A stretch of 64,000 nt of DNA. Source: Spartobacteria bacterium LR76 (GTDB lineage: Bacteria > Verrucomicrobiota > Verrucomicrobiia > Chthoniobacterales > Terrimicrobiaceae). Where the stretch lies: assembly GCA_003054655.1 (NCBI GenBank), contig QAYZ01000013.1:248001-312000 (forward strand). Direction: 5' to 3'. The notes under the pieces were generated by a model. It was given only the letters and a program-made list of their open reading frames with translations, did no database searches and had not been told where the DNA came from. Made by a program: the position numbers and the translations under genes. Below are positions 1 through 64,000 of this stretch, piece after piece (within the stretch, counting starts at the first letter, position 1; the number at the start of each line of letters is the position of its first letter).

Positions 1-270
1 CACCCGGGCCGCCGCCTGGGAGAACTCCGGCTGGGTCAGCGAATAGACCGGGGGGTTGTCCGCGAAACAGATGAGTTTTTTCCCCCGCACCGCGCGCTCG
101 CCGAAATCGAGGAGACGCGGCCAGTAGGCGGAGTGAATGATGCGCGCAGCCGCAGGCGAGGTGGGAACGACATGCCCCTCCATGGCCTCGCGTGCGACCC
201 TCAGGTCTTCATCGAGCGCCCAGGCGACTTTCTCGCCGCCGGTAAAATGGACATGCCACAGTGTACTCAC
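1..270 (-). CDS. N-terminal 90 codons of a probable glycosyltransferase (runs off the left edge)
   Basis: Only the beginning of the gene lies in the window. A GTG start overlaps the TGA stop of the preceding gene in a GTGA junction, and the frame stays open to position 1. The visible part carries a histidine- and tryptophan-containing start (MSTLWHVHFTGGEK) and the stretch HSAYWPRLL, followed by KLICFADNPPVYSL. I recall this pattern from GT1/GT4-like proteins that sit beside the type of glycosyltransferase encoded just upstream, but the catalytic C-terminal half is outside the window. The assignment therefore rests on context plus a partial resemblance. It is the last visible gene of the long glycan cluster. 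Confidence 0.55.
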   Translation of the reverse strand, partial: MSTLWHVHFTGGEKVAWALDEDLRVAREAMEGHVVPTSPAAARIIHSAYWPRLLDFGERAVRGKKLICFADNPPVYSLTQPEFSQAAARV

Positions 271-1238
271 TGATTGATGAGAGACTGGATGATCTGGCGA
301 TAGGCGGCGCACATGCGGTCGCCCGCCGGAGCCTCGCGGAGAACCCTGGCCCGCAGGTCGTGATAACGGTCCTTGAGCGCGTCGATGGACTCCGGGAGAT
401 TCTCGGTAAGCTCCACACCGAATCGCTGTCCCAGCTCCACCGTGCCTCCGCCATCACGGTGATAAAAGAGAGGGAGACCGCATTGCATCGCCTCGACCGG
501 GTGCATGGCACCCGGCTCGTATCGCGAGGCTGTGATACCCACGTGACACTGGCGCAGGAGGCCTGCCAGCTTCTCCCCTGTACAGGGCGGAAAGGTGCGG
601 GCCTTTTTCCACGTGATCTGTTTCGGCCAGCGGCCGATGACCCAAAGCTCGACCCCCTTGAGGTCGCCGCTGGCGATGAGGTGGTCGACCTCCTGATAGA
701 TGTCGAAACCCTTGGCCATGTTATCCGACCAGTGATGCGTCACCAGCCGGAGAGGATGGCCGGGCTGCCAGACGGGCGAGCCAAAAGGATGAAAGACAGC
801 GGGATCGGCCCCGTTTGTGATGACCGTGTGCGGACGATCCTGGGAAAACCACTTTGCGGCGTGATGGTCGCGCAGCCACTCGGAGACGAAGACCGTGTGA
901 TCGGAGGCGGTATTGGCTTCCGCGAGGCGGGCGTCCATCTGGTTCGTGCCCTTGCGCACATCGTTGTCATTGATGCGCTGGACGCACTTGAGACGCGGGT
1001 TGCGGCGCTTGGCCCAGACCACATCGTCATAGGAGATCGTGAGCTTGCCACTCAGGCCCGCATGAGTGCCCATCACGCAATCGACGTCGGGCGTGATCTG
1101 GTAGACCACATCGTACCCGCAGCGTTTCAGGTACTGCGAGAGCTGGTTGAGCCATTGATTGCCCCCGCCAAACGCCGTGCGACGCGGCGCGAGATTGAAG
1201 GCGACGGTGGCGATGGGCTTTTTGCGGAAAAAGATCAT
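267..1238 (-). CDS. GT4-like (GT-B fold) glycosyltransferase
   Basis: The 323-residue protein probably transfers a sugar from a nucleotide donor during assembly of the surface glycan in the cytoplasm. The N-terminus has a glycine-rich strand-loop (TAFGGGNQWLNQL). The middle carries QRINDNDVRKG, which I recall from a recurring glycan-cluster subfamily. The C-terminal half has TNGADPAVFHP and the EPGAMHPVEAMQCGLP region, which matches the donor-binding E-x7-E pattern of GT4 enzymes. The start at the ATG giving MIFFRKK was chosen because it overlaps the upstream stop as ATGA; a longer in-frame reading would run 24 codons into the preceding gene. It is shorter than many GT4 proteins, but both half domains are present. 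Confidence 0.75.
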   Translation of the reverse strand: MIFFRKKPIATVAFNLAPRRTAFGGGNQWLNQLSQYLKRCGYDVVYQITPDVDCVMGTHAGLSGKLTISYDDVVWAKRRNPRLKCVQRINDNDVRKGTNQMDARLAEANTASDHTVFVSEWLRDHHAAKWFSQDRPHTVITNGADPAVFHPFGSPVWQPGHPLRLVTHHWSDNMAKGFDIYQEVDHLIASGDLKGVELWVIGRWPKQITWKKARTFPPCTGEKLAGLLRQCHVGITASRYEPGAMHPVEAMQCGLPLFYHRDGGGTVELGQRFGVELTENLPESIDALKDRYHDLRARVLREAPAGDRMCAAYRQIIQSLINQ

Positions 1239-2068
1239 GACTCTGTCGGGAAAAACGCGGTGGTGGACACAGTGACCTCGGGGCCTCGGCGGTAGCGGGA
1301 ATCCTTCCAATTCGTCACCGGCAGTCCGACCAACCGCCGCACGGCTCGAATCACGCGCTGCCAGGAATTTCCGTATTTTTCCATGATGTTTTCACGCGTC
1401 GCAGCGTCACCCGATTCCTTGGAACTGCGTGACAGGAAGCACATATGGAGGCAACGAAAATCGCTTTCCTCCCAGGCCTCCTCGTCATGCAGCATCCGGC
1501 GATCCGAGTTGGTAAAGCCGGGTCGGAAAACCACCTCTCCGCCGTGCAGACGCTCCGGTGCATCGCCGCTCCAGGAACTGATCGCTGCGAAGTTGTACAG
1601 CTTTGTCATGCTACGGCACGGTGGAGCGAGATGCCCGCTGGCCGAACGGTAATCCGGCGCCAGCGAGGTGACATTGAGCACATTGCCAAGGATCATCCAG
1701 GTGCGGGCAAACTCCCCGGCATTGATCCGTTCACGCAGGTGGAGCAGCCCCGTCGTGTCGTAAATCTCATCACCATCCACGGCGAAGATCCACGTATCCT
1801 GTCCAGCAAGCCCGGCGATCAGCTCATGCGATTCGCGCGGATGCGAGAGGCGGTGAAATTCCGCCGAGGGCAGTTCTTTCGCCAGCCGCTTGAGGATCGG
1901 CACAGTCGCGTCGGTCGATCCGTGATCCATCAGCAGGATATGATCGCAGAACGGGGCGGCATTGCGCACGGCCCGCTCCACGAAGACATCCTCATTGTGA
2001 ACGAGGACGACGCCGACGATGCGGGGGCCGCTCAAGCAATCTTGCTGCGGAGCAGGACCCACAGCCAT
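1235..2068 (-). CDS. GT2 family glycosyltransferase
   Basis: The protein has up to 277 residues and shows the GT-A fold signature of family 2: VGVVLVHNED at the first strand, LMDHGSTDAT in place of the usual DDGS loop, and AVDGDEIY as the DxD-like metal-binding turn. It probably adds one sugar of the repeat or cap. The start is uncertain. The ATG used here lies 37 nt inside the upstream gene, whereas a TTG 33 nt downstream (giving an N-terminus of about SGPRIVGVV) overlaps the upstream stop as TTGA and would begin the protein right before the first strand. Its own stop overlaps the next gene as ATGA. Confidence 0.78.
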   Translation of the reverse strand: MAVGPAPQQDCLSGPRIVGVVLVHNEDVFVERAVRNAAPFCDHILLMDHGSTDATVPILKRLAKELPSAEFHRLSHPRESHELIAGLAGQDTWIFAVDGDEIYDTTGLLHLRERINAGEFARTWMILGNVLNVTSLAPDYRSASGHLAPPCRSMTKLYNFAAISSWSGDAPERLHGGEVVFRPGFTNSDRRMLHDEEAWEESDFRCLHMCFLSRSSKESGDAATRENIMEKYGNSWQRVIRAVRRLVGLPVTNWKDSRYRRGPEVTVSTTAFFPTES

Positions 2069-2838
2069 TGTTTCTCGCGTTCGATGCGCACGACCTCACG
2101 GAAGGTGCGGAGCAGGCGGATCACGATATCCTCCGTGCGATCCCAGGAGATCGCCTCAAAGGGGCCGCCGCCCTCCTCCATGTTCACACCGATGTCGTAG
2201 AGCAGGTAGCCATTGGGCTTCAGCACGCGAGAGTGCTCGGCGATCATCTTCTCGAGGTCAAAAGCGTGGTCGACGCAGTTCGTGTAAAGCAGGTCAAGCG
2301 AGTTGTCCGGGAAGTCGAGATTCATCATGTCGCCGGGGCGCACGAGGGGATTGCCGTCGCCGGGATTCAGGTCGATGCCGATGGCGTTGGTGAATCCGAG
2401 ATCGCGGAGCACCTCGACCTCCGTGCCCTGACGGGCACCGCAGCAGAGAATTTTCGCGTCCGAGGGCAGGAGCGTGAGCAACTGGCGGAAACGTACGTAA
2501 AACTTCAGGCGGTAGTCGAAGATGTCGAAATTGCTGAACCCGCCCTTGATCTTCACCATCTCGTCGAGCTTCAGCTTCTGGTGGGTGAGATACTCCTCGT
2601 AGCTGGCGTAGTCGCGCTTGAGCAGACCGGTCTCGTCCTTTTCGGCTTTCCAGCCGCCCTGGCCGTGGTGCTTGTGCCGCACCTCGTGCTTGTCGCGCTC
2701 ATGATTGTAGGAGGCGTCCTGACGGCTGCGGAGTTCGCGAATGTAGCCGTAGCCTCCGGGCGTCACGAGATGCAGGAAGGTTTTTGCCCAGAATGCCGGC
2801 TTCAGCCGAGGGCGGAAAATTTCACGAAAGTATGCCAT
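2032..2838 (-). CDS. SAM-dependent methyltransferase (class I)
   Basis: The 268-residue protein has a basic, His-rich N-terminal third of unknown role (about residues 1-85) and then a Rossmann-type methyltransferase domain. The SAM-binding motif I appears as KILCCGARQGTEVEVL, followed by AIGIDLNPGD as the acidic end of strand 2 and NLDFPDNSLDLLYTNCVDH as the motif IV/V region. The HSRVLKPNGYLLYD stretch matches the post-motif region of the methyltransferase 11/31 families. It probably O-methylates a sugar of the glycan or forms part of a terminal cap. The substrate cannot be read from the sequence. A 128-nt gap separates it from the upstream gene. Confidence 0.72.
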   Translation of the reverse strand: MAYFREIFRPRLKPAFWAKTFLHLVTPGGYGYIRELRSRQDASYNHERDKHEVRHKHHGQGGWKAEKDETGLLKRDYASYEEYLTHQKLKLDEMVKIKGGFSNFDIFDYRLKFYVRFRQLLTLLPSDAKILCCGARQGTEVEVLRDLGFTNAIGIDLNPGDGNPLVRPGDMMNLDFPDNSLDLLYTNCVDHAFDLEKMIAEHSRVLKPNGYLLYDIGVNMEEGGGPFEAISWDRTEDIVIRLLRTFREVVRIEREKQWLWVLLRSKIA

Positions 2839-2888
2839 TACGAGTTACTTGGTTGTGCGGCGGAACCGCATTCCGGGGCCGCAGTTTA

Positions 2889-2918
2889 GGCCGAAATTTG
2901 CCAATGGCAACTTTGGCC
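2889..2918. repeat. Imperfect inverted repeat in the widest gap of the distal cluster
   Basis: Left arm GGCCGAAATTTGCC and right arm GGCAACTTTGGCC pair with one mismatch and a one-base bulge around an AAT centre; the core TTGCCAATGGCAA is a perfect palindrome. It lies between the stop of the upstream gene and the start of the methyltransferase gene. It could be a transcript hairpin or a protein-binding site. No T-run follows on either strand, so it is not a typical intrinsic terminator. Confidence 0.5.
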
Positions 2919-2966
2919 CGAGGGGAATGCAGCCCGGGAGGTGGAGATTGAGAGAAAACAAAGCCT

Positions 2967-3872
2967 TCAGGCAGCTCCCTGCGCCTTGGAGGCGGCAATG
3001 AGTTCCTGGAGAAATGGATCGGACTTGTGCCGCTCAAGGTACTTGAGCAGGAAGGGGTTAACCTTTCCACGCGACATCACACCCGCATAAAACATCGGGT
3101 ACGGCCCGTTGTAAAAAAAGTCGTCGTAGCCCAGCGCGTCCCAGACGGCCATGCCCAGCCCGAGCTTCTGCGAGATCGGCACGAGGCTCATGGCGCGGTG
3201 GTAAAACTTCCGCTCAACGGTGCGCAGGAGCCTCCCCATTCCGACGGAGGGATACAGTGCAAGATCCTCACCGCGAATCTGATAGCATGCCTGCTTCCAT
3301 TCTTCGGGAAGCGAATTGTCGGCCTTGTCGCAGGTCTTCTCAAACCCCCAGGGCGTCTGGTTTTTCTGCTGGAGGAGCAAATCCAGGCAGCCCGTGAGGA
3401 CATCGAGGCGGAAAAGCGAGGGATGGAGGTGGAATCGCGGCGATTCGCGCTCCGTCAGGTGCATGAGGCCATTGGCCAGCACTGGGCCACGAGCGAGGAA
3501 GCGCCGATTGTCCCATCCCATGAGGCCGATGTAGGCCGCGCCCATGACGTCGAGGAGCTCGGGCAGAGTCTCATTCAGATGTCCCACATGGCAGGGGGCG
3601 AGCGGCGGATGGTCCTCGAGGAGGAAGTAGCACTTCTTGTACCCTTGGGCGGCGAGATCCTCGCAGGCATCGCGCACGAACTTTGCCCAACTGCGGGGCA
3701 GTTCCTTATCCCGGCAGGGAATGTGAGGCAACTCGCCCGCCTCCTCCGAGGTCAACCCACAAAAAAAGAGCGGCGGATGGTCCGGCCAGAACCGGTCCAT
3801 GAAGCGGTGTGTGAAATCGGCCACCCATTTGTACGGGTGGTAGACGGAGACGAGAATACAGAGGTCGCTCAT
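2967..3872 (-). CDS. Glycan-cluster protein of unknown function, possibly glycosyltransferase-like
   Basis: The 301-residue soluble protein begins MSDLCILVSVYHPYKW, which resembles the first strand of a GT-A nucleotide-sugar binding domain. It contains CYFLLEDHPPLAPCH where a metal-binding acidic turn could sit. There is no convincing DxD or GT2 signature further on, and no membrane segment or signal peptide. The start overlaps the upstream epimerase stop as ATGA, so it is translationally coupled within the cluster. I do not recognise the family with confidence. A glycosyltransferase or a related sugar-modifying role is inferred mainly from context. Confidence 0.6.
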   Translation of the reverse strand: MSDLCILVSVYHPYKWVADFTHRFMDRFWPDHPPLFFCGLTSEEAGELPHIPCRDKELPRSWAKFVRDACEDLAAQGYKKCYFLLEDHPPLAPCHVGHLNETLPELLDVMGAAYIGLMGWDNRRFLARGPVLANGLMHLTERESPRFHLHPSLFRLDVLTGCLDLLLQQKNQTPWGFEKTCDKADNSLPEEWKQACYQIRGEDLALYPSVGMGRLLRTVERKFYHRAMSLVPISQKLGLGMAVWDALGYDDFFYNGPYPMFYAGVMSRGKVNPFLLKYLERHKSDPFLQELIAASKAQGAA

Positions 3873-5023
3873 TTGCGGCTGGAGCGAAGCAACCCGGCGG
3901 CGGCCATTTCGTTGAGAGAATGGTCAAATCGGCGGTTCGCCTCCGTGATCTGCTCGCCCGGACGCCCTACCCAATCGGTGAACTGCTTCACGCCGTCGCA
4001 CAGGGAGAGAAACTCATGCGCCCCCAGGCCAGCGGTCAGGCGCGTCAGGTCGGCAGCGGCGTGGCGGATGTCGCCCACGCGGAACTGGCCGGAGATGAAA
4101 TATTTCAACTCCACCCCCAGCGCGGCGGCAAGCGCCTCGACAAGGTCGACCAGCGTGCTGCGAACCCCGGAGCCGAGGTTGAAGACCTCCAGTCCGTCGG
4201 ATTCCAGCGAAAGCGCCCGGACGTTGTACTCCACCAGATCGTCGATGAAGACAAAGTCGCGGCTCGGCAGGCTGTCCTCGAAAAGATTGATCTCGCGCCC
4301 GGCGAGCAGGAGCTGGGTGAAGATGGACAGGATGCCGGTGTAGGCGTTGTTCAGCGACTGTCCGGGGCCGTAGACATTCTGGTAGCGGAAGACGACCGCC
4401 GGGATGCCGTGGGACTGGCAGACGTTGGAAACGATCTGCTCCTGGGCGAGCTTCGTGATGCCGTAGATCGAGCTGGGGCGTGCGGGATCGGATTCCAGCG
4501 AAGCCGAGGGCTCCATCGGCGCGCCACAGATCGGGCACTTCGTTTCAAAAATACCCGCCTCGAGATCCGCCAGTTTGCGGGAATCCGGGTAAACCCTCCC
4601 ATGCTCCGGGCAGATCGCCGCGCCCTCTCCGTAGATGGCCCGGGTGGAGCTGACAATGACCTTGCGGATGTGCGCCTTATGTTCCCCGAGCACCTCGCCG
4701 AAAACCGCCGCGCCACGGGCATTGATATCCGTATATCGCTCGATCTGGTACATCGACTGACCGGTGCCGGTTCCTGCCGGGAAGTAGTAGATCGCCTCGA
4801 CATCGCGGACCGCTCTTTCCACCGCACCGCGATCACGGGTATCCCCGCAGATGACCGGCACGCGACCATTCAGCAGGCCAAAGGTGGCTGAGGTGCCGAG
4901 ATCGGTTCCGTGAATTTGCGGATCGAGGGAATCGAGGACAACAGGCTCGTGTCCTTCGCGCAGCAGCCGCAGGGCCGTGTGTGAGCCGATGAATCCGGCG
5001 CCGCCGATAAGAAGTATTTTCAT
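3869..5023 (-). CDS. NAD-dependent sugar epimerase/dehydratase with a Cys/His insertion
   Basis: The protein has about 384 residues and belongs to the extended short-chain dehydrogenase family acting on nucleotide sugars. The NAD-binding loop GGAGFIG spans residues 7-13, and the catalytic pair YGITK gives Tyr187 and Lys191. Between strand 5 and the YxxxK helix there is an insertion carrying CPEH (Cys138, His141) and CPIC (Cys163, Cys166), a spacing that could bind zinc. A similar insertion is, as far as I recall, typical of dTDP-L-rhamnose 4-epimerase-like enzymes, so a 6-deoxyhexose 4-epimerase role is plausible but unproven. The start giving MKILLIGG overlaps the upstream stop as ATGA; a start nine codons earlier is less likely. 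Confidence 0.82.
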   Translation of the reverse strand: MKILLIGGAGFIGSHTALRLLREGHEPVVLDSLDPQIHGTDLGTSATFGLLNGRVPVICGDTRDRGAVERAVRDVEAIYYFPAGTGTGQSMYQIERYTDINARGAAVFGEVLGEHKAHIRKVIVSSTRAIYGEGAAICPEHGRVYPDSRKLADLEAGIFETKCPICGAPMEPSASLESDPARPSSIYGITKLAQEQIVSNVCQSHGIPAVVFRYQNVYGPGQSLNNAYTGILSIFTQLLLAGREINLFEDSLPSRDFVFIDDLVEYNVRALSLESDGLEVFNLGSGVRSTLVDLVEALAAALGVELKYFISGQFRVGDIRHAAADLTRLTAGLGAHEFLSLCDGVKQFTDWVGRPGEQITEANRRFDHSLNEMAAAGLLRSSRK

Positions 5024-5919
5024 TTCGTGGAACTCAAAAGCCGCCGCCAATCCAGGCGGCGCAACAAACCGAGTGAACGTGCGTGTAAACCATACGAAGG
5101 CGCTTCCTTCAAGGAACGAACGAAGGCCCGGATGGCTGCCTGCGGATGGCTGGCGGCGTTGTGATAGGCCTCGCCGAGATAGCGCTCGGCCAGTCCGCGG
5201 TGACGTTCCTGATCAAAGGCCCGCCGGTTTCCGCCGTCGACCAGGCTGTAAAATGGCGAAAAGACCCTCTCGCGTTCGGCAAAGACGCCCTGCCAGTCGA
5301 GGATGGTCTTGGACTCCGGCTGACGGTGCTGAATGGCGAGCACCTCGGGGACATAATGGAAGGCAAACTTTTCCGACATGCGCCACCAGTATTCGTAATC
5401 CATCACGAGATGCAGGTCCTCGCGGAGCAGCCCTGTGGCGCGCTGCACGGACGACCGGAAAAAAATCGCTGGCTGGTGCAAGCGCACATCGCTGCGCCAC
5501 CAGCGCACCATGTCCTCGCGCCGGTCAAATCTTCCCTCGACTCGCAGCGGAGCCGACCCATCGTAGGCGATCTGGGTAACATCACCGAAAACCACCTGCA
5601 CCGACGGATCGGCAAAAACCTCCCGCAGCCGGGCAAAGACCCCCGGCGGGTAGGCATCGTCAGAATTCAGCCAGCAGAGGATCTCACCTGTCGCCGCCTG
5701 AAAGCCCCGATTCACCGCGTCGGACTGGCCGCGATCTTTTTCCCGCGTCACCCGCAAGTGCGGGAAACCTGCCAGCACCGCGGCAGTCTCATCGGTCGAA
5801 CAGTTATCAAAAACAAGATGCTCGAAATCGGCGTCGTTCTGCGCAAGCACGGAGCGCACGCATTCGCCGATGTAAGCGCCCTGGTTGAAGGACGGAGTGA
5901 TGACGGAAAAATACGGCAC
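5020..5919 (-). CDS. GT2 family glycosyltransferase
   Basis: The protein has about 299 residues with a clear GT2 domain: YFSVITPSFNQGAYI at the first strand, VFDNCSTDET as the nucleotide-binding loop, KDRGQSDAVNRGF, and CWLNSDDAY as the DxD-like motif. HLVMDYEYWWRM matches the acceptor-side ED/DYE region of this family. It probably adds a sugar to the growing glycan. The GTG chosen as start follows the upstream stop by one base and puts the first strand immediately after the initiator; an alternative GTG 54 nt earlier lies inside the upstream gene. The C-terminal 80 residues are basic and may associate with the membrane surface. Confidence 0.8.
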   Translation of the reverse strand: MPYFSVITPSFNQGAYIGECVRSVLAQNDADFEHLVFDNCSTDETAAVLAGFPHLRVTREKDRGQSDAVNRGFQAATGEILCWLNSDDAYPPGVFARLREVFADPSVQVVFGDVTQIAYDGSAPLRVEGRFDRREDMVRWWRSDVRLHQPAIFFRSSVQRATGLLREDLHLVMDYEYWWRMSEKFAFHYVPEVLAIQHRQPESKTILDWQGVFAERERVFSPFYSLVDGGNRRAFDQERHRGLAERYLGEAYHNAASHPQAAIRAFVRSLKEAPSYGLHARSLGLLRRLDWRRLLSSTK

Positions 5920-5920
5920 G

Positions 5921-6856
5921 TCAGCGAATACCGATGGGTGTGTTGAGCCATGCGGGTTCCGGCGGGATGCCACCCGAGAAGCGCGCCTTCAAGAGATCGA
6001 GCTGCGCCCGGTAGTACCAGAGCCCCCGGTAGCCCAGCTCCGCCGATTTGCGCAGGAGCGGAGGCATGATGGCCGGGGTCTTCCAGAACAGCGCCTGCCG
6101 GACCGCCTCGCGCGCGAATCCTGCATTGTCCGGCGCCCAGGAGAAGTCGATACCGCGCTCCGCGCACCATTTGCGCAGCTCGACCTGGGAAAGCAGGCTG
6201 CGGTAGATGCGCTTGGCATCCTGGGTTCCGGCCGAGGCAGGCCGCCATGTCTTGTCGAGGACGGCGGTATCGCAAAAGGCGACGGGTTCCAGCAAGCCGC
6301 ACTTGATCCAGTAGTCGCGATCCTCCATTGGCTCGTACCCGGAAACAAATCCCCCCACCCTCTGGTGAACCTCGCGGCGCACAATGGCGGAGCCGGGCGT
6401 GATGATGGCACAGCGATAAAGATTGCGCTGCGCAGGGAGCGGTGGATCGCCTGCACAATAGTCGAATCCGCTCAGGCGCGGCTCCTGCGGCGGCTCCATG
6501 CGCTGGAGCACCATGCCATAAACCACACCGGCGGAAGGAACCTGCCCGGAACGACCCAGCAGGGAAGAGATTGCCGTCTGGAGGAGCACATCGTCGGAAT
6601 CGAGGAAGAGAATCCAATCGGAAGTCGCGAGCTTTGCCCCGAGATTCCGGGCGGCCGAGACGCCGCCATTTTCCACCCGGCGATAAGTGATCGACTCCCC
6701 AAATCCCGCGCAAACCGCCGGCGTATCGTCCGTGCTGCCGTCATCGATAACGATGACCTCACTGGCAGAAACGACCTGGTTCAAACAACTCGCCAACGTG
6801 GCCGGGAGATACTCCGCCGAGTTGTACGAGGCAATGACGATACTAACGGATGACAT
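5921..6856 (-). CDS. GT2 family glycosyltransferase
   Basis: The 311-residue protein is a typical family 2 enzyme. It has VSIVIASYNSAEYL at strand 1, VIVIDDGSTDDTP as the nucleotide-binding loop, NGGVSAARNLGA, and LFLDSDDVLL with the metal-binding aspartates. EPMEDRDYWIKC provides the ED region often linked to the catalytic base. It has no transmembrane helix and should act at the cytoplasmic face during glycan assembly. A 34-nt gap separates it from the methyltransferase gene upstream. Confidence 0.85.
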   Translation of the reverse strand: MSSVSIVIASYNSAEYLPATLASCLNQVVSASEVIVIDDGSTDDTPAVCAGFGESITYRRVENGGVSAARNLGAKLATSDWILFLDSDDVLLQTAISSLLGRSGQVPSAGVVYGMVLQRMEPPQEPRLSGFDYCAGDPPLPAQRNLYRCAIITPGSAIVRREVHQRVGGFVSGYEPMEDRDYWIKCGLLEPVAFCDTAVLDKTWRPASAGTQDAKRIYRSLLSQVELRKWCAERGIDFSWAPDNAGFAREAVRQALFWKTPAIMPPLLRKSAELGYRGLWYYRAQLDLLKARFSGGIPPEPAWLNTPIGIR

Positions 6857-6890
6857 GACAACGACGGCACTCGGCCGTCACACGAAAAGC

Positions 6891-7679
6891 CTAGATTTTT
6901 TGGACGAGGAGCCCGTGCTGAGAGCCGAACTGATGCAGCCCGTCCGGCACCTTCTTGCGCGACACCGTGGTGTCCAGCACGCGAAAACCCGCCTCGCGAA
7001 GCGCCTTGCGGGCAAAGGAGAGCGTCACGTGGAGATTGGTATCGTTGACGTGAGCCTTGAGTTCCTTGTACCCCTGCGGGAGGAAAAACCGCTCGGTCAG
7101 GCGCTCGGCCCAGTAGGCGAGCGGCAGGGCGCGATTCAGCGAAACCGGAGCCCAGCGACCAAAGTACAGCATGGCGACTCCGCCCGGCTTGAGCACGCGG
7201 GCGGTCTCCTGGATGCAGGATTTCCAGATCGCGATCTTCTCGACGTGCTGGAGGACGATGAAGGTGTAGACGGCATCCACGCTGGCGCCCGGACAGGGCC
7301 ACGTCGCACCGTCGCATTTGAACAACTCGATGTTACGCACACCGCGTGCGGCGAGTTCTTCTTTGACCCGGTCGGCCTCATCGTGAATATCGACGCCTAC
7401 CGCGCCTCGAAACGACCGGGCCGCCGAAGCCAGGATTCGCCCGCCTCCGTAACCGATCTCGAGGATCGTTTTCGTCTCGGGCTGGGGAACGTACTTCGCG
7501 ATAAATGGTGCGATATGAAGGGAGAAGTCCCACTGACCACGCACGAATGAAGCGTCGGCATCCGCCGCGCTGTCGAACCACGTGAAAAAGTCATCCGCCG
7601 ATTTGCCGGATGCCGCCTGGATCTCCTCGCGGAAACCTACGATATGTCCGCGTGTCTCAATCTTCGATCCGATGGCCAT
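6891..7679 (-). CDS. SAM-dependent methyltransferase (class I)
   Basis: The 262-residue protein shows a class I methyltransferase core. TILEIGYGGGRILA is motif I, VGVDIHDEA the strand-2 acidic end, and VDAVYTFIVLQHVEK the motif IV region, with ETARVLKPGGVAMLYF as the following strand and helix. It probably modifies a sugar or a lipid-linked glycan intermediate; which one cannot be told. A GGAG box about 11 nt upstream of the ATG supports the chosen start. The upstream gap is 54 nt, so this may be re-initiated rather than coupled. Confidence 0.77.
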   Translation of the reverse strand: MAIGSKIETRGHIVGFREEIQAASGKSADDFFTWFDSAADADASFVRGQWDFSLHIAPFIAKYVPQPETKTILEIGYGGGRILASAARSFRGAVGVDIHDEADRVKEELAARGVRNIELFKCDGATWPCPGASVDAVYTFIVLQHVEKIAIWKSCIQETARVLKPGGVAMLYFGRWAPVSLNRALPLAYWAERLTERFFLPQGYKELKAHVNDTNLHVTLSFARKALREAGFRVLDTTVSRKKVPDGLHQFGSQHGLLVQKI

Positions 7680-7733
7680 AGTTCTGCTCCAGTATCAAAA
7701 TCCACTCTGCTGACAAGCCGGGAAACATCAACT

Positions 7734-8618
7734 TCATTTCTCCTGGCTCGCGGATTGCCGGAATCGCTCCAGCAGATCGGGAGTCCAACGTGTGTTGCTC
7801 TCCAGCAGGTCAAAAAGCTCAAAAACGCGCCGCCGGGATTCCTCCTGCGTCCGCACCCAGAAGCTCGAGGCGTCGATGCGGTGAAAATAGTGTGCCTTGG
7901 GTAGGACTTGCAGGCGGTTTCCCAACGAAAGCCAAAGATAATTGGCGACCATTACATCGGCCACGTCGTGTTTGAGCTCAGCGAGACAGCCGATAGCCTC
8001 GAGGTAAGCCTTGCGGTTCACGAAATAGTTGCCGTCGTTGAGGTAGTAGACACGTTTGAGCGTACTATCCTGGCAAAGCTCCACGACGCGATCGAAGTCC
8101 AGCCGTTCTCCGATGAGGCGCTTGAAGGGAAAATAAGGAAACGCCCATGATGGCGAGTAAATGACCTGCGGGTCCCATTCCGGCAGGGCGTAAACAGCAT
8201 CGAGGTAGTTGCGAAAGATCGTATTGTCCGAATCGAGGATGATGAGCCACTCGGAGGAGGCGTTCTCGACGCACGAGAGCTTGTTAGCCATCGCTCCCAG
8301 GTTCTTTTCGTGCCGCACGATGCGTACTTTCCCCTGCGGATCGAGCGAGCGCACATTGCGCTGAAGCGCAGAAAACTCCTCAGCCGACGAGGCATCGTCG
8401 CAGATGACCACCTCACCGACACGCGGATCATTAAGGAGATTGCGCAGTGGACGGTGGATGCGGCTGCCGCGATTGTAGTGCGGGATACCGACGGTGATCT
8501 TCTTCCCGTCAAACGGCTTCACGGGCGCATGGCCTTGCTTCGCCACCTCTTTCGGCTGGCAAAGCGTGGAGTCGTAGAGATCCGACAACCGTTTCCAGAA
8601 TTTTTGCGAGAGCTTCAC
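7734..8618 (-). CDS. GT2 family glycosyltransferase
   Basis: The 294-residue protein has a GT-A domain beginning after about 40 residues: KITVGIPHYNRGSRI, VVICDDASSAEE as a DDAS variant of the nucleotide loop, HEKNLGAMANKL, and LIILDSDNTIF with the DSD metal site. The N-terminal extension is basic and lacks a signal peptide. It ends in a hydrophilic tail. The start overlaps the upstream gene stop as ATGA, which ties its translation to the GT4 enzyme before it. It is one of seven GT2 genes in the cluster. Confidence 0.82.
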   Translation of the reverse strand: MKLSQKFWKRLSDLYDSTLCQPKEVAKQGHAPVKPFDGKKITVGIPHYNRGSRIHRPLRNLLNDPRVGEVVICDDASSAEEFSALQRNVRSLDPQGKVRIVRHEKNLGAMANKLSCVENASSEWLIILDSDNTIFRNYLDAVYALPEWDPQVIYSPSWAFPYFPFKRLIGERLDFDRVVELCQDSTLKRVYYLNDGNYFVNRKAYLEAIGCLAELKHDVADVMVANYLWLSLGNRLQVLPKAHYFHRIDASSFWVRTQEESRRRVFELFDLLESNTRWTPDLLERFRQSASQEK

Positions 8619-9754
8619 AGCGCAGCAGTGATCTTCTTGGCAAAGGCGCGGTAGTTTGTCGCAAAGAGTGGTCGGGTGTGGGCGCTGCGTACATGATCGT
8701 ACGAAGCGCGGGCGCGATGGGCTACCTCTGCCGCCGGGAGAGAGGCAAATGCGCGAGCGGCGGCTTTCACCGAATCCACGTCACCTCGTGCAATGGGCAC
8801 CCCAAAGTCGCCGAGGTCGACCGAGGATTCCCAGGTCGTGATCGGCACCATCCCCGCGTGCATCGCGTGCAGGACGCTTCCTGCCCCACCCTCCGCCGAA
8901 GATGGATAGATGATCGCGCCATGCGTGCGAGCAATCTCGACGAAAGCCGGAGAGGTCATGTCCATCCAGCCCGCGTGGCGGATGTTGGGCAGCTCACGCA
9001 GCTCGCGATGATAGAGACGGTAAAAGTCGTCCTCCTTCTCCGGGCGGCCGCAGACGGTCAGCTCCAGGTCGGGCATGTCGGCGAAGGCATCGAGCGCGAG
9101 ATCGAGCCCCTTGTGCACCATGCCGTAGCTGCCGAGCCAGAGGAACTTTCGACGGCTTTGCTCGAAATCCCGCCCTTCCAGCCAGGGATGCTCCACGGCG
9201 GAGGAAAGCGGCACGCGCGTGATCGGCTTGCCTGCGAATTTGAAGCTGTCGATGGTGTATTGATTGCCCAGGATGGAGATCTGATTGGCCACCTCCGAGC
9301 CGCGCGATGGCGGCACATTGCGGCGCGGCACGAGAGCGATGCCCTTGCGATCACGGATGGCACAGAGACGCGTAAGCTCCGCGTGATTCCAGCCCAGCCA
9401 GTGCGAACCGGTGGCATGCAGCACGCGCACGCAATCTTTCGGCAGGTGGGGATGCCAGCGTTCCAGGTTGGAGTGAATATCCACGGCCACACGGCAATTC
9501 GTCGGCGGCTCGTAGTCGAGATTATCGTGATCCACCACCTGCACCTCAAAACCCTCCTTGCGAAAGCTCTCGGCCATGGTGACGCACTCGAAGGGGTTCG
9601 TGTGCCCCATGGCCTTCGGGATGTCGATGCCATCCACAAAAGGCCAGGTGATGTAGGAAAGCGCCACGACACCGCGATTGCGCCCCTCCGGTTTAAGGGT
9701 GATGACCCGGCGGGGCTTCTTGAGAACTTTGCGAATTTTTTGAGTCAGGGACAC
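8615..9754 (-). CDS. GT4-like (GT-B fold) glycosyltransferase
   Basis: The 379-residue protein has an N-terminal half with HATGSHWLGWNH and a C-terminal donor domain containing FLWLGSYGMVHKGLDLALDA, LELTVCGRP, and IYPSSAEGGAGSVLHAMHAG. This matches the GT4 layout, with glutamate in SAEGG serving as the sugar-nucleotide contact. It begins with GTG, 10 nt inside the upstream gene. It probably adds an internal or terminal residue; donor and acceptor are unknown. Confidence 0.75.
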   Translation of the reverse strand: MSLTQKIRKVLKKPRRVITLKPEGRNRGVVALSYITWPFVDGIDIPKAMGHTNPFECVTMAESFRKEGFEVQVVDHDNLDYEPPTNCRVAVDIHSNLERWHPHLPKDCVRVLHATGSHWLGWNHAELTRLCAIRDRKGIALVPRRNVPPSRGSEVANQISILGNQYTIDSFKFAGKPITRVPLSSAVEHPWLEGRDFEQSRRKFLWLGSYGMVHKGLDLALDAFADMPDLELTVCGRPEKEDDFYRLYHRELRELPNIRHAGWMDMTSPAFVEIARTHGAIIYPSSAEGGAGSVLHAMHAGMVPITTWESSVDLGDFGVPIARGDVDSVKAAARAFASLPAAEVAHRARASYDHVRSAHTRPLFATNYRAFAKKITAAL

Positions 9755-10764
9755 GGTTTAAAACGGCGTAGGAATTGGGAGGCGATTTTTTCGACGGGCG
9801 CAAGCTTCAACCGCAGTCGGCGCAACGCGGCCTCGGTCATCGGCTCGTCATAGGAAATCGACAGGAGAGGACTGTAAGTGCTGGGCTTGATCGAAATTTC
9901 GGCCTGCGGCGAGGCCGCCATCAAGCTCAGCCGACGGTAAAGATACAGTGGCATCCAGCTCATATTGGCCGAGAGGAGGCGGACGCCCTGCCCGGTCTTG
10001 AGCCGCGCAAAAACTCCGCCATGCGGCCCGGTCCAGAGTCGCTTCACGGTCGTGCGCCCAACGAGCTTCGTCGGGTTTTCTTCGTAGTCCTCCGCGAAAG
10101 CCAGGGCATCGTCAAAAACCTCGCCATCGTGCGGCTCGGAAAGACCGACGGATCGAATGCCCGCCCGGGCGCGAAACTCGCGGTAGGCATCCATTTCGTT
10201 GAAGGCCAGGCCTAGGTGAGTCTCGAGGCGTTCACGCTGCGCCTGAAGGTAAGCCTCATCTTGGAAGAGCACGTTAATCATCCGCACGAAATCACGCGCG
10301 ATGCGGGATGATGAGACAAAGCCATTCAGGCATTCGCCTCGGCACTGCTCCGTACAATCGTAGGCCGCGAGCCGCGCTTCGCGCGGGGCCAGCGGTGCCA
10401 GCACCAGCGTGTCGGAATCGAACGTCCAAAAAGCATCGACGCCATCGCGCTCCAGGAAATTCGCCATCAGAAACCAGCGACGAAAAACGAAGCGGAGCCA
10501 GTAGTCGGTGCCATTCAGTTTATTGAAACGATGGCGCGATCCCTGGATCGGCTGAAAGACCTTTTCGAAAAGTGCGAGATCCTGGCCAAATGCCAGATCC
10601 TCGAACGAAACAAAATCAGCTACGCCCTGCGTGTATTTTCGGTTGGCCGCATCTCCAAGCAGCACGATGCGCTTTTCCGGATTTGTGAGCCGGGCCGTGC
10701 GCAGAACATTGGAAAGATACGGCGCGTCACCGTAGTGAATGAAGATCAGAGGCGCAGGCTTCAT
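9745..10764 (-). CDS. Putative glycosyltransferase with a DSD motif
   Basis: The protein has about 339 residues. It starts MKPAPLIFIHYGDAPYL and carries AFWTFDSDTLVLA, a metal-binding aspartate turn like that of GT-A enzymes acting on surface glycans. CTEQCRGECLNGFVS lies where many nucleotide-diphospho-sugar transferases check the acceptor. It lacks the classical GT2 DDGS loop, so the family is uncertain. The ATG used overlaps the upstream stop as ATGA; a start 17 codons earlier is disfavoured because it lies inside that gene. Confidence 0.62.
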   Translation of the reverse strand: MKPAPLIFIHYGDAPYLSNVLRTARLTNPEKRIVLLGDAANRKYTQGVADFVSFEDLAFGQDLALFEKVFQPIQGSRHRFNKLNGTDYWLRFVFRRWFLMANFLERDGVDAFWTFDSDTLVLAPLAPREARLAAYDCTEQCRGECLNGFVSSSRIARDFVRMINVLFQDEAYLQAQRERLETHLGLAFNEMDAYREFRARAGIRSVGLSEPHDGEVFDDALAFAEDYEENPTKLVGRTTVKRLWTGPHGGVFARLKTGQGVRLLSANMSWMPLYLYRRLSLMAASPQAEISIKPSTYSPLLSISYDEPMTEAALRRLRLKLAPVEKIASQFLRRFKPCP

Positions 10765-11690
10765 TTTTTCTTTAGGAAACGACGGGCAAACGCCCGACCA
10801 AACGACGGCAGCCACTCAAGCGCACTCACTCGGGGCCGCTCGCTGACCGCGCCGCGGGCAGAAAGCACCTGATCCCGCCAATAGGGCAGAAAAAGCGCAT
10901 CGAGATTCCAGGAGGCATTCCGGATTCGTGTCTCCTCCTGGCGCAGCCGATCAGGCGTAACCTCCGCGTAGTCGTCGACGAAAAGGATCGGCAGCTCGGT
11001 GAAAGCCCGCATCGCCGGAGACCTCAGCACGACAGGGATTGCACCTGCGTAGAGCGCCTCCCACATACGGTGGGTGTCAATACCATTTCCGGGAGGACTC
11101 AGCACAAAACGATGGGTGAGCAACGCATCGAGATACGCATCATTGTCTCCATGCCCCGCTGGCGGCTGAAAAGTGACCCAGTCTTCATCAGCCAACTCTC
11201 GAAACCGCGCATAAACCGGCTGCCGGATCTGGGGATTCGTATCAGGTCGGAAATTCACGTAGAGCCATTTCTCTCTGGGCCGATCATCCTCGAGCCCGGC
11301 CGCGATGTCGCCTGCCCTCAAGGTGACCGGACTATCCTGAGCTCCCAGCCCCAGGGGAAGCGGGTGAACCCGCACATCCTCGACAAGCGCATTGCTGCCG
11401 AACCATGCATGGACGTTTGCAGGAGCCTCCCCGAGGCGTTTTGCATCGATCGGATAGTCTCCCTGGCCTGTGACCAGTACCACCCGTCGATTCGTTCGGA
11501 CGAGGCGACCGAAGCATTCCCAGATCCGGTCGATCTTGCAAAAGACCGTCTGTCCTCCTGCGAATCGCGCGTCGGGCTCACTCTCGCCAAAGCTATCCTG
11601 CCAGAAAACGTGATCACAGAGCGCGATAAAGCGGTCAGCGTTGACGTACTCCTGACGAATGCGATCGAGGTAATCGAACGGAACAGGCAT
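10761..11690 (-). CDS. Exostosin-like (GT47-type) glycosyltransferase
   Basis: The protein has about 309 residues. The C-terminal half carries HRFVLSPPGNGIDTHRMWEA followed by YAGAIPVV and a short LPILFVDDYAEV segment. This is the exostosin/GT47 signature, in which the Ser-Pro-x-Gly-x-Gly-x-Asp run binds the donor and E-A-L-x-x-G-x-I-P-V-V closes the site. The N-terminal half is the less conserved acceptor domain. The ATG giving MPVPFDYL overlaps the upstream stop as TAATG; an alternative start 33 nt earlier lies inside the upstream gene. It probably acts in the cytoplasm on a lipid-linked glycan. Confidence 0.72.
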   Translation of the reverse strand: MPVPFDYLDRIRQEYVNADRFIALCDHVFWQDSFGESEPDARFAGGQTVFCKIDRIWECFGRLVRTNRRVVLVTGQGDYPIDAKRLGEAPANVHAWFGSNALVEDVRVHPLPLGLGAQDSPVTLRAGDIAAGLEDDRPREKWLYVNFRPDTNPQIRQPVYARFRELADEDWVTFQPPAGHGDNDAYLDALLTHRFVLSPPGNGIDTHRMWEALYAGAIPVVLRSPAMRAFTELPILFVDDYAEVTPDRLRQEETRIRNASWNLDALFLPYWRDQVLSARGAVSERPRVSALEWLPSFGRAFARRFLKKK

Positions 11691-12610
11691 TACCAATAAC
11701 AGCCGTTCTCGATCTTGTTCCAATTCGCCGGCCGCTCCGACTCAAGCGGGCTGCGCCAGGCGGAAGTCTGGAGTGCGCGGAAGGCAGGCTGTTCACGCCA
11801 GCGTGTGCCCGTGATGCCAAAGAGAAGCTGCGTCGCCCCGCCGAGATGGATGCACGGTTTACCCAGCTTCTTGATCACTGCGCCAATCGGCAACCCATAG
11901 GCTCCGCATCCCACAATCGCTGCGTCGAATGTCTGCGAGGCGACAGCCTGGGACAAAGCATCAAAGCTCTCGCTCCATGAACCATGCCCCTCACTATTAC
12001 CGCCAAGCGTCTGCGGCGGTCGCAGAGTCTTCAGGTTAAAAGCAGGAAGAACATCGGAATTCGTAAAAATGGCTTCGCGTCGATTGCGATACTGATCCTC
12101 AATCGAAGCCGTGAACGGATGCACCACCAGAACATCCAGCCCCGCCAGATGGCGCGACCAGGGTTCCGGACCAAGATACGGCTCAAGTGAACCGAGATCA
12201 GTCAATGCAGCCTCCGGGCATCGACTGCGAATGTGCACCGCCTCGTAGGGGGCATTCATCAAACCCAGCAGGTCGGCCTGCTCCAACGCGCTTAGGTAAA
12301 TCTCCGCAAAGCGGGCGAATTGCTCCCTCGTCGCAGGATACACCCCGCTATGCAGCCACACTTTTTGCAAAAACGCCTCATCCGCCCGTCCAGTCTCCTG
12401 AAACGCCCCGATACAGTTGCTTTCCGTCCAGCCAAGGCGACTCGCCAGGAACGGTCTGCGCTCCCGCAATGCACCGCCGATAAACTGCCCGACGAGGTAA
12501 TGGCCAAGAGCAGCCGTGAGCCGCTGGTCGCGAGGAGGCACTTTCGCGCGTCCCAATAGACCCGACAGCCTTTCCCGCAGGGAAGAGAGAATCGATGAAC
12601 CGGTTGCCAT
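11690..12610 (-). CDS. Conserved glycan-cluster protein of unknown function
   Basis: The 306-residue protein has no membrane helix or signal peptide. Its C-terminal third is distinctive: FDAAIVGCGAYGLPIGAVIK, then CIHLGGATQLLFGITGTRW, and it ends NGCYW. I recall this C-terminal pattern from unnamed proteins in other bacterial polysaccharide clusters, but no function has been assigned that I know of. The GCGAYG loop and the LGGATQLLFG segment suggest a nucleotide- or sugar-binding pocket of a GT-B-like half domain; that is inference. It is coupled to the GT47-like gene by a TAATG overlap. Confidence 0.6.
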   Translation of the reverse strand: MATGSSILSSLRERLSGLLGRAKVPPRDQRLTAALGHYLVGQFIGGALRERRPFLASRLGWTESNCIGAFQETGRADEAFLQKVWLHSGVYPATREQFARFAEIYLSALEQADLLGLMNAPYEAVHIRSRCPEAALTDLGSLEPYLGPEPWSRHLAGLDVLVVHPFTASIEDQYRNRREAIFTNSDVLPAFNLKTLRPPQTLGGNSEGHGSWSESFDALSQAVASQTFDAAIVGCGAYGLPIGAVIKKLGKPCIHLGGATQLLFGITGTRWREQPAFRALQTSAWRSPLESERPANWNKIENGCYW

Positions 12611-12618
12611 GATAGGTT

Positions 12619-13260
12619 TTAACGGGGTTTCCGCCAGAGCGAGCGGATGGAGTTCTGCCAGATGCCGAGTACGGGCAGTTCAATGTAAGTATCCAGCGTA
12701 CCAATGCCGTTGCGGCGCGCCCAGGCATTGTAGTGTTTCACGTTGTGCTTGAAATACTGATCCCCCCCGGCACTGGCGAGCGAACGCTCATGCGAGGGAT
12801 GATCAATATACCCGACGTGATTTTCGTACACGCCCGCCTTTTGGCAGGCGCGGCTAAGCCACCAGTCGATGGTCGCCGCGCCGCACCAGAGATCCGGCAT
12901 GTCAGGCGTAAGCAGGTTGTCCCAGATGGCATTCGGGATGTAGTACATGTCCACGCCGTAGGTGATCTCATGCGACGGAAGTTCGCGGCGGTGAAAACCG
13001 TGAACGATGTCAGGATTCGGCAGATCGAACGGATCGCGCGTAATGATCACGTCCGAGTTGCACCACACGAAGCCCTGCCCATTGGAATTCTCGCGACCAA
13101 GCTTCAGGATCTCGCCAAACTTTACCATCTCCGGCCCGGCACGAAAGATGACAGGATCCAGACCGAAGGCCTCGATGCTCTCCAGGAGCTTCGCCTGCGC
13201 AACACGGAGACGCTCGCTCCGGCATGGCTCAATCCACTGGAAGACAACGGGCTTTTTCAT
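12619..13260 (-). CDS. Putative glycosyltransferase-like protein
   Basis: The protein has about 213 residues, starting MKKPVVFQWIEPC. It has GFVWCNSDVIITRDPFDLP, which resembles the metal-binding turn of small GT-A enzymes, followed by DIVHGFHRRELP and a Trp-rich middle. It is short for a complete glycosyltransferase but has recognisable beginning and end and no sign of truncation. I cannot name the family. An alternative start 46 codons upstream is unlikely because it would run into the preceding gene. Confidence 0.55.
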   Translation of the reverse strand: MKKPVVFQWIEPCRSERLRVAQAKLLESIEAFGLDPVIFRAGPEMVKFGEILKLGRENSNGQGFVWCNSDVIITRDPFDLPNPDIVHGFHRRELPSHEITYGVDMYYIPNAIWDNLLTPDMPDLWCGAATIDWWLSRACQKAGVYENHVGYIDHPSHERSLASAGGDQYFKHNVKHYNAWARRNGIGTLDTYIELPVLGIWQNSIRSLWRKPR

Positions 13261-13280
13261 AGGATCAGGCAAAACAGATA

Positions 13281-14123
13281 TCAGCGTGCTTTCCACCGCT
13301 CCTCGGCGCAGTCGTACTCGAAAATCCGCGCAGGAGACGGCGGGAGGATTTGGTTCCACAGAAAGCGCCTCAACGCGGGATTGCAGCGGTATTCCCAATA
13401 TTCGGTGAGCTTCTCCCGGAAGGTCATCGGCCGCACCAGAGAACGCGCCTCGTCGTTATACGCCTCAATGCCGGTGCTGAGCTGGCCGTGATGAATCCTG
13501 AACGCGCCAAGATGCGAGTACACCGAATGCAGCGGTGCCTGCGATGCAAATGAGTGCCACAGAAAATAATCACCTGCCAAACGAAACCGGCGCAGCTTTT
13601 CCAGGTCTATGGAACGATTCAGCTTCGCCGACCAAAAGGTCGACTCCTGCTGGACGCTGGGCCTCGGATGCGGACCAAGATAAACGCCTGTCTCGAAAAA
13701 CTCCCTCCGAAACCGCGGCGGCTTCCACGACGCGATGATCTGCGAGCGCTCATTCTGCAACACGCTGTATCCCGTCACCCAGTCCACCCCGGGATGAGTG
13801 AATACCTCAGCCAGAATCTCAAACGCTCGCGGATGGTAGGTATCGCCTGCGTTCAAGTAAGCCACCACATCGCCCGTTGCGGACTGCAAGCCTTTCGCCA
13901 ACGCATCATACATTCCCGAGTCCGGCTCCGAGCGAAACCCGACACCACGGTCCGCATAGCTCGCGGCCAGCGTCGCCGTGCCATCCGTGGAAGCTCCATC
14001 AATGATCCAATACTCCAGCTCAACGGAGCCATCACGAACTGCCGTCTGGTTGACGATTGACTCGATTGTCTCGCCAAGCAACCCCGCCGCATTACGACAG
14101 GGAGTGATGATGGAGATTTTCAC
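13281..14123 (-). CDS. GT2 family glycosyltransferase (WcaE-like)
   Basis: The 280-residue protein shows the GT2 pattern: ISIITPCRNAAGLL, WIIDGASTDGT, SEPDSGMYDALAKGL, and AYLNAGDTYHP. The DGASTDGT and EPDSGMYDA segments are characteristic of the colanic-acid WcaE-like subgroup, which transfers hexoses or deoxyhexoses to lipid-linked glycans. The donor is not readable from sequence. It is closely related in pattern to the next gene upstream, suggesting a local duplication or parallel recruitment. Confidence 0.83.
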   Translation of the reverse strand: MKISIITPCRNAAGLLGETIESIVNQTAVRDGSVELEYWIIDGASTDGTATLAASYADRGVGFRSEPDSGMYDALAKGLQSATGDVVAYLNAGDTYHPRAFEILAEVFTHPGVDWVTGYSVLQNERSQIIASWKPPRFRREFFETGVYLGPHPRPSVQQESTFWSAKLNRSIDLEKLRRFRLAGDYFLWHSFASQAPLHSVYSHLGAFRIHHGQLSTGIEAYNDEARSLVRPMTFREKLTEYWEYRCNPALRRFLWNQILPPSPARIFEYDCAEERWKAR

Positions 14124-14132
14124 TTACTGGGG

Positions 14133-15023
14133 TTAGGTAATGGAATACCTCTGCTCGCGCTTCCGATAACGATCCGCGCCCGCGTCAAAAATTAACACCG
14201 GAGCAAAATGGTTCGTCTGATAAAACCAGGAGTGAATGAGTCGAACCGACCAGGGACGCTTGAAGAAGAATTTCTCGGCATGGCTTTTACGTCGGATGAG
14301 CGAATCGCCCGCTCTCACCTTGTCTTCTGAAAGCTGAGAGCGAATCTGGCGAACCTCCTCTGCATAAACCTCGGCATGTTGAGCAGACCGGTTCTCCCCG
14401 GTGTAATGAAATCCTCCGAGCAATGCAGTCGTGGCTACGAGATCAGCATGCCGGGCAAATCGAGTCCACAGATCGAAGTCCGCGGCGAGTTTCCAGCGGG
14501 TATCCAGGCCTCCTACCTTCTCAAAAAGGCGGCGGCGCCAAAAACAACACTCCTGCATCACACAACCCAATCCGCCTGAATGAAATGCCCCCCCGGCAAG
14601 CAACTCGCGCGGAAACGGTGTAAGATTGGAGACATCCTGCACTGCATAGTCCCGCAGCCCGCTTCGGATCCCCGATATCCACTCGATTTCCGGGAAGTCC
14701 CGGAAAATCCGTGCGACAACGCGGAGCGTCCACGGCAAGTAGACATCATCACTATTCAGCCAGCACAGGATCTCGCCTGAGGATCGGGAAAATCCCTTAT
14801 TGATCGCATCGTACTGTCCATGATCAGGCTCTATGATCAGGTGCGACAGTCGTTCACGGAAGTTTTCCAGGATGCCTCGGCTTCCATCCGTGCTTGCTCC
14901 GTCAACGACGATGTACTCGAGGTTGGAATAATCCTGCACGAGGACGGAGTTCAGCGCCCGGGCCAGCCGGGTAGCGCCATTGTAGTTCGGCGTGACTACC
15001 GAGATCTTGAGATCATCGTTCAC
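14133..15023 (-). CDS. GT2 family glycosyltransferase (WcaE-like)
   Basis: The 296-residue enzyme has ISVVTPNYNGATRL, YIVVDGASTDGS, EPDHGQYDAINKGF and CWLNSDDVYL, which are the strand-1, nucleotide-loop, ExDxG and DxD motifs of GT2. AADFDLWTRFA supplies the acceptor-side aspartate. No membrane segment is present. The EPDxGxYDA loop matches the neighbouring gene, so the two are probably members of the same subgroup acting on successive linkages. Confidence 0.84.
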   Translation of the reverse strand: MNDDLKISVVTPNYNGATRLARALNSVLVQDYSNLEYIVVDGASTDGSRGILENFRERLSHLIIEPDHGQYDAINKGFSRSSGEILCWLNSDDVYLPWTLRVVARIFRDFPEIEWISGIRSGLRDYAVQDVSNLTPFPRELLAGGAFHSGGLGCVMQECCFWRRRLFEKVGGLDTRWKLAADFDLWTRFARHADLVATTALLGGFHYTGENRSAQHAEVYAEEVRQIRSQLSEDKVRAGDSLIRRKSHAEKFFFKRPWSVRLIHSWFYQTNHFAPVLIFDAGADRYRKREQRYSIT

Positions 15024-15026
15024 AGA

Positions 15027-16040
15027 CTATTCAGGGAAGTAAACAAGCTCGCCAGCCCTGCGCTGAATATCAAGTCGACGCCAGGCTTCGAACCTCTGTT
15101 TCAGCGACATTCCTTTCGGCAGGTTCTCCGGAGCATCATGGCGCGAAAAATTGAAAGCCATGCCAGACAGCCCGGCGAGCTGGAGTCTTCGATTCACTCG
15201 CTTTATCGCACCGAGATAGGTCTTATAGAGAATCTTCGCGGCCGCTTTTTTGGTAGACGAGGCGATGTCATAATCACCCAATCCGGTCCACACATACCGC
15301 GGCAACCGTCGCCACATATTGGTAAAATGATAGAAGAGCACCGGCCGCCCATCTGCCGTGGGACAGACCCGAGTGCCGCCCACTTTATGTCTCCCGAGAT
15401 TCCAAGGCGCAAGATTCGCCCCAGGATGATCGATGATCTTCACCCCGCTATAGCGCTCCGGCCACTCGTCCAGGTACTTCTGATCACCGAACTTTCCGTC
15501 CTCGACACGATCATGGCACCACTCGATGCATTGTTCGCGCCACCGCCGCACACAGCTCAGCCCCTCCTCGTCCCGGCGGATGGAGACCCAGCCGACGTTG
15601 AAACGCCCATATTGCAGACGAGCCGAATCAGGCTGGGCGTGCCGATGCTCGATGATCCCGATCGATGCGTCACCCAGTTCCGCGAACACACCTTCGTAAT
15701 TTCCAAAGAAATATAAGTCTGCGTCGAGGTAGGTAAGGAGATCAATCTGCAGATGCCGCTCAAAGAGGAATGCCATCCATGCTGCAGTGAGCGTGAATAT
15801 ATACTCCGCGCGGCTGCGTGCGGGCTTCACCTCGAGCAGCGCAGGATCGAAAGCCTCCAGCTCCTCCAGGCTGACCGCCTCGATATTGGCATCCCCCAAA
15901 CGCCCCAACCGTTCATGGCACTCCGGACTGAGACAGAGAAACCAGAGGCGAAATTGATCCCCGGTTTTCCTCAGCGACTCGACCAGGGCAAGCGCCCGGG
16001 GAAGAAACCGATGATCTGCGTACGTGCAGAAATGCCTCAT
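15027..16040 (-). CDS. Nucleotide-diphospho-sugar transferase-like protein (GT-A)
   Basis: The 337-residue protein starts MRHFCTYADHRFLPRALALV and carries LLTYLDADLYFFGN, a DAD metal-binding motif as in GT8/GT77-like transferases. The segments YGRFNVGWVSIRRDEEG, DQKYLDEWPER and HPGANLAPWN recur in glycosyltransferases found in bacterial polysaccharide clusters, and the final helix-rich 80 residues are basic. It probably transfers a hexose or heptose. It lies between a GT2 gene (gap of 3 nt) and an aminotransferase gene (ATGA overlap). Confidence 0.7.
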   Translation of the reverse strand: MRHFCTYADHRFLPRALALVESLRKTGDQFRLWFLCLSPECHERLGRLGDANIEAVSLEELEAFDPALLEVKPARSRAEYIFTLTAAWMAFLFERHLQIDLLTYLDADLYFFGNYEGVFAELGDASIGIIEHRHAQPDSARLQYGRFNVGWVSIRRDEEGLSCVRRWREQCIEWCHDRVEDGKFGDQKYLDEWPERYSGVKIIDHPGANLAPWNLGRHKVGGTRVCPTADGRPVLFYHFTNMWRRLPRYVWTGLGDYDIASSTKKAAAKILYKTYLGAIKRVNRRLQLAGLSGMAFNFSRHDAPENLPKGMSLKQRFEAWRRLDIQRRAGELVYFPE

Positions 16041-17152
16041 GCAAAAAAGCTGACCACCCCGTCGATGACTCGCGCCACCTCCTCATCGGAGAGATGCGGA
16101 TGCATCGGCAGACACAACAAGGTGCGGCAAGCCTCCTCCGAGGCGCTCAGGTCGACCGTACTTTCGTCGACGTACTCAAGATAGGCAGGCTGACGATGAA
16201 TCGGCTGCGGGTAAAGAATCCCGGCCACCACCTGCCTCTCGGCGAGATAAGCTTTGAGATCATTGCGACGCCCGGTCCCGATCGTGTATTGATGAAAAAC
16301 GTGCCCCTCATGCACTGACGGGCGCATGATCTCCAGGGTAGAAAAGGCGCTATCGTATTGACTGGCAATAGCACGACGACGTGCGTTATCCGCATCCAGA
16401 TGACGCAGCTTCACTCTCAGAATGGCCGCTTGCAACTCGTCGAGTCGGGAGTTCATTCCCACCTCGGAACTGATGTACCTTTCACGCCACCCGTATTGGC
16501 GAAGGGACAAGATATGCTCGGCAACCTCCAATGATAGCGTAAAAGCCACTCCGGCATCACCGATGGCTCCCAGATTCTTGGTGGGATAGCAGCTATAGGC
16601 CGCCGCATGACCAAATGTGCCAACCTTGCAACCGTCCCACAAAGCACCGTGAGCCTGCGAACAGTCCTCCACCACCTGGAAACCATGTATTTCCGCCCAG
16701 GCCATGAGCGTCGTCATGTCAACCGCCTGTCCGTAAAGGTGCACCGGCACCACAGCCGCCAGTTTCCTCTCGGAGACCAACACCTTTTCCAATGACGCGA
16801 GATCCAGCAAATATGTTTCGGGATTGATATCAAGAAACACTGGTCTGGCACCGGCCCGGACCACCGCGGTCGCAGTCGCCACCGCCGTGTGAGTCGGGAT
16901 CCCAACCAGATCACCCGGCTGTACGCCGCATGCCCGCAGACAGAGCTCGACAGCGTCGGTGCCATTCGCAAGCCCGACCGCATACCCTCCGCCCATCCAC
17001 TCTGCATACTCGCGCTCGAAAGCGTTGACTTGCTCGCCGAGGATATAATTTGTTCCGCCGAGCGCGGTTTTCAGCGCAGCGTCAATTTCCTCCCGGTGAG
17101 CTTGATAGGAGGCCGCAGGATTGGCGGGGAAGACCGGAGTCAGGTCAGACAT
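16037..17152 (-). CDS. DegT/DnrJ/EryC1/StrS-type sugar aminotransferase
   Basis: The 371-residue PLP enzyme converts a 3- or 4-keto nucleotide sugar to an amino sugar. The PLP lysine is Lys192 in CYPTKNLGAIGDAG, the ring-nitrogen aspartate is Asp163 in VVEDCSQAHGA, and NGTDAVELCLRA is the phosphate-binding loop. The length is normal. SYPTKNLG in place of SFHPxKxxT points to the FdtB/QdtB/DesV-like 3-amino branch rather than the PseC-type branch, which is inference from the motif. Its neighbours are an epimerase and glycosyltransferases, so it should feed a dTDP- or UDP-amino-deoxy sugar into this glycan. It overlaps the upstream gene by 8 nt. Confidence 0.88.
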   Translation of the reverse strand: MSDLTPVFPANPAASYQAHREEIDAALKTALGGTNYILGEQVNAFEREYAEWMGGGYAVGLANGTDAVELCLRACGVQPGDLVGIPTHTAVATATAVVRAGARPVFLDINPETYLLDLASLEKVLVSERKLAAVVPVHLYGQAVDMTTLMAWAEIHGFQVVEDCSQAHGALWDGCKVGTFGHAAAYSCYPTKNLGAIGDAGVAFTLSLEVAEHILSLRQYGWRERYISSEVGMNSRLDELQAAILRVKLRHLDADNARRRAIASQYDSAFSTLEIMRPSVHEGHVFHQYTIGTGRRNDLKAYLAERQVVAGILYPQPIHRQPAYLEYVDESTVDLSASEEACRTLLCLPMHPHLSDEEVARVIDGVVSFFA

Positions 17153-18107
17153 AGGAGGAGAGATTCTTTCTATAGTAATCGAGCAGGCCTCTCAGGCTTT
17201 CGCGCAGACTCAAGCGGGGAGTCCAGCCGAGGTCGGCCTGGATTTTATCGGCATTTGTATAGTAGTCGCCGATGTCGATGCTTTTACGATCAGGCGGGTA
17301 CTCGCGCACGACGATCTCACCGCCACCGTTCACATCGACCAGGAGCTTGCCGAGATCCAGCAGGTTGATCGAATCCTTTGAGCCGACATTATAAATCTGC
17401 CCTGCGGATTTGTCCGAGCGCGCCGCAAGAACAAGTGCGTCCACACAATCAGAAACATCAAGGATGTCGCGCAACTGCTCTCCCCCCCAGACCTCAATCG
17501 GCTTGCCATCGATCAAATTGCGAATCCAGACACCAAGAAACGTCTGGCGGGCATCCTTTACCCGCATGCGAGGACCAACCACGTTGGTCAATCTCAGCAC
17601 TGTTGTCGCTATGCCATAAACCTTGCCGTAAAGCAGATGGTACTGCTCGCCTGCTAGCTTATTGACCCCATTGACATCCACCGGATCAAGCGGATGATTT
17701 TCGTCGACAGGCAGATAACGCGGCTTCCCATAAATCTGCCGGGTACTGCCAAAAATGACACGAATCTTTGGATTATGATGTCGGCAAGCCTCGAGAATCG
17801 AAAGCTGCGCCTTGCAGTTGATATCGAGATCGATCTCCGGCCTAGCCATCGAGTCCATGTGGCTCGTCTGCCCAGCCAGATTGAACAAGACATCCTGCCC
17901 CTTCACCAAATGGCAGAGGCTGTACTGGTCCCGCACATCCGAGATATTGACTCGCACCCGATCCTCGATGCCATCGATATTGAACAGGTTCCCGCCATAC
18001 TCCGGCACCAGACTATCGATCAAAGTAACCGTCGCCCCTTCGGCCACAAGCCGCCGAGCCAGATTTGAGCCAATGAAGCCAAGCCCGCCACTGATGAGTG
18101 CTTTCAT
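17145..18107 (-). CDS. NAD-dependent epimerase/dehydratase family protein with Asn in the YxxxK position
   Basis: The 320-residue protein has an extended SDR fold with the NAD loop GGLGFIG at residues 7-13 and NLAGQTSHMDS after strand 4. The catalytic site reads DVNGVNKLAGEQ: Lys150 is kept, but the residue four before it is Asn146 rather than Tyr. RLTNVVGPRMR and WGGEQLRDILDVSD are the sugar-binding segments of the UDP-glucose 4-epimerase/GDP-mannose group. I recall relatives with the same VNGxNK motif, so the change is probably a subfamily trait and not a decay product. The chemistry is therefore uncertain. It sits beside a sugar aminotransferase. Confidence 0.8.
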   Translation of the reverse strand: MKALISGGLGFIGSNLARRLVAEGATVTLIDSLVPEYGGNLFNIDGIEDRVRVNISDVRDQYSLCHLVKGQDVLFNLAGQTSHMDSMARPEIDLDINCKAQLSILEACRHHNPKIRVIFGSTRQIYGKPRYLPVDENHPLDPVDVNGVNKLAGEQYHLLYGKVYGIATTVLRLTNVVGPRMRVKDARQTFLGVWIRNLIDGKPIEVWGGEQLRDILDVSDCVDALVLAARSDKSAGQIYNVGSKDSINLLDLGKLLVDVNGGGEIVVREYPPDRKSIDIGDYYTNADKIQADLGWTPRLSLRESLRGLLDYYRKNLSSYV

Positions 18108-18118
18108 GAAAACTTCCT

Positions 18119-18952
18119 TTAAGCTTTTCTCGCCTCGATCACCATGAGATCGGGTTTCTCAATCACGCCTGCCTCATCAACCTCCAGATGATAGTGCGCC
18201 CATCTCGGGATTTCGCTCTCGCCGTGATTTCTTGCCATGATGGACCTGAACCCGGCGTCCCGCAAAACCCGCATCATCTCGTAGCGGTCATAAGCCCACT
18301 GGTGCACTTCGCCGCTGAGCAGGCGGAATCGCCCAATCTCCAAAGCCCGCAAGTCGTCTTCGATATCTTTGCTATTTAGCAACTTTTTAAGCAGGAACTG
18401 CCCCAATCGCCCCCAGGGAACCTTATTTGCAAGAAAGGTTTTCGACGAGGGGCCGCGCCGGGATCCCTTCAATATCTTTATGAGATCCGAACCCTCCTTC
18501 CCGATCCGATCGACAATAAAACGCTCATTTGGAAGATTGGGCCGCCCCAGCAAATCTCCCATTTCTCCACCGCTACGTTCCCGCGCGATCTGATCGAAGA
18601 TTTCCACCATCATCCACTCGTGGTCAGCGTCAGCAGCCGCATCTCCGCGATCCAGACGGTCGATACATTCAAGATACACCCTCGCTTGTCGCTCAAAGTC
18701 CGGCACCGCAAGGCGAATGTACCCTTTCGGCTTCAAGACACGCCGACACTCCGCAAGGAATGCAGGCACATTTTCACGGCGCACATGCTCCAAGACAGCC
18801 GCTGAATACACAACCTCGGCCTCGCCATCGGCCAATGGCAGGCCTCGAGTCAGATCACAAACAATGACACCTGGCACCGAGGCGTGAAGATCAAGATTGA
18901 CCCAATCCGGATGGATACGGCAGCCGCAACCGACATTGACAAGCTTTCCCAT
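18119..18952 (-). CDS. SAM-dependent methyltransferase
   Basis: The 277-residue protein begins almost directly with the SAM-binding motif (LVNVGCGCRIHPDWVNLDL), a pattern typical of small glycan-cluster methyltransferases. EVVYSAAVLEHV and ECRRVLKPKGYIRLAVPDF provide the motif IV and post-motif strands. The middle (residues about 110-190) is an alpha-helical insertion that may recognise the glycan. The last 80 residues complete the Rossmann sheet. The acceptor is unknown. Confidence 0.78.
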   Translation of the reverse strand: MGKLVNVGCGCRIHPDWVNLDLHASVPGVIVCDLTRGLPLADGEAEVVYSAAVLEHVRRENVPAFLAECRRVLKPKGYIRLAVPDFERQARVYLECIDRLDRGDAAADADHEWMMVEIFDQIARERSGGEMGDLLGRPNLPNERFIVDRIGKEGSDLIKILKGSRRGPSSKTFLANKVPWGRLGQFLLKKLLNSKDIEDDLRALEIGRFRLLSGEVHQWAYDRYEMMRVLRDAGFRSIMARNHGESEIPRWAHYHLEVDEAGVIEKPDLMVIEARKA

Positions 18953-18958
18953 AATTAC

Positions 18959-19807
18959 CTAATCGCGTTTAACAAAGTGAAATCCCTTGAAGGAGGTTTT
19001 TCCGCCTTCCAACGGATAGTGATCAAGGTTCTTCCATTCCGAGACACAACTGTACCCCGCGCTTTTCATCTGATTCAGAAAGCGGTTCTCAGAAAAGAAC
19101 CAGGCCGGGTAGGAAGCCTCGTAAACATGCTTAGGAACACGCTGAATCGTCAACCGGTCTACGGGCTGATCCACCAAGGCCAGCTTGTCAAAGACTACAG
19201 ACGAAACCCCTTGGGAGACGAGGCGGTCGAGAACATCGAATGGAGATTCGACATATTGCAGTGAGGCACCAAAAAAGACCGCATTGGGCTTGATCGCCTC
19301 AATGCCCTGGTCGATCCCGCGAAAGAATTGCAGGTTCGCGGAAGACAACTCCTTGTTTCCGAAATCCACGTAATGAGGCTGTTCCACTACCCCCCACCGG
19401 AGCAAAGAAAGATCAGCCAGATAAGGACGAGACTGGAAGTAGACGCTTCCAAGCGATCCCCCAAAATCCAGCACTCTAAGTTCCCCCTTGTCTTTTGCCG
19501 CCTGCCATAGCAGCGCCGCAAGCGTCTCCCACCGATGCTCCGGCTTTTCAAACAGGATGGAGTCGCGTTCGAAAGCCGCTCGTCTGTCCCGAACCGCGAG
19601 GGCTGCATCCTTGATCTTCGCAAAAATCTGCTCTGCATCGTACCCATCACACTCGGCTGCGGCTACCTCCCAGGAACGATAGTTTCCTGAAAAAGCGGGC
19701 GGCTCCACCGGAGCTACATCCAGTACACGTTCGTCTGTAGTCTTAACCAATGCGGAGTAAACTTTCCTAAGGTACTCCCGGAACGATGGAACGTCACGCA
19801 GAGACAT
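18959..19807 (-). CDS. TIGR04325-type putative methyltransferase
   Basis: The protein has about 282 residues. It contains LRVLDFGGSLGSVYFQSR as a SAM-binding glycine loop, WGVVEQPHYVDFG, LQFFRGIDQGI and FGASLQYVESPFDVLDRL. This combination is the pattern I associate with the TIGR04325 family of putative methyltransferases, often found in O-antigen clusters. The ATG giving MSLRDVPSF overlaps the upstream stop as TAATG; an earlier start 21 codons upstream is unlikely. The acceptor is not known for the family. Confidence 0.75.
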   Translation of the reverse strand: MSLRDVPSFREYLRKVYSALVKTTDERVLDVAPVEPPAFSGNYRSWEVAAAECDGYDAEQIFAKIKDAALAVRDRRAAFERDSILFEKPEHRWETLAALLWQAAKDKGELRVLDFGGSLGSVYFQSRPYLADLSLLRWGVVEQPHYVDFGNKELSSANLQFFRGIDQGIEAIKPNAVFFGASLQYVESPFDVLDRLVSQGVSSVVFDKLALVDQPVDRLTIQRVPKHVYEASYPAWFFSENRFLNQMKSAGYSCVSEWKNLDHYPLEGGKTSFKGFHFVKRD

Positions 19808-20739
19808 TACTTTAGGAAAAAAACCGAGCGCAAACGACGGATCGCGCGGGAGAAAACACCTGCAGCGCAATCTCGCGACCGCGACTGACGACGTAAAAAA
19901 CTAACAATTCTGTTTCTAGCCTGCAAGTTTTCCTTCAAGGGAAGCCGCGCGACATTCACCGAACGGCTCTTCGCATCGACCAAAAGATGGGCCGGGACAT
20001 TATGACAGTGCGTTCCACTCCCATCGAGCCCGATATTTCGAACAAGCGAGCGACCGGGGTGCAAGGTCAGCATGCCTTTCAAGAAAGCAGATGCATGCCA
20101 CCGAATCGCCCAGGAATCATTTCGCCCCTCGATCTGTTCGCGAAGCATCTGAGTGTAGTGAACTGTACCGTCGAGATCAAACTCGTGCTGTAGCCCACGA
20201 TCTTCAATCTCTCGCAATAAACGATTCCCATCGGACTCGAAAGCCCTCCACGCCCTTTGCCAGGTGGCCCAACCCCAGCAATCCGCTCCTCTGAGGAAGA
20301 ACGTCTCAGGGAGCCCCTTCATTTCATAAACGAACCCATGAATACAGGCTACAGCCTCATCATCTCGGTAGATATTTATGGCATCATTCATGTACCGGAG
20401 GAAAAACGGAGAGGTGACGATATCATCCTCCATCACGATGACCGACTCATAAGTCTCAAGCATTCTCGAAACCCCGCCAATAATCGATGCTGCAAGTCCG
20501 ATGTTCTTTTCCTGCTCAACTAATGACACGGACTGAAAAGCTCCAATCGACGCCACATACGCACGAATGTCAGCGCTGATGGCTTTATCCCCATCATTCT
20601 TCGGTCCATCCAGAAAAACAAACAGCTTGGATTCGGGAGCTAAAGCGTTTGCCGCCAGCGCCTCAACCGTTCGCCGCAAATGCTGCGGACGGTTGTAGGC
20701 GAAAAGAGCGATCGGAGCTGGAGTATATACACGGGTCAC
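19807..20739 (-). CDS. GT2-like glycosyltransferase
   Basis: The 310-residue enzyme starts APIALFAYNRPQHLRRTVEA and carries LFVFLDGPKN, EKNIGLAASI and VIVMEDDIVTSPFFLRY, in which EDD is the metal-binding motif. GADCWGWATWQRAW is a tryptophan-rich segment typical of this GT2 subgroup, found near nonulosonate and amino-sugar clusters. It sits at the edge of the AT-richer section, right after the GT-B gene. The C-terminal tail is strongly basic. Confidence 0.78.
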   Translation of the reverse strand: MTRVYTPAPIALFAYNRPQHLRRTVEALAANALAPESKLFVFLDGPKNDGDKAISADIRAYVASIGAFQSVSLVEQEKNIGLAASIIGGVSRMLETYESVIVMEDDIVTSPFFLRYMNDAINIYRDDEAVACIHGFVYEMKGLPETFFLRGADCWGWATWQRAWRAFESDGNRLLREIEDRGLQHEFDLDGTVHYTQMLREQIEGRNDSWAIRWHASAFLKGMLTLHPGRSLVRNIGLDGSGTHCHNVPAHLLVDAKSRSVNVARLPLKENLQARNRIVSFLRRQSRSRDCAAGVFSRAIRRLRSVFFLK

Positions 20740-20745
20740 ATCACA

Positions 20746-22599
20746 TTAAATTCCGGCCTCGGGCGACCCGCCATAACTGCTCAATATCCGCTTCACCAAT
20801 TCCTTAAACCTCCCACCCCCTGCCAACAGCCTTCCACCTTTCATCAAACCTAGCTGTTCAGCAAATTTAGCAAGCATTTCATTCATCGCATCAGCTTCTT
20901 CACTATTTTTGGATTTTTCTTCAATCGAGTAATGACGCTTGCCCTGAAGCCGCAGGACTTCGCGACTATCAGATGCTAATTGAGGATTTCCCGTCAAGAT
21001 TTCAACCAGAACATCCGCCCCCTCCAAGTCACTCGCACGACTTACGATTTGATTATATTGCCCATGAAATGCGTCATGAGTAACTAGCTCATTCCGAAAG
21101 TGCCAGTGGAGCCTCGGACTCCGCTTTATTTTTCCAACTGCCTCGCAGATCAACTCAAATAAACTTGCATTGCGCCGCTTCCTTCCTCTCAAAGAAATTG
21201 TACTTCCAAATTGCAAAAGCCAAATCCAACGAAACGTCTGCCGAGCTCGTTCCAGCGTCCAGTCCATATCCAGAGCTTCCAGGATTCCCTTCCAGTAAGA
21301 ATCGCCATCGAGACAATACTTATCAGCAATCGGCCAATAGGAATTTACCGGATTTGCGGGCATCACAATTGGACAACCGAAAGCACTTGCCTCTAGCAAG
21401 GCTGAACTCCAACAAGACAAGACCAGATCGGCCTCTGCAATTAACTGGTAGAGGCTGATATTTTCACTAGGCCAATTCACGAAAACATTCTCCGGCACCT
21501 TGTCCAATACGGCTAATAGTTTCTTCGCCTGCGCAGAAGTCACCCCCTCCCTCTTATTCGGAAACTCGCGCGGATGAACCCGGATGATAAGCGCAAGATC
21601 TGGCCTGGCTCGGAAATGCTCGATCAAAAACTCGATCCAATCGATCAAGCTCGGGAACACAAACTTGTCTGTGGAAAAATCCGCTATACCCGCACTACCC
21701 GCAGCAAAAATCTCGTCCGCACTGCTCGTGGCAGCAACGATTACTTTCCGGGTTCCTCCAAGGCTCGCGCGCTGAAGCAAGGGAGCGACGTCAACTTCAT
21801 CAACCGGCGCAGAGTAGGCGTGCGATGCCTTGCCCACAAATAGTTCCATGAAGTGCTCGCCAACCTCAAGAACCTCCTCTCGATCTAGAAGACGCCGCGA
21901 AAAACCATTCTGCCAATTTTTCACACAGGCACCCCAAAACGAATAGAACGCGCCAGATGTGAACATTAACGTCTCCCAAACTCGCCGATGCGAGAGGCCT
22001 CCATGCATGGAATACGTCTGAATTCCAGCCTTTTGTGCCAAGCTGGATATCACATTATTCAAAGAATAGTTTGAATTATAAGTCAACAATCCCGCAACTT
22101 CATTCCGCTGTAGAAACCTAGCAAATCGCCAAGAGAGGATAAGCGCGGCTCTTACCAGCCTCTTATAAGATCCAAAAACTTCACCCTCTCCAAGCATGGA
22201 GTACTCATTGACTTTATGTTCAAGGACAATGTCATACAGACACATTCGCCCAACCGGAACACCATCCACACATATGCCGAGAAGTTCATCGAGTGAATCA
22301 TTTTTCACTAACTCCTCAGCACGGCTATAATCCTCAAAATCCGCATAATTCGAGAGATTATCCTCTCGCGCATTCGAGGCTGTTCTTCGAACAACAGCCT
22401 GTTCCAAAACGCATCGCTCGCATCGGAATGTGCCGTCAGCATTTTCGGTAACGCACTCAACCAAGCGGCACGTGCACTCCGCCGCGCGCAACCTCGTCAC
22501 AGGAATACGCCTCGCTGCCAGAACATCCATTATCTGCAACTCCGTTCGAACGAACGGCATCACGTGCGCATTGAGAGAGAATACAATAAGTTGTCTCAT
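20746..22599 (-). CDS. Large GT-B-type glycan protein with capsule-synthesis-like domain and N-terminal Cys cluster
   Basis: The 617-residue protein contains a central GT-B-like region: YSMHGGLSHRRVWE, LALIIRVHPREFPNKREG, and LVLSCWSSALLEASAFGCPIV, which resembles the C-terminal CMP-sugar-binding part of capsule-synthesis (PF05159-like) glycosyltransferases. Its N-terminus carries Cys42, Cys44, Cys49, Cys60 and Cys63 (CTC, C, CERC), a spacing that could hold zinc. The neighbouring CMP-nonulosonate genes make it the best candidate in the window for the nonulosonate transferase, which is inference. Base composition is clearly more AT-rich than in the genes downstream. Confidence 0.65.
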   Translation of the reverse strand: MRQLIVFSLNAHVMPFVRTELQIMDVLAARRIPVTRLRAAECTCRLVECVTENADGTFRCERCVLEQAVVRRTASNAREDNLSNYADFEDYSRAEELVKNDSLDELLGICVDGVPVGRMCLYDIVLEHKVNEYSMLGEGEVFGSYKRLVRAALILSWRFARFLQRNEVAGLLTYNSNYSLNNVISSLAQKAGIQTYSMHGGLSHRRVWETLMFTSGAFYSFWGACVKNWQNGFSRRLLDREEVLEVGEHFMELFVGKASHAYSAPVDEVDVAPLLQRASLGGTRKVIVAATSSADEIFAAGSAGIADFSTDKFVFPSLIDWIEFLIEHFRARPDLALIIRVHPREFPNKREGVTSAQAKKLLAVLDKVPENVFVNWPSENISLYQLIAEADLVLSCWSSALLEASAFGCPIVMPANPVNSYWPIADKYCLDGDSYWKGILEALDMDWTLERARQTFRWIWLLQFGSTISLRGRKRRNASLFELICEAVGKIKRSPRLHWHFRNELVTHDAFHGQYNQIVSRASDLEGADVLVEILTGNPQLASDSREVLRLQGKRHYSIEEKSKNSEEADAMNEMLAKFAEQLGLMKGGRLLAGGGRFKELVKRILSSYGGSPEAGI

Positions 22600-22603
22600 G
22601 CGA

Positions 22604-23656
22604 CTAGATCAAGTCCCAGGTCAAGGGCGTACCTTTTTTGATATCACGTTGCGCCACTTTTCCGATCACCATATCCCAGTTTTTGACAGCCATTCCGTAG
22701 CCCGGGCGAATGCACCTAACATTCTTTTCCGACAGCACATCCCCTTTCTTCACATCCGCAGAAATGAATAGGGACCTTCGGAACATCAGCGAGCTTTCCT
22801 CAGCGCGGGTTGCCCCATATGAAACCTGCCCAAGAGCCTGCCAGGCGCGACCGGTCTCCTCTACCAAGGTTCGGAACTCCTCGGGTTCCAGAGAAAAGGC
22901 TGAATCTACCCCGCCTTCATCTCGTCGTAGCGTGAGATGCTTCTCCACGACAGACGCACCAAAGACGACAGCCGCCGTTGCCACCCCCGTCCCCATCGTG
23001 TGATCCGAAAGCCCTACCTGACATTCAAACAATTCACGGAGATGAGGTATGGTCCGCAGATTCGAATTCTCCGGGGAAGCAGGGTAGGTGCTAGTGCACT
23101 TGAGCAAAATCAGATCGCGGCATCCAGCCGCTCTTGCGACCCGCACAGTCTCGTCAAGTTCGGCCACCGTTGCCATGCCTGTGGAAATAATCAACGGCCG
23201 TCCGGTTGATGCAGCTTTTCTGATAAGCCGGTGATCGGTGTTTTCAAAAGATGCTATTTTATAACAGGGGACATTCAGGCTCTCGAGAAAATCAACCGCA
23301 CTTTCATCGAAGGGAGAGCTGAATGCGAGCATACCCAGTTCTGAGGCGCGGTCAAAGATAGGCTTATGCCATTCCCAGGGAGTGTATGCGTCCTTATACA
23401 GGCTGTAGAGCGACTTTCCATGCCATAGACTCTGAGGGTTCAATATCTGAAACCGCTCATCATCGATATCCATGGTCATGGTGTCCGCAGTGTAGGTCTG
23501 GATCTTAATCGCATGTGCCCCCGCATTTGCAGCCGCATCCACAATTTGAAGAGCTCGCTCCAGAGATTGATTGTGGTTGCCGGACATCTCCGCAATGCAG
23601 AAAGGGGCATTGTTCGATCCAACGAGACGGGACGCGATTTTGACCTCTTTGCTCAT
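22604..23656 (-). CDS. pseI: Pseudaminic acid synthase-type nonulosonate synthase
   Basis: The 350-residue enzyme condenses phosphoenolpyruvate with a 2,4-diacetamido-2,4,6-trideoxyhexose to give a nine-carbon nonulosonic acid. FCIAEMSGNHNQSLERA and GAHAIKIQTYTADTMT are the NeuB-fold PEP site, WHGKSLYSLYKDAYTPWEWH is the PseI-typical segment, and QVGLSDHTMG holds the conserved metal/PEP region. The last 60 residues form the antifreeze-like SAF domain. The length is normal. The PseI-like segment and the presence of PseB, PseC and PseG favour pseudaminic over sialic or legionaminic acid. Confidence 0.9.
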   Translation of the reverse strand: MSKEVKIASRLVGSNNAPFCIAEMSGNHNQSLERALQIVDAAANAGAHAIKIQTYTADTMTMDIDDERFQILNPQSLWHGKSLYSLYKDAYTPWEWHKPIFDRASELGMLAFSSPFDESAVDFLESLNVPCYKIASFENTDHRLIRKAASTGRPLIISTGMATVAELDETVRVARAAGCRDLILLKCTSTYPASPENSNLRTIPHLRELFECQVGLSDHTMGTGVATAAVVFGASVVEKHLTLRRDEGGVDSAFSLEPEEFRTLVEETGRAWQALGQVSYGATRAEESSLMFRRSLFISADVKKGDVLSEKNVRCIRPGYGMAVKNWDMVIGKVAQRDIKKGTPLTWDLI

Positions 23657-25164
23657 GGTTGTAACTCTTTCAAAAAACTGGCACTCTCCTCATGATATCC
23701 CGACCCTTCAAACAATGCCCGTGACCGCCCGTTTCCGGCCATGATCCGTGCTCGGATTTTTCGAATATCACCACGGTGATTTTTCAGCCAAATCTCAGCC
23801 CGCAGCAGCAACTTTCTGCCTAACCCTTTTTTTTCCTGACCTGGAACCAAATAGATCGAAACTCTGGCGTCGCTGTCGATGAAATCATATCGCACCACCC
23901 CAACTGGAGCCATCTCCCGGTACCCGATCAAAAGGACGCTCGTTGTGGAAGACAGGATTCCCTTAAACCATTGTTCGTGCATCTCCCAAGGAATCACGCC
24001 GGGGTCGCCACAGAATCTTCGAATGTCGGGATGATTACGCCACTCAAAAATCTCACGTGAATCTGACAAGCACGCGGGCCGGATTTGAACAACGTCATCA
24101 TCCAATAAGGCCGCAACCCTCGACAATCCCAAGCCATCAACGACCGCCATGGCTTGAAATGACATATGCTCCCTCAATGGCATATTATCAACAAGCGCAG
24201 GCAAATGCTTCTCAAGCGTCTCCTCAAAGGTCTCGTGTCCATCCGGGGCATATAAGAGACCTTCCCGAGCTGCATCTCCAACCTGACGCATCTGATTTTC
24301 AGCAGTCGCAAAGGCTATTGTGGGCAGACCCAGGCACCACCGCTCTAGCACCGCGGTCCCCCCGGCCCCGATTGCCATGTCCGCCTGAGCCATCAACACT
24401 GCCATGCGATCAGTCTGAATATGACAATCAAAACCCTGCCTACAACAACACTCCCTAATCTCATCGATAAACGGATGCATGTTGCCAATCACAACATCAA
24501 CCCGAAAGCTTCGAGATCGCATAGCGGCTAATACATGCAGGGCACGACCAGTAAGATTGTCTTTATCGACACCGCCAAAAAAGAGAAGCACCCTATTCAC
24601 TGGCCCAGCACGCAGCGCAGCCTGATTTCTTGCCGCCATGAACTCCTTTCTCAGCAATGCGTATCGAGGACCAATCAAGCAGCAGCAATGTGCCGGAACC
24701 TTATTCACATAGCGCGATTCTGCATCTCGATAATAGTTCTGATCCAGCAGCCAGTCACAATCATGCACGCGATCAGCAAGATCATCGATGACAAATATCT
24801 TCTTCACGCATGAGCGCATCTCTCGCTCCCATCTCTCGTCGAGTGCATAATGGTCGACAACCAATAGATCCCACTCTCCATCAGAAAGAGCTTCTTTACA
24901 CGATGTGGCATCTGCCAACTGGCTAGTTCCCAACCACTCCGCATGAGGCGGTCCCTGTTCGGTCGACGCTTCTGAAGGTGCATCGATAATGCGTACCTGA
25001 TAGCCGCGCTGCTGCAATTTCGCGTGCAACTGCGGCGGTAAGTGCCGACAACAGAATCGGATCGCGATTCCTGGTTTGAAAAGCGCGTTCGCGAGGGTCA
25101 AACAGCGCTGAAAATGGCCGCTTCCAATCTGAACCGAAACATCTGTACGGAAGGCTATTCTCAA
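23653..25164 (-). CDS. Fusion of PseG-type UDP-sugar hydrolase and PseH-like GNAT acetyltransferase
   Basis: The 503-residue protein joins two steps. Residues 1 to about 345 are PseG-like: IGSGHFQRCLTLA supplies the catalytic His17, FVIDDLADR and FFGGVDKDNLTGRAL are GT-B-type segments, and IGAGGTAVLERWCLGLPTIA is the nucleotide-binding end; it should remove UDP from the 2,4-diacetamido altrose intermediate. Residues about 358-503 form a GNAT domain (EIFEWRNHPDIRRF, YLVPGQEKKGLGRKLLLRAE) like PseH, which N-acetylates C4. Separate proteins are usual; the fusion places N-acetylation and UDP release on one chain. The start overlaps no gene, and its own stop overlaps pseI as ATGA. Confidence 0.88.
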   Translation of the reverse strand: MRIAFRTDVSVQIGSGHFQRCLTLANALFKPGIAIRFCCRHLPPQLHAKLQQRGYQVRIIDAPSEASTEQGPPHAEWLGTSQLADATSCKEALSDGEWDLLVVDHYALDERWEREMRSCVKKIFVIDDLADRVHDCDWLLDQNYYRDAESRYVNKVPAHCCCLIGPRYALLRKEFMAARNQAALRAGPVNRVLLFFGGVDKDNLTGRALHVLAAMRSRSFRVDVVIGNMHPFIDEIRECCCRQGFDCHIQTDRMAVLMAQADMAIGAGGTAVLERWCLGLPTIAFATAENQMRQVGDAAREGLLYAPDGHETFEETLEKHLPALVDNMPLREHMSFQAMAVVDGLGLSRVAALLDDDVVQIRPACLSDSREIFEWRNHPDIRRFCGDPGVIPWEMHEQWFKGILSSTTSVLLIGYREMAPVGVVRYDFIDSDARVSIYLVPGQEKKGLGRKLLLRAEIWLKNHRGDIRKIRARIMAGNGRSRALFEGSGYHEESASFLKELQP

Positions 25165-25175
25165 TTCCTTAGCCT

Positions 25176-27203
25176 TCAGTTAAGGCGAGCGAAGGTCGAG
25201 TGGCATATCTGCCCCTTGAGCAAATCGTCAACATTTCGACCATTCTCACATTCCTGAATAAGGTGAAAAACGGGGAGCAGTTTTTCAAAATATTGCTCAA
25301 CTATCTCCGCCGTGTGAGCGAGACTTGCATAGACACTATTGCTGGCAAGGAATCCCTGGGCCAGCATCTCCTGAGTAATCAGAGTCTTGTACTTAAGTGC
25401 ATTCGGACTCTGGAAACTGAACCCGGTGAGCGCAGGCAGTCCCCAATGAAATATTGTCAATCCGCAACTCTCCGCAAGAGCTTGCCAGCGCTTACGGATA
25501 CTTAGGCCGATTGCAGTAACAACCTCCCAAGATCGTTCCCGCTCCATGATCTCCAGTGTCTTTAGAGCCGCAGTGGGACCAATTCGCTCCGTCCAGAACG
25601 TACTGCTGATAAAAGTTCCCTGAGCAGCCTCCATCACCGCTTCACGCCCGATCACTGCGGTGATTGCATATCCGTTGCCCAAGGCCTTCCCGAAAATCGC
25701 AATATCAGGTTCAACACCATACTTTTTGTGCAGCCCCCCGAATGTTTCACGAAAGCCAGATGTACACTCGTCGAAGATCAGGACAATATTCTTCTTCGTC
25801 GCCAACTCGCGAACTTTCTCCAGGAACCCATCCTCCGGGCCAAAGTTTCTTGAGACTTCCATTTTTATAACCCCGATATTATGCAGGGATACCAGAGTCT
25901 CAAGCTCGTCAAACCTGTTGTATGCAAACGGAAAAACCGTACCCTTGAGATTACGCGGAACGCCTCGCGGCTCCAGGCCCGGCAGCAGATGACCATCGAG
26001 ATTGGCATCATCCGCCAGATTGGCGGAGAGATACCAATCATGCCATCCATGGTAACCGCAAATTGCAACATTATCACGCCCCGCAGATGCACGGGCGATG
26101 CGAATTGCGATCGCATTGGCCTCTCCTCCTGATCTTGCAAAGCGCACCATGTCAGCCCATGGATGCAACTCAATCAGTCGCTCAGCCAGATAGACTTCCT
26201 CAGGACAGTTCAGCGTGGCCATGTTGCCAGCATGAACAGTTTCTATCACTGCTTCGTCTACCTCCGGATGCCCATAGCCTAGTACATTTGTGCCAACCCC
26301 CATAATGGACATGTCGATATACTCTCGTCCATCGAGATCCCAAACCTTGCAACCCTTGGCCTTGCTAAAATATGACGGCCAAAGATCCGGCAGAAACATC
26401 TCTGACCTCTTTGAAAGCAACATATTGCCTCCAGGAATAACCTTTTTGGCTCTCTTCCAAAGCTTCTGGCCTATTCCCATATCAGCACCCTGATTGCGAC
26501 CTAGATGACTATTAGCCGCAAAGACGGATGGATTTTCGTCGTTCAACTTCATAACTTCTCTCCAACCAAAATCCACCCGTGGGGAAAAGTGATCAAAAAT
26601 GGCAGATACGACCTTAAGATCCTCCTTTTCATCAACGGTCCATCGTTTGTGCGAGTAATCGATCTTTCCCGCGACGTTGAACTTGGTGAACTGATCCGAC
26701 TCTCGCAAGAATGGAGTGACATGCTCACGATGAGCGGGCTTTGTCGCAGATTTCGCAGCTATTTCCAGTGCCTTAAAGGAAAAGACTTCGCAATCCAAAC
26801 CGTCAGGAAATGTCGGCGGAAGAATATTGGCTGCATAATCCACCGCATGCTCCTGATAGGCACGAACAACCGTGTCAACCAGTTCGGCATCTATTAGAGG
26901 ACAATCTCCGGTAATCCGCACAATCGACTCCGGCTGTTGTACTTTGGCGGCCTGGTAAAATCGATCCAACACATCCGTTTCGCTTCCCCGATACGTCTCG
27001 TATCCCAGAGAATGCACATGATCCACCAATGGTTGGTTGCGCGGATCAGAGGATGTCGCCAGCACGATCTTGTCAATCGTACGGGCCATGGAAAGACGAA
27101 GCAGCAGCAGCTCGATCATGGGAACTCCCTGAAGAGAATGCATGACCTTGTTCGGAAATCTGACCGAACCCATACGAGCCTGAAGGATGGCCAATACTTT
27201 CAT
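25176..27203 (-). CDS. Fusion of SpsF/PseF-type cytidylyltransferase and class III (HemL-like) aminotransferase
   Basis: The protein has 675 residues. Residues 1-230 are a cytidylyltransferase domain (AILQARMGSVRFPNKVM, ITGDCPLIDAELVD) like SpsF/PseF, which makes CMP-nonulosonate. Residues about 245-675 are a PLP class III aminotransferase resembling glutamate-1-semialdehyde aminotransferase: RFARSGGEANAIAIRIAR, IFDECTSGFRE (Asp478) and FGKALGNGYA with the PLP Lys506 are all intact. The aminotransferase activity has no place in the standard pseudaminic pathway, so it may act on a further keto group of a modified nonulosonate. The ATG used overlaps the upstream stop as ATGA. Confidence 0.88.
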   Translation of the reverse strand: MKVLAILQARMGSVRFPNKVMHSLQGVPMIELLLLRLSMARTIDKIVLATSSDPRNQPLVDHVHSLGYETYRGSETDVLDRFYQAAKVQQPESIVRITGDCPLIDAELVDTVVRAYQEHAVDYAANILPPTFPDGLDCEVFSFKALEIAAKSATKPAHREHVTPFLRESDQFTKFNVAGKIDYSHKRWTVDEKEDLKVVSAIFDHFSPRVDFGWREVMKLNDENPSVFAANSHLGRNQGADMGIGQKLWKRAKKVIPGGNMLLSKRSEMFLPDLWPSYFSKAKGCKVWDLDGREYIDMSIMGVGTNVLGYGHPEVDEAVIETVHAGNMATLNCPEEVYLAERLIELHPWADMVRFARSGGEANAIAIRIARASAGRDNVAICGYHGWHDWYLSANLADDANLDGHLLPGLEPRGVPRNLKGTVFPFAYNRFDELETLVSLHNIGVIKMEVSRNFGPEDGFLEKVRELATKKNIVLIFDECTSGFRETFGGLHKKYGVEPDIAIFGKALGNGYAITAVIGREAVMEAAQGTFISSTFWTERIGPTAALKTLEIMERERSWEVVTAIGLSIRKRWQALAESCGLTIFHWGLPALTGFSFQSPNALKYKTLITQEMLAQGFLASNSVYASLAHTAEIVEQYFEKLLPVFHLIQECENGRNVDDLLKGQICHSTFARLN

Positions 27204-28567
27204 AGAGCAGACCACTTATAGGGATTTAACAAATCTAAATCCTTTGCTTGAAGTTCCGAAGGAACAGTGAACGCCTGCCCCCTTGCAGACGCGTAGATCT
27301 CCTGAAATTGTCGAAGGCTTTCCATGCCGACAACCACCCTGGAGATCTCAGGAAAAGAAAGAACGTACCGCAAACACGCCGCCAAAGGCGTAAGCTTGGT
27401 CTGATACAGCCACTCATCCCAGGCTGACCATAGGGAAGCCCATCGGCCAAATTTCGCCGGTCGATCTGCGGAAGACATCAGTAACAGACCTTGCAGGAAA
27501 ACTGAACGAACATGTAATTCGACATCCGACTCTACCAGTTTCTTCATCCAGCCGGACTCAATCAACCTTCGGTCAATAATATTGAATGGTGCCTGCACAA
27601 GATCCAAGGCGTAACAGCGGAAAATCTCATCAAGCTCGGAAGGGGAATATATAGATATGCCGATCTTCTTTGCCAAGCCAAGCTCCTTTACCCGGGTGAG
27701 CGCACGGTAGATTTGCGGGCCACGCGGTCCAAGCAGTTGACCTGGCACATGCAGTAACAGGCCATACAGACTCGGTATACGCAGCCGATCCAAGGAGGCC
27801 TTTACCTGATGATCCATCCACTCTTCAATATTCAAGCAGTCATCAGGCACTGCTCCGATCTTCGATACGACCTTCCAATCGTCAGCGGCGATAGCACCAA
27901 GCACGGCCTCGCTCTCTCCATAGGCTGCCGCGGTATCCAATGTATCAATTCCTAGAGAGAATGCTTCCCTCAAAATATCGCGAACCTCTTCAATATCAGA
28001 TTTCCTCGCCCGCTTAACCCCATAATCCATGCCGAATTGGACCGTCCCTATCGCCAGCCGTCGCGCAGGATCAAGATCCAGAACCATTTTCAGGTTGCCA
28101 TTCGCATCGTTGTCGTATGGGAGAAAACCGATTTTCTCATAAGCTCGCCGGGCCGCGAGATTATCAGGACTCACTCCAAGCAGGATTCTCGAAATCTTCC
28201 TATCCTTCGCCAGCCACTGGTTGCCAGCGCTGATCACCTCTCCAGCCACTCCCTTTCCGCGCCATTGCACTTCGCCGACAAGTATGCCGCACACTGCGAT
28301 TTGTTTGGAATAGTCAATTGGTTCGTATTTGAGATTCCCGATATGTTCCCCGGTTTCTCGTATGAATATTCCGAGAAACAAGACATCGTCCCTTCCACTC
28401 CGTTCAGCGACGTAGTCGCGAAGCTGCTCAAGGCTGGACCGAGAAGCCGCTACGATATACTGTTGACTAGCCGGATCGAGCAGCCAACCAGCATACCGTT
28501 CCGTCACATTCGCGACGGATAACGGCTTCAGGTCGAAGCGCGCCGTCGATATCACTGCGCCAGACAT
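27200..28567 (-). CDS. Fusion of GNAT acetyltransferase and aldo/keto reductase
   Basis: The 455-residue protein has two domains. Residues 1 to about 165 are a RimJ-type GNAT acetyltransferase (GEVQWRGKGVAGEVI, NLAARRAYEKIGF). Residues 168-455 are an aldo/keto reductase with the complete catalytic set: Asp211 and Tyr216 in DTAAAYG, Lys236 in VVSKIG and His273 in LLHVPG. The reductase should use NAD(P)H on a sugar carbonyl. Neither domain has an assigned step in the classical pathway if the GNAT of the downstream PseG fusion is PseH, so one GNAT is extra. It overlaps the pseC gene by 16 nt. Confidence 0.87.
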   Translation of the reverse strand: MSGAVISTARFDLKPLSVANVTERYAGWLLDPASQQYIVAASRSSLEQLRDYVAERSGRDDVLFLGIFIRETGEHIGNLKYEPIDYSKQIAVCGILVGEVQWRGKGVAGEVISAGNQWLAKDRKISRILLGVSPDNLAARRAYEKIGFLPYDNDANGNLKMVLDLDPARRLAIGTVQFGMDYGVKRARKSDIEEVRDILREAFSLGIDTLDTAAAYGESEAVLGAIAADDWKVVSKIGAVPDDCLNIEEWMDHQVKASLDRLRIPSLYGLLLHVPGQLLGPRGPQIYRALTRVKELGLAKKIGISIYSPSELDEIFRCYALDLVQAPFNIIDRRLIESGWMKKLVESDVELHVRSVFLQGLLLMSSADRPAKFGRWASLWSAWDEWLYQTKLTPLAACLRYVLSFPEISRVVVGMESLRQFQEIYASARGQAFTVPSELQAKDLDLLNPYKWSAL

Positions 28568-29706
28568 TCTTTTAAAGACTGAACAACTTTTCGCAGATCC
28601 TCGTCTCTGAGTCCGGGGTACAAAGGAAGACTGATGGCTTCGCGATAGTAGGATTCCGCTGCGGGAAAGTCCCCGGGATTGAACCCCATCGACCTGTAAT
28701 ATGGCTGCAGGTGAACGGGGATGTAATGCACATTCACGCCGATTCCGTTTTCCCGCAGGAACTGAAAGACTGCTGCGCGCGATTTCTTCTCCGCCTTGAT
28801 GCGAATTACGAAGAGGTGAAAAGCAGGGTATTGATCCGCCCGGACTCTCTGGAATGTCACGGGCGAGCCGCTCAACTCCTCACGGTACCTTCCCACCAAC
28901 TCATGCCGTCGGGCGACGTAGGCTTCGAGACGCTCCATCTGGCTGCGCCCCAGGGCAGCATGGATATCCGTCATGCGGTAATTGAATCCCAGATCAATCT
29001 GCTGATAGTACCAAGCCCCCTCCGATTCCGCAGTCATTTCGCCGGGATCGCGGGTGATGCCATGACTCCGCAGGAGACTCATGCGATGAGCCAGAGTGCC
29101 GTCGTTTGTTACAGCCACACCGCCTTCACCACTCGTAACGATTTTGACCGGATGAAAGCTGAATACGGTGATGTCGCTGTATCGACAACTCCCCACAATG
29201 TTCTGTCCGTCGCGGGCACCGATCGCGTGGGAGGCATCCTCAATAACGCGAAACCCAAAACGCTGGCCGAGGGCATGGATCGCGGCCATATCACAGGGGG
29301 TGCCGCAGAGGTGAACGGGAACGACCACTTTGGGCAGACGTCCTGCGCGTTCAGCCTCGATGAGCTTTCGCTCAAGTGCTTGAGGGCAGAGGTTAAAAGT
29401 CTCGGGATCGATGTCCACAAAATCAACCTCCGCACCGCAATAAAGCCCGCAGTTGGCCGACGCCACAAAAGTGATCGGACTTGTCCAAAGTCGATCTCCC
29501 TTTCCCAGGCCCAAGGCAAGACATGCGATGTGCAGCGCCGAAGTCGCACTATTCACGGCGACCGCGTGCGCCGCTCCGCAATAAACAGCAACTGCTTGCT
29601 CAAAAGCGGGCACTGCCGGCCCCTGGGTCAGAAAATCGGACCGCAAAACACCGACTACCGCATCGATGTCGGATTGAAGAATTTCCTGGCGACCGTAGGG
29701 AATCAT
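28552..29706 (-). CDS. pseC: UDP-4-amino-4,6-dideoxy-N-acetyl-beta-L-altrosamine transaminase
   Basis: The 384-residue DegT-family PLP enzyme aminates C4 of the keto product of PseB, using glutamate. YGRQEILQSDIDAVVGVL at the N-terminus, VIEDASHAIGA (Asp157) and FSFHPVKIVTSGEGG with the PLP lysine Lys188 are the typical PseC motifs. Length and domain completeness are normal. It stands directly after pseB, 27 nt downstream, in the expected biosynthetic order. Confidence 0.93.
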   Translation of the reverse strand: MIPYGRQEILQSDIDAVVGVLRSDFLTQGPAVPAFEQAVAVYCGAAHAVAVNSATSALHIACLALGLGKGDRLWTSPITFVASANCGLYCGAEVDFVDIDPETFNLCPQALERKLIEAERAGRLPKVVVPVHLCGTPCDMAAIHALGQRFGFRVIEDASHAIGARDGQNIVGSCRYSDITVFSFHPVKIVTSGEGGVAVTNDGTLAHRMSLLRSHGITRDPGEMTAESEGAWYYQQIDLGFNYRMTDIHAALGRSQMERLEAYVARRHELVGRYREELSGSPVTFQRVRADQYPAFHLFVIRIKAEKKSRAAVFQFLRENGIGVNVHYIPVHLQPYYRSMGFNPGDFPAAESYYREAISLPLYPGLRDEDLRKVVQSLKECLAQ

Positions 29707-29733
29707 GCAAGTCTACTGCTTCCGAAGAGAGAC

Positions 29734-30744
29734 TCAGGCCGGAGAGAATCCGGAATCAATATGCTCGCGGATTAACTCACGCAGTTCCTTGACGGAAAGC
29801 CATTCTGAGTTGGTATTGCTCGCATAGCTGAATCCATACTCGCGCAATTCTCCGCCGAATTCCTTCTTGAATTCGTCAACATTCCATATGGGCGTCGATG
29901 GGATGATCACATAATAACCGTCGAATTCCACCGTGTTGAGGCCATCCGTCTCCGTGATCATTTCTTCATGGAGCTTCTCCCCGGGGCGGATACCGACCAC
30001 GTTTCGAGAGGAACCGGGTGAGATGGCTTCAGCAACATCGAGAATGCGATAGCTGGGAATCTTCGGAACAAAAATCTCACCGCCCCAGCTCTTCTCCAAA
30101 GCCAGCATTACCAGCGAAACTCCTTCCTCCAGAGTGATGTTGAAACGGGTCATCCGCTCGTCCGTGATGGGCAGTACCCCGCTCTTCCGCTTCTCCAAAA
30201 AGAACGGAATGACACTGCCCCGGCTGCCCATGACGTTTCCGTAACGAACAACGGAGAACTTGATGTCATGTCTACCGCGGAAGTTGTTTGCTGCAACGAA
30301 CAGCTTGTCGGAACACAGCTTGGTCGCGCCGTACAAGTTAATGGGAGCGGCAGCCTTGTCGGTGCTCAGCGCCACCACTTTCTTCACTCCCCGTGCAATC
30401 GCCGCCTCGATCACATTTTGAGCACCGAGGACGTTGGTCTTGATCGCTTCAAAGGGATTGTACTCCGCGGCAGGCACCTGCTTGAGCGCGGCGGCATGTA
30501 TCACATAATCGACATCCTCCATCGCATGCATCAGTCGACTCCCGTCGCGGACGTCGCCGATAAAGTATCGAATCTTGTTCGACTGAAAATCGGGATCCAT
30601 CGACATCTCGAACTGCTTCAGCTCGTCACGGGAAAAGACAATTATCCTGCGTACGGAATGGTTGCGCAGGATCGTTTTGATAAACTGCTTTCCAAAAGAG
30701 CCGGTGCCGCCGGTGACCAGGATCGATGTACCGTCAAGATTCAT
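29734..30744 (-). CDS. pseB: UDP-N-acetylglucosamine 4,6-dehydratase (inverting)
   Basis: The 336-residue enzyme makes UDP-2-acetamido-2,6-dideoxy-beta-L-arabino-hexos-4-ulose, the first step of pseudaminic acid synthesis. VTGGTGSFGKQF is the NADP-binding loop. The active site shows Asp129, Lys130 and Tyr138 in STDKAAAPINLYGATK, with the same spacing as the known FlaA1 triad. FVPKIPSYRILDVAE and IRPGEKLHEEMI are substrate-binding segments of this family. Located right after the transporter genes, it leads the nonulosonate cassette. Confidence 0.94.
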   Translation of the reverse strand: MNLDGTSILVTGGTGSFGKQFIKTILRNHSVRRIIVFSRDELKQFEMSMDPDFQSNKIRYFIGDVRDGSRLMHAMEDVDYVIHAAALKQVPAAEYNPFEAIKTNVLGAQNVIEAAIARGVKKVVALSTDKAAAPINLYGATKLCSDKLFVAANNFRGRHDIKFSVVRYGNVMGSRGSVIPFFLEKRKSGVLPITDERMTRFNITLEEGVSLVMLALEKSWGGEIFVPKIPSYRILDVAEAISPGSSRNVVGIRPGEKLHEEMITETDGLNTVEFDGYYVIIPSTPIWNVDEFKKEFGGELREYGFSYASNTNSEWLSVKELRELIREHIDSGFSPA

Positions 30745-30789
30745 AATATTAGTCGCTAAAAGAGGTATTACTGCCGGAAGGCATTAGGA

Positions 30790-32070
30790 TCAGCTCGCCT
30801 GCACACTGAGGATGTTGGCCTTCAGTTCCGTACGATCTCCCCGGGTACTGTCTTCCAATTCGTGAATTTGCAGCGGCGTTACCATGCCATCTACAATGTC
30901 GTAGTATTCATCAACGGTTTGTTCCACCGATGGTCCCAGCCAGATATAGAGATCGTAAAGCGCCGAGGGCAGAGCGGTCGTGTCGACCTCCAGGGTTGAC
31001 TCGATAACGGTATCCGGTGCCAACGGCTCATCGTTCAACCTGTACCGGCGCGTGGACATGATATGTTCTCCCGAGAGTCCCAGCTTGAAAGAGAGGCAGA
31101 TGGCGAGATCTTCGCAGCGGCGAAGGACCCTGATTCTTGAACGGAACCGTATTGTCGTTCCCCGCCGATGCTGGTTGCCGATTTCTCCGTTTGGGCCGAT
31201 AACCTTGAAATCTTCCAGCCGGACGCGCCCGTCTCCACGCCTCAAACGATAGTCGTGCAGCCCCTCGGCGACGCCGATCTGCAGGTTCTGCGTATACTTG
31301 AGATAGGCAGAGGCCACTTCCTTGCTCTCCCCCGCCATGCGCATCTGGCCGTCGTGGAGCCAGAGGCATTTCTTGGTGAGGTTTTCGACCAGCACCATGG
31401 AGTGGCTGACGAGGATGACCGTGCGGCCCTCCTTGGCTACCTTGCCCATCTTGCCGATACACTTGCGCTGGAAGTTGGCATCACCAACAGCGAGCACTTC
31501 GTCGACGATGAGCACTTCGGGATCGAGGTGAGCGGCGACAGCGAAAGCCAACCGTACATACATGCCGCTCGAGTACCGCTTCACCGGTGTGTCGATGAAT
31601 TCTGCAATCTCCGAAAACTCCACGATCTCGTCAAATTTTCGACGCACTTCCTTTTGGCTCATGCCAAGGATGGCGCCATTGAGAAAAACGTTTTCGCGTC
31701 CGGTAAGTTCCGGATGAAATCCCGTGCCGACCTCCAGCAGGCTGGAAATGCGGCCTCGCGTCTTGATGACTCCCGAGGTCGGCGAGGTTGTGCGGCTGAG
31801 AATCTTCAGGAGCGTGGACTTGCCGGCACCGTTTCGGCCGATGACGCCCAGGGTATCGCCAGCATTAATGCTGAAGTTGATATCCCGCAGCGCCCAGAAC
31901 TCGCTCCCTTTTTCGATCCGGTTTTGATGCTCTCCGATGACCGCATGCGGGTCCTCCTTGCCTCTCTTGCGCGCCCACCAGCTCTGGAGGTCCTTGACGA
32001 GCATGCCCCGGTTGATGGTGCCGAGGCGGTAGCGCTTGGAGACGTTTTCGATGCGGATTAGTTCAGACAT
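30790..32070 (-). CDS. wzt: Polysaccharide ABC exporter ATP-binding protein with C-terminal cargo domain
   Basis: The 426-residue protein powers export of the undecaprenyl-linked glycan across the inner membrane. The ATPase core has the Walker A GRNGAGKS (residues 78-85), the signature YSSGMYVRLAFAVA (from residue 166), and Walker B VLIVDE ending at Asp190-Glu191. After about residue 260 there is a C-terminal domain (LRRGDGRVRLEDFKVIGPNG onward) of about 165 residues that matches the carbohydrate-binding Wzt domain of O9a-type systems, which recognises a modified non-reducing end. That links chain export to the methyltransferases of this cluster. It lies 19 nt after wzm. Confidence 0.93.
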   Translation of the reverse strand: MSELIRIENVSKRYRLGTINRGMLVKDLQSWWARKRGKEDPHAVIGEHQNRIEKGSEFWALRDINFSINAGDTLGVIGRNGAGKSTLLKILSRTTSPTSGVIKTRGRISSLLEVGTGFHPELTGRENVFLNGAILGMSQKEVRRKFDEIVEFSEIAEFIDTPVKRYSSGMYVRLAFAVAAHLDPEVLIVDEVLAVGDANFQRKCIGKMGKVAKEGRTVILVSHSMVLVENLTKKCLWLHDGQMRMAGESKEVASAYLKYTQNLQIGVAEGLHDYRLRRGDGRVRLEDFKVIGPNGEIGNQHRRGTTIRFRSRIRVLRRCEDLAICLSFKLGLSGEHIMSTRRYRLNDEPLAPDTVIESTLEVDTTALPSALYDLYIWLGPSVEQTVDEYYDIVDGMVTPLQIHELEDSTRGDRTELKANILSVQAS

Positions 32071-32089
32071 TCGCTTTCAGTCGCCTCCT

Positions 32090-32962
32090 CTAGATGGTGT
32101 CGGCGAAGTCTTTTTCGACCTGGTTGAAAACCGCCACTCCCACGGCAAATATGACGAAGGAGACCACGGTCAGAATGCCTAGCTCGGGGTAATTTACCGA
32201 GCCGGTTCCGAGGAAGGAATTGCGAAAGGCTTCGATGATCGGGGCCACGGGGTTGAAATCGAGGATCCAGCGATATCTTTCATCGATCTGCGAGCGGGAG
32301 TAGAAAATGCAGCTCCCGTACATCCAGAGCTGCATGCCAAAGCTCAGGGCCATCTGGAGATCGCGGTAGCGGGTGGTGAGCGAGCTGACGATGCAGCCGA
32401 ATCCGATGCCCATCAGGCAGACTTGCAGGACGAGGAGCGGGAAAGTGAGTACATCGATGCCGGGGCGGATGTCGTTCCCGCGCAGGTAAAAGAACAGCAG
32501 AAAGGCCAGAAACATCAGGAACTGGAGGACAAACGTCGCCAGCACGGAGAACACCGATGCGATAGGGACAGTGAGCCGGGGGAAGTACACCTTGCTAAAG
32601 ATCTGCGCATTGGCGGAGAAAACTCCGGAGCAGCGCATGAGGCAGGCGGAAAAGAGCCCCCACATCACGATGCCGGGCATGTAGAAAATAAAGGGCGGCA
32701 CGCCGGAGGTGCCCATCTTGGCGATCTGGCCGAAGACGAGAGCAAAGGCGAGAGTTGTCAGCAAGGGCTGGAGGATGAACCACACCGGGCCGAGCACGGT
32801 TTGCTTGTAGGTGGAAACAAAATCCCGGCGGAAGAAGAGGTAGATCAGGTCGCGATACCGCCAGACGTCGGCGAGGTTCAAATCAAACCACGATCTCTTC
32901 GCTGTAATGATTCTGTCCCATTTCTCGGAGGAGATGCCGGGTGTTTTTACGAGACTATCCAT
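32090..32962 (-). CDS. wzm: Polysaccharide ABC exporter permease
   Basis: The protein has about 290 residues and six predicted membrane segments (for example WFILQPLLTTLAFALVFGQI and the C-terminal ILTVVSFVIFAVGVAVFNQV). It starts with the RDLIYLFFRRDFVSTYKQTV coupling helix typical of ABC-2 O-antigen permeases. It forms the export channel with the ATPase encoded just downstream. The ATG giving MDSLVKTPG was chosen. A TTG 135 nt upstream would add 45 polar residues and overlap the regulator gene by 11 nt, and cannot be excluded. Confidence 0.9.
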   Translation of the reverse strand: MDSLVKTPGISSEKWDRIITAKRSWFDLNLADVWRYRDLIYLFFRRDFVSTYKQTVLGPVWFILQPLLTTLAFALVFGQIAKMGTSGVPPFIFYMPGIVMWGLFSACLMRCSGVFSANAQIFSKVYFPRLTVPIASVFSVLATFVLQFLMFLAFLLFFYLRGNDIRPGIDVLTFPLLVLQVCLMGIGFGCIVSSLTTRYRDLQMALSFGMQLWMYGSCIFYSRSQIDERYRWILDFNPVAPIIEAFRNSFLGTGSVNYPELGILTVVSFVIFAVGVAVFNQVEKDFADTI

Positions 32963-33086
32963 TAAATCGAAATTTTCCGGGCATGCTGCCGCCCCTGGCC
33001 ATCCGTCTTCGGGCGGGACCGTTTGCTCTGTTTTGCTTTGATTGGTTTTGTCTGCTGCACAGACAGTGCTCCTCGAGGGAGCGGGT

Positions 33087-33599
33087 TTATCGGACAAGAA
33101 ACTTCAATATCCAGGGGAGCATCTTGTTCCCCTTTTCGAGCCAGTGCTTGAGCCGCTCGATTTTCATCATGGTGGCTTTGCGCTGCTCGGGGGTCATGTC
33201 AGCGGAGAGTTGCTCCATGCGGCGGATGCGCTCGAGGGCGCGCTCCATGCGGGGGTGGAGTTCTTCCTTGATGAAGGCGGTGGCAAATCTGCTCAGCTCC
33301 AGATCGGCCACGTAATGATCCCGCCGGTCTCCAGGGACGTAGGTGGCTTTCACCGCTCCCACTCCGCGCAGGAGCTTGAGTCCCTGGCTGGCGGCCCCGA
33401 GACTGATATTCAACCGGCTCATGACCTCATCCATCGCCAGGGGCTTCGGGGCGACAAACAGCAAGCCGTAGATCTCCCCGACCGATTTCGGCAACCCAAT
33501 GAGTTTCAGGAAGTTGATAAACATCTGGATAGCCTCGATCTCGAGTTCTGACAACTCTTTGCCCGCTTCCTCTGGCAAGGTGATGGGTTTCTCCAGCAT
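33087..33599 (-). CDS. GbsR/MarR-type winged-helix transcriptional regulator
   Basis: The protein has about 170 residues. KLIGLPKSVGEIYGLLFVAP followed by DEVMSRLNISLGAASQGLKL is the GbsR-type winged helix-turn-helix, and VKATYVPGDRRDHYVADLE is the wing. The C-terminal 60 residues form long basic and acidic helices that probably dimerise. It is the first gene of the exporter cluster, in the same direction, so local control of glycan export is likely. The ATG (MLEKPITL) was preferred; upstream TTG codons could add 14 residues, and the AAGGA before the ATG is unusually close. Confidence 0.82.
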   Translation of the reverse strand: MLEKPITLPEEAGKELSELEIEAIQMFINFLKLIGLPKSVGEIYGLLFVAPKPLAMDEVMSRLNISLGAASQGLKLLRGVGAVKATYVPGDRRDHYVADLELSRFATAFIKEELHPRMERALERIRRMEQLSADMTPEQRKATMMKIERLKHWLEKGNKMLPWILKFLVR

Positions 33600-33994
33600 G
33601 TCCTTGGGTGGAGAACTATTCCCGAGCTTCAATAATTTCAATAAAAAATGAAGTCCGGATCATCCTCCGTAGAGAGGACGTTCCCGTTACACGGTGAAGT
33701 CGCCTCGGACGGCCGGTCCGAAAGGCGGGGGCTTTACTGCCATCTTCGGGGCGGTCGGAGTTCCGAGGGGTACTCTGACAGCCTGCCTGCCGCCCGCATC
33801 GGTCCCTGCCTGCACCTTTTGGAAGACTGATCTGCATTCGAGAGAGATGGCGATCGGGCGTTGAGCGCATTCTTGCTTCGCCATCGTCATATGGCTCGGG
33901 CGATCCGCCTGAATGTGATGCCGGAGCAGGAGGCGCATCTCATGCATCCGCACCGGGGAGCACGCTGGCGAGAAGGAGGAGAAGGAGATACCAT
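33600..33994. other. Intergenic region between the regulator and the FkbM unit
   Basis: No convincing gene is seen here. An AT-rich block of about 25 nt around 33630-33655 lies just upstream of the regulator and is the likeliest place for its promoter, but no clear -35/-10 pair can be read. The remainder is GC-rich. Open frames on both strands have arginine-rich composition unlike a real protein. The region probably contains the divergent start signals for the 33-kb minus-strand cluster and the plus-strand FkbM gene. Confidence 0.5.
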
Positions 33995-34177
33995 ATGCGC
34001 ACGTTCTCGAAAAAAATTCCGCCCGGCGGGACACGCGGATCCGGACCCGGCAGCACATTGCCTGTTGCAGCATCCCGGACATGGCATGTACGATGTCGGA
34101 TTACCCGAGGACACCATGTTAAGACGTTTGGCAGCATCATTACTCCGGAAACTTGGCTTCGAACTGCGTCGTATTGA
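33995..34177 (+). CDS. Small open frame with a very strong ribosome binding site, overlapping fkbM
   Basis: A purine-rich run ending in AAGGAGATACCAT precedes this ATG by ideal spacing (seven bases after GGAG), the best Shine-Dalgarno match noticed in the window. The frame encodes 60 residues, basic and low in complexity, and overlaps the first 62 nt of the FkbM gene in another frame. It resembles no protein I know. It may be a short leader peptide that couples translation into fkbM, or a chance frame. The FkbM N-terminus looks complete without it. Confidence 0.35.
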   Translation: MRTFSKKIPPGGTRGSGPGSTLPVAASRTWHVRCRITRGHHVKTFGSIITPETWLRTASY

Positions 34178-34862
34178 CTCTACCAAACGCACGCTTTCGC
34201 CGCTGGAGGGATTTCTCGAGACGTGGGCGCAGATCAGCGTCCCGCCAAAGTTCATTGTCGATGTCGGCGCGAACCATGGAAAGTGGACTCGGACGGCGCT
34301 CCAGTATTTCCCGGAGGCCAGCTATCTGCTCATCGAGCCTCAGGACGAGCTCAAGACGTACTCCGAGGAGCTACTGGGATCAGGCAATATCCGCTGGATC
34401 ACCGCCGGGGTCGGCGAGCAGGCCGGCGAGATGCAGCTTTCCCTGATGTCCCGGGACGACAGCGCAAACTTCCGCCTCACGAAAATGGAGGCGGACCGAC
34501 TGGGAATCCCCCAGCGTGCCGTCCCCATCACGACGCTCGATGAGATCGTGCGATCGGAGGGCCGTATTCCCGAGATGGTGAAGATCGATGCGGAGGGGCT
34601 GGACCTGCGCGTGCTGCAGGGCGCTACCACCCTGCTGGGAAAGACCGAGGTGTTTCTCGTTGAGAGCGGCGTCTGCTGTCTGGAGCTGGAAAATTCCTTT
34701 CACGCCATCTACTCGTTCCTGAGTTCGCATGGTTACCGCCTGTTTGATTTCACGGATTTCAACCGTGCGCCGAAAAGCCATGCTCTCTGGCTCACCGAGA
34801 TGGTCTTTGTCCGCGGGGACTCTCCGGCGTGGCGCCACGCCCGCCTGAGCAGCTACGAGTAG
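34116..34862 (+). CDS. FkbM family SAM-dependent methyltransferase
   Basis: The protein has about 248 residues. FIVDVGANHGKWTRTAL is the SAM-binding loop, YLLIEPQDEL the strand-2 acidic end, and ITTLDEIV with EMVKIDAEGLDLRVLQGA is the FkbM hallmark. It transfers a methyl group, usually to an oxygen of a sugar. It is the fifth methyltransferase in the glycan region and lies divergently from the exporter. The ATG giving MLRRLAASLL has a GAGG box 7 nt upstream; longer in-frame starts add an unlikely arginine-rich tail. Confidence 0.85.
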   Translation: MLRRLAASLLRKLGFELRRIDSTKRTLSPLEGFLETWAQISVPPKFIVDVGANHGKWTRTALQYFPEASYLLIEPQDELKTYSEELLGSGNIRWITAGVGEQAGEMQLSLMSRDDSANFRLTKMEADRLGIPQRAVPITTLDEIVRSEGRIPEMVKIDAEGLDLRVLQGATTLLGKTEVFLVESGVCCLELENSFHAIYSFLSSHGYRLFDFTDFNRAPKSHALWLTEMVFVRGDSPAWRHARLSSYE

Positions 34863-34893
34863 CCTTTGCGGAACTGTGGTGCGCGGCCTGCCG

Positions 34894-35841
34894 CTACTTC
34901 AGGTGAGATGTGCGCCGGATCAGCGCGTGCAGCTCGTTGTGATAGCGTAGCTGCGTTTGCAAGATGAAGCTGATGCTGAGGCTGAGCGCGCCCAGGATGG
35001 CAAAGCCCACCGCCAGGAGCGCCAGCGGGACGTGATATACGTAGCGAAAGAGCGCATAGTCGACGATCGGCCAAGCTCCAGCAACGAGGCTCAAGAGCAG
35101 GAAGATCGCCGCGACGAGTCCAAAGAACAGCCCAGGGCGATAGTCGCGGCAGATGAGCGCAAAGGCCCAGACGACCAGCGCGCCATCGCGGTAGGTGTTG
35201 AGCTTGGAAAAGCTCCCCTCCGGGCGAGATCCATACGGCGTGTCGATCTCGGCGACGCGGTAGCCCTTGGAGAGCGCCTGCAGGGTCATCTCGATCTCGA
35301 TCTGGAATCCGGAGGCGTAAAGCGGGATGCTTTTTACGAAGTTGCGGGTGAAGACACGGTACCCGCTGAAAACATCCTCGATCGGCGCGCGAAAGGCAGA
35401 GCGAATGAGCCAGCAGACGAACTGGTTGCCGAGCTGGTGCATGGGACGGTAGGCCCCGGACAGCTCTTCCTTGGGCGTGCAGCGCTTACCGACGAGCATG
35501 TCGGCGGAGAGCTCGTGAAAGGCCTTGAGGAGTTCCGGTGCGGAGTCGGCCGAGTAGGTCGAGTCTCCATCGACCATGATGTAGATGTCGGCCTCGATCG
35601 TGGAAAACATGTGCCGCACGACGCAGCCCTTGCCCTGTTCGGGAGAAAAAACCACCTGAGCGCCAGCGGCGCGGGCCACTTCAGAAGTGCGATCCGTGCT
35701 GCGATTGTCAAAAACCCAGATCGTGGCCTCAGGCAGGACGCGCTGGAAATCCGAGACCACCTTGGCGACGGTCTTCTCCTCGTTGTAGCAGGGAACGAGG
35801 ACCGCTATGGACGGCGAAGCTGGAGACGGGATGTTGGCCAT
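34894..35841 (-). CDS. Membrane-anchored GT2, polyprenyl-phosphate glycosyltransferase-like
   Basis: The 315-residue protein has a DPM1/ArnC-type GT2 domain: IAVLVPCYNEEKTVAKVV, VFDNRSTDRT, EQGKGCVVRHMF and IYIMVDGDSTYSAD with the DGD metal site, plus DVFSGYRVFTR. Two hydrophobic segments at about residues 240-295 should anchor it in the inner membrane. Such enzymes transfer a sugar from a nucleotide donor to undecaprenyl phosphate, to supply a periplasmic GT-C transferase. The next gene downstream encodes a candidate for that partner. Confidence 0.85.
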   Translation of the reverse strand: MANIPSPASPSIAVLVPCYNEEKTVAKVVSDFQRVLPEATIWVFDNRSTDRTSEVARAAGAQVVFSPEQGKGCVVRHMFSTIEADIYIMVDGDSTYSADSAPELLKAFHELSADMLVGKRCTPKEELSGAYRPMHQLGNQFVCWLIRSAFRAPIEDVFSGYRVFTRNFVKSIPLYASGFQIEIEMTLQALSKGYRVAEIDTPYGSRPEGSFSKLNTYRDGALVVWAFALICRDYRPGLFFGLVAAIFLLLSLVAGAWPIVDYALFRYVYHVPLALLAVGFAILGALSLSISFILQTQLRYHNELHALIRRTSHLK

Positions 35842-35851
35842 GGAAGGTGAA

Positions 35852-37534
35852 TCACGAACGAGTTGGGAGATACCTCTTCACGAGCGGCTGGAGATATTTC
35901 CAAGCCACCGGGCGGAGATAATGTGCGGCAACAACCAAGACGAACACGGCCATCGCCGTCAAGGCGAAGAGCAGGAATCCACCGAGGCTGATCCGGTACC
36001 GCTGAATGTCGAGGGCGTGGACGAGGGATACCGTGAGAGCATTGGCCAGGGGAGCCGCAAAAAGGATCATCGCTCCCCAGGCAGCCAGGCGATAAGGAGC
36101 CAGCGGCTGACGGTTCAGGACCAGAACGAATGCCGCGATGAAGAGAACCATGGTCGGGATATTGAGTCTGGTGACCAGCTTCGAGCAGTTTCGTCCCACC
36201 TTGCTCCGATGTAACTCCGGGAGGTGATCGGTCAGGCTTGCAGCCTGGTCGAGATAAACCCGGCACATCTCCTGAACCTGCGGCGTATAGCCGCTGACGA
36301 CATCCATCCCGAAGCAGTTCTTCGTCGAGTTGGCGACCTTTTTCCAGACCAGATCGGCACGATAAAAGGTCGACCCGGCAGGCAGGAGCACATGGCTCAT
36401 CTGGGTCAGCACCTTGTTCGTCATCCCGACTGGATTACTGAGCGCGGTGGCGAGGTAGAGCCTGATGCAGAAAGAGCGAAACTTCTCGGGATCGGCTCCG
36501 GCATAGTTGTAGAGCGAGATCATGATATGGGAGCGGTAGAAAAGATAGTCGGGGTTGAAGCCGAGCTTCTCGTAATTGTGCTGGATCGTCTCGGCGATGT
36601 GCATCTCGCTCCGCAGTTCCGTGAGGAGGGCCTCCAGCCGGGCTTTCTCCGGATCTCCATCGGGCATGGCCGCCGCATCAGCCGTGAGCTTTTTCTCGAT
36701 CAGCCGTGAGTGAATGGTGAACAGCGTGGAGGGAAGAAAGGTGAGCGACCGCTTGTCCTGGATGAACCAGAGATGAGCCGGCAGCCAGAGAAAGACCGCA
36801 CAGAGAACCATTCCCAGCAGAGGTCCCGCCACTCTCGCTCGCAGAGACAGCCCATTGCCGAAGAGGCCAACGAACACAGGTGCAACCGTCGCGAGGAAGG
36901 CGAATAGCCAGCTCGGCTTGAGCAGGAGGCAGGCAAAAGCGAAAAAGAGGACTCCTGCCGCAGTCGTGATGGCGAGCAGTTCGTTCGGCCGTTTCCAACG
37001 AAACCGGCAGTACGCCAGCAAGCAGGCCAACTGCGCGTAGCCAAAAAACTGCATTACAGACTCCGGTCGGAGGGCCGACTCGAGGAAGATCAGTTGCGGA
37101 TTCACCGCCTGCATCCAGATGGGAAACGCCCCCGCCAGGGTGACAACCAGCCGAACCCAGGGAGAGAAATCAAACAGCGAGACCCAAATGCGCCAGGTCA
37201 CGGCCATGAGGATGATCGCGATGTACCCGAGTGCCTTCTGCCAGTAAAAAACCCCGGCAAAGCTGCCCGTCGTCTTGAGAAACACCGTCACCAGGCCCGG
37301 GTAAAGCCAGTCCCGCCCATTGGTCTGCTGAAATCCTTCGCCGCTCAGCCAGGAGAGGGCGGGATTGATGTACCCCCAGGTATCCGGGTCGCCGAAGGGT
37401 ACTGGCGCGAGCGGTGCGCGGGCCTGCCAGGCGCAGAAAAGGAGATAGGCCAGGACGAGCCATTCGATGCCAGCCGGGGCCGCTTTGGCCAGGCCTGCCA
37501 GGGATGGTTTTGCCTGCTTATTCTCTCGATTCAT
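35852..37534 (-). CDS. Multi-pass membrane protein, GT-C-like glycosyltransferase candidate
   Basis: The protein has about 560 residues with a basic N-terminus and roughly ten predicted membrane helices. An early periplasmic loop reads FGDPDTWGYINPALSWLSG, where the DPDTWGY acidic pair resembles the DxD/DE catalytic loop of GT-C enzymes. Residues about 275-420 form a large soluble loop. No family can be named with certainty. Its position 10 nt upstream of a polyprenyl-phosphate glycosyltransferase gene supports a role in attaching a lipid-carried sugar to the glycan on the periplasmic side. Confidence 0.65.
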   Translation of the reverse strand: MNRENKQAKPSLAGLAKAAPAGIEWLVLAYLLFCAWQARAPLAPVPFGDPDTWGYINPALSWLSGEGFQQTNGRDWLYPGLVTVFLKTTGSFAGVFYWQKALGYIAIILMAVTWRIWVSLFDFSPWVRLVVTLAGAFPIWMQAVNPQLIFLESALRPESVMQFFGYAQLACLLAYCRFRWKRPNELLAITTAAGVLFFAFACLLLKPSWLFAFLATVAPVFVGLFGNGLSLRARVAGPLLGMVLCAVFLWLPAHLWFIQDKRSLTFLPSTLFTIHSRLIEKKLTADAAAMPDGDPEKARLEALLTELRSEMHIAETIQHNYEKLGFNPDYLFYRSHIMISLYNYAGADPEKFRSFCIRLYLATALSNPVGMTNKVLTQMSHVLLPAGSTFYRADLVWKKVANSTKNCFGMDVVSGYTPQVQEMCRVYLDQAASLTDHLPELHRSKVGRNCSKLVTRLNIPTMVLFIAAFVLVLNRQPLAPYRLAAWGAMILFAAPLANALTVSLVHALDIQRYRISLGGFLLFALTAMAVFVLVVAAHYLRPVAWKYLQPLVKRYLPTRS

Positions 37535-37616
37535 CACGGTTGCCTACCGGGCGACTTCCCATCGGGCAAGAGGAAAGCTCGCGAGTTTTCTCGTGCTCCC
37601 GAGGAGTTTTTCGACC

Positions 37617-39452
37617 TCATGGAAGCTTTGCCGGGGCATCGCGCAGGTAGACCTCCTGCCGCCCGAAAGTCCCTCCCAGGTGATAATGGGTCCGGATGTA
37701 CTCGTAGGTATCCGCCGCCCATTGGGAGAACTGCGAAGCGTCGTTTTTGTTGATTTCCCGATTGTCGATCACGATGGCCGCTGGCGCATATTTCGCCAGT
37801 TCGGCGAGGGTTTCCTGGTGGAAATCGGCCCCGGCTGTCGCGTTGTCGATGTAGAGGTTGTACTCGTAGGAGGGGCGGTTGGCGAAAAAGTTGATCGTCG
37901 GCGCGTAGGGGTAGCAGACGATGTATTCTCCCGGTTTTGTCCGGGTGCGCAGGAGGTCGTACACGCCCTGCATTTCGGCGAGTTCCTTCTTCTTCAGCCA
38001 GACGCGCACGCCATTTTCGGCGACAAACTCGTAGCGGCGCTTGTTTTTCGCCGCGATGGTTCCCGCTGACTCCTTGGGGAAGGAATGGTAAACGTACAAT
38101 CCCGCATCCAGGATCGAGAGGCTAAGGACGAGCACGATCACCACCAGCCCGACTGCACCTGCAGCGCGGAAGCGACGCACCGCGCACCACCCGGCGAGGG
38201 CCAATGCCACGAGAAAGGGAGCCATGAACTCGCTGAGATGCGGCGTATCGGGCCGGAAGAAATAATACTGCGGGAACAGGGTGAGCGAGCAGCCGAGCGC
38301 GGTAAGCACCGTGAGATAGTCCACACTGGCCTCCCTTTGCCGACGAAGCAGGGCGGAAAGAAACGTCACGGAAAAGATCCCGACGAAAAGCGGTGCCACC
38401 AGTACAGGCAGGTGAATGATGGCCGCAAATGCCCGGTCATAAAAAACAGGCAACGTCCACGCATCGCTCATGGCAGGCCGCTGCAGCGAGCTGCGGTCGA
38501 TGGCGCGCTCGGGAGCATCCGGCCTTGCCTCCGGGGCAGGCTCAGAGACCGCCCCGCCATCCCCCGGAGCGGGAGCGACACCTGCCGGGGCGTCCGAAGC
38601 CCCGGTGGTCGCGGAGAAAAGCCCGGTGCGGACGAGATGGAACCAACTCAGATATTGCCCCACGAACTGCTGGTCGAACCCTCGGGTCCGCGCGTCGAGG
38701 TACACCGGCAGATGCAGCAGCACCGCTGCCGCGAGAGCCAGCACCGTCCCGAGCGAGGAGAGCCCCACAAGACGGAGCACCTTTCCAGGGAGAATCACGG
38801 GTGCCAGAATCCCCAGCCCCAGCATGATAATGGTGAAAAAAAGCCCCAGGTCGACGCGTATCAGATAGGTCAGCCCCACCCCCAGCCCGGCACTCACCAT
38901 CCACAGGATCTGGCGACCAACGGACTTCTGCTGAAACACGTAGGCCTGCAGCAACAGGTAGATATTCAGCAAACCGAGAAACGGCATGTAGTTGCGAAAG
39001 ATCATTCCCGGGATGAGAACGACCAGAGCCGCCACCCCGACCGAAAGCACACCGAGCCGTGTCGCCCGTCGGAGCGTGAAAAACGCGAGCAGACCTGAGC
39101 AGGTACAGATTGCAAAAAAGAAAATGCGTAGCGCCACGTAGCTCGGTCCAACGACCTTGAAGAGCCACACGACCGGATAAAACCACATCACGTTGTACCC
39201 GAGAAACGTGTCGGCTATGGGGCGTTGCCCTTCGAGAAGCCGCAAGGCAATGACCGCTGCCGTGCCGCCTTCCCCGCTAAGGTTCATCCCGGAGCGGTAA
39301 TACTGCGCGTAATACAGAATCGCCAGCGCCAGCACGAGGAGCCAGCCATGCCGCACGAGCCAGGCATCGGCAGCGACCGCGGCAGACCGGGCATCCAGTC
39401 GACCGATCCTCGATGCAAGTTTCGTCCACATCGACTGGGGAGCTCCGGTCAT
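37617..39452 (-). CDS. Multi-pass membrane protein, GT-C-like glycosyltransferase candidate
   Basis: The protein has about 611 residues and ten or more hydrophobic segments. After the first helix comes NLSGEGGTAAVIALRLLEGQ with acidic residues where GT-C enzymes carry their catalytic loop. Residues 281-320 are a Pro/Ala/Glu-rich linker unlike the rest of the protein. The last 110 residues form a soluble periplasmic-type domain (YAPTINFFANRPSYEYNL). An oligosaccharide- or arabinose-type transferase is plausible, but I do not recognise the family. The ATG giving MTGAPQSMW was chosen; starts 84 and 96 nt upstream are possible. It is divergent from a polyprenyl-phosphate glycosyltransferase. Confidence 0.65.
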   Translation of the reverse strand: MTGAPQSMWTKLASRIGRLDARSAAVAADAWLVRHGWLLVLALAILYYAQYYRSGMNLSGEGGTAAVIALRLLEGQRPIADTFLGYNVMWFYPVVWLFKVVGPSYVALRIFFFAICTCSGLLAFFTLRRATRLGVLSVGVAALVVLIPGMIFRNYMPFLGLLNIYLLLQAYVFQQKSVGRQILWMVSAGLGVGLTYLIRVDLGLFFTIIMLGLGILAPVILPGKVLRLVGLSSLGTVLALAAAVLLHLPVYLDARTRGFDQQFVGQYLSWFHLVRTGLFSATTGASDAPAGVAPAPGDGGAVSEPAPEARPDAPERAIDRSSLQRPAMSDAWTLPVFYDRAFAAIIHLPVLVAPLFVGIFSVTFLSALLRRQREASVDYLTVLTALGCSLTLFPQYYFFRPDTPHLSEFMAPFLVALALAGWCAVRRFRAAGAVGLVVIVLVLSLSILDAGLYVYHSFPKESAGTIAAKNKRRYEFVAENGVRVWLKKKELAEMQGVYDLLRTRTKPGEYIVCYPYAPTINFFANRPSYEYNLYIDNATAGADFHQETLAELAKYAPAAIVIDNREINKNDASQFSQWAADTYEYIRTHYHLGGTFGRQEVYLRDAPAKLP

Positions 39453-39632
39453 GGGCAAGTCACCGCTCCCAGCCTCGCGGCGGGGGACTCCTGGAAACTC
39501 TGTGCGGCTGAGACCATTGAGGGCTAGCAACGACATTGAAGGGGGCATTTCAAGAAAAATTGAAAACTCAACCCCTCGGACCTCGGCTTTTTTCTGGCAC
39601 TCGGGAAATTTTGGTCCGATGCTGCCCGGCTG
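39453..39632. promoter_or_regulatory. Divergent intergenic region (start signals for both neighbours)
   Basis: The 180 nt separate a minus-strand membrane protein gene from a plus-strand glycosyltransferase gene. The A/T content rises around 39545-39600. No convincing -35/-10 pair or operator could be read, so this is assigned only from the gene orientation. Confidence 0.4.
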
Positions 39633-40637
39633 ATGATTTCGCTGACCGTTCCGATTTATAACGAGGAAGGCTCGATCGAGCCCTTGTTCGAAAAGGTGCG
39701 GGCTGTCATGGACCCGTACGGACAACCTTGGGAAATCATCTTTGTCAACGACGGCAGCCTCGACCGCAGCGCCCAGATCCTGGATCGTCTGGCGGCGGAA
39801 TACCCGCAGGTGAAGGTGATCCACTTCCGTCGCAATTTTGGCCAGACGGCGGCCATGATGGCGGGATTCGACTACGCCGAGGGCGACGTGATCATCCCCA
39901 TGGATGGCGACGGCCAGAATGACCCGCACGACATCCCGCGCATGCTCGAGCAGATCGAGGCGGGGTATGACGTGTGCTCCGGCTGGCGCAAGGACCGGCA
40001 GGACAACGCCCTCCAGCGCAATCTCCCGAGCATCATGGCCAACAAGCTCATCTCGGCCGTCTCCGGGGTGCAGTTGCACGATTTTGGCTGTTCCCTGAAG
40101 GCCTATCGCGCCGAGGTCATCAAGAACGTCCGCCTCTACGGCGAGATGCACCGTTTTCTGCCCATCTATGCCAAGTGGCATGGAGCGCGCATCACGGAGA
40201 TCCCGGTCAACCACTACGCCCGCACGGCAGGCTCCTCAAAATACGGCCTCGAGCGCGTGGTCAAGGTGCTGATGGATCTGGTGACGGTGAAGTTCATGGA
40301 CAAGTTCATGCTCAAGCCGATGTACCTTTTCGGCTTCTGGGGCATCCTGTTCTTCGCCGCCTCGCTGGGCTTCACGGTCTGGACGTTTTACATGCGCACG
40401 CGCGGGTATTATTTCACCGCGACGCCGCTGCCGATGATGGCGGTCTTTTCCTTCATGACGGGCGTGATTTGCGTGCTCATGGGCCTGCTGGCCGAGATGG
40501 TCACGCGCACCTTCCACGAATCGCAGGGCAAGTCGATCTACATCGTCCGAAGCACGCGCAACGTGAGGCCCGGTGCCACCATCACCGAAGTGCCGTTCGA
40601 CGCAAGCAGGCCGGTCGCATCCGCCGCCATCCGCTAA
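39633..40637 (+). CDS. Membrane-anchored GT2, GtrB/DPM1-like polyprenyl-phosphate glycosyltransferase
   Basis: The 334-residue protein shows ISLTVPIYNEEGSIEPLF, IIFVNDGSLDRS, HFRRNFGQTAAMMAGF and VIIPMDGDGQNDP, all characteristic of GtrB-type enzymes. HDFGCSLKAYR and the basic ARTAGSSKYGLERVV segment are also typical. Two transmembrane segments lie at about residues 230-290. It should load undecaprenyl phosphate with a sugar from a nucleotide donor, on the cytoplasmic face, for use by a GT-C partner in the periplasm. It leads a plus-strand set with asnB, GT4 and a cupin gene. Confidence 0.9.
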   Translation: MISLTVPIYNEEGSIEPLFEKVRAVMDPYGQPWEIIFVNDGSLDRSAQILDRLAAEYPQVKVIHFRRNFGQTAAMMAGFDYAEGDVIIPMDGDGQNDPHDIPRMLEQIEAGYDVCSGWRKDRQDNALQRNLPSIMANKLISAVSGVQLHDFGCSLKAYRAEVIKNVRLYGEMHRFLPIYAKWHGARITEIPVNHYARTAGSSKYGLERVVKVLMDLVTVKFMDKFMLKPMYLFGFWGILFFAASLGFTVWTFYMRTRGYYFTATPLPMMAVFSFMTGVICVLMGLLAEMVTRTFHESQGKSIYIVRSTRNVRPGATITEVPFDASRPVASAAIR

Positions 40638-40641
40638 CAGC

Positions 40642-42498
40642 ATGTGCGGCATCGCGGGATTTCTCGGACCGGGCACCCGTTCCGATCTCCAGAGGATGAC
40701 CAATGCCCTGGCCCACCGCGGGCCGGATGCCGAGGGGCTTTTTCAGATCGAGGCCGAGGGATTGCATCTCGGCCACCGCCGCCTGAGCATCGTCGACCTC
40801 GCCTGCGGTGCGCAGCCGATGCACACCGCGGACGGTCAATTCTCCATCGTCTTCAACGGCGAGATCTACAATCATGCCGCCCTACGCGTGGAACTCCAGC
40901 AGCGGGGATGCGTTTTCGAGACGGATCATTCGGATACCGAGGTGCTTCTGCACGGGTATCGCGAGCATGGTGCGGCCTTCGTCGAGCGCCTCAATGGCAT
41001 GTGGGCCTTTGCGATCTGGGACCACACCCGGCGCGAGCTCTTCATCAGCCGCGATCGCTTCGGCAAGAAGCCGCTCTATTGGTTCCACCACCAAGGCACG
41101 TTTGCCTTTGCCTCCGAGCTGACCGCCCTGCTGGAGCATCCGTCGTCACCGCGCAATGAGTCGAAGCTGGCTCTGCAAAAGTTCTTCGCCTACGCGCTGA
41201 TTCCCGCTCCGCACTCCATCATCGAGGGCATCTGGAAACTCCCGGCCGGACACAACCTGCTCGTGCGTGCGGGAGAAGCCCCCAAAGTCTCGCGCTACTG
41301 GAGGTTTGAACTGGAGCCAGAGGACTCGTGGAACTCCCGCCCCGAGCAGGAACTCGCCGAGGAACTCCTCGGGTTGCTCGACGGCGCGGTGGCGCGCCGC
41401 CTCATGTCCGACGTGCCGCTGGGTGTCTTCCTGAGCGGCGGTATCGACTCCACTGCCGTCGCCGCCCTGGCCTGCCGCCATGTCGACCGGGGACAGCTCA
41501 AGACGTTCAGCATAGGCTTTTCCGAGCCGACCTTTGACGAATCCGCCTTTGCCAGGCGCGCCGCCGAGCATCTGCAAACCTCGCATTCGCTGGAGATGCT
41601 CGATCTCGACAAGGCCATCGAGGTGCTGCCGCTCATCCTGGACAAACTCGACGAGCCGCAGGGGGACAATTCCCTCCTCCCCACGTGGCTGCTCAGCCGC
41701 TTCACCCGCCGCCATGTCACGGTGGCTCTCGGCGGCGACGGCGGCGACGAGCTCTTTGCCGGCTACGAAACCTTCCGCGGACTGAACAAGGCGCAGTGGT
41801 ATTCCCGCCTCGTGCCGAAGCCCGTGCATCACGGCATCGCCGCGCTGGCCTCGCTCATGCCGGTGTCGCACAACAACCTGAGCTTTGACTTCAAGATCAA
41901 GCGCGGCCTCGGCGGCGTGCAGTACCCTGCACCGTACTGGAATGCCGCGTGGCTCGGCGCGGTCGCTCCGGGCGAACTCTCGCGCTGCTTCGGCGGCCCC
42001 GTCGACCTGGAGACCGTGTACTCCGAGGCGATCGAGGTGTGGGATTCCTGCCGCCAGAAGACGCTGCTCGACCGAACGCTGCAATTTTACACCGAGATCT
42101 ACATGCAGGACGGCATCCTCGCCAAGGTCGACCGCGCCAGCATGATGCATGGCCTGGAGGCCCGCAGCCCGTTCCTCGACCTCGAGGTGGCCAACTTCGC
42201 CCGCCGCCTGCCCAATCGCTTCAAGCTCCGCGACGGCGTCACGAAGTATCTGCTGAAGAAAGCCCTGGAGCCGCTCCTCCCGGCAGACATCATTTACCGA
42301 AAGAAAAAGGGCTTTGGCACGCCGATGAGCGCGTGGTTTCACACCGGCAAGCTCACCATCACCGAACCTTCGCATTTCGCCCAGTCCAAGGCCGGCGCGC
42401 ATCTGAACCGGAAATCCGACGAGCGGCTCTTTCTCTGGTGCCAGTACATGGCAGAACAATGGCGGGCGCGCCGCCAGCGAGCCGGACTCATCGCGTGA
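40642..42498 (+). CDS. asnB: Asparagine synthase (glutamine-hydrolysing) type amidotransferase
   Basis: The 618-residue protein has the N-terminal glutaminase domain with nucleophile Cys2 (MCGIAGFLG) and conserved GHRRLSIVDL and FNGEIYNH segments. The C-terminal synthase domain has the ATP pyrophosphatase loop FLSGGIDSTAV and ALGGDGGDELFAGYETF. It should hydrolyse glutamine and transfer ammonia to an ATP-activated carboxylate. Within a glycan locus such proteins often amidate a uronic acid rather than make free asparagine, which is inference here. The ATG giving MCGIAG is required because Cys must be residue 2. Confidence 0.9.
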   Translation: MCGIAGFLGPGTRSDLQRMTNALAHRGPDAEGLFQIEAEGLHLGHRRLSIVDLACGAQPMHTADGQFSIVFNGEIYNHAALRVELQQRGCVFETDHSDTEVLLHGYREHGAAFVERLNGMWAFAIWDHTRRELFISRDRFGKKPLYWFHHQGTFAFASELTALLEHPSSPRNESKLALQKFFAYALIPAPHSIIEGIWKLPAGHNLLVRAGEAPKVSRYWRFELEPEDSWNSRPEQELAEELLGLLDGAVARRLMSDVPLGVFLSGGIDSTAVAALACRHVDRGQLKTFSIGFSEPTFDESAFARRAAEHLQTSHSLEMLDLDKAIEVLPLILDKLDEPQGDNSLLPTWLLSRFTRRHVTVALGGDGGDELFAGYETFRGLNKAQWYSRLVPKPVHHGIAALASLMPVSHNNLSFDFKIKRGLGGVQYPAPYWNAAWLGAVAPGELSRCFGGPVDLETVYSEAIEVWDSCRQKTLLDRTLQFYTEIYMQDGILAKVDRASMMHGLEARSPFLDLEVANFARRLPNRFKLRDGVTKYLLKKALEPLLPADIIYRKKKGFGTPMSAWFHTGKLTITEPSHFAQSKAGAHLNRKSDERLFLWCQYMAEQWRARRQRAGLIA

Positions 42499-43619
42499 AG
42501 ATCCTCGTTCTCTGCTACGAGTATCCCCCGGTGGGAGGAGGAGGAGGCCGCGTGGCCGCGCAGGTCGCCACCGGACTCGCCGCACGCGGTCACGAGGTGC
42601 GCGTCCAGACCTCCGGCATGCGCCACCTGCCCGCCACCGAGCAACGCGACGGCGTACGCATCGACCGCGCCGAGTCCTTTCGCAAAAAGGAAGACACGTG
42701 CAGCGTGCCGGAGATGGCGCTCTACCTCGCCACGAGCTTCCTCCCCGCGCTGAAGATTGCCCGCGAGTGGAAGCCCGATGTGATCCACGCACACTTTGCC
42801 GTTCCCACCGGGGTATTGGCTACCTCCGTTTCCGCCCTCACGCGCATCCCCTACGTGCTCACGGCACATCTCGGAGACGTGCCGGGCGGAGTACCGGAAC
42901 AAACCTCGCATCTTTTCAAGATCGTCGACCCGTTTGCCCGCATCATCTGGAGGAAGGCTGCCGCCACGACGGCGGTCAGCTCCTATGTGGGCGCACTCGC
43001 CCGCGCCGCCTACCCCGCCGATCCCCACGTGATCCTCAACGGCATCGCCGCACCCGCGCATACGGGCAGCCACAAAATCCCCAACAAACTCCTGATGGTC
43101 GGCCGCCTGAGCGTGCAAAAAAATCCCCTCCTCGCCATCGAAAGCCTCGCGCTCGTCCGCGATCTCCCGTGGACGCTGGACGTCATCGGCGATGGACCGC
43201 TCCGCGCGCCGATGGAGAACCTCGCCCGGCAGAAAGGTATCGCCGACCGCATCACCTTCCGCGGCTGGCTCGATGCCGCCAACGTCCACGCCGCCATGGC
43301 GGAGTCGGAGATGCTTTTCATTCCCTCGCTGCACGAGGGACTGCCGATGGCGGCAATCGAGGCCCTGCACCATGGCCTCGTCATCATCGGTTCCAACATT
43401 GGAGGCCTGGCCGACGTGCTCGCCGATGACGAGAACGGCTTCATGTGCCCGCTGGAGGCTCCCGCCTTCGCGGAAAGGCTGCGCCGGTTGCTCACTGGCC
43501 CGGACCTCAAAGCCCGCATGTCGCTGCACTCAAAAGAACTCGCCGCCAGCTTCGGCGTCGACCGGTCCGTCGATGGCTACGAAAAGGTGTTGCGCGCCGT
43601 GGCGAGAGAGAAAGAATAG
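42495..43619 (+). CDS. GT4 family glycosyltransferase
   Basis: The protein has 374 residues and begins with GTG, overlapping the asparagine synthase stop as GTGA. LVLCYEYPPVGGGGGRVAAQ is the glycine-rich acceptor-side loop of GT4. The donor domain has LLMVGRLSVQKNPLLAIESL, WTLDVIGDGPLR, and FIPSLHEGLPMAAIEALHHG, with the E-x7-E glutamates in EGLPMAAIE. It should act in the cytoplasm on the same pathway as the polyprenyl-phosphate enzyme at the head of this plus-strand set. No membrane segment is visible. Confidence 0.9.
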   Translation: MKILVLCYEYPPVGGGGGRVAAQVATGLAARGHEVRVQTSGMRHLPATEQRDGVRIDRAESFRKKEDTCSVPEMALYLATSFLPALKIAREWKPDVIHAHFAVPTGVLATSVSALTRIPYVLTAHLGDVPGGVPEQTSHLFKIVDPFARIIWRKAAATTAVSSYVGALARAAYPADPHVILNGIAAPAHTGSHKIPNKLLMVGRLSVQKNPLLAIESLALVRDLPWTLDVIGDGPLRAPMENLARQKGIADRITFRGWLDAANVHAAMAESEMLFIPSLHEGLPMAAIEALHHGLVIIGSNIGGLADVLADDENGFMCPLEAPAFAERLRRLLTGPDLKARMSLHSKELAASFGVDRSVDGYEKVLRAVAREKE

Positions 43620-43623
43620 CCCC

Positions 43624-44364
43624 ATGCAAGACGACTCCCTCTGGCGCGGCCTGCGACCGGAAGCCCGCAAGAAGCTCGACATCCGCAACTACTCCGCCCC
43701 CGCCGTCGAGCAGCGCATCGCCACGGAGGGACTGGAAGCCGGAGCCGCCGTCGCGAACGAGCGTGTGCTCAAGGAAGCCGGAGCCTGGATTCCGGGTGTC
43801 GAGCTGATCTTCCGCCACGTTCACCCGCAGCGTCATCGCGGCCTGTTTTCCGAACTCGGCCGCGAAGGTCAGGGGCGTCTCGGCGAGATCGGCCTCTGGC
43901 CGAAGCAGTGGGCCGCCGCCAAGATGTTTGCCGGTTCATCAAAAGGTTTTCACATTCACCCGCCCCATATCCCGGAGGGAACAACGGCCCCCGAGTGGTT
44001 CGCGAAGCTGTTTCTCGCAGAGGAGCCCGACTACTCCCTGCGCCGCTACGACCTGGAGCAGTGGGACGTGATGTATTTCCTCCAGGGTCGGCTCGACCTG
44101 ACTCTGTGCGACGAGCGCGACTCGATGCCCCGGAGGGTGATGCGCCTCTTCATCGACGGCGACGACCGCAAGGGCACCAACAACATCGCCGTGGTCATCC
44201 CTCCCGGCGTCTCCCATGCGCTGCGCGCCGAGGGCAGCGAGGACTTGCTCATGGTCTACGGCACCAGCACGACCTTTGACCCCGCCGCGGAGGGCCGCAT
44301 CGCCAGCAGGATCGAGGAACTCCCCTACCCGCCGGACTGGGCGGCGTACATCCGGGAAAATTAA
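43624..44364 (+). CDS. RmlC-like cupin, dTDP-4-dehydrorhamnose 3,5-epimerase-related
   Basis: The 246-residue protein has a cupin core. GFHIHPPHIPEG carries the histidines expected for the catalytic base, QWDVMYFLQGRLDLTLCDER is the central beta hairpin, and VVIPPGVSHALRAEGSEDLL with YGTSTTFDP resembles the FAHGF/YxxTxxYxP end of RmlC. The first 70 residues and a loop (TAPEWFAKLFLAEEP) are longer than in standard RmlC. It may epimerise a 4-keto deoxysugar, or be a non-catalytic relative. It lies 4 nt after the GT4 gene and ends 7 nt from the convergent ABC ATPase gene. Confidence 0.65.
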   Translation: MQDDSLWRGLRPEARKKLDIRNYSAPAVEQRIATEGLEAGAAVANERVLKEAGAWIPGVELIFRHVHPQRHRGLFSELGREGQGRLGEIGLWPKQWAAAKMFAGSSKGFHIHPPHIPEGTTAPEWFAKLFLAEEPDYSLRRYDLEQWDVMYFLQGRLDLTLCDERDSMPRRVMRLFIDGDDRKGTNNIAVVIPPGVSHALRAEGSEDLLMVYGTSTTFDPAAEGRIASRIEELPYPPDWAAYIREN

Positions 44365-44371
44365 TCCCAGT

Positions 44372-45661
44372 CTATTCCTTCAACCGCAGGATCTTTCCGG
44401 CAGAGTCGTACTCGATGAGGTTCGCATAGCGTCCCCAGCTCACGATCGAGCGAACCAGCGGCTCGATCTTGTCATGCGGATACCACGCATGGAGAGTATC
44501 CAAGAGGTCCTCCATCTCGATTTCCCTGTTTTCACGCGGCGCGATCAGGTCGTGGATCTTGGCATAGAATGGCAGAGCCTTGACCTGCCGGGTGAAGATC
44601 TCCTTACGAGCCTGCATGTCCACGCGCTGAAACTCCTCGCCTAGGGGAGTCAATACCACCTCGTCATCCGGCGTGGCGACAAACCCGAGCACCTCGGCGG
44701 CACGGATCACCTTGATCATCGAGTCATACTCCTCGCGCAGATCCTCCGCGAGGTCGAAGACATTGGCCGGGGTCGGCTCACACATGGAGATGAGGCCGAG
44801 CAGTTCGCCGATCGTCACACCTGCCACGATGGGAGTCAGCCGGATGTGCCCGTCCTCTCCGCGCTCGCCCTCCGGCGTATGGCCGGTATCCGGCATTTCG
44901 GTATGGGTCAGGATGGCATGGATCTTCTCCATGGCCGCACGAAACTCCGGCGACTCGGGATCGCGCGGATACGGCAGCGGATTCGGCATGTCGAGAGCCA
45001 CGCGGCCCGGATGAGCTGCCAGGACAATGATGCGCTTGGCCAGATAGACCGCCTCCTCGATGTTGTGCGTCACCGAGATCATGGTGCGCAGGGGGTTCTT
45101 CGGGTCCGCGCAAAGCCGGGCGAGTTCGTCCCGCAGGGACTCCGCCGTCAGCACATCAAGCGCGCTGAATGGCTCGTCCATGCAGAGCACCTCGGGGTTC
45201 ACCGCGAGGGCGCGGGCGATGCCGACGCGCTGTTTCATGCCGCCGGAGAGTTCGCGCGGATAGACATTGTCGTAACCGGAAAGACCGACCATCCCGAGCG
45301 AGCGCTCGACCCGTTGGGCGATCTCCGCTTCCTCGAGTCCGGCCTCCTTGAGAGGCAGACGCACATTGCCGCTGACGGTCAGCCAGGGAAAGAGCGCAAA
45401 ATTTTGAAACACCATCGCCACGCCCGGACACACGCCGCGCACTTCCTTGCCGTGAAACTTTACCGCGCCCTTGGTCGGCTCGATCAGCCCGGCGATCAGG
45501 CGAATCAGCGTGCTCTTGCCGCAGCCGGAGGGGCCGAGCAGTGCGATGATGTCGTTCTCCGCCACCTCCAGATTGATGTTCTTGAGAATGGTTGCCGCCG
45601 GAGCGCGCTTTTCGCCCGGGTACTCGAGCCAGACTCCTTCCAGTGAAATCAGCGGTTCCAT
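44372..45661 (-). CDS. ABC transporter ATPase, nitrate/sulfonate type with C-terminal AAA-associated domain
   Basis: The protein has about 429 residues. The first 260 are a standard uptake ATPase: LLGPSGCGKSTLIRLIAGL is Walker A, ELSGGMKQRVGIARALA the signature, and VLCMDEPFSALDVL Walker B. Residues about 280-429 form a domain that starts VAGVTIGELLGLISMCEP and matches the AAA-associated C-terminal domain seen in a subset of nitrate/taurine-type ATPases; it may sense substrate or regulate activity. GGAGG eight nt before the ATG supports the chosen start. It pairs with the fused permease immediately upstream. Confidence 0.88.
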   Translation of the reverse strand: MEPLISLEGVWLEYPGEKRAPAATILKNINLEVAENDIIALLGPSGCGKSTLIRLIAGLIEPTKGAVKFHGKEVRGVCPGVAMVFQNFALFPWLTVSGNVRLPLKEAGLEEAEIAQRVERSLGMVGLSGYDNVYPRELSGGMKQRVGIARALAVNPEVLCMDEPFSALDVLTAESLRDELARLCADPKNPLRTMISVTHNIEEAVYLAKRIIVLAAHPGRVALDMPNPLPYPRDPESPEFRAAMEKIHAILTHTEMPDTGHTPEGERGEDGHIRLTPIVAGVTIGELLGLISMCEPTPANVFDLAEDLREEYDSMIKVIRAAEVLGFVATPDDEVVLTPLGEEFQRVDMQARKEIFTRQVKALPFYAKIHDLIAPRENREIEMEDLLDTLHAWYPHDKIEPLVRSIVSWGRYANLIEYDSAGKILRLKE

Positions 45662-45665
45662 GTCA

Positions 45666-47438
45666 TCATCCTCCAAATCGGCAATAAGTGTCTCCCACGC
45701 GCTGCATGCGCTTCCAGAATGTCCGGTTGATCAAAACCACGGTCACGGCCATCACCACGACACCGCCCGCCAGCACATCGAAGTGCCCCGCATTGGTCGC
45801 CTGGCTGATCAGCTCTCCCAGCCCAAAGGCCGTGTAGGTGTGCGCACCCTGCTGCACGTACTCCGCCACGATGCTGGCGTTCCACGCGCCGCCCGCCGAC
45901 GTGATCCAGCCGGTTACGAGCGAGGGAAAGATCGCGGGCAGGATGAATTTTTTCCAGCGGGCCAGCCCGTTGATCTTGAAGACATCCGCACAGGCCACCA
46001 TGTCAGCCGGGATGGCCTGCGCGCCAGCGGCCACGTTGAACAGGATGTACCACTGCGCGCCGAGCATCATCAGCACCACCGCGCCCCACTGTAGCGAACC
46101 TCCGATCGCGAGAATCGCACCAAGGACGAGGGGATACAGCATCGGTGCCGGGAATGACGCGGCAAACTGGATGACCGGCTGGAGGAAACGGGAGACGCGG
46201 GGATTCAGCCCGATCCAGACGCCGACAGGAATAGTCCACAGCGAACTGATGACCAGCGCCGCCAGCACCCGGAGAAACGTCGCCAGAGTGGCGGCCAGGA
46301 TGTACGTCCACTCATGCAGGTCGATCTCGGCAAGGATGCCCGCAAGCACATACAGCCCATATCCGCCAATCCCGAGGATGACCGTCATGAGTCCGCCATA
46401 AAAGACTCGCGACCCGACACGCATCGCCCGGGCGTGCGGCTCCGGGATTTCCTCGGCCCGCGAGGGATTCTCCAGCTTCGCCTTATGCATCGCCGGGCGG
46501 GGTAAAAAATCCAGCAACCGCTTGCCGAGATGCACCGGCATTTCGGCGGCGGTGGTGAGGATGTGGGACCTGGCCAGCATGCGCTGGACGAGTGTCGTCT
46601 CCATCGGGCCGCTTGCCGTGTCCTCGAGCTTGAACTTTCGCGACCAGATCACCAGCGGCCACCAGATCAGCCTATCTACTGCAATAATCATCACTCCCAT
46701 CGCCACCACGGCCGCGATCTGCGCGGTCACATCCCCCTTGGCGATTGCCACGCTCATGTAGGATCCGAGACCGGGGAGCTGAAAATCCTTGTTCCCCAGC
46801 GTGAAAGCCTCGTTGATGGTAAGAAAGAACCACCCGCCCGCCATCGAGACCATGCAGTTGTAAATGAGTCCCTGCGCCGCAAAGGGAAGTTCGATGTTAA
46901 GAAACCGCTTCACCGGGTTGAATTTGCAAATCGCCCCCATCTGGCGAAGCTCGGGCGGGATGGCCTTGAGGGAATCGTAATAGCTGAAAACCATGTTCCA
47001 CACCTGCGCGGTGAAGATCATGAGCACGCAGGCCAGCTCCAGGCCAAAGTTGCTCGTCGGAAAAAGCGCCACCAGCGCCAGCACCAGCCCCGGCATGAAC
47101 CCGAGCACCGGGATGCTTTGCAGGATGTCGAGGACCGGGAGCAGCACCGTCCGCGCCCGCGCATCGTAGTACGCCCAGGTGGCATACAGTATGGCAAAAA
47201 CGAGAGAAAAACCCATCGCCACCCAACCGCGCGCCAGCGAGTAGAGGGTGTAGAGAGGCAGCTTCGAGATCGAAAGGTCGATCTGCGTCTCCGCCCGGTA
47301 CGGCGCATGCCACTCGCGTCCCACAGTGAGAATCGCCACCAGCAAACCGCCCAGCAAGCACACGACGATCACGTCCGCCAGCATCGAGCGCTGCGGCCTT
47401 GCATCAGGTAAAAACTCGGGCGTTTTCAAGCTTTGCAC
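45666..47438 (-). CDS. ABC transporter permease with two fused BPD-type domains
   Basis: The 590-residue protein contains two copies of the binding-protein-dependent permease domain. The first (residues about 85-270) has the EAA-type loop FRQMGAICKFNPVKRFLNIEL-like coupling region; the second (about 380-575) has ADMVACADVFKINGLARWKK as its coupling helix. Each copy has five to six membrane segments. Fusion is seen in some nitrate/sulfonate-type uptake systems, so the protein could form the whole channel alone or dimerise. No substrate-binding protein gene is adjacent. Its substrate is not readable. Confidence 0.87.
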   Translation of the reverse strand: MQSLKTPEFLPDARPQRSMLADVIVVCLLGGLLVAILTVGREWHAPYRAETQIDLSISKLPLYTLYSLARGWVAMGFSLVFAILYATWAYYDARARTVLLPVLDILQSIPVLGFMPGLVLALVALFPTSNFGLELACVLMIFTAQVWNMVFSYYDSLKAIPPELRQMGAICKFNPVKRFLNIELPFAAQGLIYNCMVSMAGGWFFLTINEAFTLGNKDFQLPGLGSYMSVAIAKGDVTAQIAAVVAMGVMIIAVDRLIWWPLVIWSRKFKLEDTASGPMETTLVQRMLARSHILTTAAEMPVHLGKRLLDFLPRPAMHKAKLENPSRAEEIPEPHARAMRVGSRVFYGGLMTVILGIGGYGLYVLAGILAEIDLHEWTYILAATLATFLRVLAALVISSLWTIPVGVWIGLNPRVSRFLQPVIQFAASFPAPMLYPLVLGAILAIGGSLQWGAVVLMMLGAQWYILFNVAAGAQAIPADMVACADVFKINGLARWKKFILPAIFPSLVTGWITSAGGAWNASIVAEYVQQGAHTYTAFGLGELISQATNAGHFDVLAGGVVVMAVTVVLINRTFWKRMQRVGDTYCRFGG

Positions 47439-47596
47439 GCCCTTACCAGCCCCGACCGTCTCTTGGCAAGCCGCCCGACGTGACGGACTTGTGACATTTC
47501 ACTCTTCCATCTGCTTCGCGGTGAAAAATTTCGTCAGGGTTTCCCTTTGCAATGACACATCCGCGACTTACTTTGTCGACGAACCCGTACAATACT
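47439..47596. promoter_or_regulatory. Divergent intergenic region between transporter and superoxide dismutase genes
   Basis: The 158 nt must contain the start signals of both units. AT-richer stretches occur at about 47520-47600, and the SOD start is not preceded by a clear Shine-Dalgarno sequence. No reliable promoter or operator could be read. Confidence 0.4.
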
Positions 47597-48223
<627 letters not shown>

Positions 48224-48248
48224 TCCCGTAACACATCACTCTTCCAAG

Positions 48249-48289
48249 CGCCGTCTTCGCCCCCACGCGGAGACGGCGTTTTCTTTTTT
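48249..48289 (+). terminator. Rho-independent terminator of the superoxide dismutase gene
   Basis: A perfect 8-bp GC-rich stem (CGCCGTCT and AGACGGCG) encloses a 14-nt loop and is followed by TTTTCTTTTTT. It starts 26 nt after the SOD stop codon. The opposite strand has no T-run, so it should act for the plus strand only. The minus-strand gene to the right ends inside the T-run. Confidence 0.88.
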
Positions 48290-49010
48290 AGGTGGTCTCC
48301 TTGGGCGCGTCCTCCGGTTGCGGCTGCCGATCGGGCAGAGCCAGGATGTGCTCCCGCTTCGCGGAATAGTCCAGAGCGTGAAAGATGCGTATCTCCTCGA
48401 CCCGCCGTGAAGTCGCGAGGCTTTCGAGGAATGTCGTGTAGCGCTTGGCCAGCAATGTCGTTTCCAGATAGCGGGCACGAATCGCCGGATCGCGATATCG
48501 CCGCTCCTGCTGCCCGTGAAACATATGAAACCGCAGCCAGCGACGGTCGGCCCGGGTCACCCGGCCCGGCTTGCGGAAGAAGGCCACGAAAAGCAGCAGC
48601 ACGAGATAGGTATCGACACTCGCCTGGAGTTCCAGGTTGCGCGCATAGGATTCATCCTGACTCGGCAGCCCTCCGCGCTGGAACTGCAACCCCGCATGCA
48701 GCGCATGATTGATCTCCTCCACGAAGGAAATGAGCGGGCCGATATTCTCGTCGCTCAAGCCCTGCCGGGGGTCATGTTTCTCAAGCTGTTCGATCAGCCA
48801 CGCGGAATAATAGATCCCCACGCGCAACTGCCCGTCCGCCGCTCTTAGAAACGTCCGCGCCAGCATGCTCAACTCCGCCGCCTGCGCTCCCGCCAGGGCG
48901 GAAAGCTGCCGGCAGCGGCGCTTGTCGATGAGGCACTCCTCGAGGTTCACCCCGAGGCTGGCATACGTCCTCTCGAACAAGCGCTGGATGTCGCTAAAGA
49001 GCGTCGTCAC
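48288..49010 (-). CDS. Conserved protein of unknown function, helical
   Basis: The 240-residue soluble protein appears mostly alpha-helical, with no signal peptide. It has a cysteine/arginine pair in LIDKRRCRQLSAL and a single hydrophobic helix at VDTYLVLLLFVAFF that could pack internally or touch the membrane. It starts with GTG and overlaps the upstream gene stop as GTGA, so the two are translated together. I do not recognise a family. The close coupling suggests that both products work in one complex or pathway. Confidence 0.65.
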   Translation of the reverse strand: MTTLFSDIQRLFERTYASLGVNLEECLIDKRRCRQLSALAGAQAAELSMLARTFLRAADGQLRVGIYYSAWLIEQLEKHDPRQGLSDENIGPLISFVEEINHALHAGLQFQRGGLPSQDESYARNLELQASVDTYLVLLLFVAFFRKPGRVTRADRRWLRFHMFHGQQERRYRDPAIRARYLETTLLAKRYTTFLESLATSRRVEEIRIFHALDYSAKREHILALPDRQPQPEDAPKETT

Positions 49011-49702
49011 GGCGTCGCAATGATGGGCAGGCGTGGCGTGTCAAAGTGCAGCAGCCTCGAGGCGAGATCGTTCAGGGCCAGCCTCACATCGTGAAACCCG
49101 TCGGAGAGTTCCTCATAGATGGACTGGAGGTTGAACTTCTTCGCCTCGCGATACTCCGCGGCTGCGCGGTAGTTCATCCGCCCCATCTGCTCGTAAAAGG
49201 AAATATCCGGCGCGCCTTTGCGACGGCGCTGCTCGACATTCTCGGCAAAGATGCCGCTGACGAAGAGCGCGTAGTTCGCAATGTGCGAGCGGAGCAGGAA
49301 AGCCTCGCGCGTCCCGGCCTTGCTGAGCGCCTGGAGCATGTCGCTGATGTAGCGCATGCTTTGCTGGCCGAGCTCCTCGGGCGAGTCCAGCCGCGCCGTG
49401 CGCATGAAGCCATCGAGCAGCGAGGCGATAAAATCCGACGTGTCGCGACTTCGCACCTTGCTGTCGCGCAGCACGCGGCGGCAGAGAACATAAAAGAGCA
49501 GTTGCGGCGAAATCGGCAATCGCTCCGGGGAATCCAGGATCGCCTTGGCCAGCAGATCGTGGTCGAGGATCGCGTCGCGCGTATCCTCATCCGTCAGCAG
49601 CCTGACCAGCGACACCCGGTCGCTCTCGTTCTGAGACAATACCCTGACGATGAACGCGAAATCGTCCGCCGTCAGCCGCACCCTGCAATTTGCGTGGATC
49701 AT
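49007..49702 (-). CDS. Conserved protein of unknown function, helical
   Basis: The 231-residue protein looks helical throughout. It starts MIHANCRVRLTADDFAFIV and contains ISPQLLFYVLCRRVLRD and a basic QRRRKGAPD segment. No catalytic motif, signal peptide or membrane helix is evident. The stop overlaps the next gene as GTGA. It is the first of a two-gene unit that seems unrelated to the flanking SOD and pyrophosphatase genes. Confidence 0.65.
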   Translation of the reverse strand: MIHANCRVRLTADDFAFIVRVLSQNESDRVSLVRLLTDEDTRDAILDHDLLAKAILDSPERLPISPQLLFYVLCRRVLRDSKVRSRDTSDFIASLLDGFMRTARLDSPEELGQQSMRYISDMLQALSKAGTREAFLLRSHIANYALFVSGIFAENVEQRRRKGAPDISFYEQMGRMNYRAAAEYREAKKFNLQSIYEELSDGFHDVRLALNDLASRLLHFDTPRLPIIATP

Positions 49703-49739
49703 CGGAGAATCCTAACAAGCATCGACCGTGCCAACCTTG

Positions 49740-49767
49740 CCGGGAGGCAAGGCACCGGCTCTCCCGG
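49740..49767. repeat. Inverted repeat (hairpin) downstream of the pyrophosphatase gene
   Basis: CCGGGAG and CTCCCGG pair around a 14-nt loop. It follows a longer hairpin at 49782-49819, both within the 127-nt gap after the pyrophosphatase stop. No U-run is present, so these would not be classical intrinsic terminators. Confidence 0.5.
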
Positions 49768-49781
49768 TCTCTCTCTGTGAG

Positions 49782-49819
49782 GAATCGCAGCCGCCTGCGT
49801 ATGCGGCTGCCTCCGATTC
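49782..49819. repeat. Long inverted repeat immediately after the pyrophosphatase gene
   Basis: GAATCGCAGCCGC pairs with GCGGCTG and CGATTC, the right arm being interrupted by CCTC, around an 8-nt loop. The stem totals 13 bp with one bulge. It lies 10 nt past the end of the minus-strand pyrophosphatase gene. It could act as a transcript-stabilising or termination hairpin; there is no U-run. Confidence 0.6.
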
Positions 49820-49829
49820 ACCTATCCTC

Positions 49830-51476
49830 TCAGCTCCCGCGAGCCAGCAGACCAGTCAAATAAGGCAGGAGCTGCTTCTTGCGCGAAACGACACCGTCGA
49901 GCTTCCAGGCATTCTCGCTCACCTCGGGATAGTCGACCAGCTTGGTGAACCACTTCTCCCCGCAGACGAGAAGGATCGAGTTTTGCGTGTTCACATCGGT
50001 CACGAGCAGGGCACAAAAGGTGTATTTGTTCTCCTGGCGCGAGGTTTCGAGTTCGTGCAGGAGTTCGTCCTTCTTTTCCTCGAACAGAGCGAAGCTTAGT
50101 TCCTCGATCTGCGCGACGGTGAAGGTCTTGCCGCGCTCCTCGTACTCCTTGCAGTCTGCATTGATCGCCTGTCTGGCCGTCATGGTCAGCAGCGGCGAGC
50201 CGACGGAGAAGATCTCCGCCGCCAAGTCCGCAGGATTGATCCCGCTCAGGCGCGACAGGTCAGCCATGATGCGGCGATCCACATCCGTCGTGGTCGGCGA
50301 GGTGAGATTGAGAGTATCGGAGATGAGGCCGCACATGAGCAGGCCTGCGAGATTTTTCGGAATCTCGCGTCCAGCCTGCTGGAAGAGCGTGCTCACGATC
50401 GTCGAGGTGGAACCCACCGGACGATTCATGAATAAAATCGGTGCCTCGGTGGGTGCCGTACCAATACGGTGGTGGTCGAGAATCTCGATAATCGGCACTC
50501 TATCCGCACCCTCCACGGCCTGCGTCAATTCGTTGTGATCCACAAGGATCAACTGGCGCGGAACGGGTTTGAGGAAATCGCTCTTGGAGATGATGCCGAT
50601 GAGTCGCTTGTCCCCATCGACCACCGGAAAGGCGAATTGCGCCAGCATGGCGATCTCTCGCTCGGCCTCCTCCAGAGGAAGCTCCGGTGTGAGAGTGTGA
50701 AAATCCGTATAAACCATCTGTCCGGCACGCACGGCGCTCCGGGCCAGCAGCACGGTGGTCGCAGTGTCGTGAGGCGAACTGATCACGACGGTCTTGTTGG
50801 CTCGAGCCAGCTCCAGTATTCCCTCGTCCACCTGCCGGCTGCCAGTGACGACGAGGGCGTGCACCCCCGCCTCGATGGCGATGCGCTGGATGTTGCGCCG
50901 ATCACCGACGATCAGCACCGTGCGGCCGTGCTCGAGATCCTCAAGGCGCCGCTCGAAGGAATCCGTCTGCATCGCCGCGACGACGAGCACGAGATCGAGG
51001 ATCTCGTTGTCGGCCGGGCCTGCCAGCACGGTGCCAAAGATGGTATCGACTATATCCTTGAGCGAGGCATGCACCTGGCGCGTCGCGCTGGCCTGGTCAC
51101 GATGCGGGAAGAGATACCGGCTGATCTTGTAGCTGGAGATCAGCCCGACGCAGCGCTGATCTTTGTCGACCACGGGCAGCCCGCGGAAGCGATTGTCCCC
51201 GATGCGGGTCAGCGCATCATAAACCGGCTCATCACGCCCGGCATAGACGACATCCCGCTCCATCACGTCCTCGACGCGCGGCAGCACGCTGCTGACGAAG
51301 AGCGGCGCTTCAAATCCAAATTTCCCCAGGGCGAAATCAATCCGCTGGTTCGTATTGCCGCAGCGGGCGGCGACGACATTCTCAAGTCCCTCGGCCCTTT
51401 TGAGCTCCGCATATCCAATAGCCGAACAGATGGCGTCCATGTCCGGGTTCTTGTGTCCTATTACCAATGTTTGCAT
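49830..51476 (-). CDS. Manganese-dependent inorganic pyrophosphatase with CBS and DRTGG domains
   Basis: The 548-residue protein hydrolyses pyrophosphate in the cytoplasm. The DHH-type catalytic domain shows His8, Asp12 and Asp14 in GHKNPDMDA, LVDHNELTQA and ILDHHRIGT for metal binding, and VVSRKKQLLP at the C-terminus for substrate. Residues about 65-300 hold two CBS domains with a DRTGG domain between them (VLARSAVRAGQMV region), which in related bacterial enzymes bind adenine nucleotides and tune activity. The length is as expected for this CBS-containing class. Two hairpins follow it. Confidence 0.9.
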   Translation of the reverse strand: MQTLVIGHKNPDMDAICSAIGYAELKRAEGLENVVAARCGNTNQRIDFALGKFGFEAPLFVSSVLPRVEDVMERDVVYAGRDEPVYDALTRIGDNRFRGLPVVDKDQRCVGLISSYKISRYLFPHRDQASATRQVHASLKDIVDTIFGTVLAGPADNEILDLVLVVAAMQTDSFERRLEDLEHGRTVLIVGDRRNIQRIAIEAGVHALVVTGSRQVDEGILELARANKTVVISSPHDTATTVLLARSAVRAGQMVYTDFHTLTPELPLEEAEREIAMLAQFAFPVVDGDKRLIGIISKSDFLKPVPRQLILVDHNELTQAVEGADRVPIIEILDHHRIGTAPTEAPILFMNRPVGSTSTIVSTLFQQAGREIPKNLAGLLMCGLISDTLNLTSPTTTDVDRRIMADLSRLSGINPADLAAEIFSVGSPLLTMTARQAINADCKEYEERGKTFTVAQIEELSFALFEEKKDELLHELETSRQENKYTFCALLVTDVNTQNSILLVCGEKWFTKLVDYPEVSENAWKLDGVVSRKKQLLPYLTGLLARGS

Positions 51477-51520
51477 GCGTGCTGGACACCGTAGCCATTT
51501 TTTAACGATAGAAAAGGCCC

Positions 51521-52864
51521 ATGAAGGCCCTCCTCTTCGCGTTTTTGGCCGCCAGTGTCAGCCTGGCTCTCGCCCAGGAAGTCCCGGTGAGCCAGCAGAC
51601 GCTTCCCACCGCTCCGGCCCCCGGTACGAATTTCCAGGACCTGATCGTTCCTCCCGGCCCATGGACCAGGACGCAGGAAGAGCTCCTCCCCTACCTGGAG
51701 GCACTTCGCTTTGAGTGGACGTCCGCGGAAAAATCCGAGGCCCGCTCCGTATCTCCTGCGCTGAAGGTCGGTTCGCAGACCGTCTCGGAGACGCTCATCC
51801 GGCTGAAAGAGGGCAAGGTGGCCGCGCTCATCCTTCTCTATTACAGCCGCGGAAACTCCGGCGACGTCAACAAGCGGGCCTTCGAGGAGAAGGTCAAGGC
51901 CATCTCGGATGATCTGTCATCCATCACCAAAGTCCAACCCGTCGAGCGCGGACGCGCTGTTGGCAGCGCCGTACGCACGGAGGGGCTCATCTGGAGCACG
52001 CCCGAGACCCTGTACACTCTGGAGTGGAGCGGCGGCAAGGACATGTCGACCGGGATGTACCGGGCGGAGTTTATCCGCCTGACCGTCGTCCCGGCGGTCA
52101 AGGAGCAGCGTGCCATCGGCGCGGCGACTCCGTCGAGCTACGCGAATCGTGAAGCGGTGAAAAAATTCGTGGGCAGGGAAAAGGTCGAGCGTCTGCCGGA
52201 CGGCACCGTCCGCCTCACCGGCATACCCATGGTCGACCAGGGAGAAAAGGGCTACTGCGTCGTGGCAACCACAGAGCGCGTCATGCGCTACTACGGAGCG
52301 GAGGTCAATCAGGACGAACTCGCCCAGATCGCCAACAGCGACGCCCAGGAAGGCACGAGCGTCAGCGCCATGGTCAACTCCCTCCGCAAGCTCACCTCGC
52401 GCCTCGGGGTGAAGATCAAGGCCATCTACTCCTGGGACATCAACGAGATCCTCGGCATCATCAAGGACTACAACCGCGAGGCCAAGAAGGCCAAAGCCGA
52501 CGAGCTGCGCACGGGCAACATCATCGATGTGCAGGAACTCCTCTCAAAGGTGGATCCCAAGGTCTATCGCGAGGCCCGGCTGAAAAAGACCACGGATTTT
52601 GGCAAGTTCCAGCGCGAGATCGCCCGCAGCATCGACGAGGGCATCCCGCTTCTCTGGTCGGTCAATCTGGGCCTGGTCCCGGAGAAAAACATCCCGCAGT
52701 ACGCGGGGGGCCACATGCGTCTCATCATCGGCTACGATCCGAAAAAGAATGAAATCCTCTATTCCGACTCCTGGGGCTACGGCCACGAGGAGAAGCGCAT
52801 GAGCTTGGAGGATGCCTGGACGATCACCTCGGGCCTTTATCGCATGGAACCGGTGGGAACCTGA
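51521..52864 (+). CDS. Secreted protein with C39-like papain-fold peptidase domain
   Basis: The 447-residue protein has a clear signal peptide (MKALLFAFLAASVSLALAQ, cleavage probably after ALA). Residues about 232-445 resemble the C39/C39_2 peptidase domain: Gln240 and Cys246 in VDQGEKGYCVVATTERV, His398 in AGGHMRLIIGYD and Asp416 in YSDSWGYG form a plausible catalytic set. The region between the signal and the domain is unassigned. It could cut a secreted peptide or cell-wall-linked protein. It is the first gene of a plus-strand run and is followed by a glycosyltransferase 79 nt later. Confidence 0.75.
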   Translation: MKALLFAFLAASVSLALAQEVPVSQQTLPTAPAPGTNFQDLIVPPGPWTRTQEELLPYLEALRFEWTSAEKSEARSVSPALKVGSQTVSETLIRLKEGKVAALILLYYSRGNSGDVNKRAFEEKVKAISDDLSSITKVQPVERGRAVGSAVRTEGLIWSTPETLYTLEWSGGKDMSTGMYRAEFIRLTVVPAVKEQRAIGAATPSSYANREAVKKFVGREKVERLPDGTVRLTGIPMVDQGEKGYCVVATTERVMRYYGAEVNQDELAQIANSDAQEGTSVSAMVNSLRKLTSRLGVKIKAIYSWDINEILGIIKDYNREAKKAKADELRTGNIIDVQELLSKVDPKVYREARLKKTTDFGKFQREIARSIDEGIPLLWSVNLGLVPEKNIPQYAGGHMRLIIGYDPKKNEILYSDSWGYGHEEKRMSLEDAWTITSGLYRMEPVGT

Positions 52865-52943
52865 CCCGCAGGCCATCTTTCCCCCTGAAAGAAAAGAACG
52901 AGCCACGCCCCCCGAGCCGTGGTACTTTCCCCATGACAATCTC

Positions 52944-54137
52944 GTGAGCAAGAAGAAGAAGCGTATCCTCATTCTCTCGGCCTCCGTGGGGTCGGGTCAT
53001 GTCAAAGCGGCCGACGCACTGGCCAAGGCGTTCCGCGCGAGGGAGGATGTCGAGGAGGTGCTCGTCGACGATTCCCTCGATCATACCAACGTCCTGCACA
53101 AGCAACTGTACTCCTCGCTGTACAAGCGGCTCTCTGCTCTCCTCCCGGAGTTCCTCGGCTGGTGGTATGAATCGAGCGACGATCCGTGGGTTTCCGACAA
53201 GGGCCGCCTCGCCCTCGACCTGCCGCAGGCTCTGCCGCTGATCAACCTCGTCCGCGAGTTCAATCCCGACTCGATCATTTGCACCCACTTCATGCCTGCC
53301 GGGGTGCTTTCCTACCTCATCGGCGCGGGCCGGCTCGATGCCGAGCTGGGCATCGTCGTGACGGATTTCCATTTCCACGCCTTCTGGATCACACGCGCGT
53401 TTCACTGGTATTTCGTCGCCCAGGAGGAGGACAAGATTCACATGGAAGGCCTCGGCCTCCCCGGTGACCGCATCCACGTCACCGGCATCCCCGTCGAGCC
53501 GCCTTTTGCCGAGCCGGTGGACGCTCCTGCTGTCCTGAAACGCCATGGACTGAACCCCGAGCTGCCGACCCTGCTGATTGCCGGCGGCGCGCTCGGCCTC
53601 AGTCCCGCGCTGGCCGTGGTGCGGCGACTCCTGGCGCTGGACACCCCATTTCAAGCCATCATCGTCTGCGGAAAGAACCAGGATTTGAAAAGGGATATCG
53701 AGGAGCTCGTGGCCGGGCGCGAGGCCCAGTTCCGCATCCTCGGCTACACCAAGGAAATGCCCGACCTCATGGGCGCTGCCACCCTGCTCCTGAGCAAACC
53801 CGGCGGACTCACCACCGCCGAGGCGCTCGCCCGCGGCCTTCCCATGGTCATCCTCGACCCGATCGGAGGCCAGGAGGAGCGCAATGCCGACGTCCTCCTG
53901 GAGGCGGGAGCCGCGGTGAAATGCACCGAGGTCACCGTGCTCAATCACAAACTCAAGCGCCTGCTTGAGGACCCCGTGCGCATCGCCGCCATGGGGGACA
54001 ACGCCCGCAGGCTTGGCCGGCCGGAGGCCGCCAAGGAAATCGCCTCCATCGTTCTCGACAGCCCACCGCGCAAACCGGCCATCATTTCCCGCCTCCGCGA
54101 GAAGGCTCTGCGCAAGCGCATCGAAGAGCAGTCATGA
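52944..54137 (+). CDS. MGDG-synthase-like (GT28 type) glycosyltransferase
   Basis: The protein has about 397 residues. LILSASVGSGHVKAADAL is the N-terminal lipid-acceptor loop of the monogalactosyldiacylglycerol synthase family, VTDFHFHAFWI is typical of it, and LLSKPGGLTTAEALARGLP with PIGGQEERNADVL is the MurG-like donor site. Such enzymes add a hexose to diacylglycerol or another lipid at the cytoplasmic face. The GTG start (VSKKKKRIL) was chosen because earlier in-frame codons lie inside the peptidase gene. It ends in an ATGA overlap with a GH1 gene. Confidence 0.85.
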   Translation: MSKKKKRILILSASVGSGHVKAADALAKAFRAREDVEEVLVDDSLDHTNVLHKQLYSSLYKRLSALLPEFLGWWYESSDDPWVSDKGRLALDLPQALPLINLVREFNPDSIICTHFMPAGVLSYLIGAGRLDAELGIVVTDFHFHAFWITRAFHWYFVAQEEDKIHMEGLGLPGDRIHVTGIPVEPPFAEPVDAPAVLKRHGLNPELPTLLIAGGALGLSPALAVVRRLLALDTPFQAIIVCGKNQDLKRDIEELVAGREAQFRILGYTKEMPDLMGAATLLLSKPGGLTTAEALARGLPMVILDPIGGQEERNADVLLEAGAAVKCTEVTVLNHKLKRLLEDPVRIAAMGDNARRLGRPEAAKEIASIVLDSPPRKPAIISRLREKALRKRIEEQS

Positions 54138-55651
54138 CGGAAAAGCCGTTCCTCTGGGGCGTAGCCAGTTCAGGGTATCAGTGCGAGGGCGGTTACAACT
54201 CCCCGGGAGAACCGCAGAATAACTGGGCTCCCTCCGAAGCCGCCGGGCGCGTGATGCGCACCGGCAACGCGGCGGATTTCTGGCATCGGTATGAGGAGGA
54301 TTACGAGCGATGCCGCCAGATGGGGCTGAATGCCTTCCGGCTCAGCGTGGAATGGCCGCGCGTACAGCCCTCGCAGACCCTCGAGAAATCGTCACCGCCT
54401 CCCTTCGATTACGTCGCGCTCGATCACTACGCCGCCATGATCGCCTCCTGCCGCAAATACGGCATGGAGCCAGTGGTCACGCTCCAGCATTTCACTCACC
54501 CGGCCTGGCTGGGTCTGGATGCCTGGCTCGACGACGATACCCCGCCGCTGTTCGAGCAGTTCGTCGCCGTCGCCGTGAGGCATATCAACGACAAGCTCGT
54601 CTCCGAGCACGGCCAGAAGCCGATCACCTACTACGTGACTTTGAACGAGCCCAACATGCTCGTCCTCAACACGTACATGAACCGTCATTTCCCTGGCGGC
54701 GGCAAGGCGGGCATGGCCGTGGGGATCATGGCCTACAACCGCCTCCTGGCCGCCCATGTCCGAGCCTACAACGCGATCCACGATATTTACGAGGAGAGCG
54801 GATGGGGCTCGCCCCAGGTGACGATGAACACCTTTTGCAGCGATGTGTACTGGTCGGAGATGATGCTCCTGGATCTGCTCGTTTCCCGGGAGCGCGGAGT
54901 CGTCGCCAAGGATCTCCAGGCCTACCTGCGCAAGGGATCAAATGACCTTCATCACGCCATGCTGAAGGCCAATCTGCCTTTCCAGACCGACCCGTTTGTG
55001 TGGCTGGGCCGATTTATCCACCTCCTCGTCAACTGGCTGGCCCCCAAGCACGCGATTGCCGACGCCTTCCAGTATTTTCTGGATACCTTGGCGGCATCGA
55101 AGCGCTCCAGAGTGCTGGATTACCTCGGGCTGGACTATTATGACCCCTTCACCGGTCATCTCTTCCGACCCCCTTCGTTTGCCGACCTGGAGTTCAAGAG
55201 CAAGAGCGTCCACGGCAAGATGATGGACAGCCTGTCGCGCAAGTGGTGGGACTGGCACGTCCTGCCCGAGGGAATGCACTTTTTCTGCGATTTTTACGCG
55301 CGGGAATACCAGCGCCCGATCCTCATCGCGGAAAACGGCATGGCCCTGCGGCGAAAATACGACAACAGCGTCCACAGCCCGCGTCGCGACCGGCTCACCC
55401 GGAGCGAATTCCTCCGCGCCCACGTCGGGCAGGTGCGGCGGCTGCGCGAGGATAGGGTTCCTCTCATCGGCTATCTCCACTGGTCCATCACCGACAATTA
55501 CGAGTGGGGTACGTTTACGCCCCGCTTCGGCCTCTTCACCGTGGATTTCACGCGCAATGCCGAGCGAAGCCTGATCGACCAACTCGGCGACCGTCCATCG
55601 GAGACCTACGCCCGATTGATCGCCGAGGACCGTAAAATCGGCCAGCCCTGA
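54134..55651 (+). CDS. Glycoside hydrolase family 1 protein
   Basis: The 505-residue protein has the GH1 catalytic pair: acid/base Glu172 in VTLNEPNML and nucleophile Glu400 in LIAENGMALRR. The family entry segment FLWGVASSGYQCEG and the aglycone-side HWSITDNYEWG are present. Residues about 285-325 are unusually hydrophobic (VWLGRFIHLLVNWL) for a soluble beta-glycosidase, and the LQHFTHPAWL loop replaces the common HHWDLP. It is coupled to a glycolipid-type glycosyltransferase, so a lipid-linked sugar is the likely substrate. No signal peptide is seen. Confidence 0.88.
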   Translation: MTEKPFLWGVASSGYQCEGGYNSPGEPQNNWAPSEAAGRVMRTGNAADFWHRYEEDYERCRQMGLNAFRLSVEWPRVQPSQTLEKSSPPPFDYVALDHYAAMIASCRKYGMEPVVTLQHFTHPAWLGLDAWLDDDTPPLFEQFVAVAVRHINDKLVSEHGQKPITYYVTLNEPNMLVLNTYMNRHFPGGGKAGMAVGIMAYNRLLAAHVRAYNAIHDIYEESGWGSPQVTMNTFCSDVYWSEMMLLDLLVSRERGVVAKDLQAYLRKGSNDLHHAMLKANLPFQTDPFVWLGRFIHLLVNWLAPKHAIADAFQYFLDTLAASKRSRVLDYLGLDYYDPFTGHLFRPPSFADLEFKSKSVHGKMMDSLSRKWWDWHVLPEGMHFFCDFYAREYQRPILIAENGMALRRKYDNSVHSPRRDRLTRSEFLRAHVGQVRRLREDRVPLIGYLHWSITDNYEWGTFTPRFGLFTVDFTRNAERSLIDQLGDRPSETYARLIAEDRKIGQP

Positions 55652-55703
55652 CAGGTCGGCTTTTGCTTGCGCTCCGGGCTTGGCCGGGCAACCTTTTCGG
55701 CCG

Positions 55704-57323
55704 ATGCTCCGATCCGTCCTCGCTCTCCTCCTCGGTGTCACCGCCTGCGCGGCGGCGGATTTTTCTGTGCTGGAGGGCGTTCCCATCCAGGAACAGGGCC
55801 GCAAAAAACCATATCTCGTTTTTGCCCAGGAGACGACGCTCGCTCTCTCGGGCAAGACTGCGGTCACGGTCGACGGCCGCAAGTGGTCCGCCCAGGAGCT
55901 GGTGACGACGCTCTGGCTCAATCCGGCAGGCTGGGAATCCAGACCCCTCATCCTGATCAACAATCGCGACCTGAAGAAGGCCATCGGCCTCGATCCGATG
56001 CAGAAGCTCTTCGCCTATCGGGATCTCGAAGCCAACCCGCAACTGCGCCAACTCCTCAGCGAAGCGCAGAGCCTGCGCATGAAACCCGGCTCCCCGCGCC
56101 TCACCGGCCTGCCCAAGGAAGCGTCGGATGTCGGCATGCAGCTCGCCGAGTTTGAATCGCTCGTCAACGGATCGGCCTTTCGCTTCGTCGCCAATCCCCG
56201 CGGCGGAGAATCCCCCTGGTTCGCCGTTTCCGCCGATCAGGTCCCGGCACTTCGCGATGCCTTGACCCGCAACGACGCCGATGCCTTCCGTGCGGAAAGC
56301 CTGAAGCTGAAAACCCAATGGGCAGCGGTGGAACCCGCCCTCCAGCCACCCGCATGGCGGATCAATCTGGAGCTGATCTATCAAAAGCTCCACCCGTTCC
56401 GCTGGGCCTGGATTCTCTACCTCGGCGCAGGCCTCGCCTTGAGCCTCTCTTTCCGATTTTCCCTCGCTTATAAGATCAGTTGGACCCTGGCGGTGGCAGG
56501 CCTCCTTTTGCAGATCGGTGGATTCGCCGCCCGTGTCCTCATCGCCGGACGCGCTCCCGTGACGAACATGTACGAGTCGATCCTCTGGGTGGCCTTTGGC
56601 ACCGTGCTGTTCGCCCTTGTTTTCGAGGCGATTTATCGCAGCCGGTACTTTCTCCTCGGTGCGATCCCGGTCGCAGTGGTCTCGCTCATCCTCGCCGACA
56701 CCCAGACGATTGCCCTCAGCCCGGCGATCAACCCGCTCACCGCCGTCCTGCGCAATAACTTCTGGCTCACCACGCATGTGCTGAGCATCACGCTCAGCTA
56801 TGCAGCTTTTGCCCTCGCTCTTGGCATCGCTCACATCGCGCTCATCCAGATCCTCGCTGGCAAAAAACCCGCCTCGCCGCTTTACAACTACCTGTACCGC
56901 ACCCTCCAGGTTGGCGTGCTCCTTCTCGCCACCGGAACCATCCTCGGCGGCGTATGGGCCAACTACTCATGGGGCCGCTTTTGGGATTGGGACCCCAAGG
57001 AAACCTGGGCGCTCATCACCCTGCTCGGCTACCTCATCGTGCTCCACGGGCGCATCGCCGGGTATTGGGGTGGCTTCGGCATGGCGGTTGGCTCGGTGAT
57101 TTCCTTCCTCGCCGTCCTGATGGCATGGTACGGGGTGAATTTCGTCCTCGGCGTCGGCCTGCACAGCTATGGGTTTGGCACCGGAGGCTTTGGCTGGGCG
57201 CTCGCCTTTGTCGCCGCGGAACTCGTCTTCGTCGCCACCGCGTTCGCCAGAAATCGCACGCTCCGCACATCCTCCGGATCGAAATCCGGCACCAAGCCTG
57301 AGGAACCCGTCGCCGCCCGCTAA
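55704..57323 (+). CDS. Cytochrome c biogenesis (CcsA/ResC-like) membrane protein
   Basis: The 539-residue protein starts with a hydrophobic signal (MLRSVLALLLGVTACAA), followed by a periplasmic-type stretch of about 190 residues and then eight or so membrane helices. WGRFWDWDPKETWALITLLG is the tryptophan-rich haem-handling motif of the CcsA/CcmC/CcmF group, and conserved histidines sit in TTHVLSITLSYAAF and VGLHSYGFG. It should deliver haem for cytochrome c assembly outside the membrane. The long N-terminal domain is not part of the standard CcsA protein. It ends 4 nt inside a convergent gene. Confidence 0.86.
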   Translation: MLRSVLALLLGVTACAAADFSVLEGVPIQEQGRKKPYLVFAQETTLALSGKTAVTVDGRKWSAQELVTTLWLNPAGWESRPLILINNRDLKKAIGLDPMQKLFAYRDLEANPQLRQLLSEAQSLRMKPGSPRLTGLPKEASDVGMQLAEFESLVNGSAFRFVANPRGGESPWFAVSADQVPALRDALTRNDADAFRAESLKLKTQWAAVEPALQPPAWRINLELIYQKLHPFRWAWILYLGAGLALSLSFRFSLAYKISWTLAVAGLLLQIGGFAARVLIAGRAPVTNMYESILWVAFGTVLFALVFEAIYRSRYFLLGAIPVAVVSLILADTQTIALSPAINPLTAVLRNNFWLTTHVLSITLSYAAFALALGIAHIALIQILAGKKPASPLYNYLYRTLQVGVLLLATGTILGGVWANYSWGRFWDWDPKETWALITLLGYLIVLHGRIAGYWGGFGMAVGSVISFLAVLMAWYGVNFVLGVGLHSYGFGTGGFGWALAFVAAELVFVATAFARNRTLRTSSGSKSGTKPEEPVAAR

Positions 57324-57949
57324 TCCTGCTCCGGCGCGTTCATCGAACGCAGGGTATTCTCCGCGTCGGTCCGGATGCGATAATACCAATCCTCCTCACC
57401 GCGATAGAGGTCGATCCAGCCGGTAAGCTGGAGCGCCCGCAGCAGTTTGCCGAGGAGGATTTCGTCGGGAAAATCATACGCCAGCACCGACCGCGGCGCT
57501 CGCTCGCGCCGGACGATCACCTCAAGAAGCCGCCAGGCCTCGCCGATCATCCGCGCGTCCGCACGAGTCCTCAGATCCATATTATCCGCCACGGCATAGG
57601 TCAGCCTGGGCGGCCAGAGGAGAACATCGGCAAATAGATGCCACCCGATGATCGTGCGATCCGGCGGAGGTTGATACAGACGGCGAAAGCGATCGATCGA
57701 AGCCCAGACAAACAGGATCAGGGCACCCCCGGCTCCCGCCACCCAATAGGCACTGGAGACCCGCTGAAGATCCGGATTTCCCGTGCGGACGGTCTCGAAA
57801 AGAACGACCGCTCCGCAGTACACCGTCCCGAAAAGGAGCCAGCTAAACCACGCCCCGATCAGGCTCATGCCCGCCGCGATAACACAATGGCGGTCGTGTT
57901 CGCGGAAGGACTTTTCAAAGATGGCGGGAGCGCTGTGCACCGCCGCCAT
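57320..57949 (-). CDS. Predicted membrane protein of unknown function
   Basis: The 209-residue protein has two hydrophobic segments (about residues 24-52 and 66-86: SLIGAWFSWLLFGTVYCG and AGAGGALILFVWASI), followed by a basic soluble domain of about 110 residues. YDFPDEILLGKLLRALQLTG resembles a small winged or helical domain. No family is recognised. Its position directly downstream of nuoH, in the same direction, hints at a link to respiratory membranes, but this is only context. Confidence 0.6.
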   Translation of the reverse strand: MAAVHSAPAIFEKSFREHDRHCVIAAGMSLIGAWFSWLLFGTVYCGAVVLFETVRTGNPDLQRVSSAYWVAGAGGALILFVWASIDRFRRLYQPPPDRTIIGWHLFADVLLWPPRLTYAVADNMDLRTRADARMIGEAWRLLEVIVRRERAPRSVLAYDFPDEILLGKLLRALQLTGWIDLYRGEEDWYYRIRTDAENTLRSMNAPEQD

Positions 57950-57976
57950 CCTAACACGAGAGGGTCAAATGACGCC

Positions 57977-59224
57977 CTAGAACTTTACAAGGGCGAGGAT
58001 GAGCGCAGTAATGAAAATATTCACCAGCGCCAGCTCGAAGAAGAAGTACCAGCCGAGCTTCATCAACTGGTCATAGCGGAAACGCGGGAGCGTCCAGCGG
58101 ACCCAGATGAAAAGGAAGAGCATGGCGGCGATCTTCGCGAGGAAAATGGTCATGCCGATCAGACCCCAGAGGAGGCTCGCACCCCAGGCGGGAATGAACG
58201 GGATGCCGAAGAACGACGTGGCGCTGCCATCCGGGATGAAGGGCAGGCTCCAACCACCGAGGAACAGTGTGACGATCACCCCGGAACCAGCCGCCATCGC
58301 GGCATATTCACCGAGGAAGAAGAGCGCGAAGCCCATGGAAGAATACTCGGTGTGGTAACCACCGACGAGTTCCTGCTCGGCCTCGGGAAGGTCAAACGGC
58401 ACGCGGTTGGTTTCCGCAAACATCGCGATAAGGAAAACGATGAACGAGATCAGCATCGGCACCCAGATCAGCAGGCGCTGGACGGAGAATCCGGCAGCAA
58501 AGGACGCTCCGATTGCGGCAAAATCGCCATGGAGAAGCTGCTCGAGGCTGAAGCCCTTGGGCCAGAACGGAGCAACCATCCAGCCGTTTTCACGCTGCCA
58601 CACCACGATTTCCTGCATGTTCAGCGTACCGACAATGAGGAAGACCGGGATGACGGAAAGACCGAGCGCGAGTTCGTAGGAGATCATCTGCGAGCTTGAG
58701 CGGATGCCGCCGAGGAAGGGGTACTTCGAGTTCGAGGCCCAGCCGGCGAGCACGATGCCGTACACACCCAGCGAGGAAATCGCAAATACCCAGAGGATGC
58801 CGATATCGACATTGGCCACCATGAGCGGGACCTTGATGTCGCCAAAGAACACATTCGGGCCAAAGGGCAGCACGGCGAGCACGAGGAGCGCCGGGATCAT
58901 CGCCAGCTTGGGAGCGATGTAGTAGTAGAACTTGTTGACGCTGTTGGGGATGAAGTTCTCCTTGAGGAGCAGCTTGATCGGGTCGGCGATCATCTGGCCG
59001 AGGCCCAGCAGGCGGATGTCCTTCTTGAAGCCGAGGATCGTGGTCGGGAGACCCACGCGGTTCGGGCCGACGCGATCCTGGATGAAGGCGCAGACCTTTC
59101 GTTCCGCGAACACCGTGAGCGAAACGATCGGAAGGACGATTCCGAAGACGATGACGAGAGTTTTGATGATCGATGTCCAGGCGAGAAAAATCTCGGGCTG
59201 CATCGCTAGGGCGGACAGGTTCAT
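57977..59224 (-). CDS. nuoH: NADH-quinone oxidoreductase subunit H
   Basis: The 415-residue membrane protein links the peripheral and membrane arms of complex I and helps form the quinone site. FAERKVCAFIQDRVGPNRVG and MFAETNRVPFDLPEAEQELV are its signature loops. It has eight or more membrane helices. The length exceeds the usual 320-350 residues, with extra sequence in the loops around residues 205-260 (WQRENGWMVAPFWPKGFSL). It overlaps nuoG as ATGA. Confidence 0.95.
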   Translation of the reverse strand: MNLSALAMQPEIFLAWTSIIKTLVIVFGIVLPIVSLTVFAERKVCAFIQDRVGPNRVGLPTTILGFKKDIRLLGLGQMIADPIKLLLKENFIPNSVNKFYYYIAPKLAMIPALLVLAVLPFGPNVFFGDIKVPLMVANVDIGILWVFAISSLGVYGIVLAGWASNSKYPFLGGIRSSSQMISYELALGLSVIPVFLIVGTLNMQEIVVWQRENGWMVAPFWPKGFSLEQLLHGDFAAIGASFAAGFSVQRLLIWVPMLISFIVFLIAMFAETNRVPFDLPEAEQELVGGYHTEYSSMGFALFFLGEYAAMAAGSGVIVTLFLGGWSLPFIPDGSATSFFGIPFIPAWGASLLWGLIGMTIFLAKIAAMLFLFIWVRWTLPRFRYDQLMKLGWYFFFELALVNIFITALILALVKF

Positions 59225-60849
59225 GATGGCAAAGTGAGCTGGACACCGAGGTCGCCGATCTTCGAGAGGCTCAGGCCGTTCAGGGGCGCGACCTCCGCGG
59301 CGAGCTGCTTGAAGACTTCGTCGATGGTGTAAATGCCGTTGGAGCCGCCGACGGCCTGCGTGAGGTCACGCAGAACCTCCCAGTCGTCGCGAGCCTTGCC
59401 CGGCGAAGGAATGGCCTGGTTGAGGCGCTGGAGGCGGCCCTTGATGTTGATCATCGACCCGCGCTTTTCCGCCCACGAGGCCGTCGGGAGGACGATCTTG
59501 GCGGCGGCGGTGGTCTTGGTGCCAAGGATGCCGGTGGCGACCAGGGCATCGAGCTTGGCGAGATCGGCTTCGGAGATGCCGCAGTCGGTGGCATCTTCGC
59601 CGAGGACGACGAGCGTCTTGATCGAGCCGTTGGCGACGCCTGCGGCGATCTCGGAAAGCTTGCCGGTGGCGAGTCCGAGGAGCTTTGCGCCCGAGGTGTT
59701 CGGGTTGCCGTCTTCGGAAATGAGGAATCCGTCACCCTTCTGCGGGCGCGGCAGCACGTCGAACTTCTCCACTCCGACCGCCTGGGCAAACCGGCGGGTG
59801 AGGAAGAGCTCTTCGTTCGTCATGCGGGCCGAGGCGATGATCGCGGTCGTGGCCGGGTCCTTCTTGATCAGGTCGGCGGCGGCCTGGATGGCCTCCTTCC
59901 ACGTCGTCGACTGGCGACCCTTCACGGTCGGCTCGGTCAGACGCTCGGGACTGTTGACGTAATGGAAATTCAGGCGGTGGCTGTCGGGCATCCAGCACGA
60001 GTTCACCGCTTCGTTCTCACGCGGGGTGATGCGGTAGATCGTGTTTTCTCGGCTGCCGATGAGGATGTTCGTGCCGAGACCGCAGTTGACGTCGATCGAC
60101 TTGGTCTCGCGAAGGAACCAGACGCGCATGCTGAACCGGAAGTCCTTCGAGGTCAGCGCGCCGACGGGGCAGATGTCGACGGTGTTGAGCGAGTAGTTGT
60201 TGTCGAGCGTGCGCCCGGGGTAAACGGTGACGGTCGTGTAGCTGCCGCGATTGACGAAGCCGAGCACGTCGTCCTTGGCCACTTCCTGCATGAAGCGGAT
60301 GCAGCGCGAGCACATGATGCAGCGCTCGTCGTCGAGGACGATGCGCGGCCCGATGTCCTGGCGCTTGGGCTTTTTGACCTTCTCCTCGACAAAGCGGCTG
60401 TCGCTCTTGCCGTACTCAACGGAAAACTCCTGCAGGCGGCACTCACCGGCCTGGTCGCAAATCGGGCAGTCGAGCGGGTGGTTGATGAGCAGAAACTCCA
60501 TCACGCCCTTGCGGCATTCCTCGACGAGCGGGGAGGCGGTGCGGACAGCCATGCCCTCGCTCACCTCGGTGGCGCAGGAAATGGCGGGACGCGGGCTCCA
60601 GCCGATCTCGGGGCGGCCATCGGGACCGAGGATCGGCTTGCGATCCGGGGTCATCTTGGGCATGCCCATTTCGACGAGACACATGCGGCAGTTGCCGGGC
60701 GTACTGAGCTTCGGATGATAGCAGTAATGCGGGACATAGCTCCCGCTCTTCATGCACGCGTCAATCAAGCGCGTGCCTTTGGGGAATTGTTTCCACTCCC
60801 CATCCACCTGCACGTTCAGCATTGGAACTTCAGTTGCTGTTGAACTCAT
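59221..60849 (-). CDS. nuoG: NADH-quinone oxidoreductase subunit G (Fe-S subunit, short form)
   Basis: The 542-residue protein has the N-terminal iron-sulfur region of NuoG: HYCYHPKLSTPGNCRMCLVE for the [2Fe-2S] cluster, HPLDCPICDQAGECRLQE for the His-Cys3 [4Fe-4S] cluster, and DDERCIMCSRCIRF with DICPVGALTS for another [4Fe-4S] cluster. The following molybdopterin-fold part is only about 300 residues, shorter than the E. coli protein (908 residues). It passes electrons from NuoF towards NuoI. The start precedes MLNVQVDGEWKQF by nine residues. Confidence 0.93.
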   Translation of the reverse strand: MSSTATEVPMLNVQVDGEWKQFPKGTRLIDACMKSGSYVPHYCYHPKLSTPGNCRMCLVEMGMPKMTPDRKPILGPDGRPEIGWSPRPAISCATEVSEGMAVRTASPLVEECRKGVMEFLLINHPLDCPICDQAGECRLQEFSVEYGKSDSRFVEEKVKKPKRQDIGPRIVLDDERCIMCSRCIRFMQEVAKDDVLGFVNRGSYTTVTVYPGRTLDNNYSLNTVDICPVGALTSKDFRFSMRVWFLRETKSIDVNCGLGTNILIGSRENTIYRITPRENEAVNSCWMPDSHRLNFHYVNSPERLTEPTVKGRQSTTWKEAIQAAADLIKKDPATTAIIASARMTNEELFLTRRFAQAVGVEKFDVLPRPQKGDGFLISEDGNPNTSGAKLLGLATGKLSEIAAGVANGSIKTLVVLGEDATDCGISEADLAKLDALVATGILGTKTTAAAKIVLPTASWAEKRGSMINIKGRLQRLNQAIPSPGKARDDWEVLRDLTQAVGGSNGIYTIDEVFKQLAAEVAPLNGLSLSKIGDLGVQLTLPS

Positions 60850-60945
60850 CGTAGTTATTTTTCGCCCGGACAGCCCGTTTGACTCGGAAAAGGTATCGGT
60901 GCGCGGCCTTCGTTCGGCAAGAAAAAGTCACTTTCCCGACGAGTT

Positions 60946-62532
60946 TCATCCCTCGACATTGAGGTAATGATGGACGCGCGGTTTCTCCGGACCCTCATGG
61001 AAGGCCAGCGCCGCGGTCTGCACCTCGAGATCGGTCACGGTCAGCCGCTCGTGCTGCCGGAGGTGCTCGCCCCAGGAATCGACCCGGAAAAGCTCCACGA
61101 AGCGCTGCGGATCCTTGATGTCCTGATAAAGCCGCCAACGGTGCGCACCATTGCGCATGCGCAGCTCGCGCATGCATCGCATGGTCTCGCGGAAGGCTTC
61201 AGCCTTCTCCGGCGCGATCTGAAATTCCACCAGGACGAGCACCGGGCCGTCCTCGACATCGAGGTCAATGGTATCGTGCACCTCCGGCCAGTGCATCGAA
61301 GGCCGCAGGTCAACATCCTCATTGAGGCTGATCGGGAAATACCGGGTCAGAATCAGCCCGACGATCAGACCCACCGCCGCGACGGTGAAGCACGGAGCGA
61401 TGCCGATATGCCCCGCGAGGCTGCCCCAGAGCAAACCGCCCAGCGCCAGCACCCCTTGGAAGGCGAGGAGATAAAAGGAAAGCGCCCGGCCCCGCACCCA
61501 GGCCGGTACGGCGGTTTGGGTCGCGACATTGAAATTCACCAGCACCCCGACCCAGGCCGTTCCAGCAAAGAAAATCGCCGCCGCCGCCACCCAGAACTCA
61601 TGAGCAAAGGCCAGCCCGATCAGAGCACCGGCTGAAATGATCGACCCAACCGTCAGGATGCGCTCGAGCTGCATCACGCTGCGCAACCGCGGCACGAGGA
61701 GCGCCGAGACAATGGAACCTGTCCCGAAAAATGCGAGCAGGAGGCCGTATCCGCTGGCCGTGGTATGCAGCACATCCCGGGCGTAAAGCGGCCCCAATGG
61801 CCAGACGACCGAGGCGAAGAAATTGAACGCCGACGCGCGAATGATCGGACTTTGCAGTCGCCTGGAGTGGATCAGGTAGCGAAAACCGGCCCGCAGCGCG
61901 CCGAACATATCCTCGCTGAGGCGCGACTTTTGCCGGGCGGCAGGTTTCCAGGTCGTCACCGCCCCGATCACGGCAACGAACGATACGGCATTGACGAAAA
62001 ACGCGCTCGCTGCACCCGTCGCCGCCACGAGGACGCCCCCGATGGCCGGTCCGACGGCCCGCGCCACGTTGAAGGCGATGCTATTGAGCGACACTGCCGC
62101 CGGGACGGATTCCCTCGGCACCATGTCCTGCACGGTCGCCTGCCAGGCCGGGAGACTGATGGCGGCCCCGAAACCGAGGGCGAAGGTCAGGCCGAGCAGG
62201 ACCCACGGTGTGATGAGCCCCATCCACGTGATAACCGCCAGCGCGAGCGCCACAGCGAGCATCCAGAGTTGCGACCAAAAGAGGAGCCGCTTGCGCTCCA
62301 CCGTATCGGCCAATACCCCGGCGAGGAAACCGACGAGAAAAACTGGTAGCGTGGAGGCCGTCTGGACCAATCCCACCAGCGTCGTCGACGAAGTCAGCGA
62401 CGTCATCAGCCAGGCCGCGCCGACGGACTGCATGAGCGTGCCGACGTTGGAAACGATGTTCGCCATCCAGAGATTGCGGAAGGCCGCGATTTTCAGCGGG
62501 GCCGACAAACCGAGAGACGTCGAACTGCTCAC
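60946..62532 (-). CDS. MFS transporter with C-terminal antibiotic-monooxygenase-like domain
   Basis: The 528-residue protein has twelve predicted membrane helices (residues about 15-410) with the MFS_3/EntS-like features GAAWLMTSLTSSTTLVGLVQ and GFLAGVLADTVERKRLLFWS. The last 100 residues form a soluble ABM-like ferredoxin-fold domain (VLVEFQIAPEKAEAFRE, RWRLYQDIKDPQRFVELF). The fusion recurs in this transporter group. It should export a small molecule; the soluble domain may bind or sense it. GTG overlaps the DUF1634 gene stop as GTGA. Confidence 0.88.
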   Translation of the reverse strand: MSSSTSLGLSAPLKIAAFRNLWMANIVSNVGTLMQSVGAAWLMTSLTSSTTLVGLVQTASTLPVFLVGFLAGVLADTVERKRLLFWSQLWMLAVALALAVITWMGLITPWVLLGLTFALGFGAAISLPAWQATVQDMVPRESVPAAVSLNSIAFNVARAVGPAIGGVLVAATGAASAFFVNAVSFVAVIGAVTTWKPAARQKSRLSEDMFGALRAGFRYLIHSRRLQSPIIRASAFNFFASVVWPLGPLYARDVLHTTASGYGLLLAFFGTGSIVSALLVPRLRSVMQLERILTVGSIISAGALIGLAFAHEFWVAAAAIFFAGTAWVGVLVNFNVATQTAVPAWVRGRALSFYLLAFQGVLALGGLLWGSLAGHIGIAPCFTVAAVGLIVGLILTRYFPISLNEDVDLRPSMHWPEVHDTIDLDVEDGPVLVLVEFQIAPEKAEAFRETMRCMRELRMRNGAHRWRLYQDIKDPQRFVELFRVDSWGEHLRQHERLTVTDLEVQTAALAFHEGPEKPRVHHYLNVEG

Positions 62533-62900
62533 GCAAAGAAACTAAACACCAGCACCGCGAAGACAAGGGCGCTGATGGCGCAATATTGCCAATCCCTCTG
62601 GGCAAAAAATCCGGCAACCGCCAGCGCCACCCGCACGATGGGGTTCAGCAGGAGGAGGACGATGCCGACCATGATGATGCTGCGCCGCTCGCCAAACTCA
62701 TGCCAGGAGAACGCCCGGCGGATCATTCCCCCAAAGGTGTCAAAATACTTCGGCTCGCCGCTGAAAACATGATCGCCCGGCGGTACGCCGATATGCGTGG
62801 CGAGATACCATGTCAGCCCGCCGAGAATGATAATGCCCGAAACAAGGACTCCTCCGACCATCACGCGGGCAAGGAGGCTCTGGATTTTTTCGTCGGTCAT
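62529..62900 (-). CDS. DUF1634 family membrane protein
   Basis: The 123-residue protein has three hydrophobic segments, the first starting at MVGGVLVSGIIILGGLTWYL. This matches the small DUF1634 family, which is commonly encoded right after a TauE/SafE exporter. Its start overlaps the TauE stop as ATGA and its stop overlaps the MFS gene as GTGA. It probably works with the TauE-like protein, although no activity is known for the family. Confidence 0.8.
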   Translation of the reverse strand: MTDEKIQSLLARVMVGGVLVSGIIILGGLTWYLATHIGVPPGDHVFSGEPKYFDTFGGMIRRAFSWHEFGERRSIIMVGIVLLLLNPIVRVALAVAGFFAQRDWQYCAISALVFAVLVFSFFA

Positions 62901-63736
62901 AGGGAAACTCCGCTGCCGCGCAGGATCATCTGCACGGCGATGAGCGACACCATCACAAGAAAGATTGCCTTGAGGATTCGCACCGGAGCGACAGCCAGCA
63001 ATCGCGCCCCAAGAAAAGCCCCGACCAGCACGCCGAGCGACACGGGGGCCACCAGCGCCGGATCGAGATACCCTCGCTTCAGATAGATGCCCACGCTCGC
63101 GGCGGCGGTGACGCCGATCATGAAATTGCTCGTCGCCGTCGTGACCTTGAAGGGGATGCGCATGATCTGGTCCATCGCCACCACCTTGAACGCGCCGGAG
63201 CCGATGCCGAGCAGGCCGGAGAGGATTCCCGCAACGCCCATCATGAGGAAGCCGGGGATGAACCGATGCACGGTGTATTTTTGCATCCCCTGCGGCGTGG
63301 GAAATGAGCCAGGCAGATTGAGCTTCACCGCCAGGGGGTCGGATTTGTCCTCCGACTGCGCCTTGGGCTTTTTGTTGCCCAGAGAGAGCGCGACCGTGGC
63401 AAGGAGGGCCACGCCGAAAATGATGGCCAGCGCATTCTGCGGCAGGACCGTCGCCGCCATGGCTCCCCCGACCGCTCCGATCGTCGTCGCCACACAAAGG
63501 GAGAGGCCGATACGCATGTTGGAAATGCCATCGCGCAAATAGGCTGCCGCCGCTCCGGATGAGGTGGCGATTACCGACACCAGCGCTGCTCCCATCGCGT
63601 AGCGGATGTCGATCCCGAAACCGAGCACCAGCAGCGGCGTGATAATGACGCCCCCGCCCAGGCCGATCAGGGAGCCGATCAACCCGGCAAAGAGCGCCAC
63701 CACGGCAATGGAAATGGCAAAAAGCGGGTCCGTCAT
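62897..63736 (-). CDS. TauE/SafE family sulfite/organosulfonate exporter-like protein
   Basis: The 279-residue membrane protein has eight hydrophobic segments in two halves, with LIGSLIGLGGGVIITPLLVL near the N-terminus and GILSGLLGIGSGAFKV in the second half as the paired family motif. It should move a small anion such as sulfite, sulfonate or sulfoacetate across the inner membrane; the actual substrate cannot be told. It is coupled to the upstream FabZ-like gene and to DUF1634 by ATGA overlaps. Confidence 0.87.
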   Translation of the reverse strand: MTDPLFAISIAVVALFAGLIGSLIGLGGGVIITPLLVLGFGIDIRYAMGAALVSVIATSSGAAAAYLRDGISNMRIGLSLCVATTIGAVGGAMAATVLPQNALAIIFGVALLATVALSLGNKKPKAQSEDKSDPLAVKLNLPGSFPTPQGMQKYTVHRFIPGFLMMGVAGILSGLLGIGSGAFKVVAMDQIMRIPFKVTTATSNFMIGVTAAASVGIYLKRGYLDPALVAPVSLGVLVGAFLGARLLAVAPVRILKAIFLVMVSLIAVQMILRGSGVSL

Positions 63737-64000
63737 GCCGTCACCTCGTTCAGGACAACCTGCCCCTCGGCAACCACTGTCTCCCCCACCCTTGCGGAAA
63801 CATCAAACATCCACAGTCCTCCCATCGCCCCCGTGCGCCGGGCCTGGAGATCAACGAGCTGCTCCGGCCGCGCGCCGGAGGGAAATTTCATCGAGCGAAT
63901 AGCCGAGAGTAAAAAGCGCCGCCCGTCGCCGCCTCCGGCGATTCCCGCCATCTGGGCGAGCGCCTCAGTGAGAATGACGCCAGGGACCAGCGGATCGCCG
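63733..64000 (-). CDS. FabZ-like 3-hydroxyacyl-ACP dehydratase (C-terminal part, runs off the right edge)
   Basis: The visible 88 codons begin in the conserved hotdog helix (DPLVPGVILTEALAQMAGIA), which carries the PG and catalytic glutamate of FabZ (E in LTEALAQ). It continues through SAIRSMKFPSGARPE, corresponding to the beta strand with the PGD-type turn in FabZ. The N-terminal histidine strand lies beyond position 64000. It should dehydrate 3-hydroxyacyl-ACP in fatty acid synthesis, or a related acyl chain. It overlaps the exporter gene as ATGA. Confidence 0.85.
   Translation of the reverse strand, partial: GDPLVPGVILTEALAQMAGIAGGGDGRRFLLSAIRSMKFPSGARPEQLVDLQARRTGAMGGLWMFDVSARVGETVVAEGQVVLNEVTA

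What the first reader, a model, noticed from the sequence alone, without database searches (positions are those of the whole stretch)
23653..28567. Three consecutive two-domain fusion proteins in one nonulosonate cassette
Adjacent genes encode PseG+GNAT, cytidylyltransferase+class III aminotransferase, and GNAT+aldo/keto reductase. Each half is a separate protein in the usual pathways I know. All key residues appear intact (His17 of PseG, PLP Lys506, reductase tetrad D211/Y216/K236/H273), so these look like working bifunctional enzymes that channel intermediates rather than random joins.
Basis: partly seen in the sequence, partly recalled or inferred. Interest (0 to 1): 0.75.

Follow-up and report, generated by a model that had tools for sequence, protein, structure and literature searches.

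The report
Fused genes for bacterial sialic-acid-like sugar
A bacterium has joined six enzymes of a sialic-acid-like (pseudaminic) sugar pathway into three double proteins; two of the three joins are common elsewhere, and the extra enzymes probably put an additional amino group on the sugar, a step for which no assignment was found.

Summary
In detail: three neighbouring genes encode PseG+GNAT, SpsF-type cytidylyltransferase (CTP)+class III aminotransferase (AT3) and GNAT+aldo/keto reductase (AKR), in a tight operon with PseB, PseC and PseI. The fusions are unequally novel. CTP+AT3 is fused in 75 of the 80 best named loci, in 12 phyla, and its tree fits one fusion. PseG+GNAT is common (15 of 42 PseG-bearing loci). 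GNAT+AKR was found nowhere else (0 of 85 other loci able to show it), but a free GNAT of the same subfamily lies in that place in 13 loci, so it joins neighbours. All three together were seen only here. Channelling is untested. The stronger finding is a module: AKR accompanies CTP-AT3 in 40 of 41 complete 20-kb loci, more constantly than PseC (33) or PseG (23). No canonical pseudaminate step needs AKR or AT3. A known CTP+AKR protein (EpaA, with EpaB) changes C8 of pseudaminic acid, and an 8-amino pseudaminate-like sugar exists in Flexibacter maritimus. Best reading: AKR oxidises the C8 hydroxyl, AT3 aminates it, CTP makes the CMP-sugar, and the AKR-linked GNAT may acylate the amine. This is inference; no enzyme was assayed.

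The parts
29734..30744 (-). PseB, UDP-GlcNAc 4,6-dehydratase (inverting)
   Evidence: TIGR03589 520 bits, cut-off 408
28552..29706 (-). PseC, DegT-type aminotransferase (the C4 amination of the UDP-sugar)
   Evidence: TIGR03588 553 bits, cut-off 424
27200..28567 (-). GNAT + aldo/keto reductase fusion, 455 aa
   Evidence: Pfam PF13302 res. 12-148 and PF00248 res. 171-427; no other locus with this fusion found
28124..28534 (-). GNAT domain of the AKR fusion; candidate acyltransferase for the extra amine
   Evidence: 123 bits against an HMM of 13 free GNATs lying between PseC and AKR elsewhere (window left out), 28 bits against the PseG-linked GNAT HMM
27203..28072 (-). AKR domain, D211/Y216/K236/H273 intact; proposed C8 oxidase
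   Evidence: tetrad kept in 72 of 72 named rows; barrel modelled with block-mean pLDDT 88-98 from residue 171
25176..27215 (-). SpsF-type cytidylyltransferase + class III aminotransferase fusion, 679 aa
   Evidence: Pfam PF02348 and PF00202; 75 of 80 best named loci carry the same fusion
26496..27215 (-). cytidylyltransferase domain; proposed CMP-nonulosonate synthetase
   Evidence: ten tested residues of the QARMGS..R.P.K and TGDCP motifs kept in 74-76 of 76 rows
25179..26480 (-). AT3 domain (GSAM-like), K510; proposed C8 aminotransferase
   Evidence: K510 and D482 in 76 of 76 rows; nearest PDB sequences are GSAM, E 2e-40; far below GSAM equivalog cut-offs
23653..25164 (-). PseG + GNAT (PseH-like) fusion, 503 aa
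   Evidence: TIGR03590 289 bits; C-terminal GNAT with PseH 52.8 bits, below cut-off; PDB relatives 3hbm (UDP-sugar hydrolase, E 1e-11) and 4xpk (PseH, E 4e-5)
22604..23656 (-). PseI, pseudaminic acid synthase
   Evidence: TIGR03586 493 bits, cut-off 340
30790..33097 (-). Wzt-type ATPase and Wzm-type membrane protein of a polysaccharide ABC exporter beside the cassette; suggests a surface polysaccharide as destination
   Evidence: Pfam ABC_tran, Wzt_C (28.0 bits, below its 30.4 cut-off) and ABC2_membrane

Best explanation
The operon makes a CMP-activated pseudaminic-type nonulosonate that carries an extra amino group, most likely at C8. PseB, PseC, the PseH-like GNAT, PseG and PseI make the nine-carbon sugar (assigned by sequence). 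The AKR domain oxidises the C8 hydroxyl to a ketone, AT3 transaminates it to an 8-amino group, and the SpsF-type domain joins the product to CMP (all three inferred). The GNAT fused to the AKR may acylate the new amine (weaker inference). The three fusions are joins of neighbouring genes in a conserved order, PseB-PseC-(GNAT)-AKR-CTP-AT3-PseG-GNAT-PseI: one old and spread between phyla (CTP+AT3), one frequent (PseG+GNAT), and one found only here (GNAT+AKR).
For: Order and joins. In the 41 named loci that hold a full 20 kb, AKR is present in 40, PseI 36, PseB 35, PseC 33, PseG 23: AKR is the most constant partner of CTP-AT3. Of 13 wide regions, 12 hold AKR, CTP and AT3 (8 of them with CTP and AT3 as separate genes). 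The module also serves loci without PseC and PseG (PseB directly before AKR in L050, L055, L071, L087, L097), where an RmlD-like reductase (L055, L087) and a synthase below both PseI and NeuB cut-offs (L050, L053, L055, L087) follow; a modification late on the nine-carbon chain fits both backgrounds, while amination at the PseC position would be redundant where PseC is kept. A PseF/NeuA-type gene is seen in 8 of 80 named loci, so the fused CTP is usually the only candidate CMP-sugar synthetase at hand; deletion of B. subtilis spsF leaves legionaminate made but not on the surface (PMC7439481, passages). C8: EpaA is CTP_transf_3+AKR and with EpaB turns Pse into 8-epi-Pse, shown by NMR (PMC12053666, passages); the same layout stands directly before CTP+AT3 in L042 and L077, and a PseF-type+AKR fusion in L095. 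Product: an 8-amino nonulosonate of manno type in Flexibacter maritimus LPS (PMC3210612, passages). Aeromonas: reductase and class III AT are together present (90, my sum of subgroups) or together absent (6) in 96 group I strains (PMC7874193 section 16); the AH-1 flagellin glycan has odd mass 403 with ions one unit off Pse5Ac7Ac9Ac (PMC4691044 section 5); OH to NH2 is -0.984 Da. Precedent for fusing a cytidylyltransferase to the transaminase that makes its substrate: PntC-AEPT (PMC6697681, passages).
Against: No enzyme was assayed. EpaA's sequence was not obtained, so kinship with these AKRs rests on domain layout only. AH-1's own gene content was not seen (its paper is cited among groups I or III), the direction of the one-unit shift is not stated, and its authors proposed a nitrogen-free formula. 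Whether F. maritimus carries the module was not testable. AKRs usually reduce. PseC is not universal: a PseC hit in 59 of 80 loci, only 47 at 38% identity or more, so in some loci AT3 could do PseC's work. AT3 also occurs without AKR: L108, L109, L111, L112, L189, 12 of 18 predicted viral contigs, among them both with fused CTP+AT3 (L159, and L161 with little upstream DNA), and 21 of 29 AT3 loci of the window's phylum within about 1.5 kb, mostly an outside clade of unfused rows. L212 has AKR without AT3. For C8 epimers, A. baumannii authors proposed CMP-sugars as substrates (PMC5595891, passage), so the order of steps is open.
Confidence: 0.55

Rival explanations
1. AKR and AT3 modify the sugar at another position or stage: for example C4 of the nonulosonate, or, in loci without PseC, amination of the keto sugar made by PseB.
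For: PseC is lacking in some loci where PseB directly precedes AKR (L050, L055, L071, L087, L097), and predicted viral contigs L163, L164, L166-L170, L174, L176, L180, L181 and L183 show PseB and AT3 without PseC. No positional evidence comes from these proteins themselves.
Against: EpaA/EpaB acts at C8; the window and most complete loci (33 of 41) keep a PseC-type hit in the same locus as AT3; the only extra-amino pseudaminate-like sugar met in these papers is 8-amino.
Confidence: 0.2
2. The sugar is ordinary Pse with a special acyl group: AT3 and AKR make the acyl donor or another building block, and the fusions are only compaction.
For: GNATs lie next to AKR and PseG; unusual acyl groups on nonulosonates are known.
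Against: AT3 is fused to a cytidylyltransferase in 75 of 80 named loci and AKR in L042, L077 and L095, which points to the nine-carbon sugar; EpaA/EpaB change the carbon chain itself.
Confidence: 0.12
3. One reading: the fusions exist to channel intermediates between consecutive active sites.
For: PseG and a PseH-like GNAT, and AT3 and CTP, may be neighbouring steps; the CTP+AT3 fusion is kept in 80 of 84 rows of its clade.
Against: Four unfused rows lie inside that clade; the AKR partner varies; GNAT+AKR occurs once; no structure or kinetics. The models gave no domain contacts that could be read here.
Confidence: 0.15
4. The GNAT-AKR join is an assembly or sequencing error that lost a stop codon between two genes.
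For: Seen only in this assembly; the linker is only a few residues, and separate genes lie in this order elsewhere.
Against: In-frame through both full domains, no N, no break in codon-position GC (weak test).
Confidence: 0.06

Closest known systems
Canonical CMP-Pse pathway (PseB,C,H,G,I,F)
   Same: PseB, PseC, PseG and PseI present over equivalog cut-offs; PseH-like GNAT present
   Different: SpsF-type enzyme in place of PseF; extra AKR, AT3 and a second GNAT; three fusions
Aeromonas flagellin glycosylation island group I (pseB pseC reductase pseF class III AT pseG pseI; PMC7874193)
   Same: Same genes in the same order; no function given to the two extra genes in the sections seen
   Different: pseF and AT3 are separate genes; no GNAT fused to the reductase
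EpaA/EpaB of Acinetobacter prophages (PMC12053666)
   Same: Cytidylyltransferase and AKR work together on pseudaminate; C8 chemistry shown by NMR
   Different: Partner is an SDR (EpaB) giving the 8-epimer; no aminotransferase; sequence not compared here
Vibrio B9-25K2 nab cluster with SpsF+AKR protein (PMC7371886)
   Same: SpsF-type domain joined to an AKR after PseC; PseH in a two-domain protein
   Different: A dehydrogenase follows; no class III aminotransferase is mentioned in the section read
PntC-AEP transaminase (Tde1415; PMC6697681)
   Same: Works like it: cytidylyltransferase fused to the transaminase that makes its amine-bearing substrate
   Different: Different nucleotidyltransferase and aminotransferase families and a phosphonate substrate; not put forward as a relative

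Membership tests
Pseudaminic acid cassette | PseB, PseC, PseG, PseI equivalogs side by side | tested here: met
   All four over NCBIfam cut-offs
Pseudaminic acid cassette | PseF/NeuA-type CMP synthetase (PARGGS) | tested here: not met
   Cassette has an SpsF-type domain instead; the three other PF02348 hits of the genome lie on other contigs
PseH | TIGR03585 over cut-off | tested here: not met
   52.8 bits for the PseG-linked GNAT, cut-off 93.1; the AKR-linked GNAT is not listed
Glutamate-1-semialdehyde aminomutase (HemL) | equivalog cut-off | tested here: not met
   178.6 v 527.3 bits for TIGR00713; 230.3 v 486 for NF004856
Class III aminotransferase | Pfam PF00202 over cut-off and PLP lysine | tested here: met
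   131 v 30.5 bits; K510 in 76 of 76 rows
Aldo/keto reductase | PF00248 and Asp-Tyr-Lys-His tetrad | tested here: met
   88.9 v 24 bits; tetrad 72 of 72 named rows
EpaA-type C8 module | AKR sequence kinship with EpaA | not tested
   No EpaA sequence was obtained; searches with relatives returned no phage CTP+AKR fusion
EpaA-type C8 module | SDR partner EpaB | not tested
   No EpaB sequence or model was at hand; the genes flanking the AKR gene in the window are PseC and CTP+AT3
8-amino nonulosonate synthesis | C8 oxidation and transamination activity | not testable with these tools
   needs enzymes and NMR

The most novel reading that the evidence does not exclude
AKR-CTP-AT3 is a mobile, cross-phylum module that turns pseudaminic acid and at least one PseC-independent nonulosonate into 8-amino-8-deoxy (and sometimes 8-N-acylated) sugars; it is the amine-forming sister of the EpaA/EpaB 8-epimerase, so the AKR is the C8 oxidase in both. 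It would explain the orphan 8-amino sugar of Flexibacter (Tenacibaculum) maritimus and the odd-mass flagellin glycan of Aeromonas hydrophila AH-1.
Probability: 0.48. Interest if true: 0.65.

Novelty: new variant of a known kind. Interest (0 to 1): 0.48.

Why it matters
The fusions by themselves are modest. What matters is that two enzymes for which I found no assigned role, present in surface-sugar loci of named records from Pelagibacteraceae, Prochlorococcus, Chlorobiaceae, Bacteroidota and others and in predicted viral contigs, receive a specific, testable chemistry. If right, an 8-amino group (positively charged when free) on a sialic-acid-like sugar is far commoner than the single structure met here suggests, which bears on phage receptors, flagellin recognition and capsule typing, and gives enzymes for making the sugar.

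Tried and rejected
Three independent novel fusions: rejected for CTP+AT3 and PseG+GNAT by the census. AT3 as HemL: fails the cut-offs. AT3 as a stand-in for PseC: not in the window, which keeps PseC, but left open for PseC-lacking loci. Retrieving EpaA: no match of the GNAT+AKR protein in phages; L077 CTP+AKR found three short cytidylyltransferase hits in phages; viral scans found nothing (46 used a low-complexity QN linker among its patterns); alignment A2 found five viral loci, of which L180, L181 and L183 carry AKR, CTP and AT3 as separate genes. The structure model of GNAT+AKR says nothing on the GNAT half (block-mean pLDDT 25-69 over residues 1-160; the alignment was thin there); only the barrel is usable, and its fold hits are general AKRs, among them L-galactose dehydrogenases. 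No fold search was run on the CTP+AT3 model. Literature on a function for AKR or class III AT in nonulosonate loci: in the listings of searches and in the passages I opened I saw no assignment; most listed papers were not opened, and only open-licence PMC papers are covered. Limits of the census: one search kept the best 80 of at least 588 stretches, so 75 of 80 is not a prevalence. In the window's phylum 3 of 387 sampled genomes gave a match spanning both domains (one, G261, with a stop between) against 39 with AT3 at E 1e-90 or better; among 147 relatives 4 did. Of the 97 AKR loci 12 are cut too near the AKR to show a fusion. Phyla come from record titles, some of which look misnamed for MAGs. 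Duplicates kept in counts: L005/L035, L116/L139, L120/L136, L114/L130, L166/L167; L214 and L215 have the contig lengths of L097 and L052. After the recount I lowered the two main odds slightly (0.58 to 0.55, 0.50 to 0.48) because of AT3 loci without AKR or PseC.
Full report
Observation. On the minus strand the window carries, in order of transcription, PseB (30744-29734), PseC (29706-28552), GNAT+AKR (28567-27200), cytidylyltransferase+AT3 (27215-25176), PseG+GNAT (25164-23653) and PseI (23656-22604). Overlaps of 16, 16 and 4 nt and a gap of 11 nt mark a tight operon. Domain and family scans confirm every half. Frames run through the junctions without N, and codon-position GC shows no break, though its bias is weak here. 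The cytidylyltransferase is SpsF-type. No PseF-type gene lies in the cassette, and the three other PF02348 matches of the genome are on other contigs.

How common the fusions are. A scan of genome contigs with the CTP+AT3 protein kept the best 80 of at least 588 matching stretches. HMMs built from the window's domains and their relatives, counted, give: CTP+AT3 fused in 75 of 80, spread over 12 phyla by record title; AKR in 74 of 80 (of the 6 without, L067 and L085 are cut at the contig end); AKR alone in 71, joined to a cytidylyltransferase in 3 (L042, L077, L095); PseG in 42, fused to a GNAT in 15. GNAT+AKR: 0 of 97 other loci with an AKR, 85 of which hold at least 450 nt upstream of the AKR domain; none among 10 matching genomes of 369 sampled in the class of L042's genome, and none among the 12 other matching genomes of 387 in the window's phylum (their loci are part of the 97). 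On a plasmid of Pseudosulfitobacter the two are annotated as separate genes. All three fusions together were seen only in the window. The 80 loci favour full-length relatives: in the window's own phylum 39 of 387 genomes have AT3 at E 1e-90 or better, and 3 give a match across both domains, one of them with a stop between.

How they arose. In the AT3 tree (133 rows, quick method) all 80 fused rows fall in one clade of 84 (support 100) with four unfused rows; five changes are needed, which fits one fusion and later separations, though the count cannot tell gain from loss. Phyla are interleaved, which suggests transfer between them; the window sits next to a Desulfocapsa MAG (support 90). L005, listed as same family as the window, lies on a contig of the same length as L035 (16360 bases), a Verrucomicrobiaceae MAG, and is identical in AT3 and AKR, so the window's organism is probably of Verrucomicrobiota. 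A free GNAT lies between PseC and AKR in 13 loci (12 named plus L120). An HMM of those 13, window left out, gives the window's AKR-linked GNAT 123 bits, while the PseG-linked GNAT HMM gives it 28; the window's PseG-linked GNAT gives 141 with the latter and is not listed with the former. So there are two distinct GNATs with fixed places, and the window fusion joins neighbours. The AKR tree does not place the window with GNAT-bearing loci in particular.

The module. In the 41 named loci with a full 20 kb, AKR is present in 40, PseI in 36, PseB in 35, PseC in 33, PseG in 23. In 13 wide regions, chosen by AT3 or CTP+AKR matches, 12 have AKR, CTP and AT3, 8 of them with CTP and AT3 unfused; L189 lacks AKR. 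In nine regions chosen by AKR seven have AT3; L209 ends at a contig edge, L212 lacks AT3, and L214 and L215 appear to repeat L097 and L052. AKR tetrad residues are kept in 72 of 72 named rows, AT3 K510 and D482 in 76 of 76. Limits: among 29 AT3 loci of the window's phylum with about 1.5 kb on each side, AKR is seen in 8 and neither AKR, CTP nor a Pse gene in 17; most of the latter form a separate unfused clade. Among 18 predicted viral contigs found with AT3, 6 have an AKR and 12 do not, among them both fused ones (L159, L161). L180, L181 and L183, found with AKR, carry AKR, CTP and AT3 as separate genes with PseB and a NeuB-type gene.

A second kind of locus. PseC is not universal: an HMM hit in 59 of 80 loci, at least 38% identical to the window's in 47, weaker in 12. 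In L050, L055, L071, L087 and L097 PseB lies directly before AKR. In L055 and L087 an RmlD-like reductase follows CTP+AT3 (an ORF of similar size and place in L050, L053 and L069 was not scanned), and the synthase of L050, L053, L055 and L087 scores below both the NeuB and the PseI cut-off. The same module thus serves at least two backbones. A change late on the nine-carbon chain fits both; amination where PseC acts would be redundant in loci like the window. But AT3 as the PseC of such loci, and of phage loci that show PseB and AT3 without PseC, is not excluded.

Mechanism. A cytidylyltransferase joined to AKR or AT3 points to the nine-carbon stage. [quoted passage not shown] Exchanging the SDR EpaB for an aminotransferase would give 8-amino instead of 8-epi; that is the core inference. 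An 8-amino sugar of this kind is reported from Flexibacter maritimus LPS (PMC3210612, passages; the newer name Tenacibaculum is recalled). In Aeromonas group I islands the reductase and class III aminotransferase occur together in 90 of 96 strains and are both absent from 6 (my sum of the subgroups in PMC7874193 section 16). Strain AH-1, cited there among groups I or III, has a flagellin glycan of 403 Da whose fragments differ by one unit from Pse5Ac7Ac9Ac (PMC4691044 section 5). An odd mass needs an odd number of nitrogens, and OH to NH2 costs 0.984 Da; the authors proposed another, nitrogen-free formula, and AH-1's gene content was not seen, so this is a hint only. The SpsF-type domain as CMP-sugar synthetase is consistent with the B. 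subtilis spsF deletion (PMC7439481, passages) and with a PseF/NeuA-type gene in only 8 of 80 named loci.

Against. No activity was measured; EpaA was not compared in sequence; the order of CMP transfer and C8 chemistry is open (PMC5595891, passage); some loci have only one of AKR and AT3.

Verdict. As fusions: two common, one new, a triple seen only here. As biology: a widespread module with a specific predicted product that can be tested directly.

Noticed in passing
L050, L053, L055, L069, L087 (around AT3): A second locus type without PseC and PseG: PseB, AKR, CTP+AT3, an RmlD-like reductase (shown for L055 and L087) and a NeuB/PseI-like synthase below both cut-offs; product unknown.
   Followed up: partly
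L164, L166-L169, L180, L181, L183: Predicted viral contigs carry PseI- or NeuB-like, PseB, AKR and AT3 genes, most also a CTP gene and a GNAT: phage-borne nonulosonate modules.
   Followed up: partly
L095:7436-9016: A PseF/NeuA-type (PARGGS) cytidylyltransferase fused to an AKR directly before a CTP+AT3 gene in a SAR86 genome.
   Followed up: partly
L094:7199-8992: An extended SDR (epimerase type) fused to the AKR in a Pelagibacteraceae genome, next to CTP+AT3.
   Followed up: no
window 20746-22599: A 617-aa protein directly downstream of PseI without a Pfam match and only a weak BFO_1060 glycosyltransferase hit; a candidate transferase for the sugar.
   Followed up: no
window 18959-19870: TIGR04325 (LIC12133) methyltransferase family protein beside the cassette.
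   Followed up: no
window 30790-33097: Wzm/Wzt-type polysaccharide ABC exporter genes immediately upstream of the cassette.
   Followed up: partly
L128 (G000:C1:40667-41185): A second, KAHS-type NeuA-like cytidylyltransferase elsewhere in the genome, context not examined.
   Followed up: no
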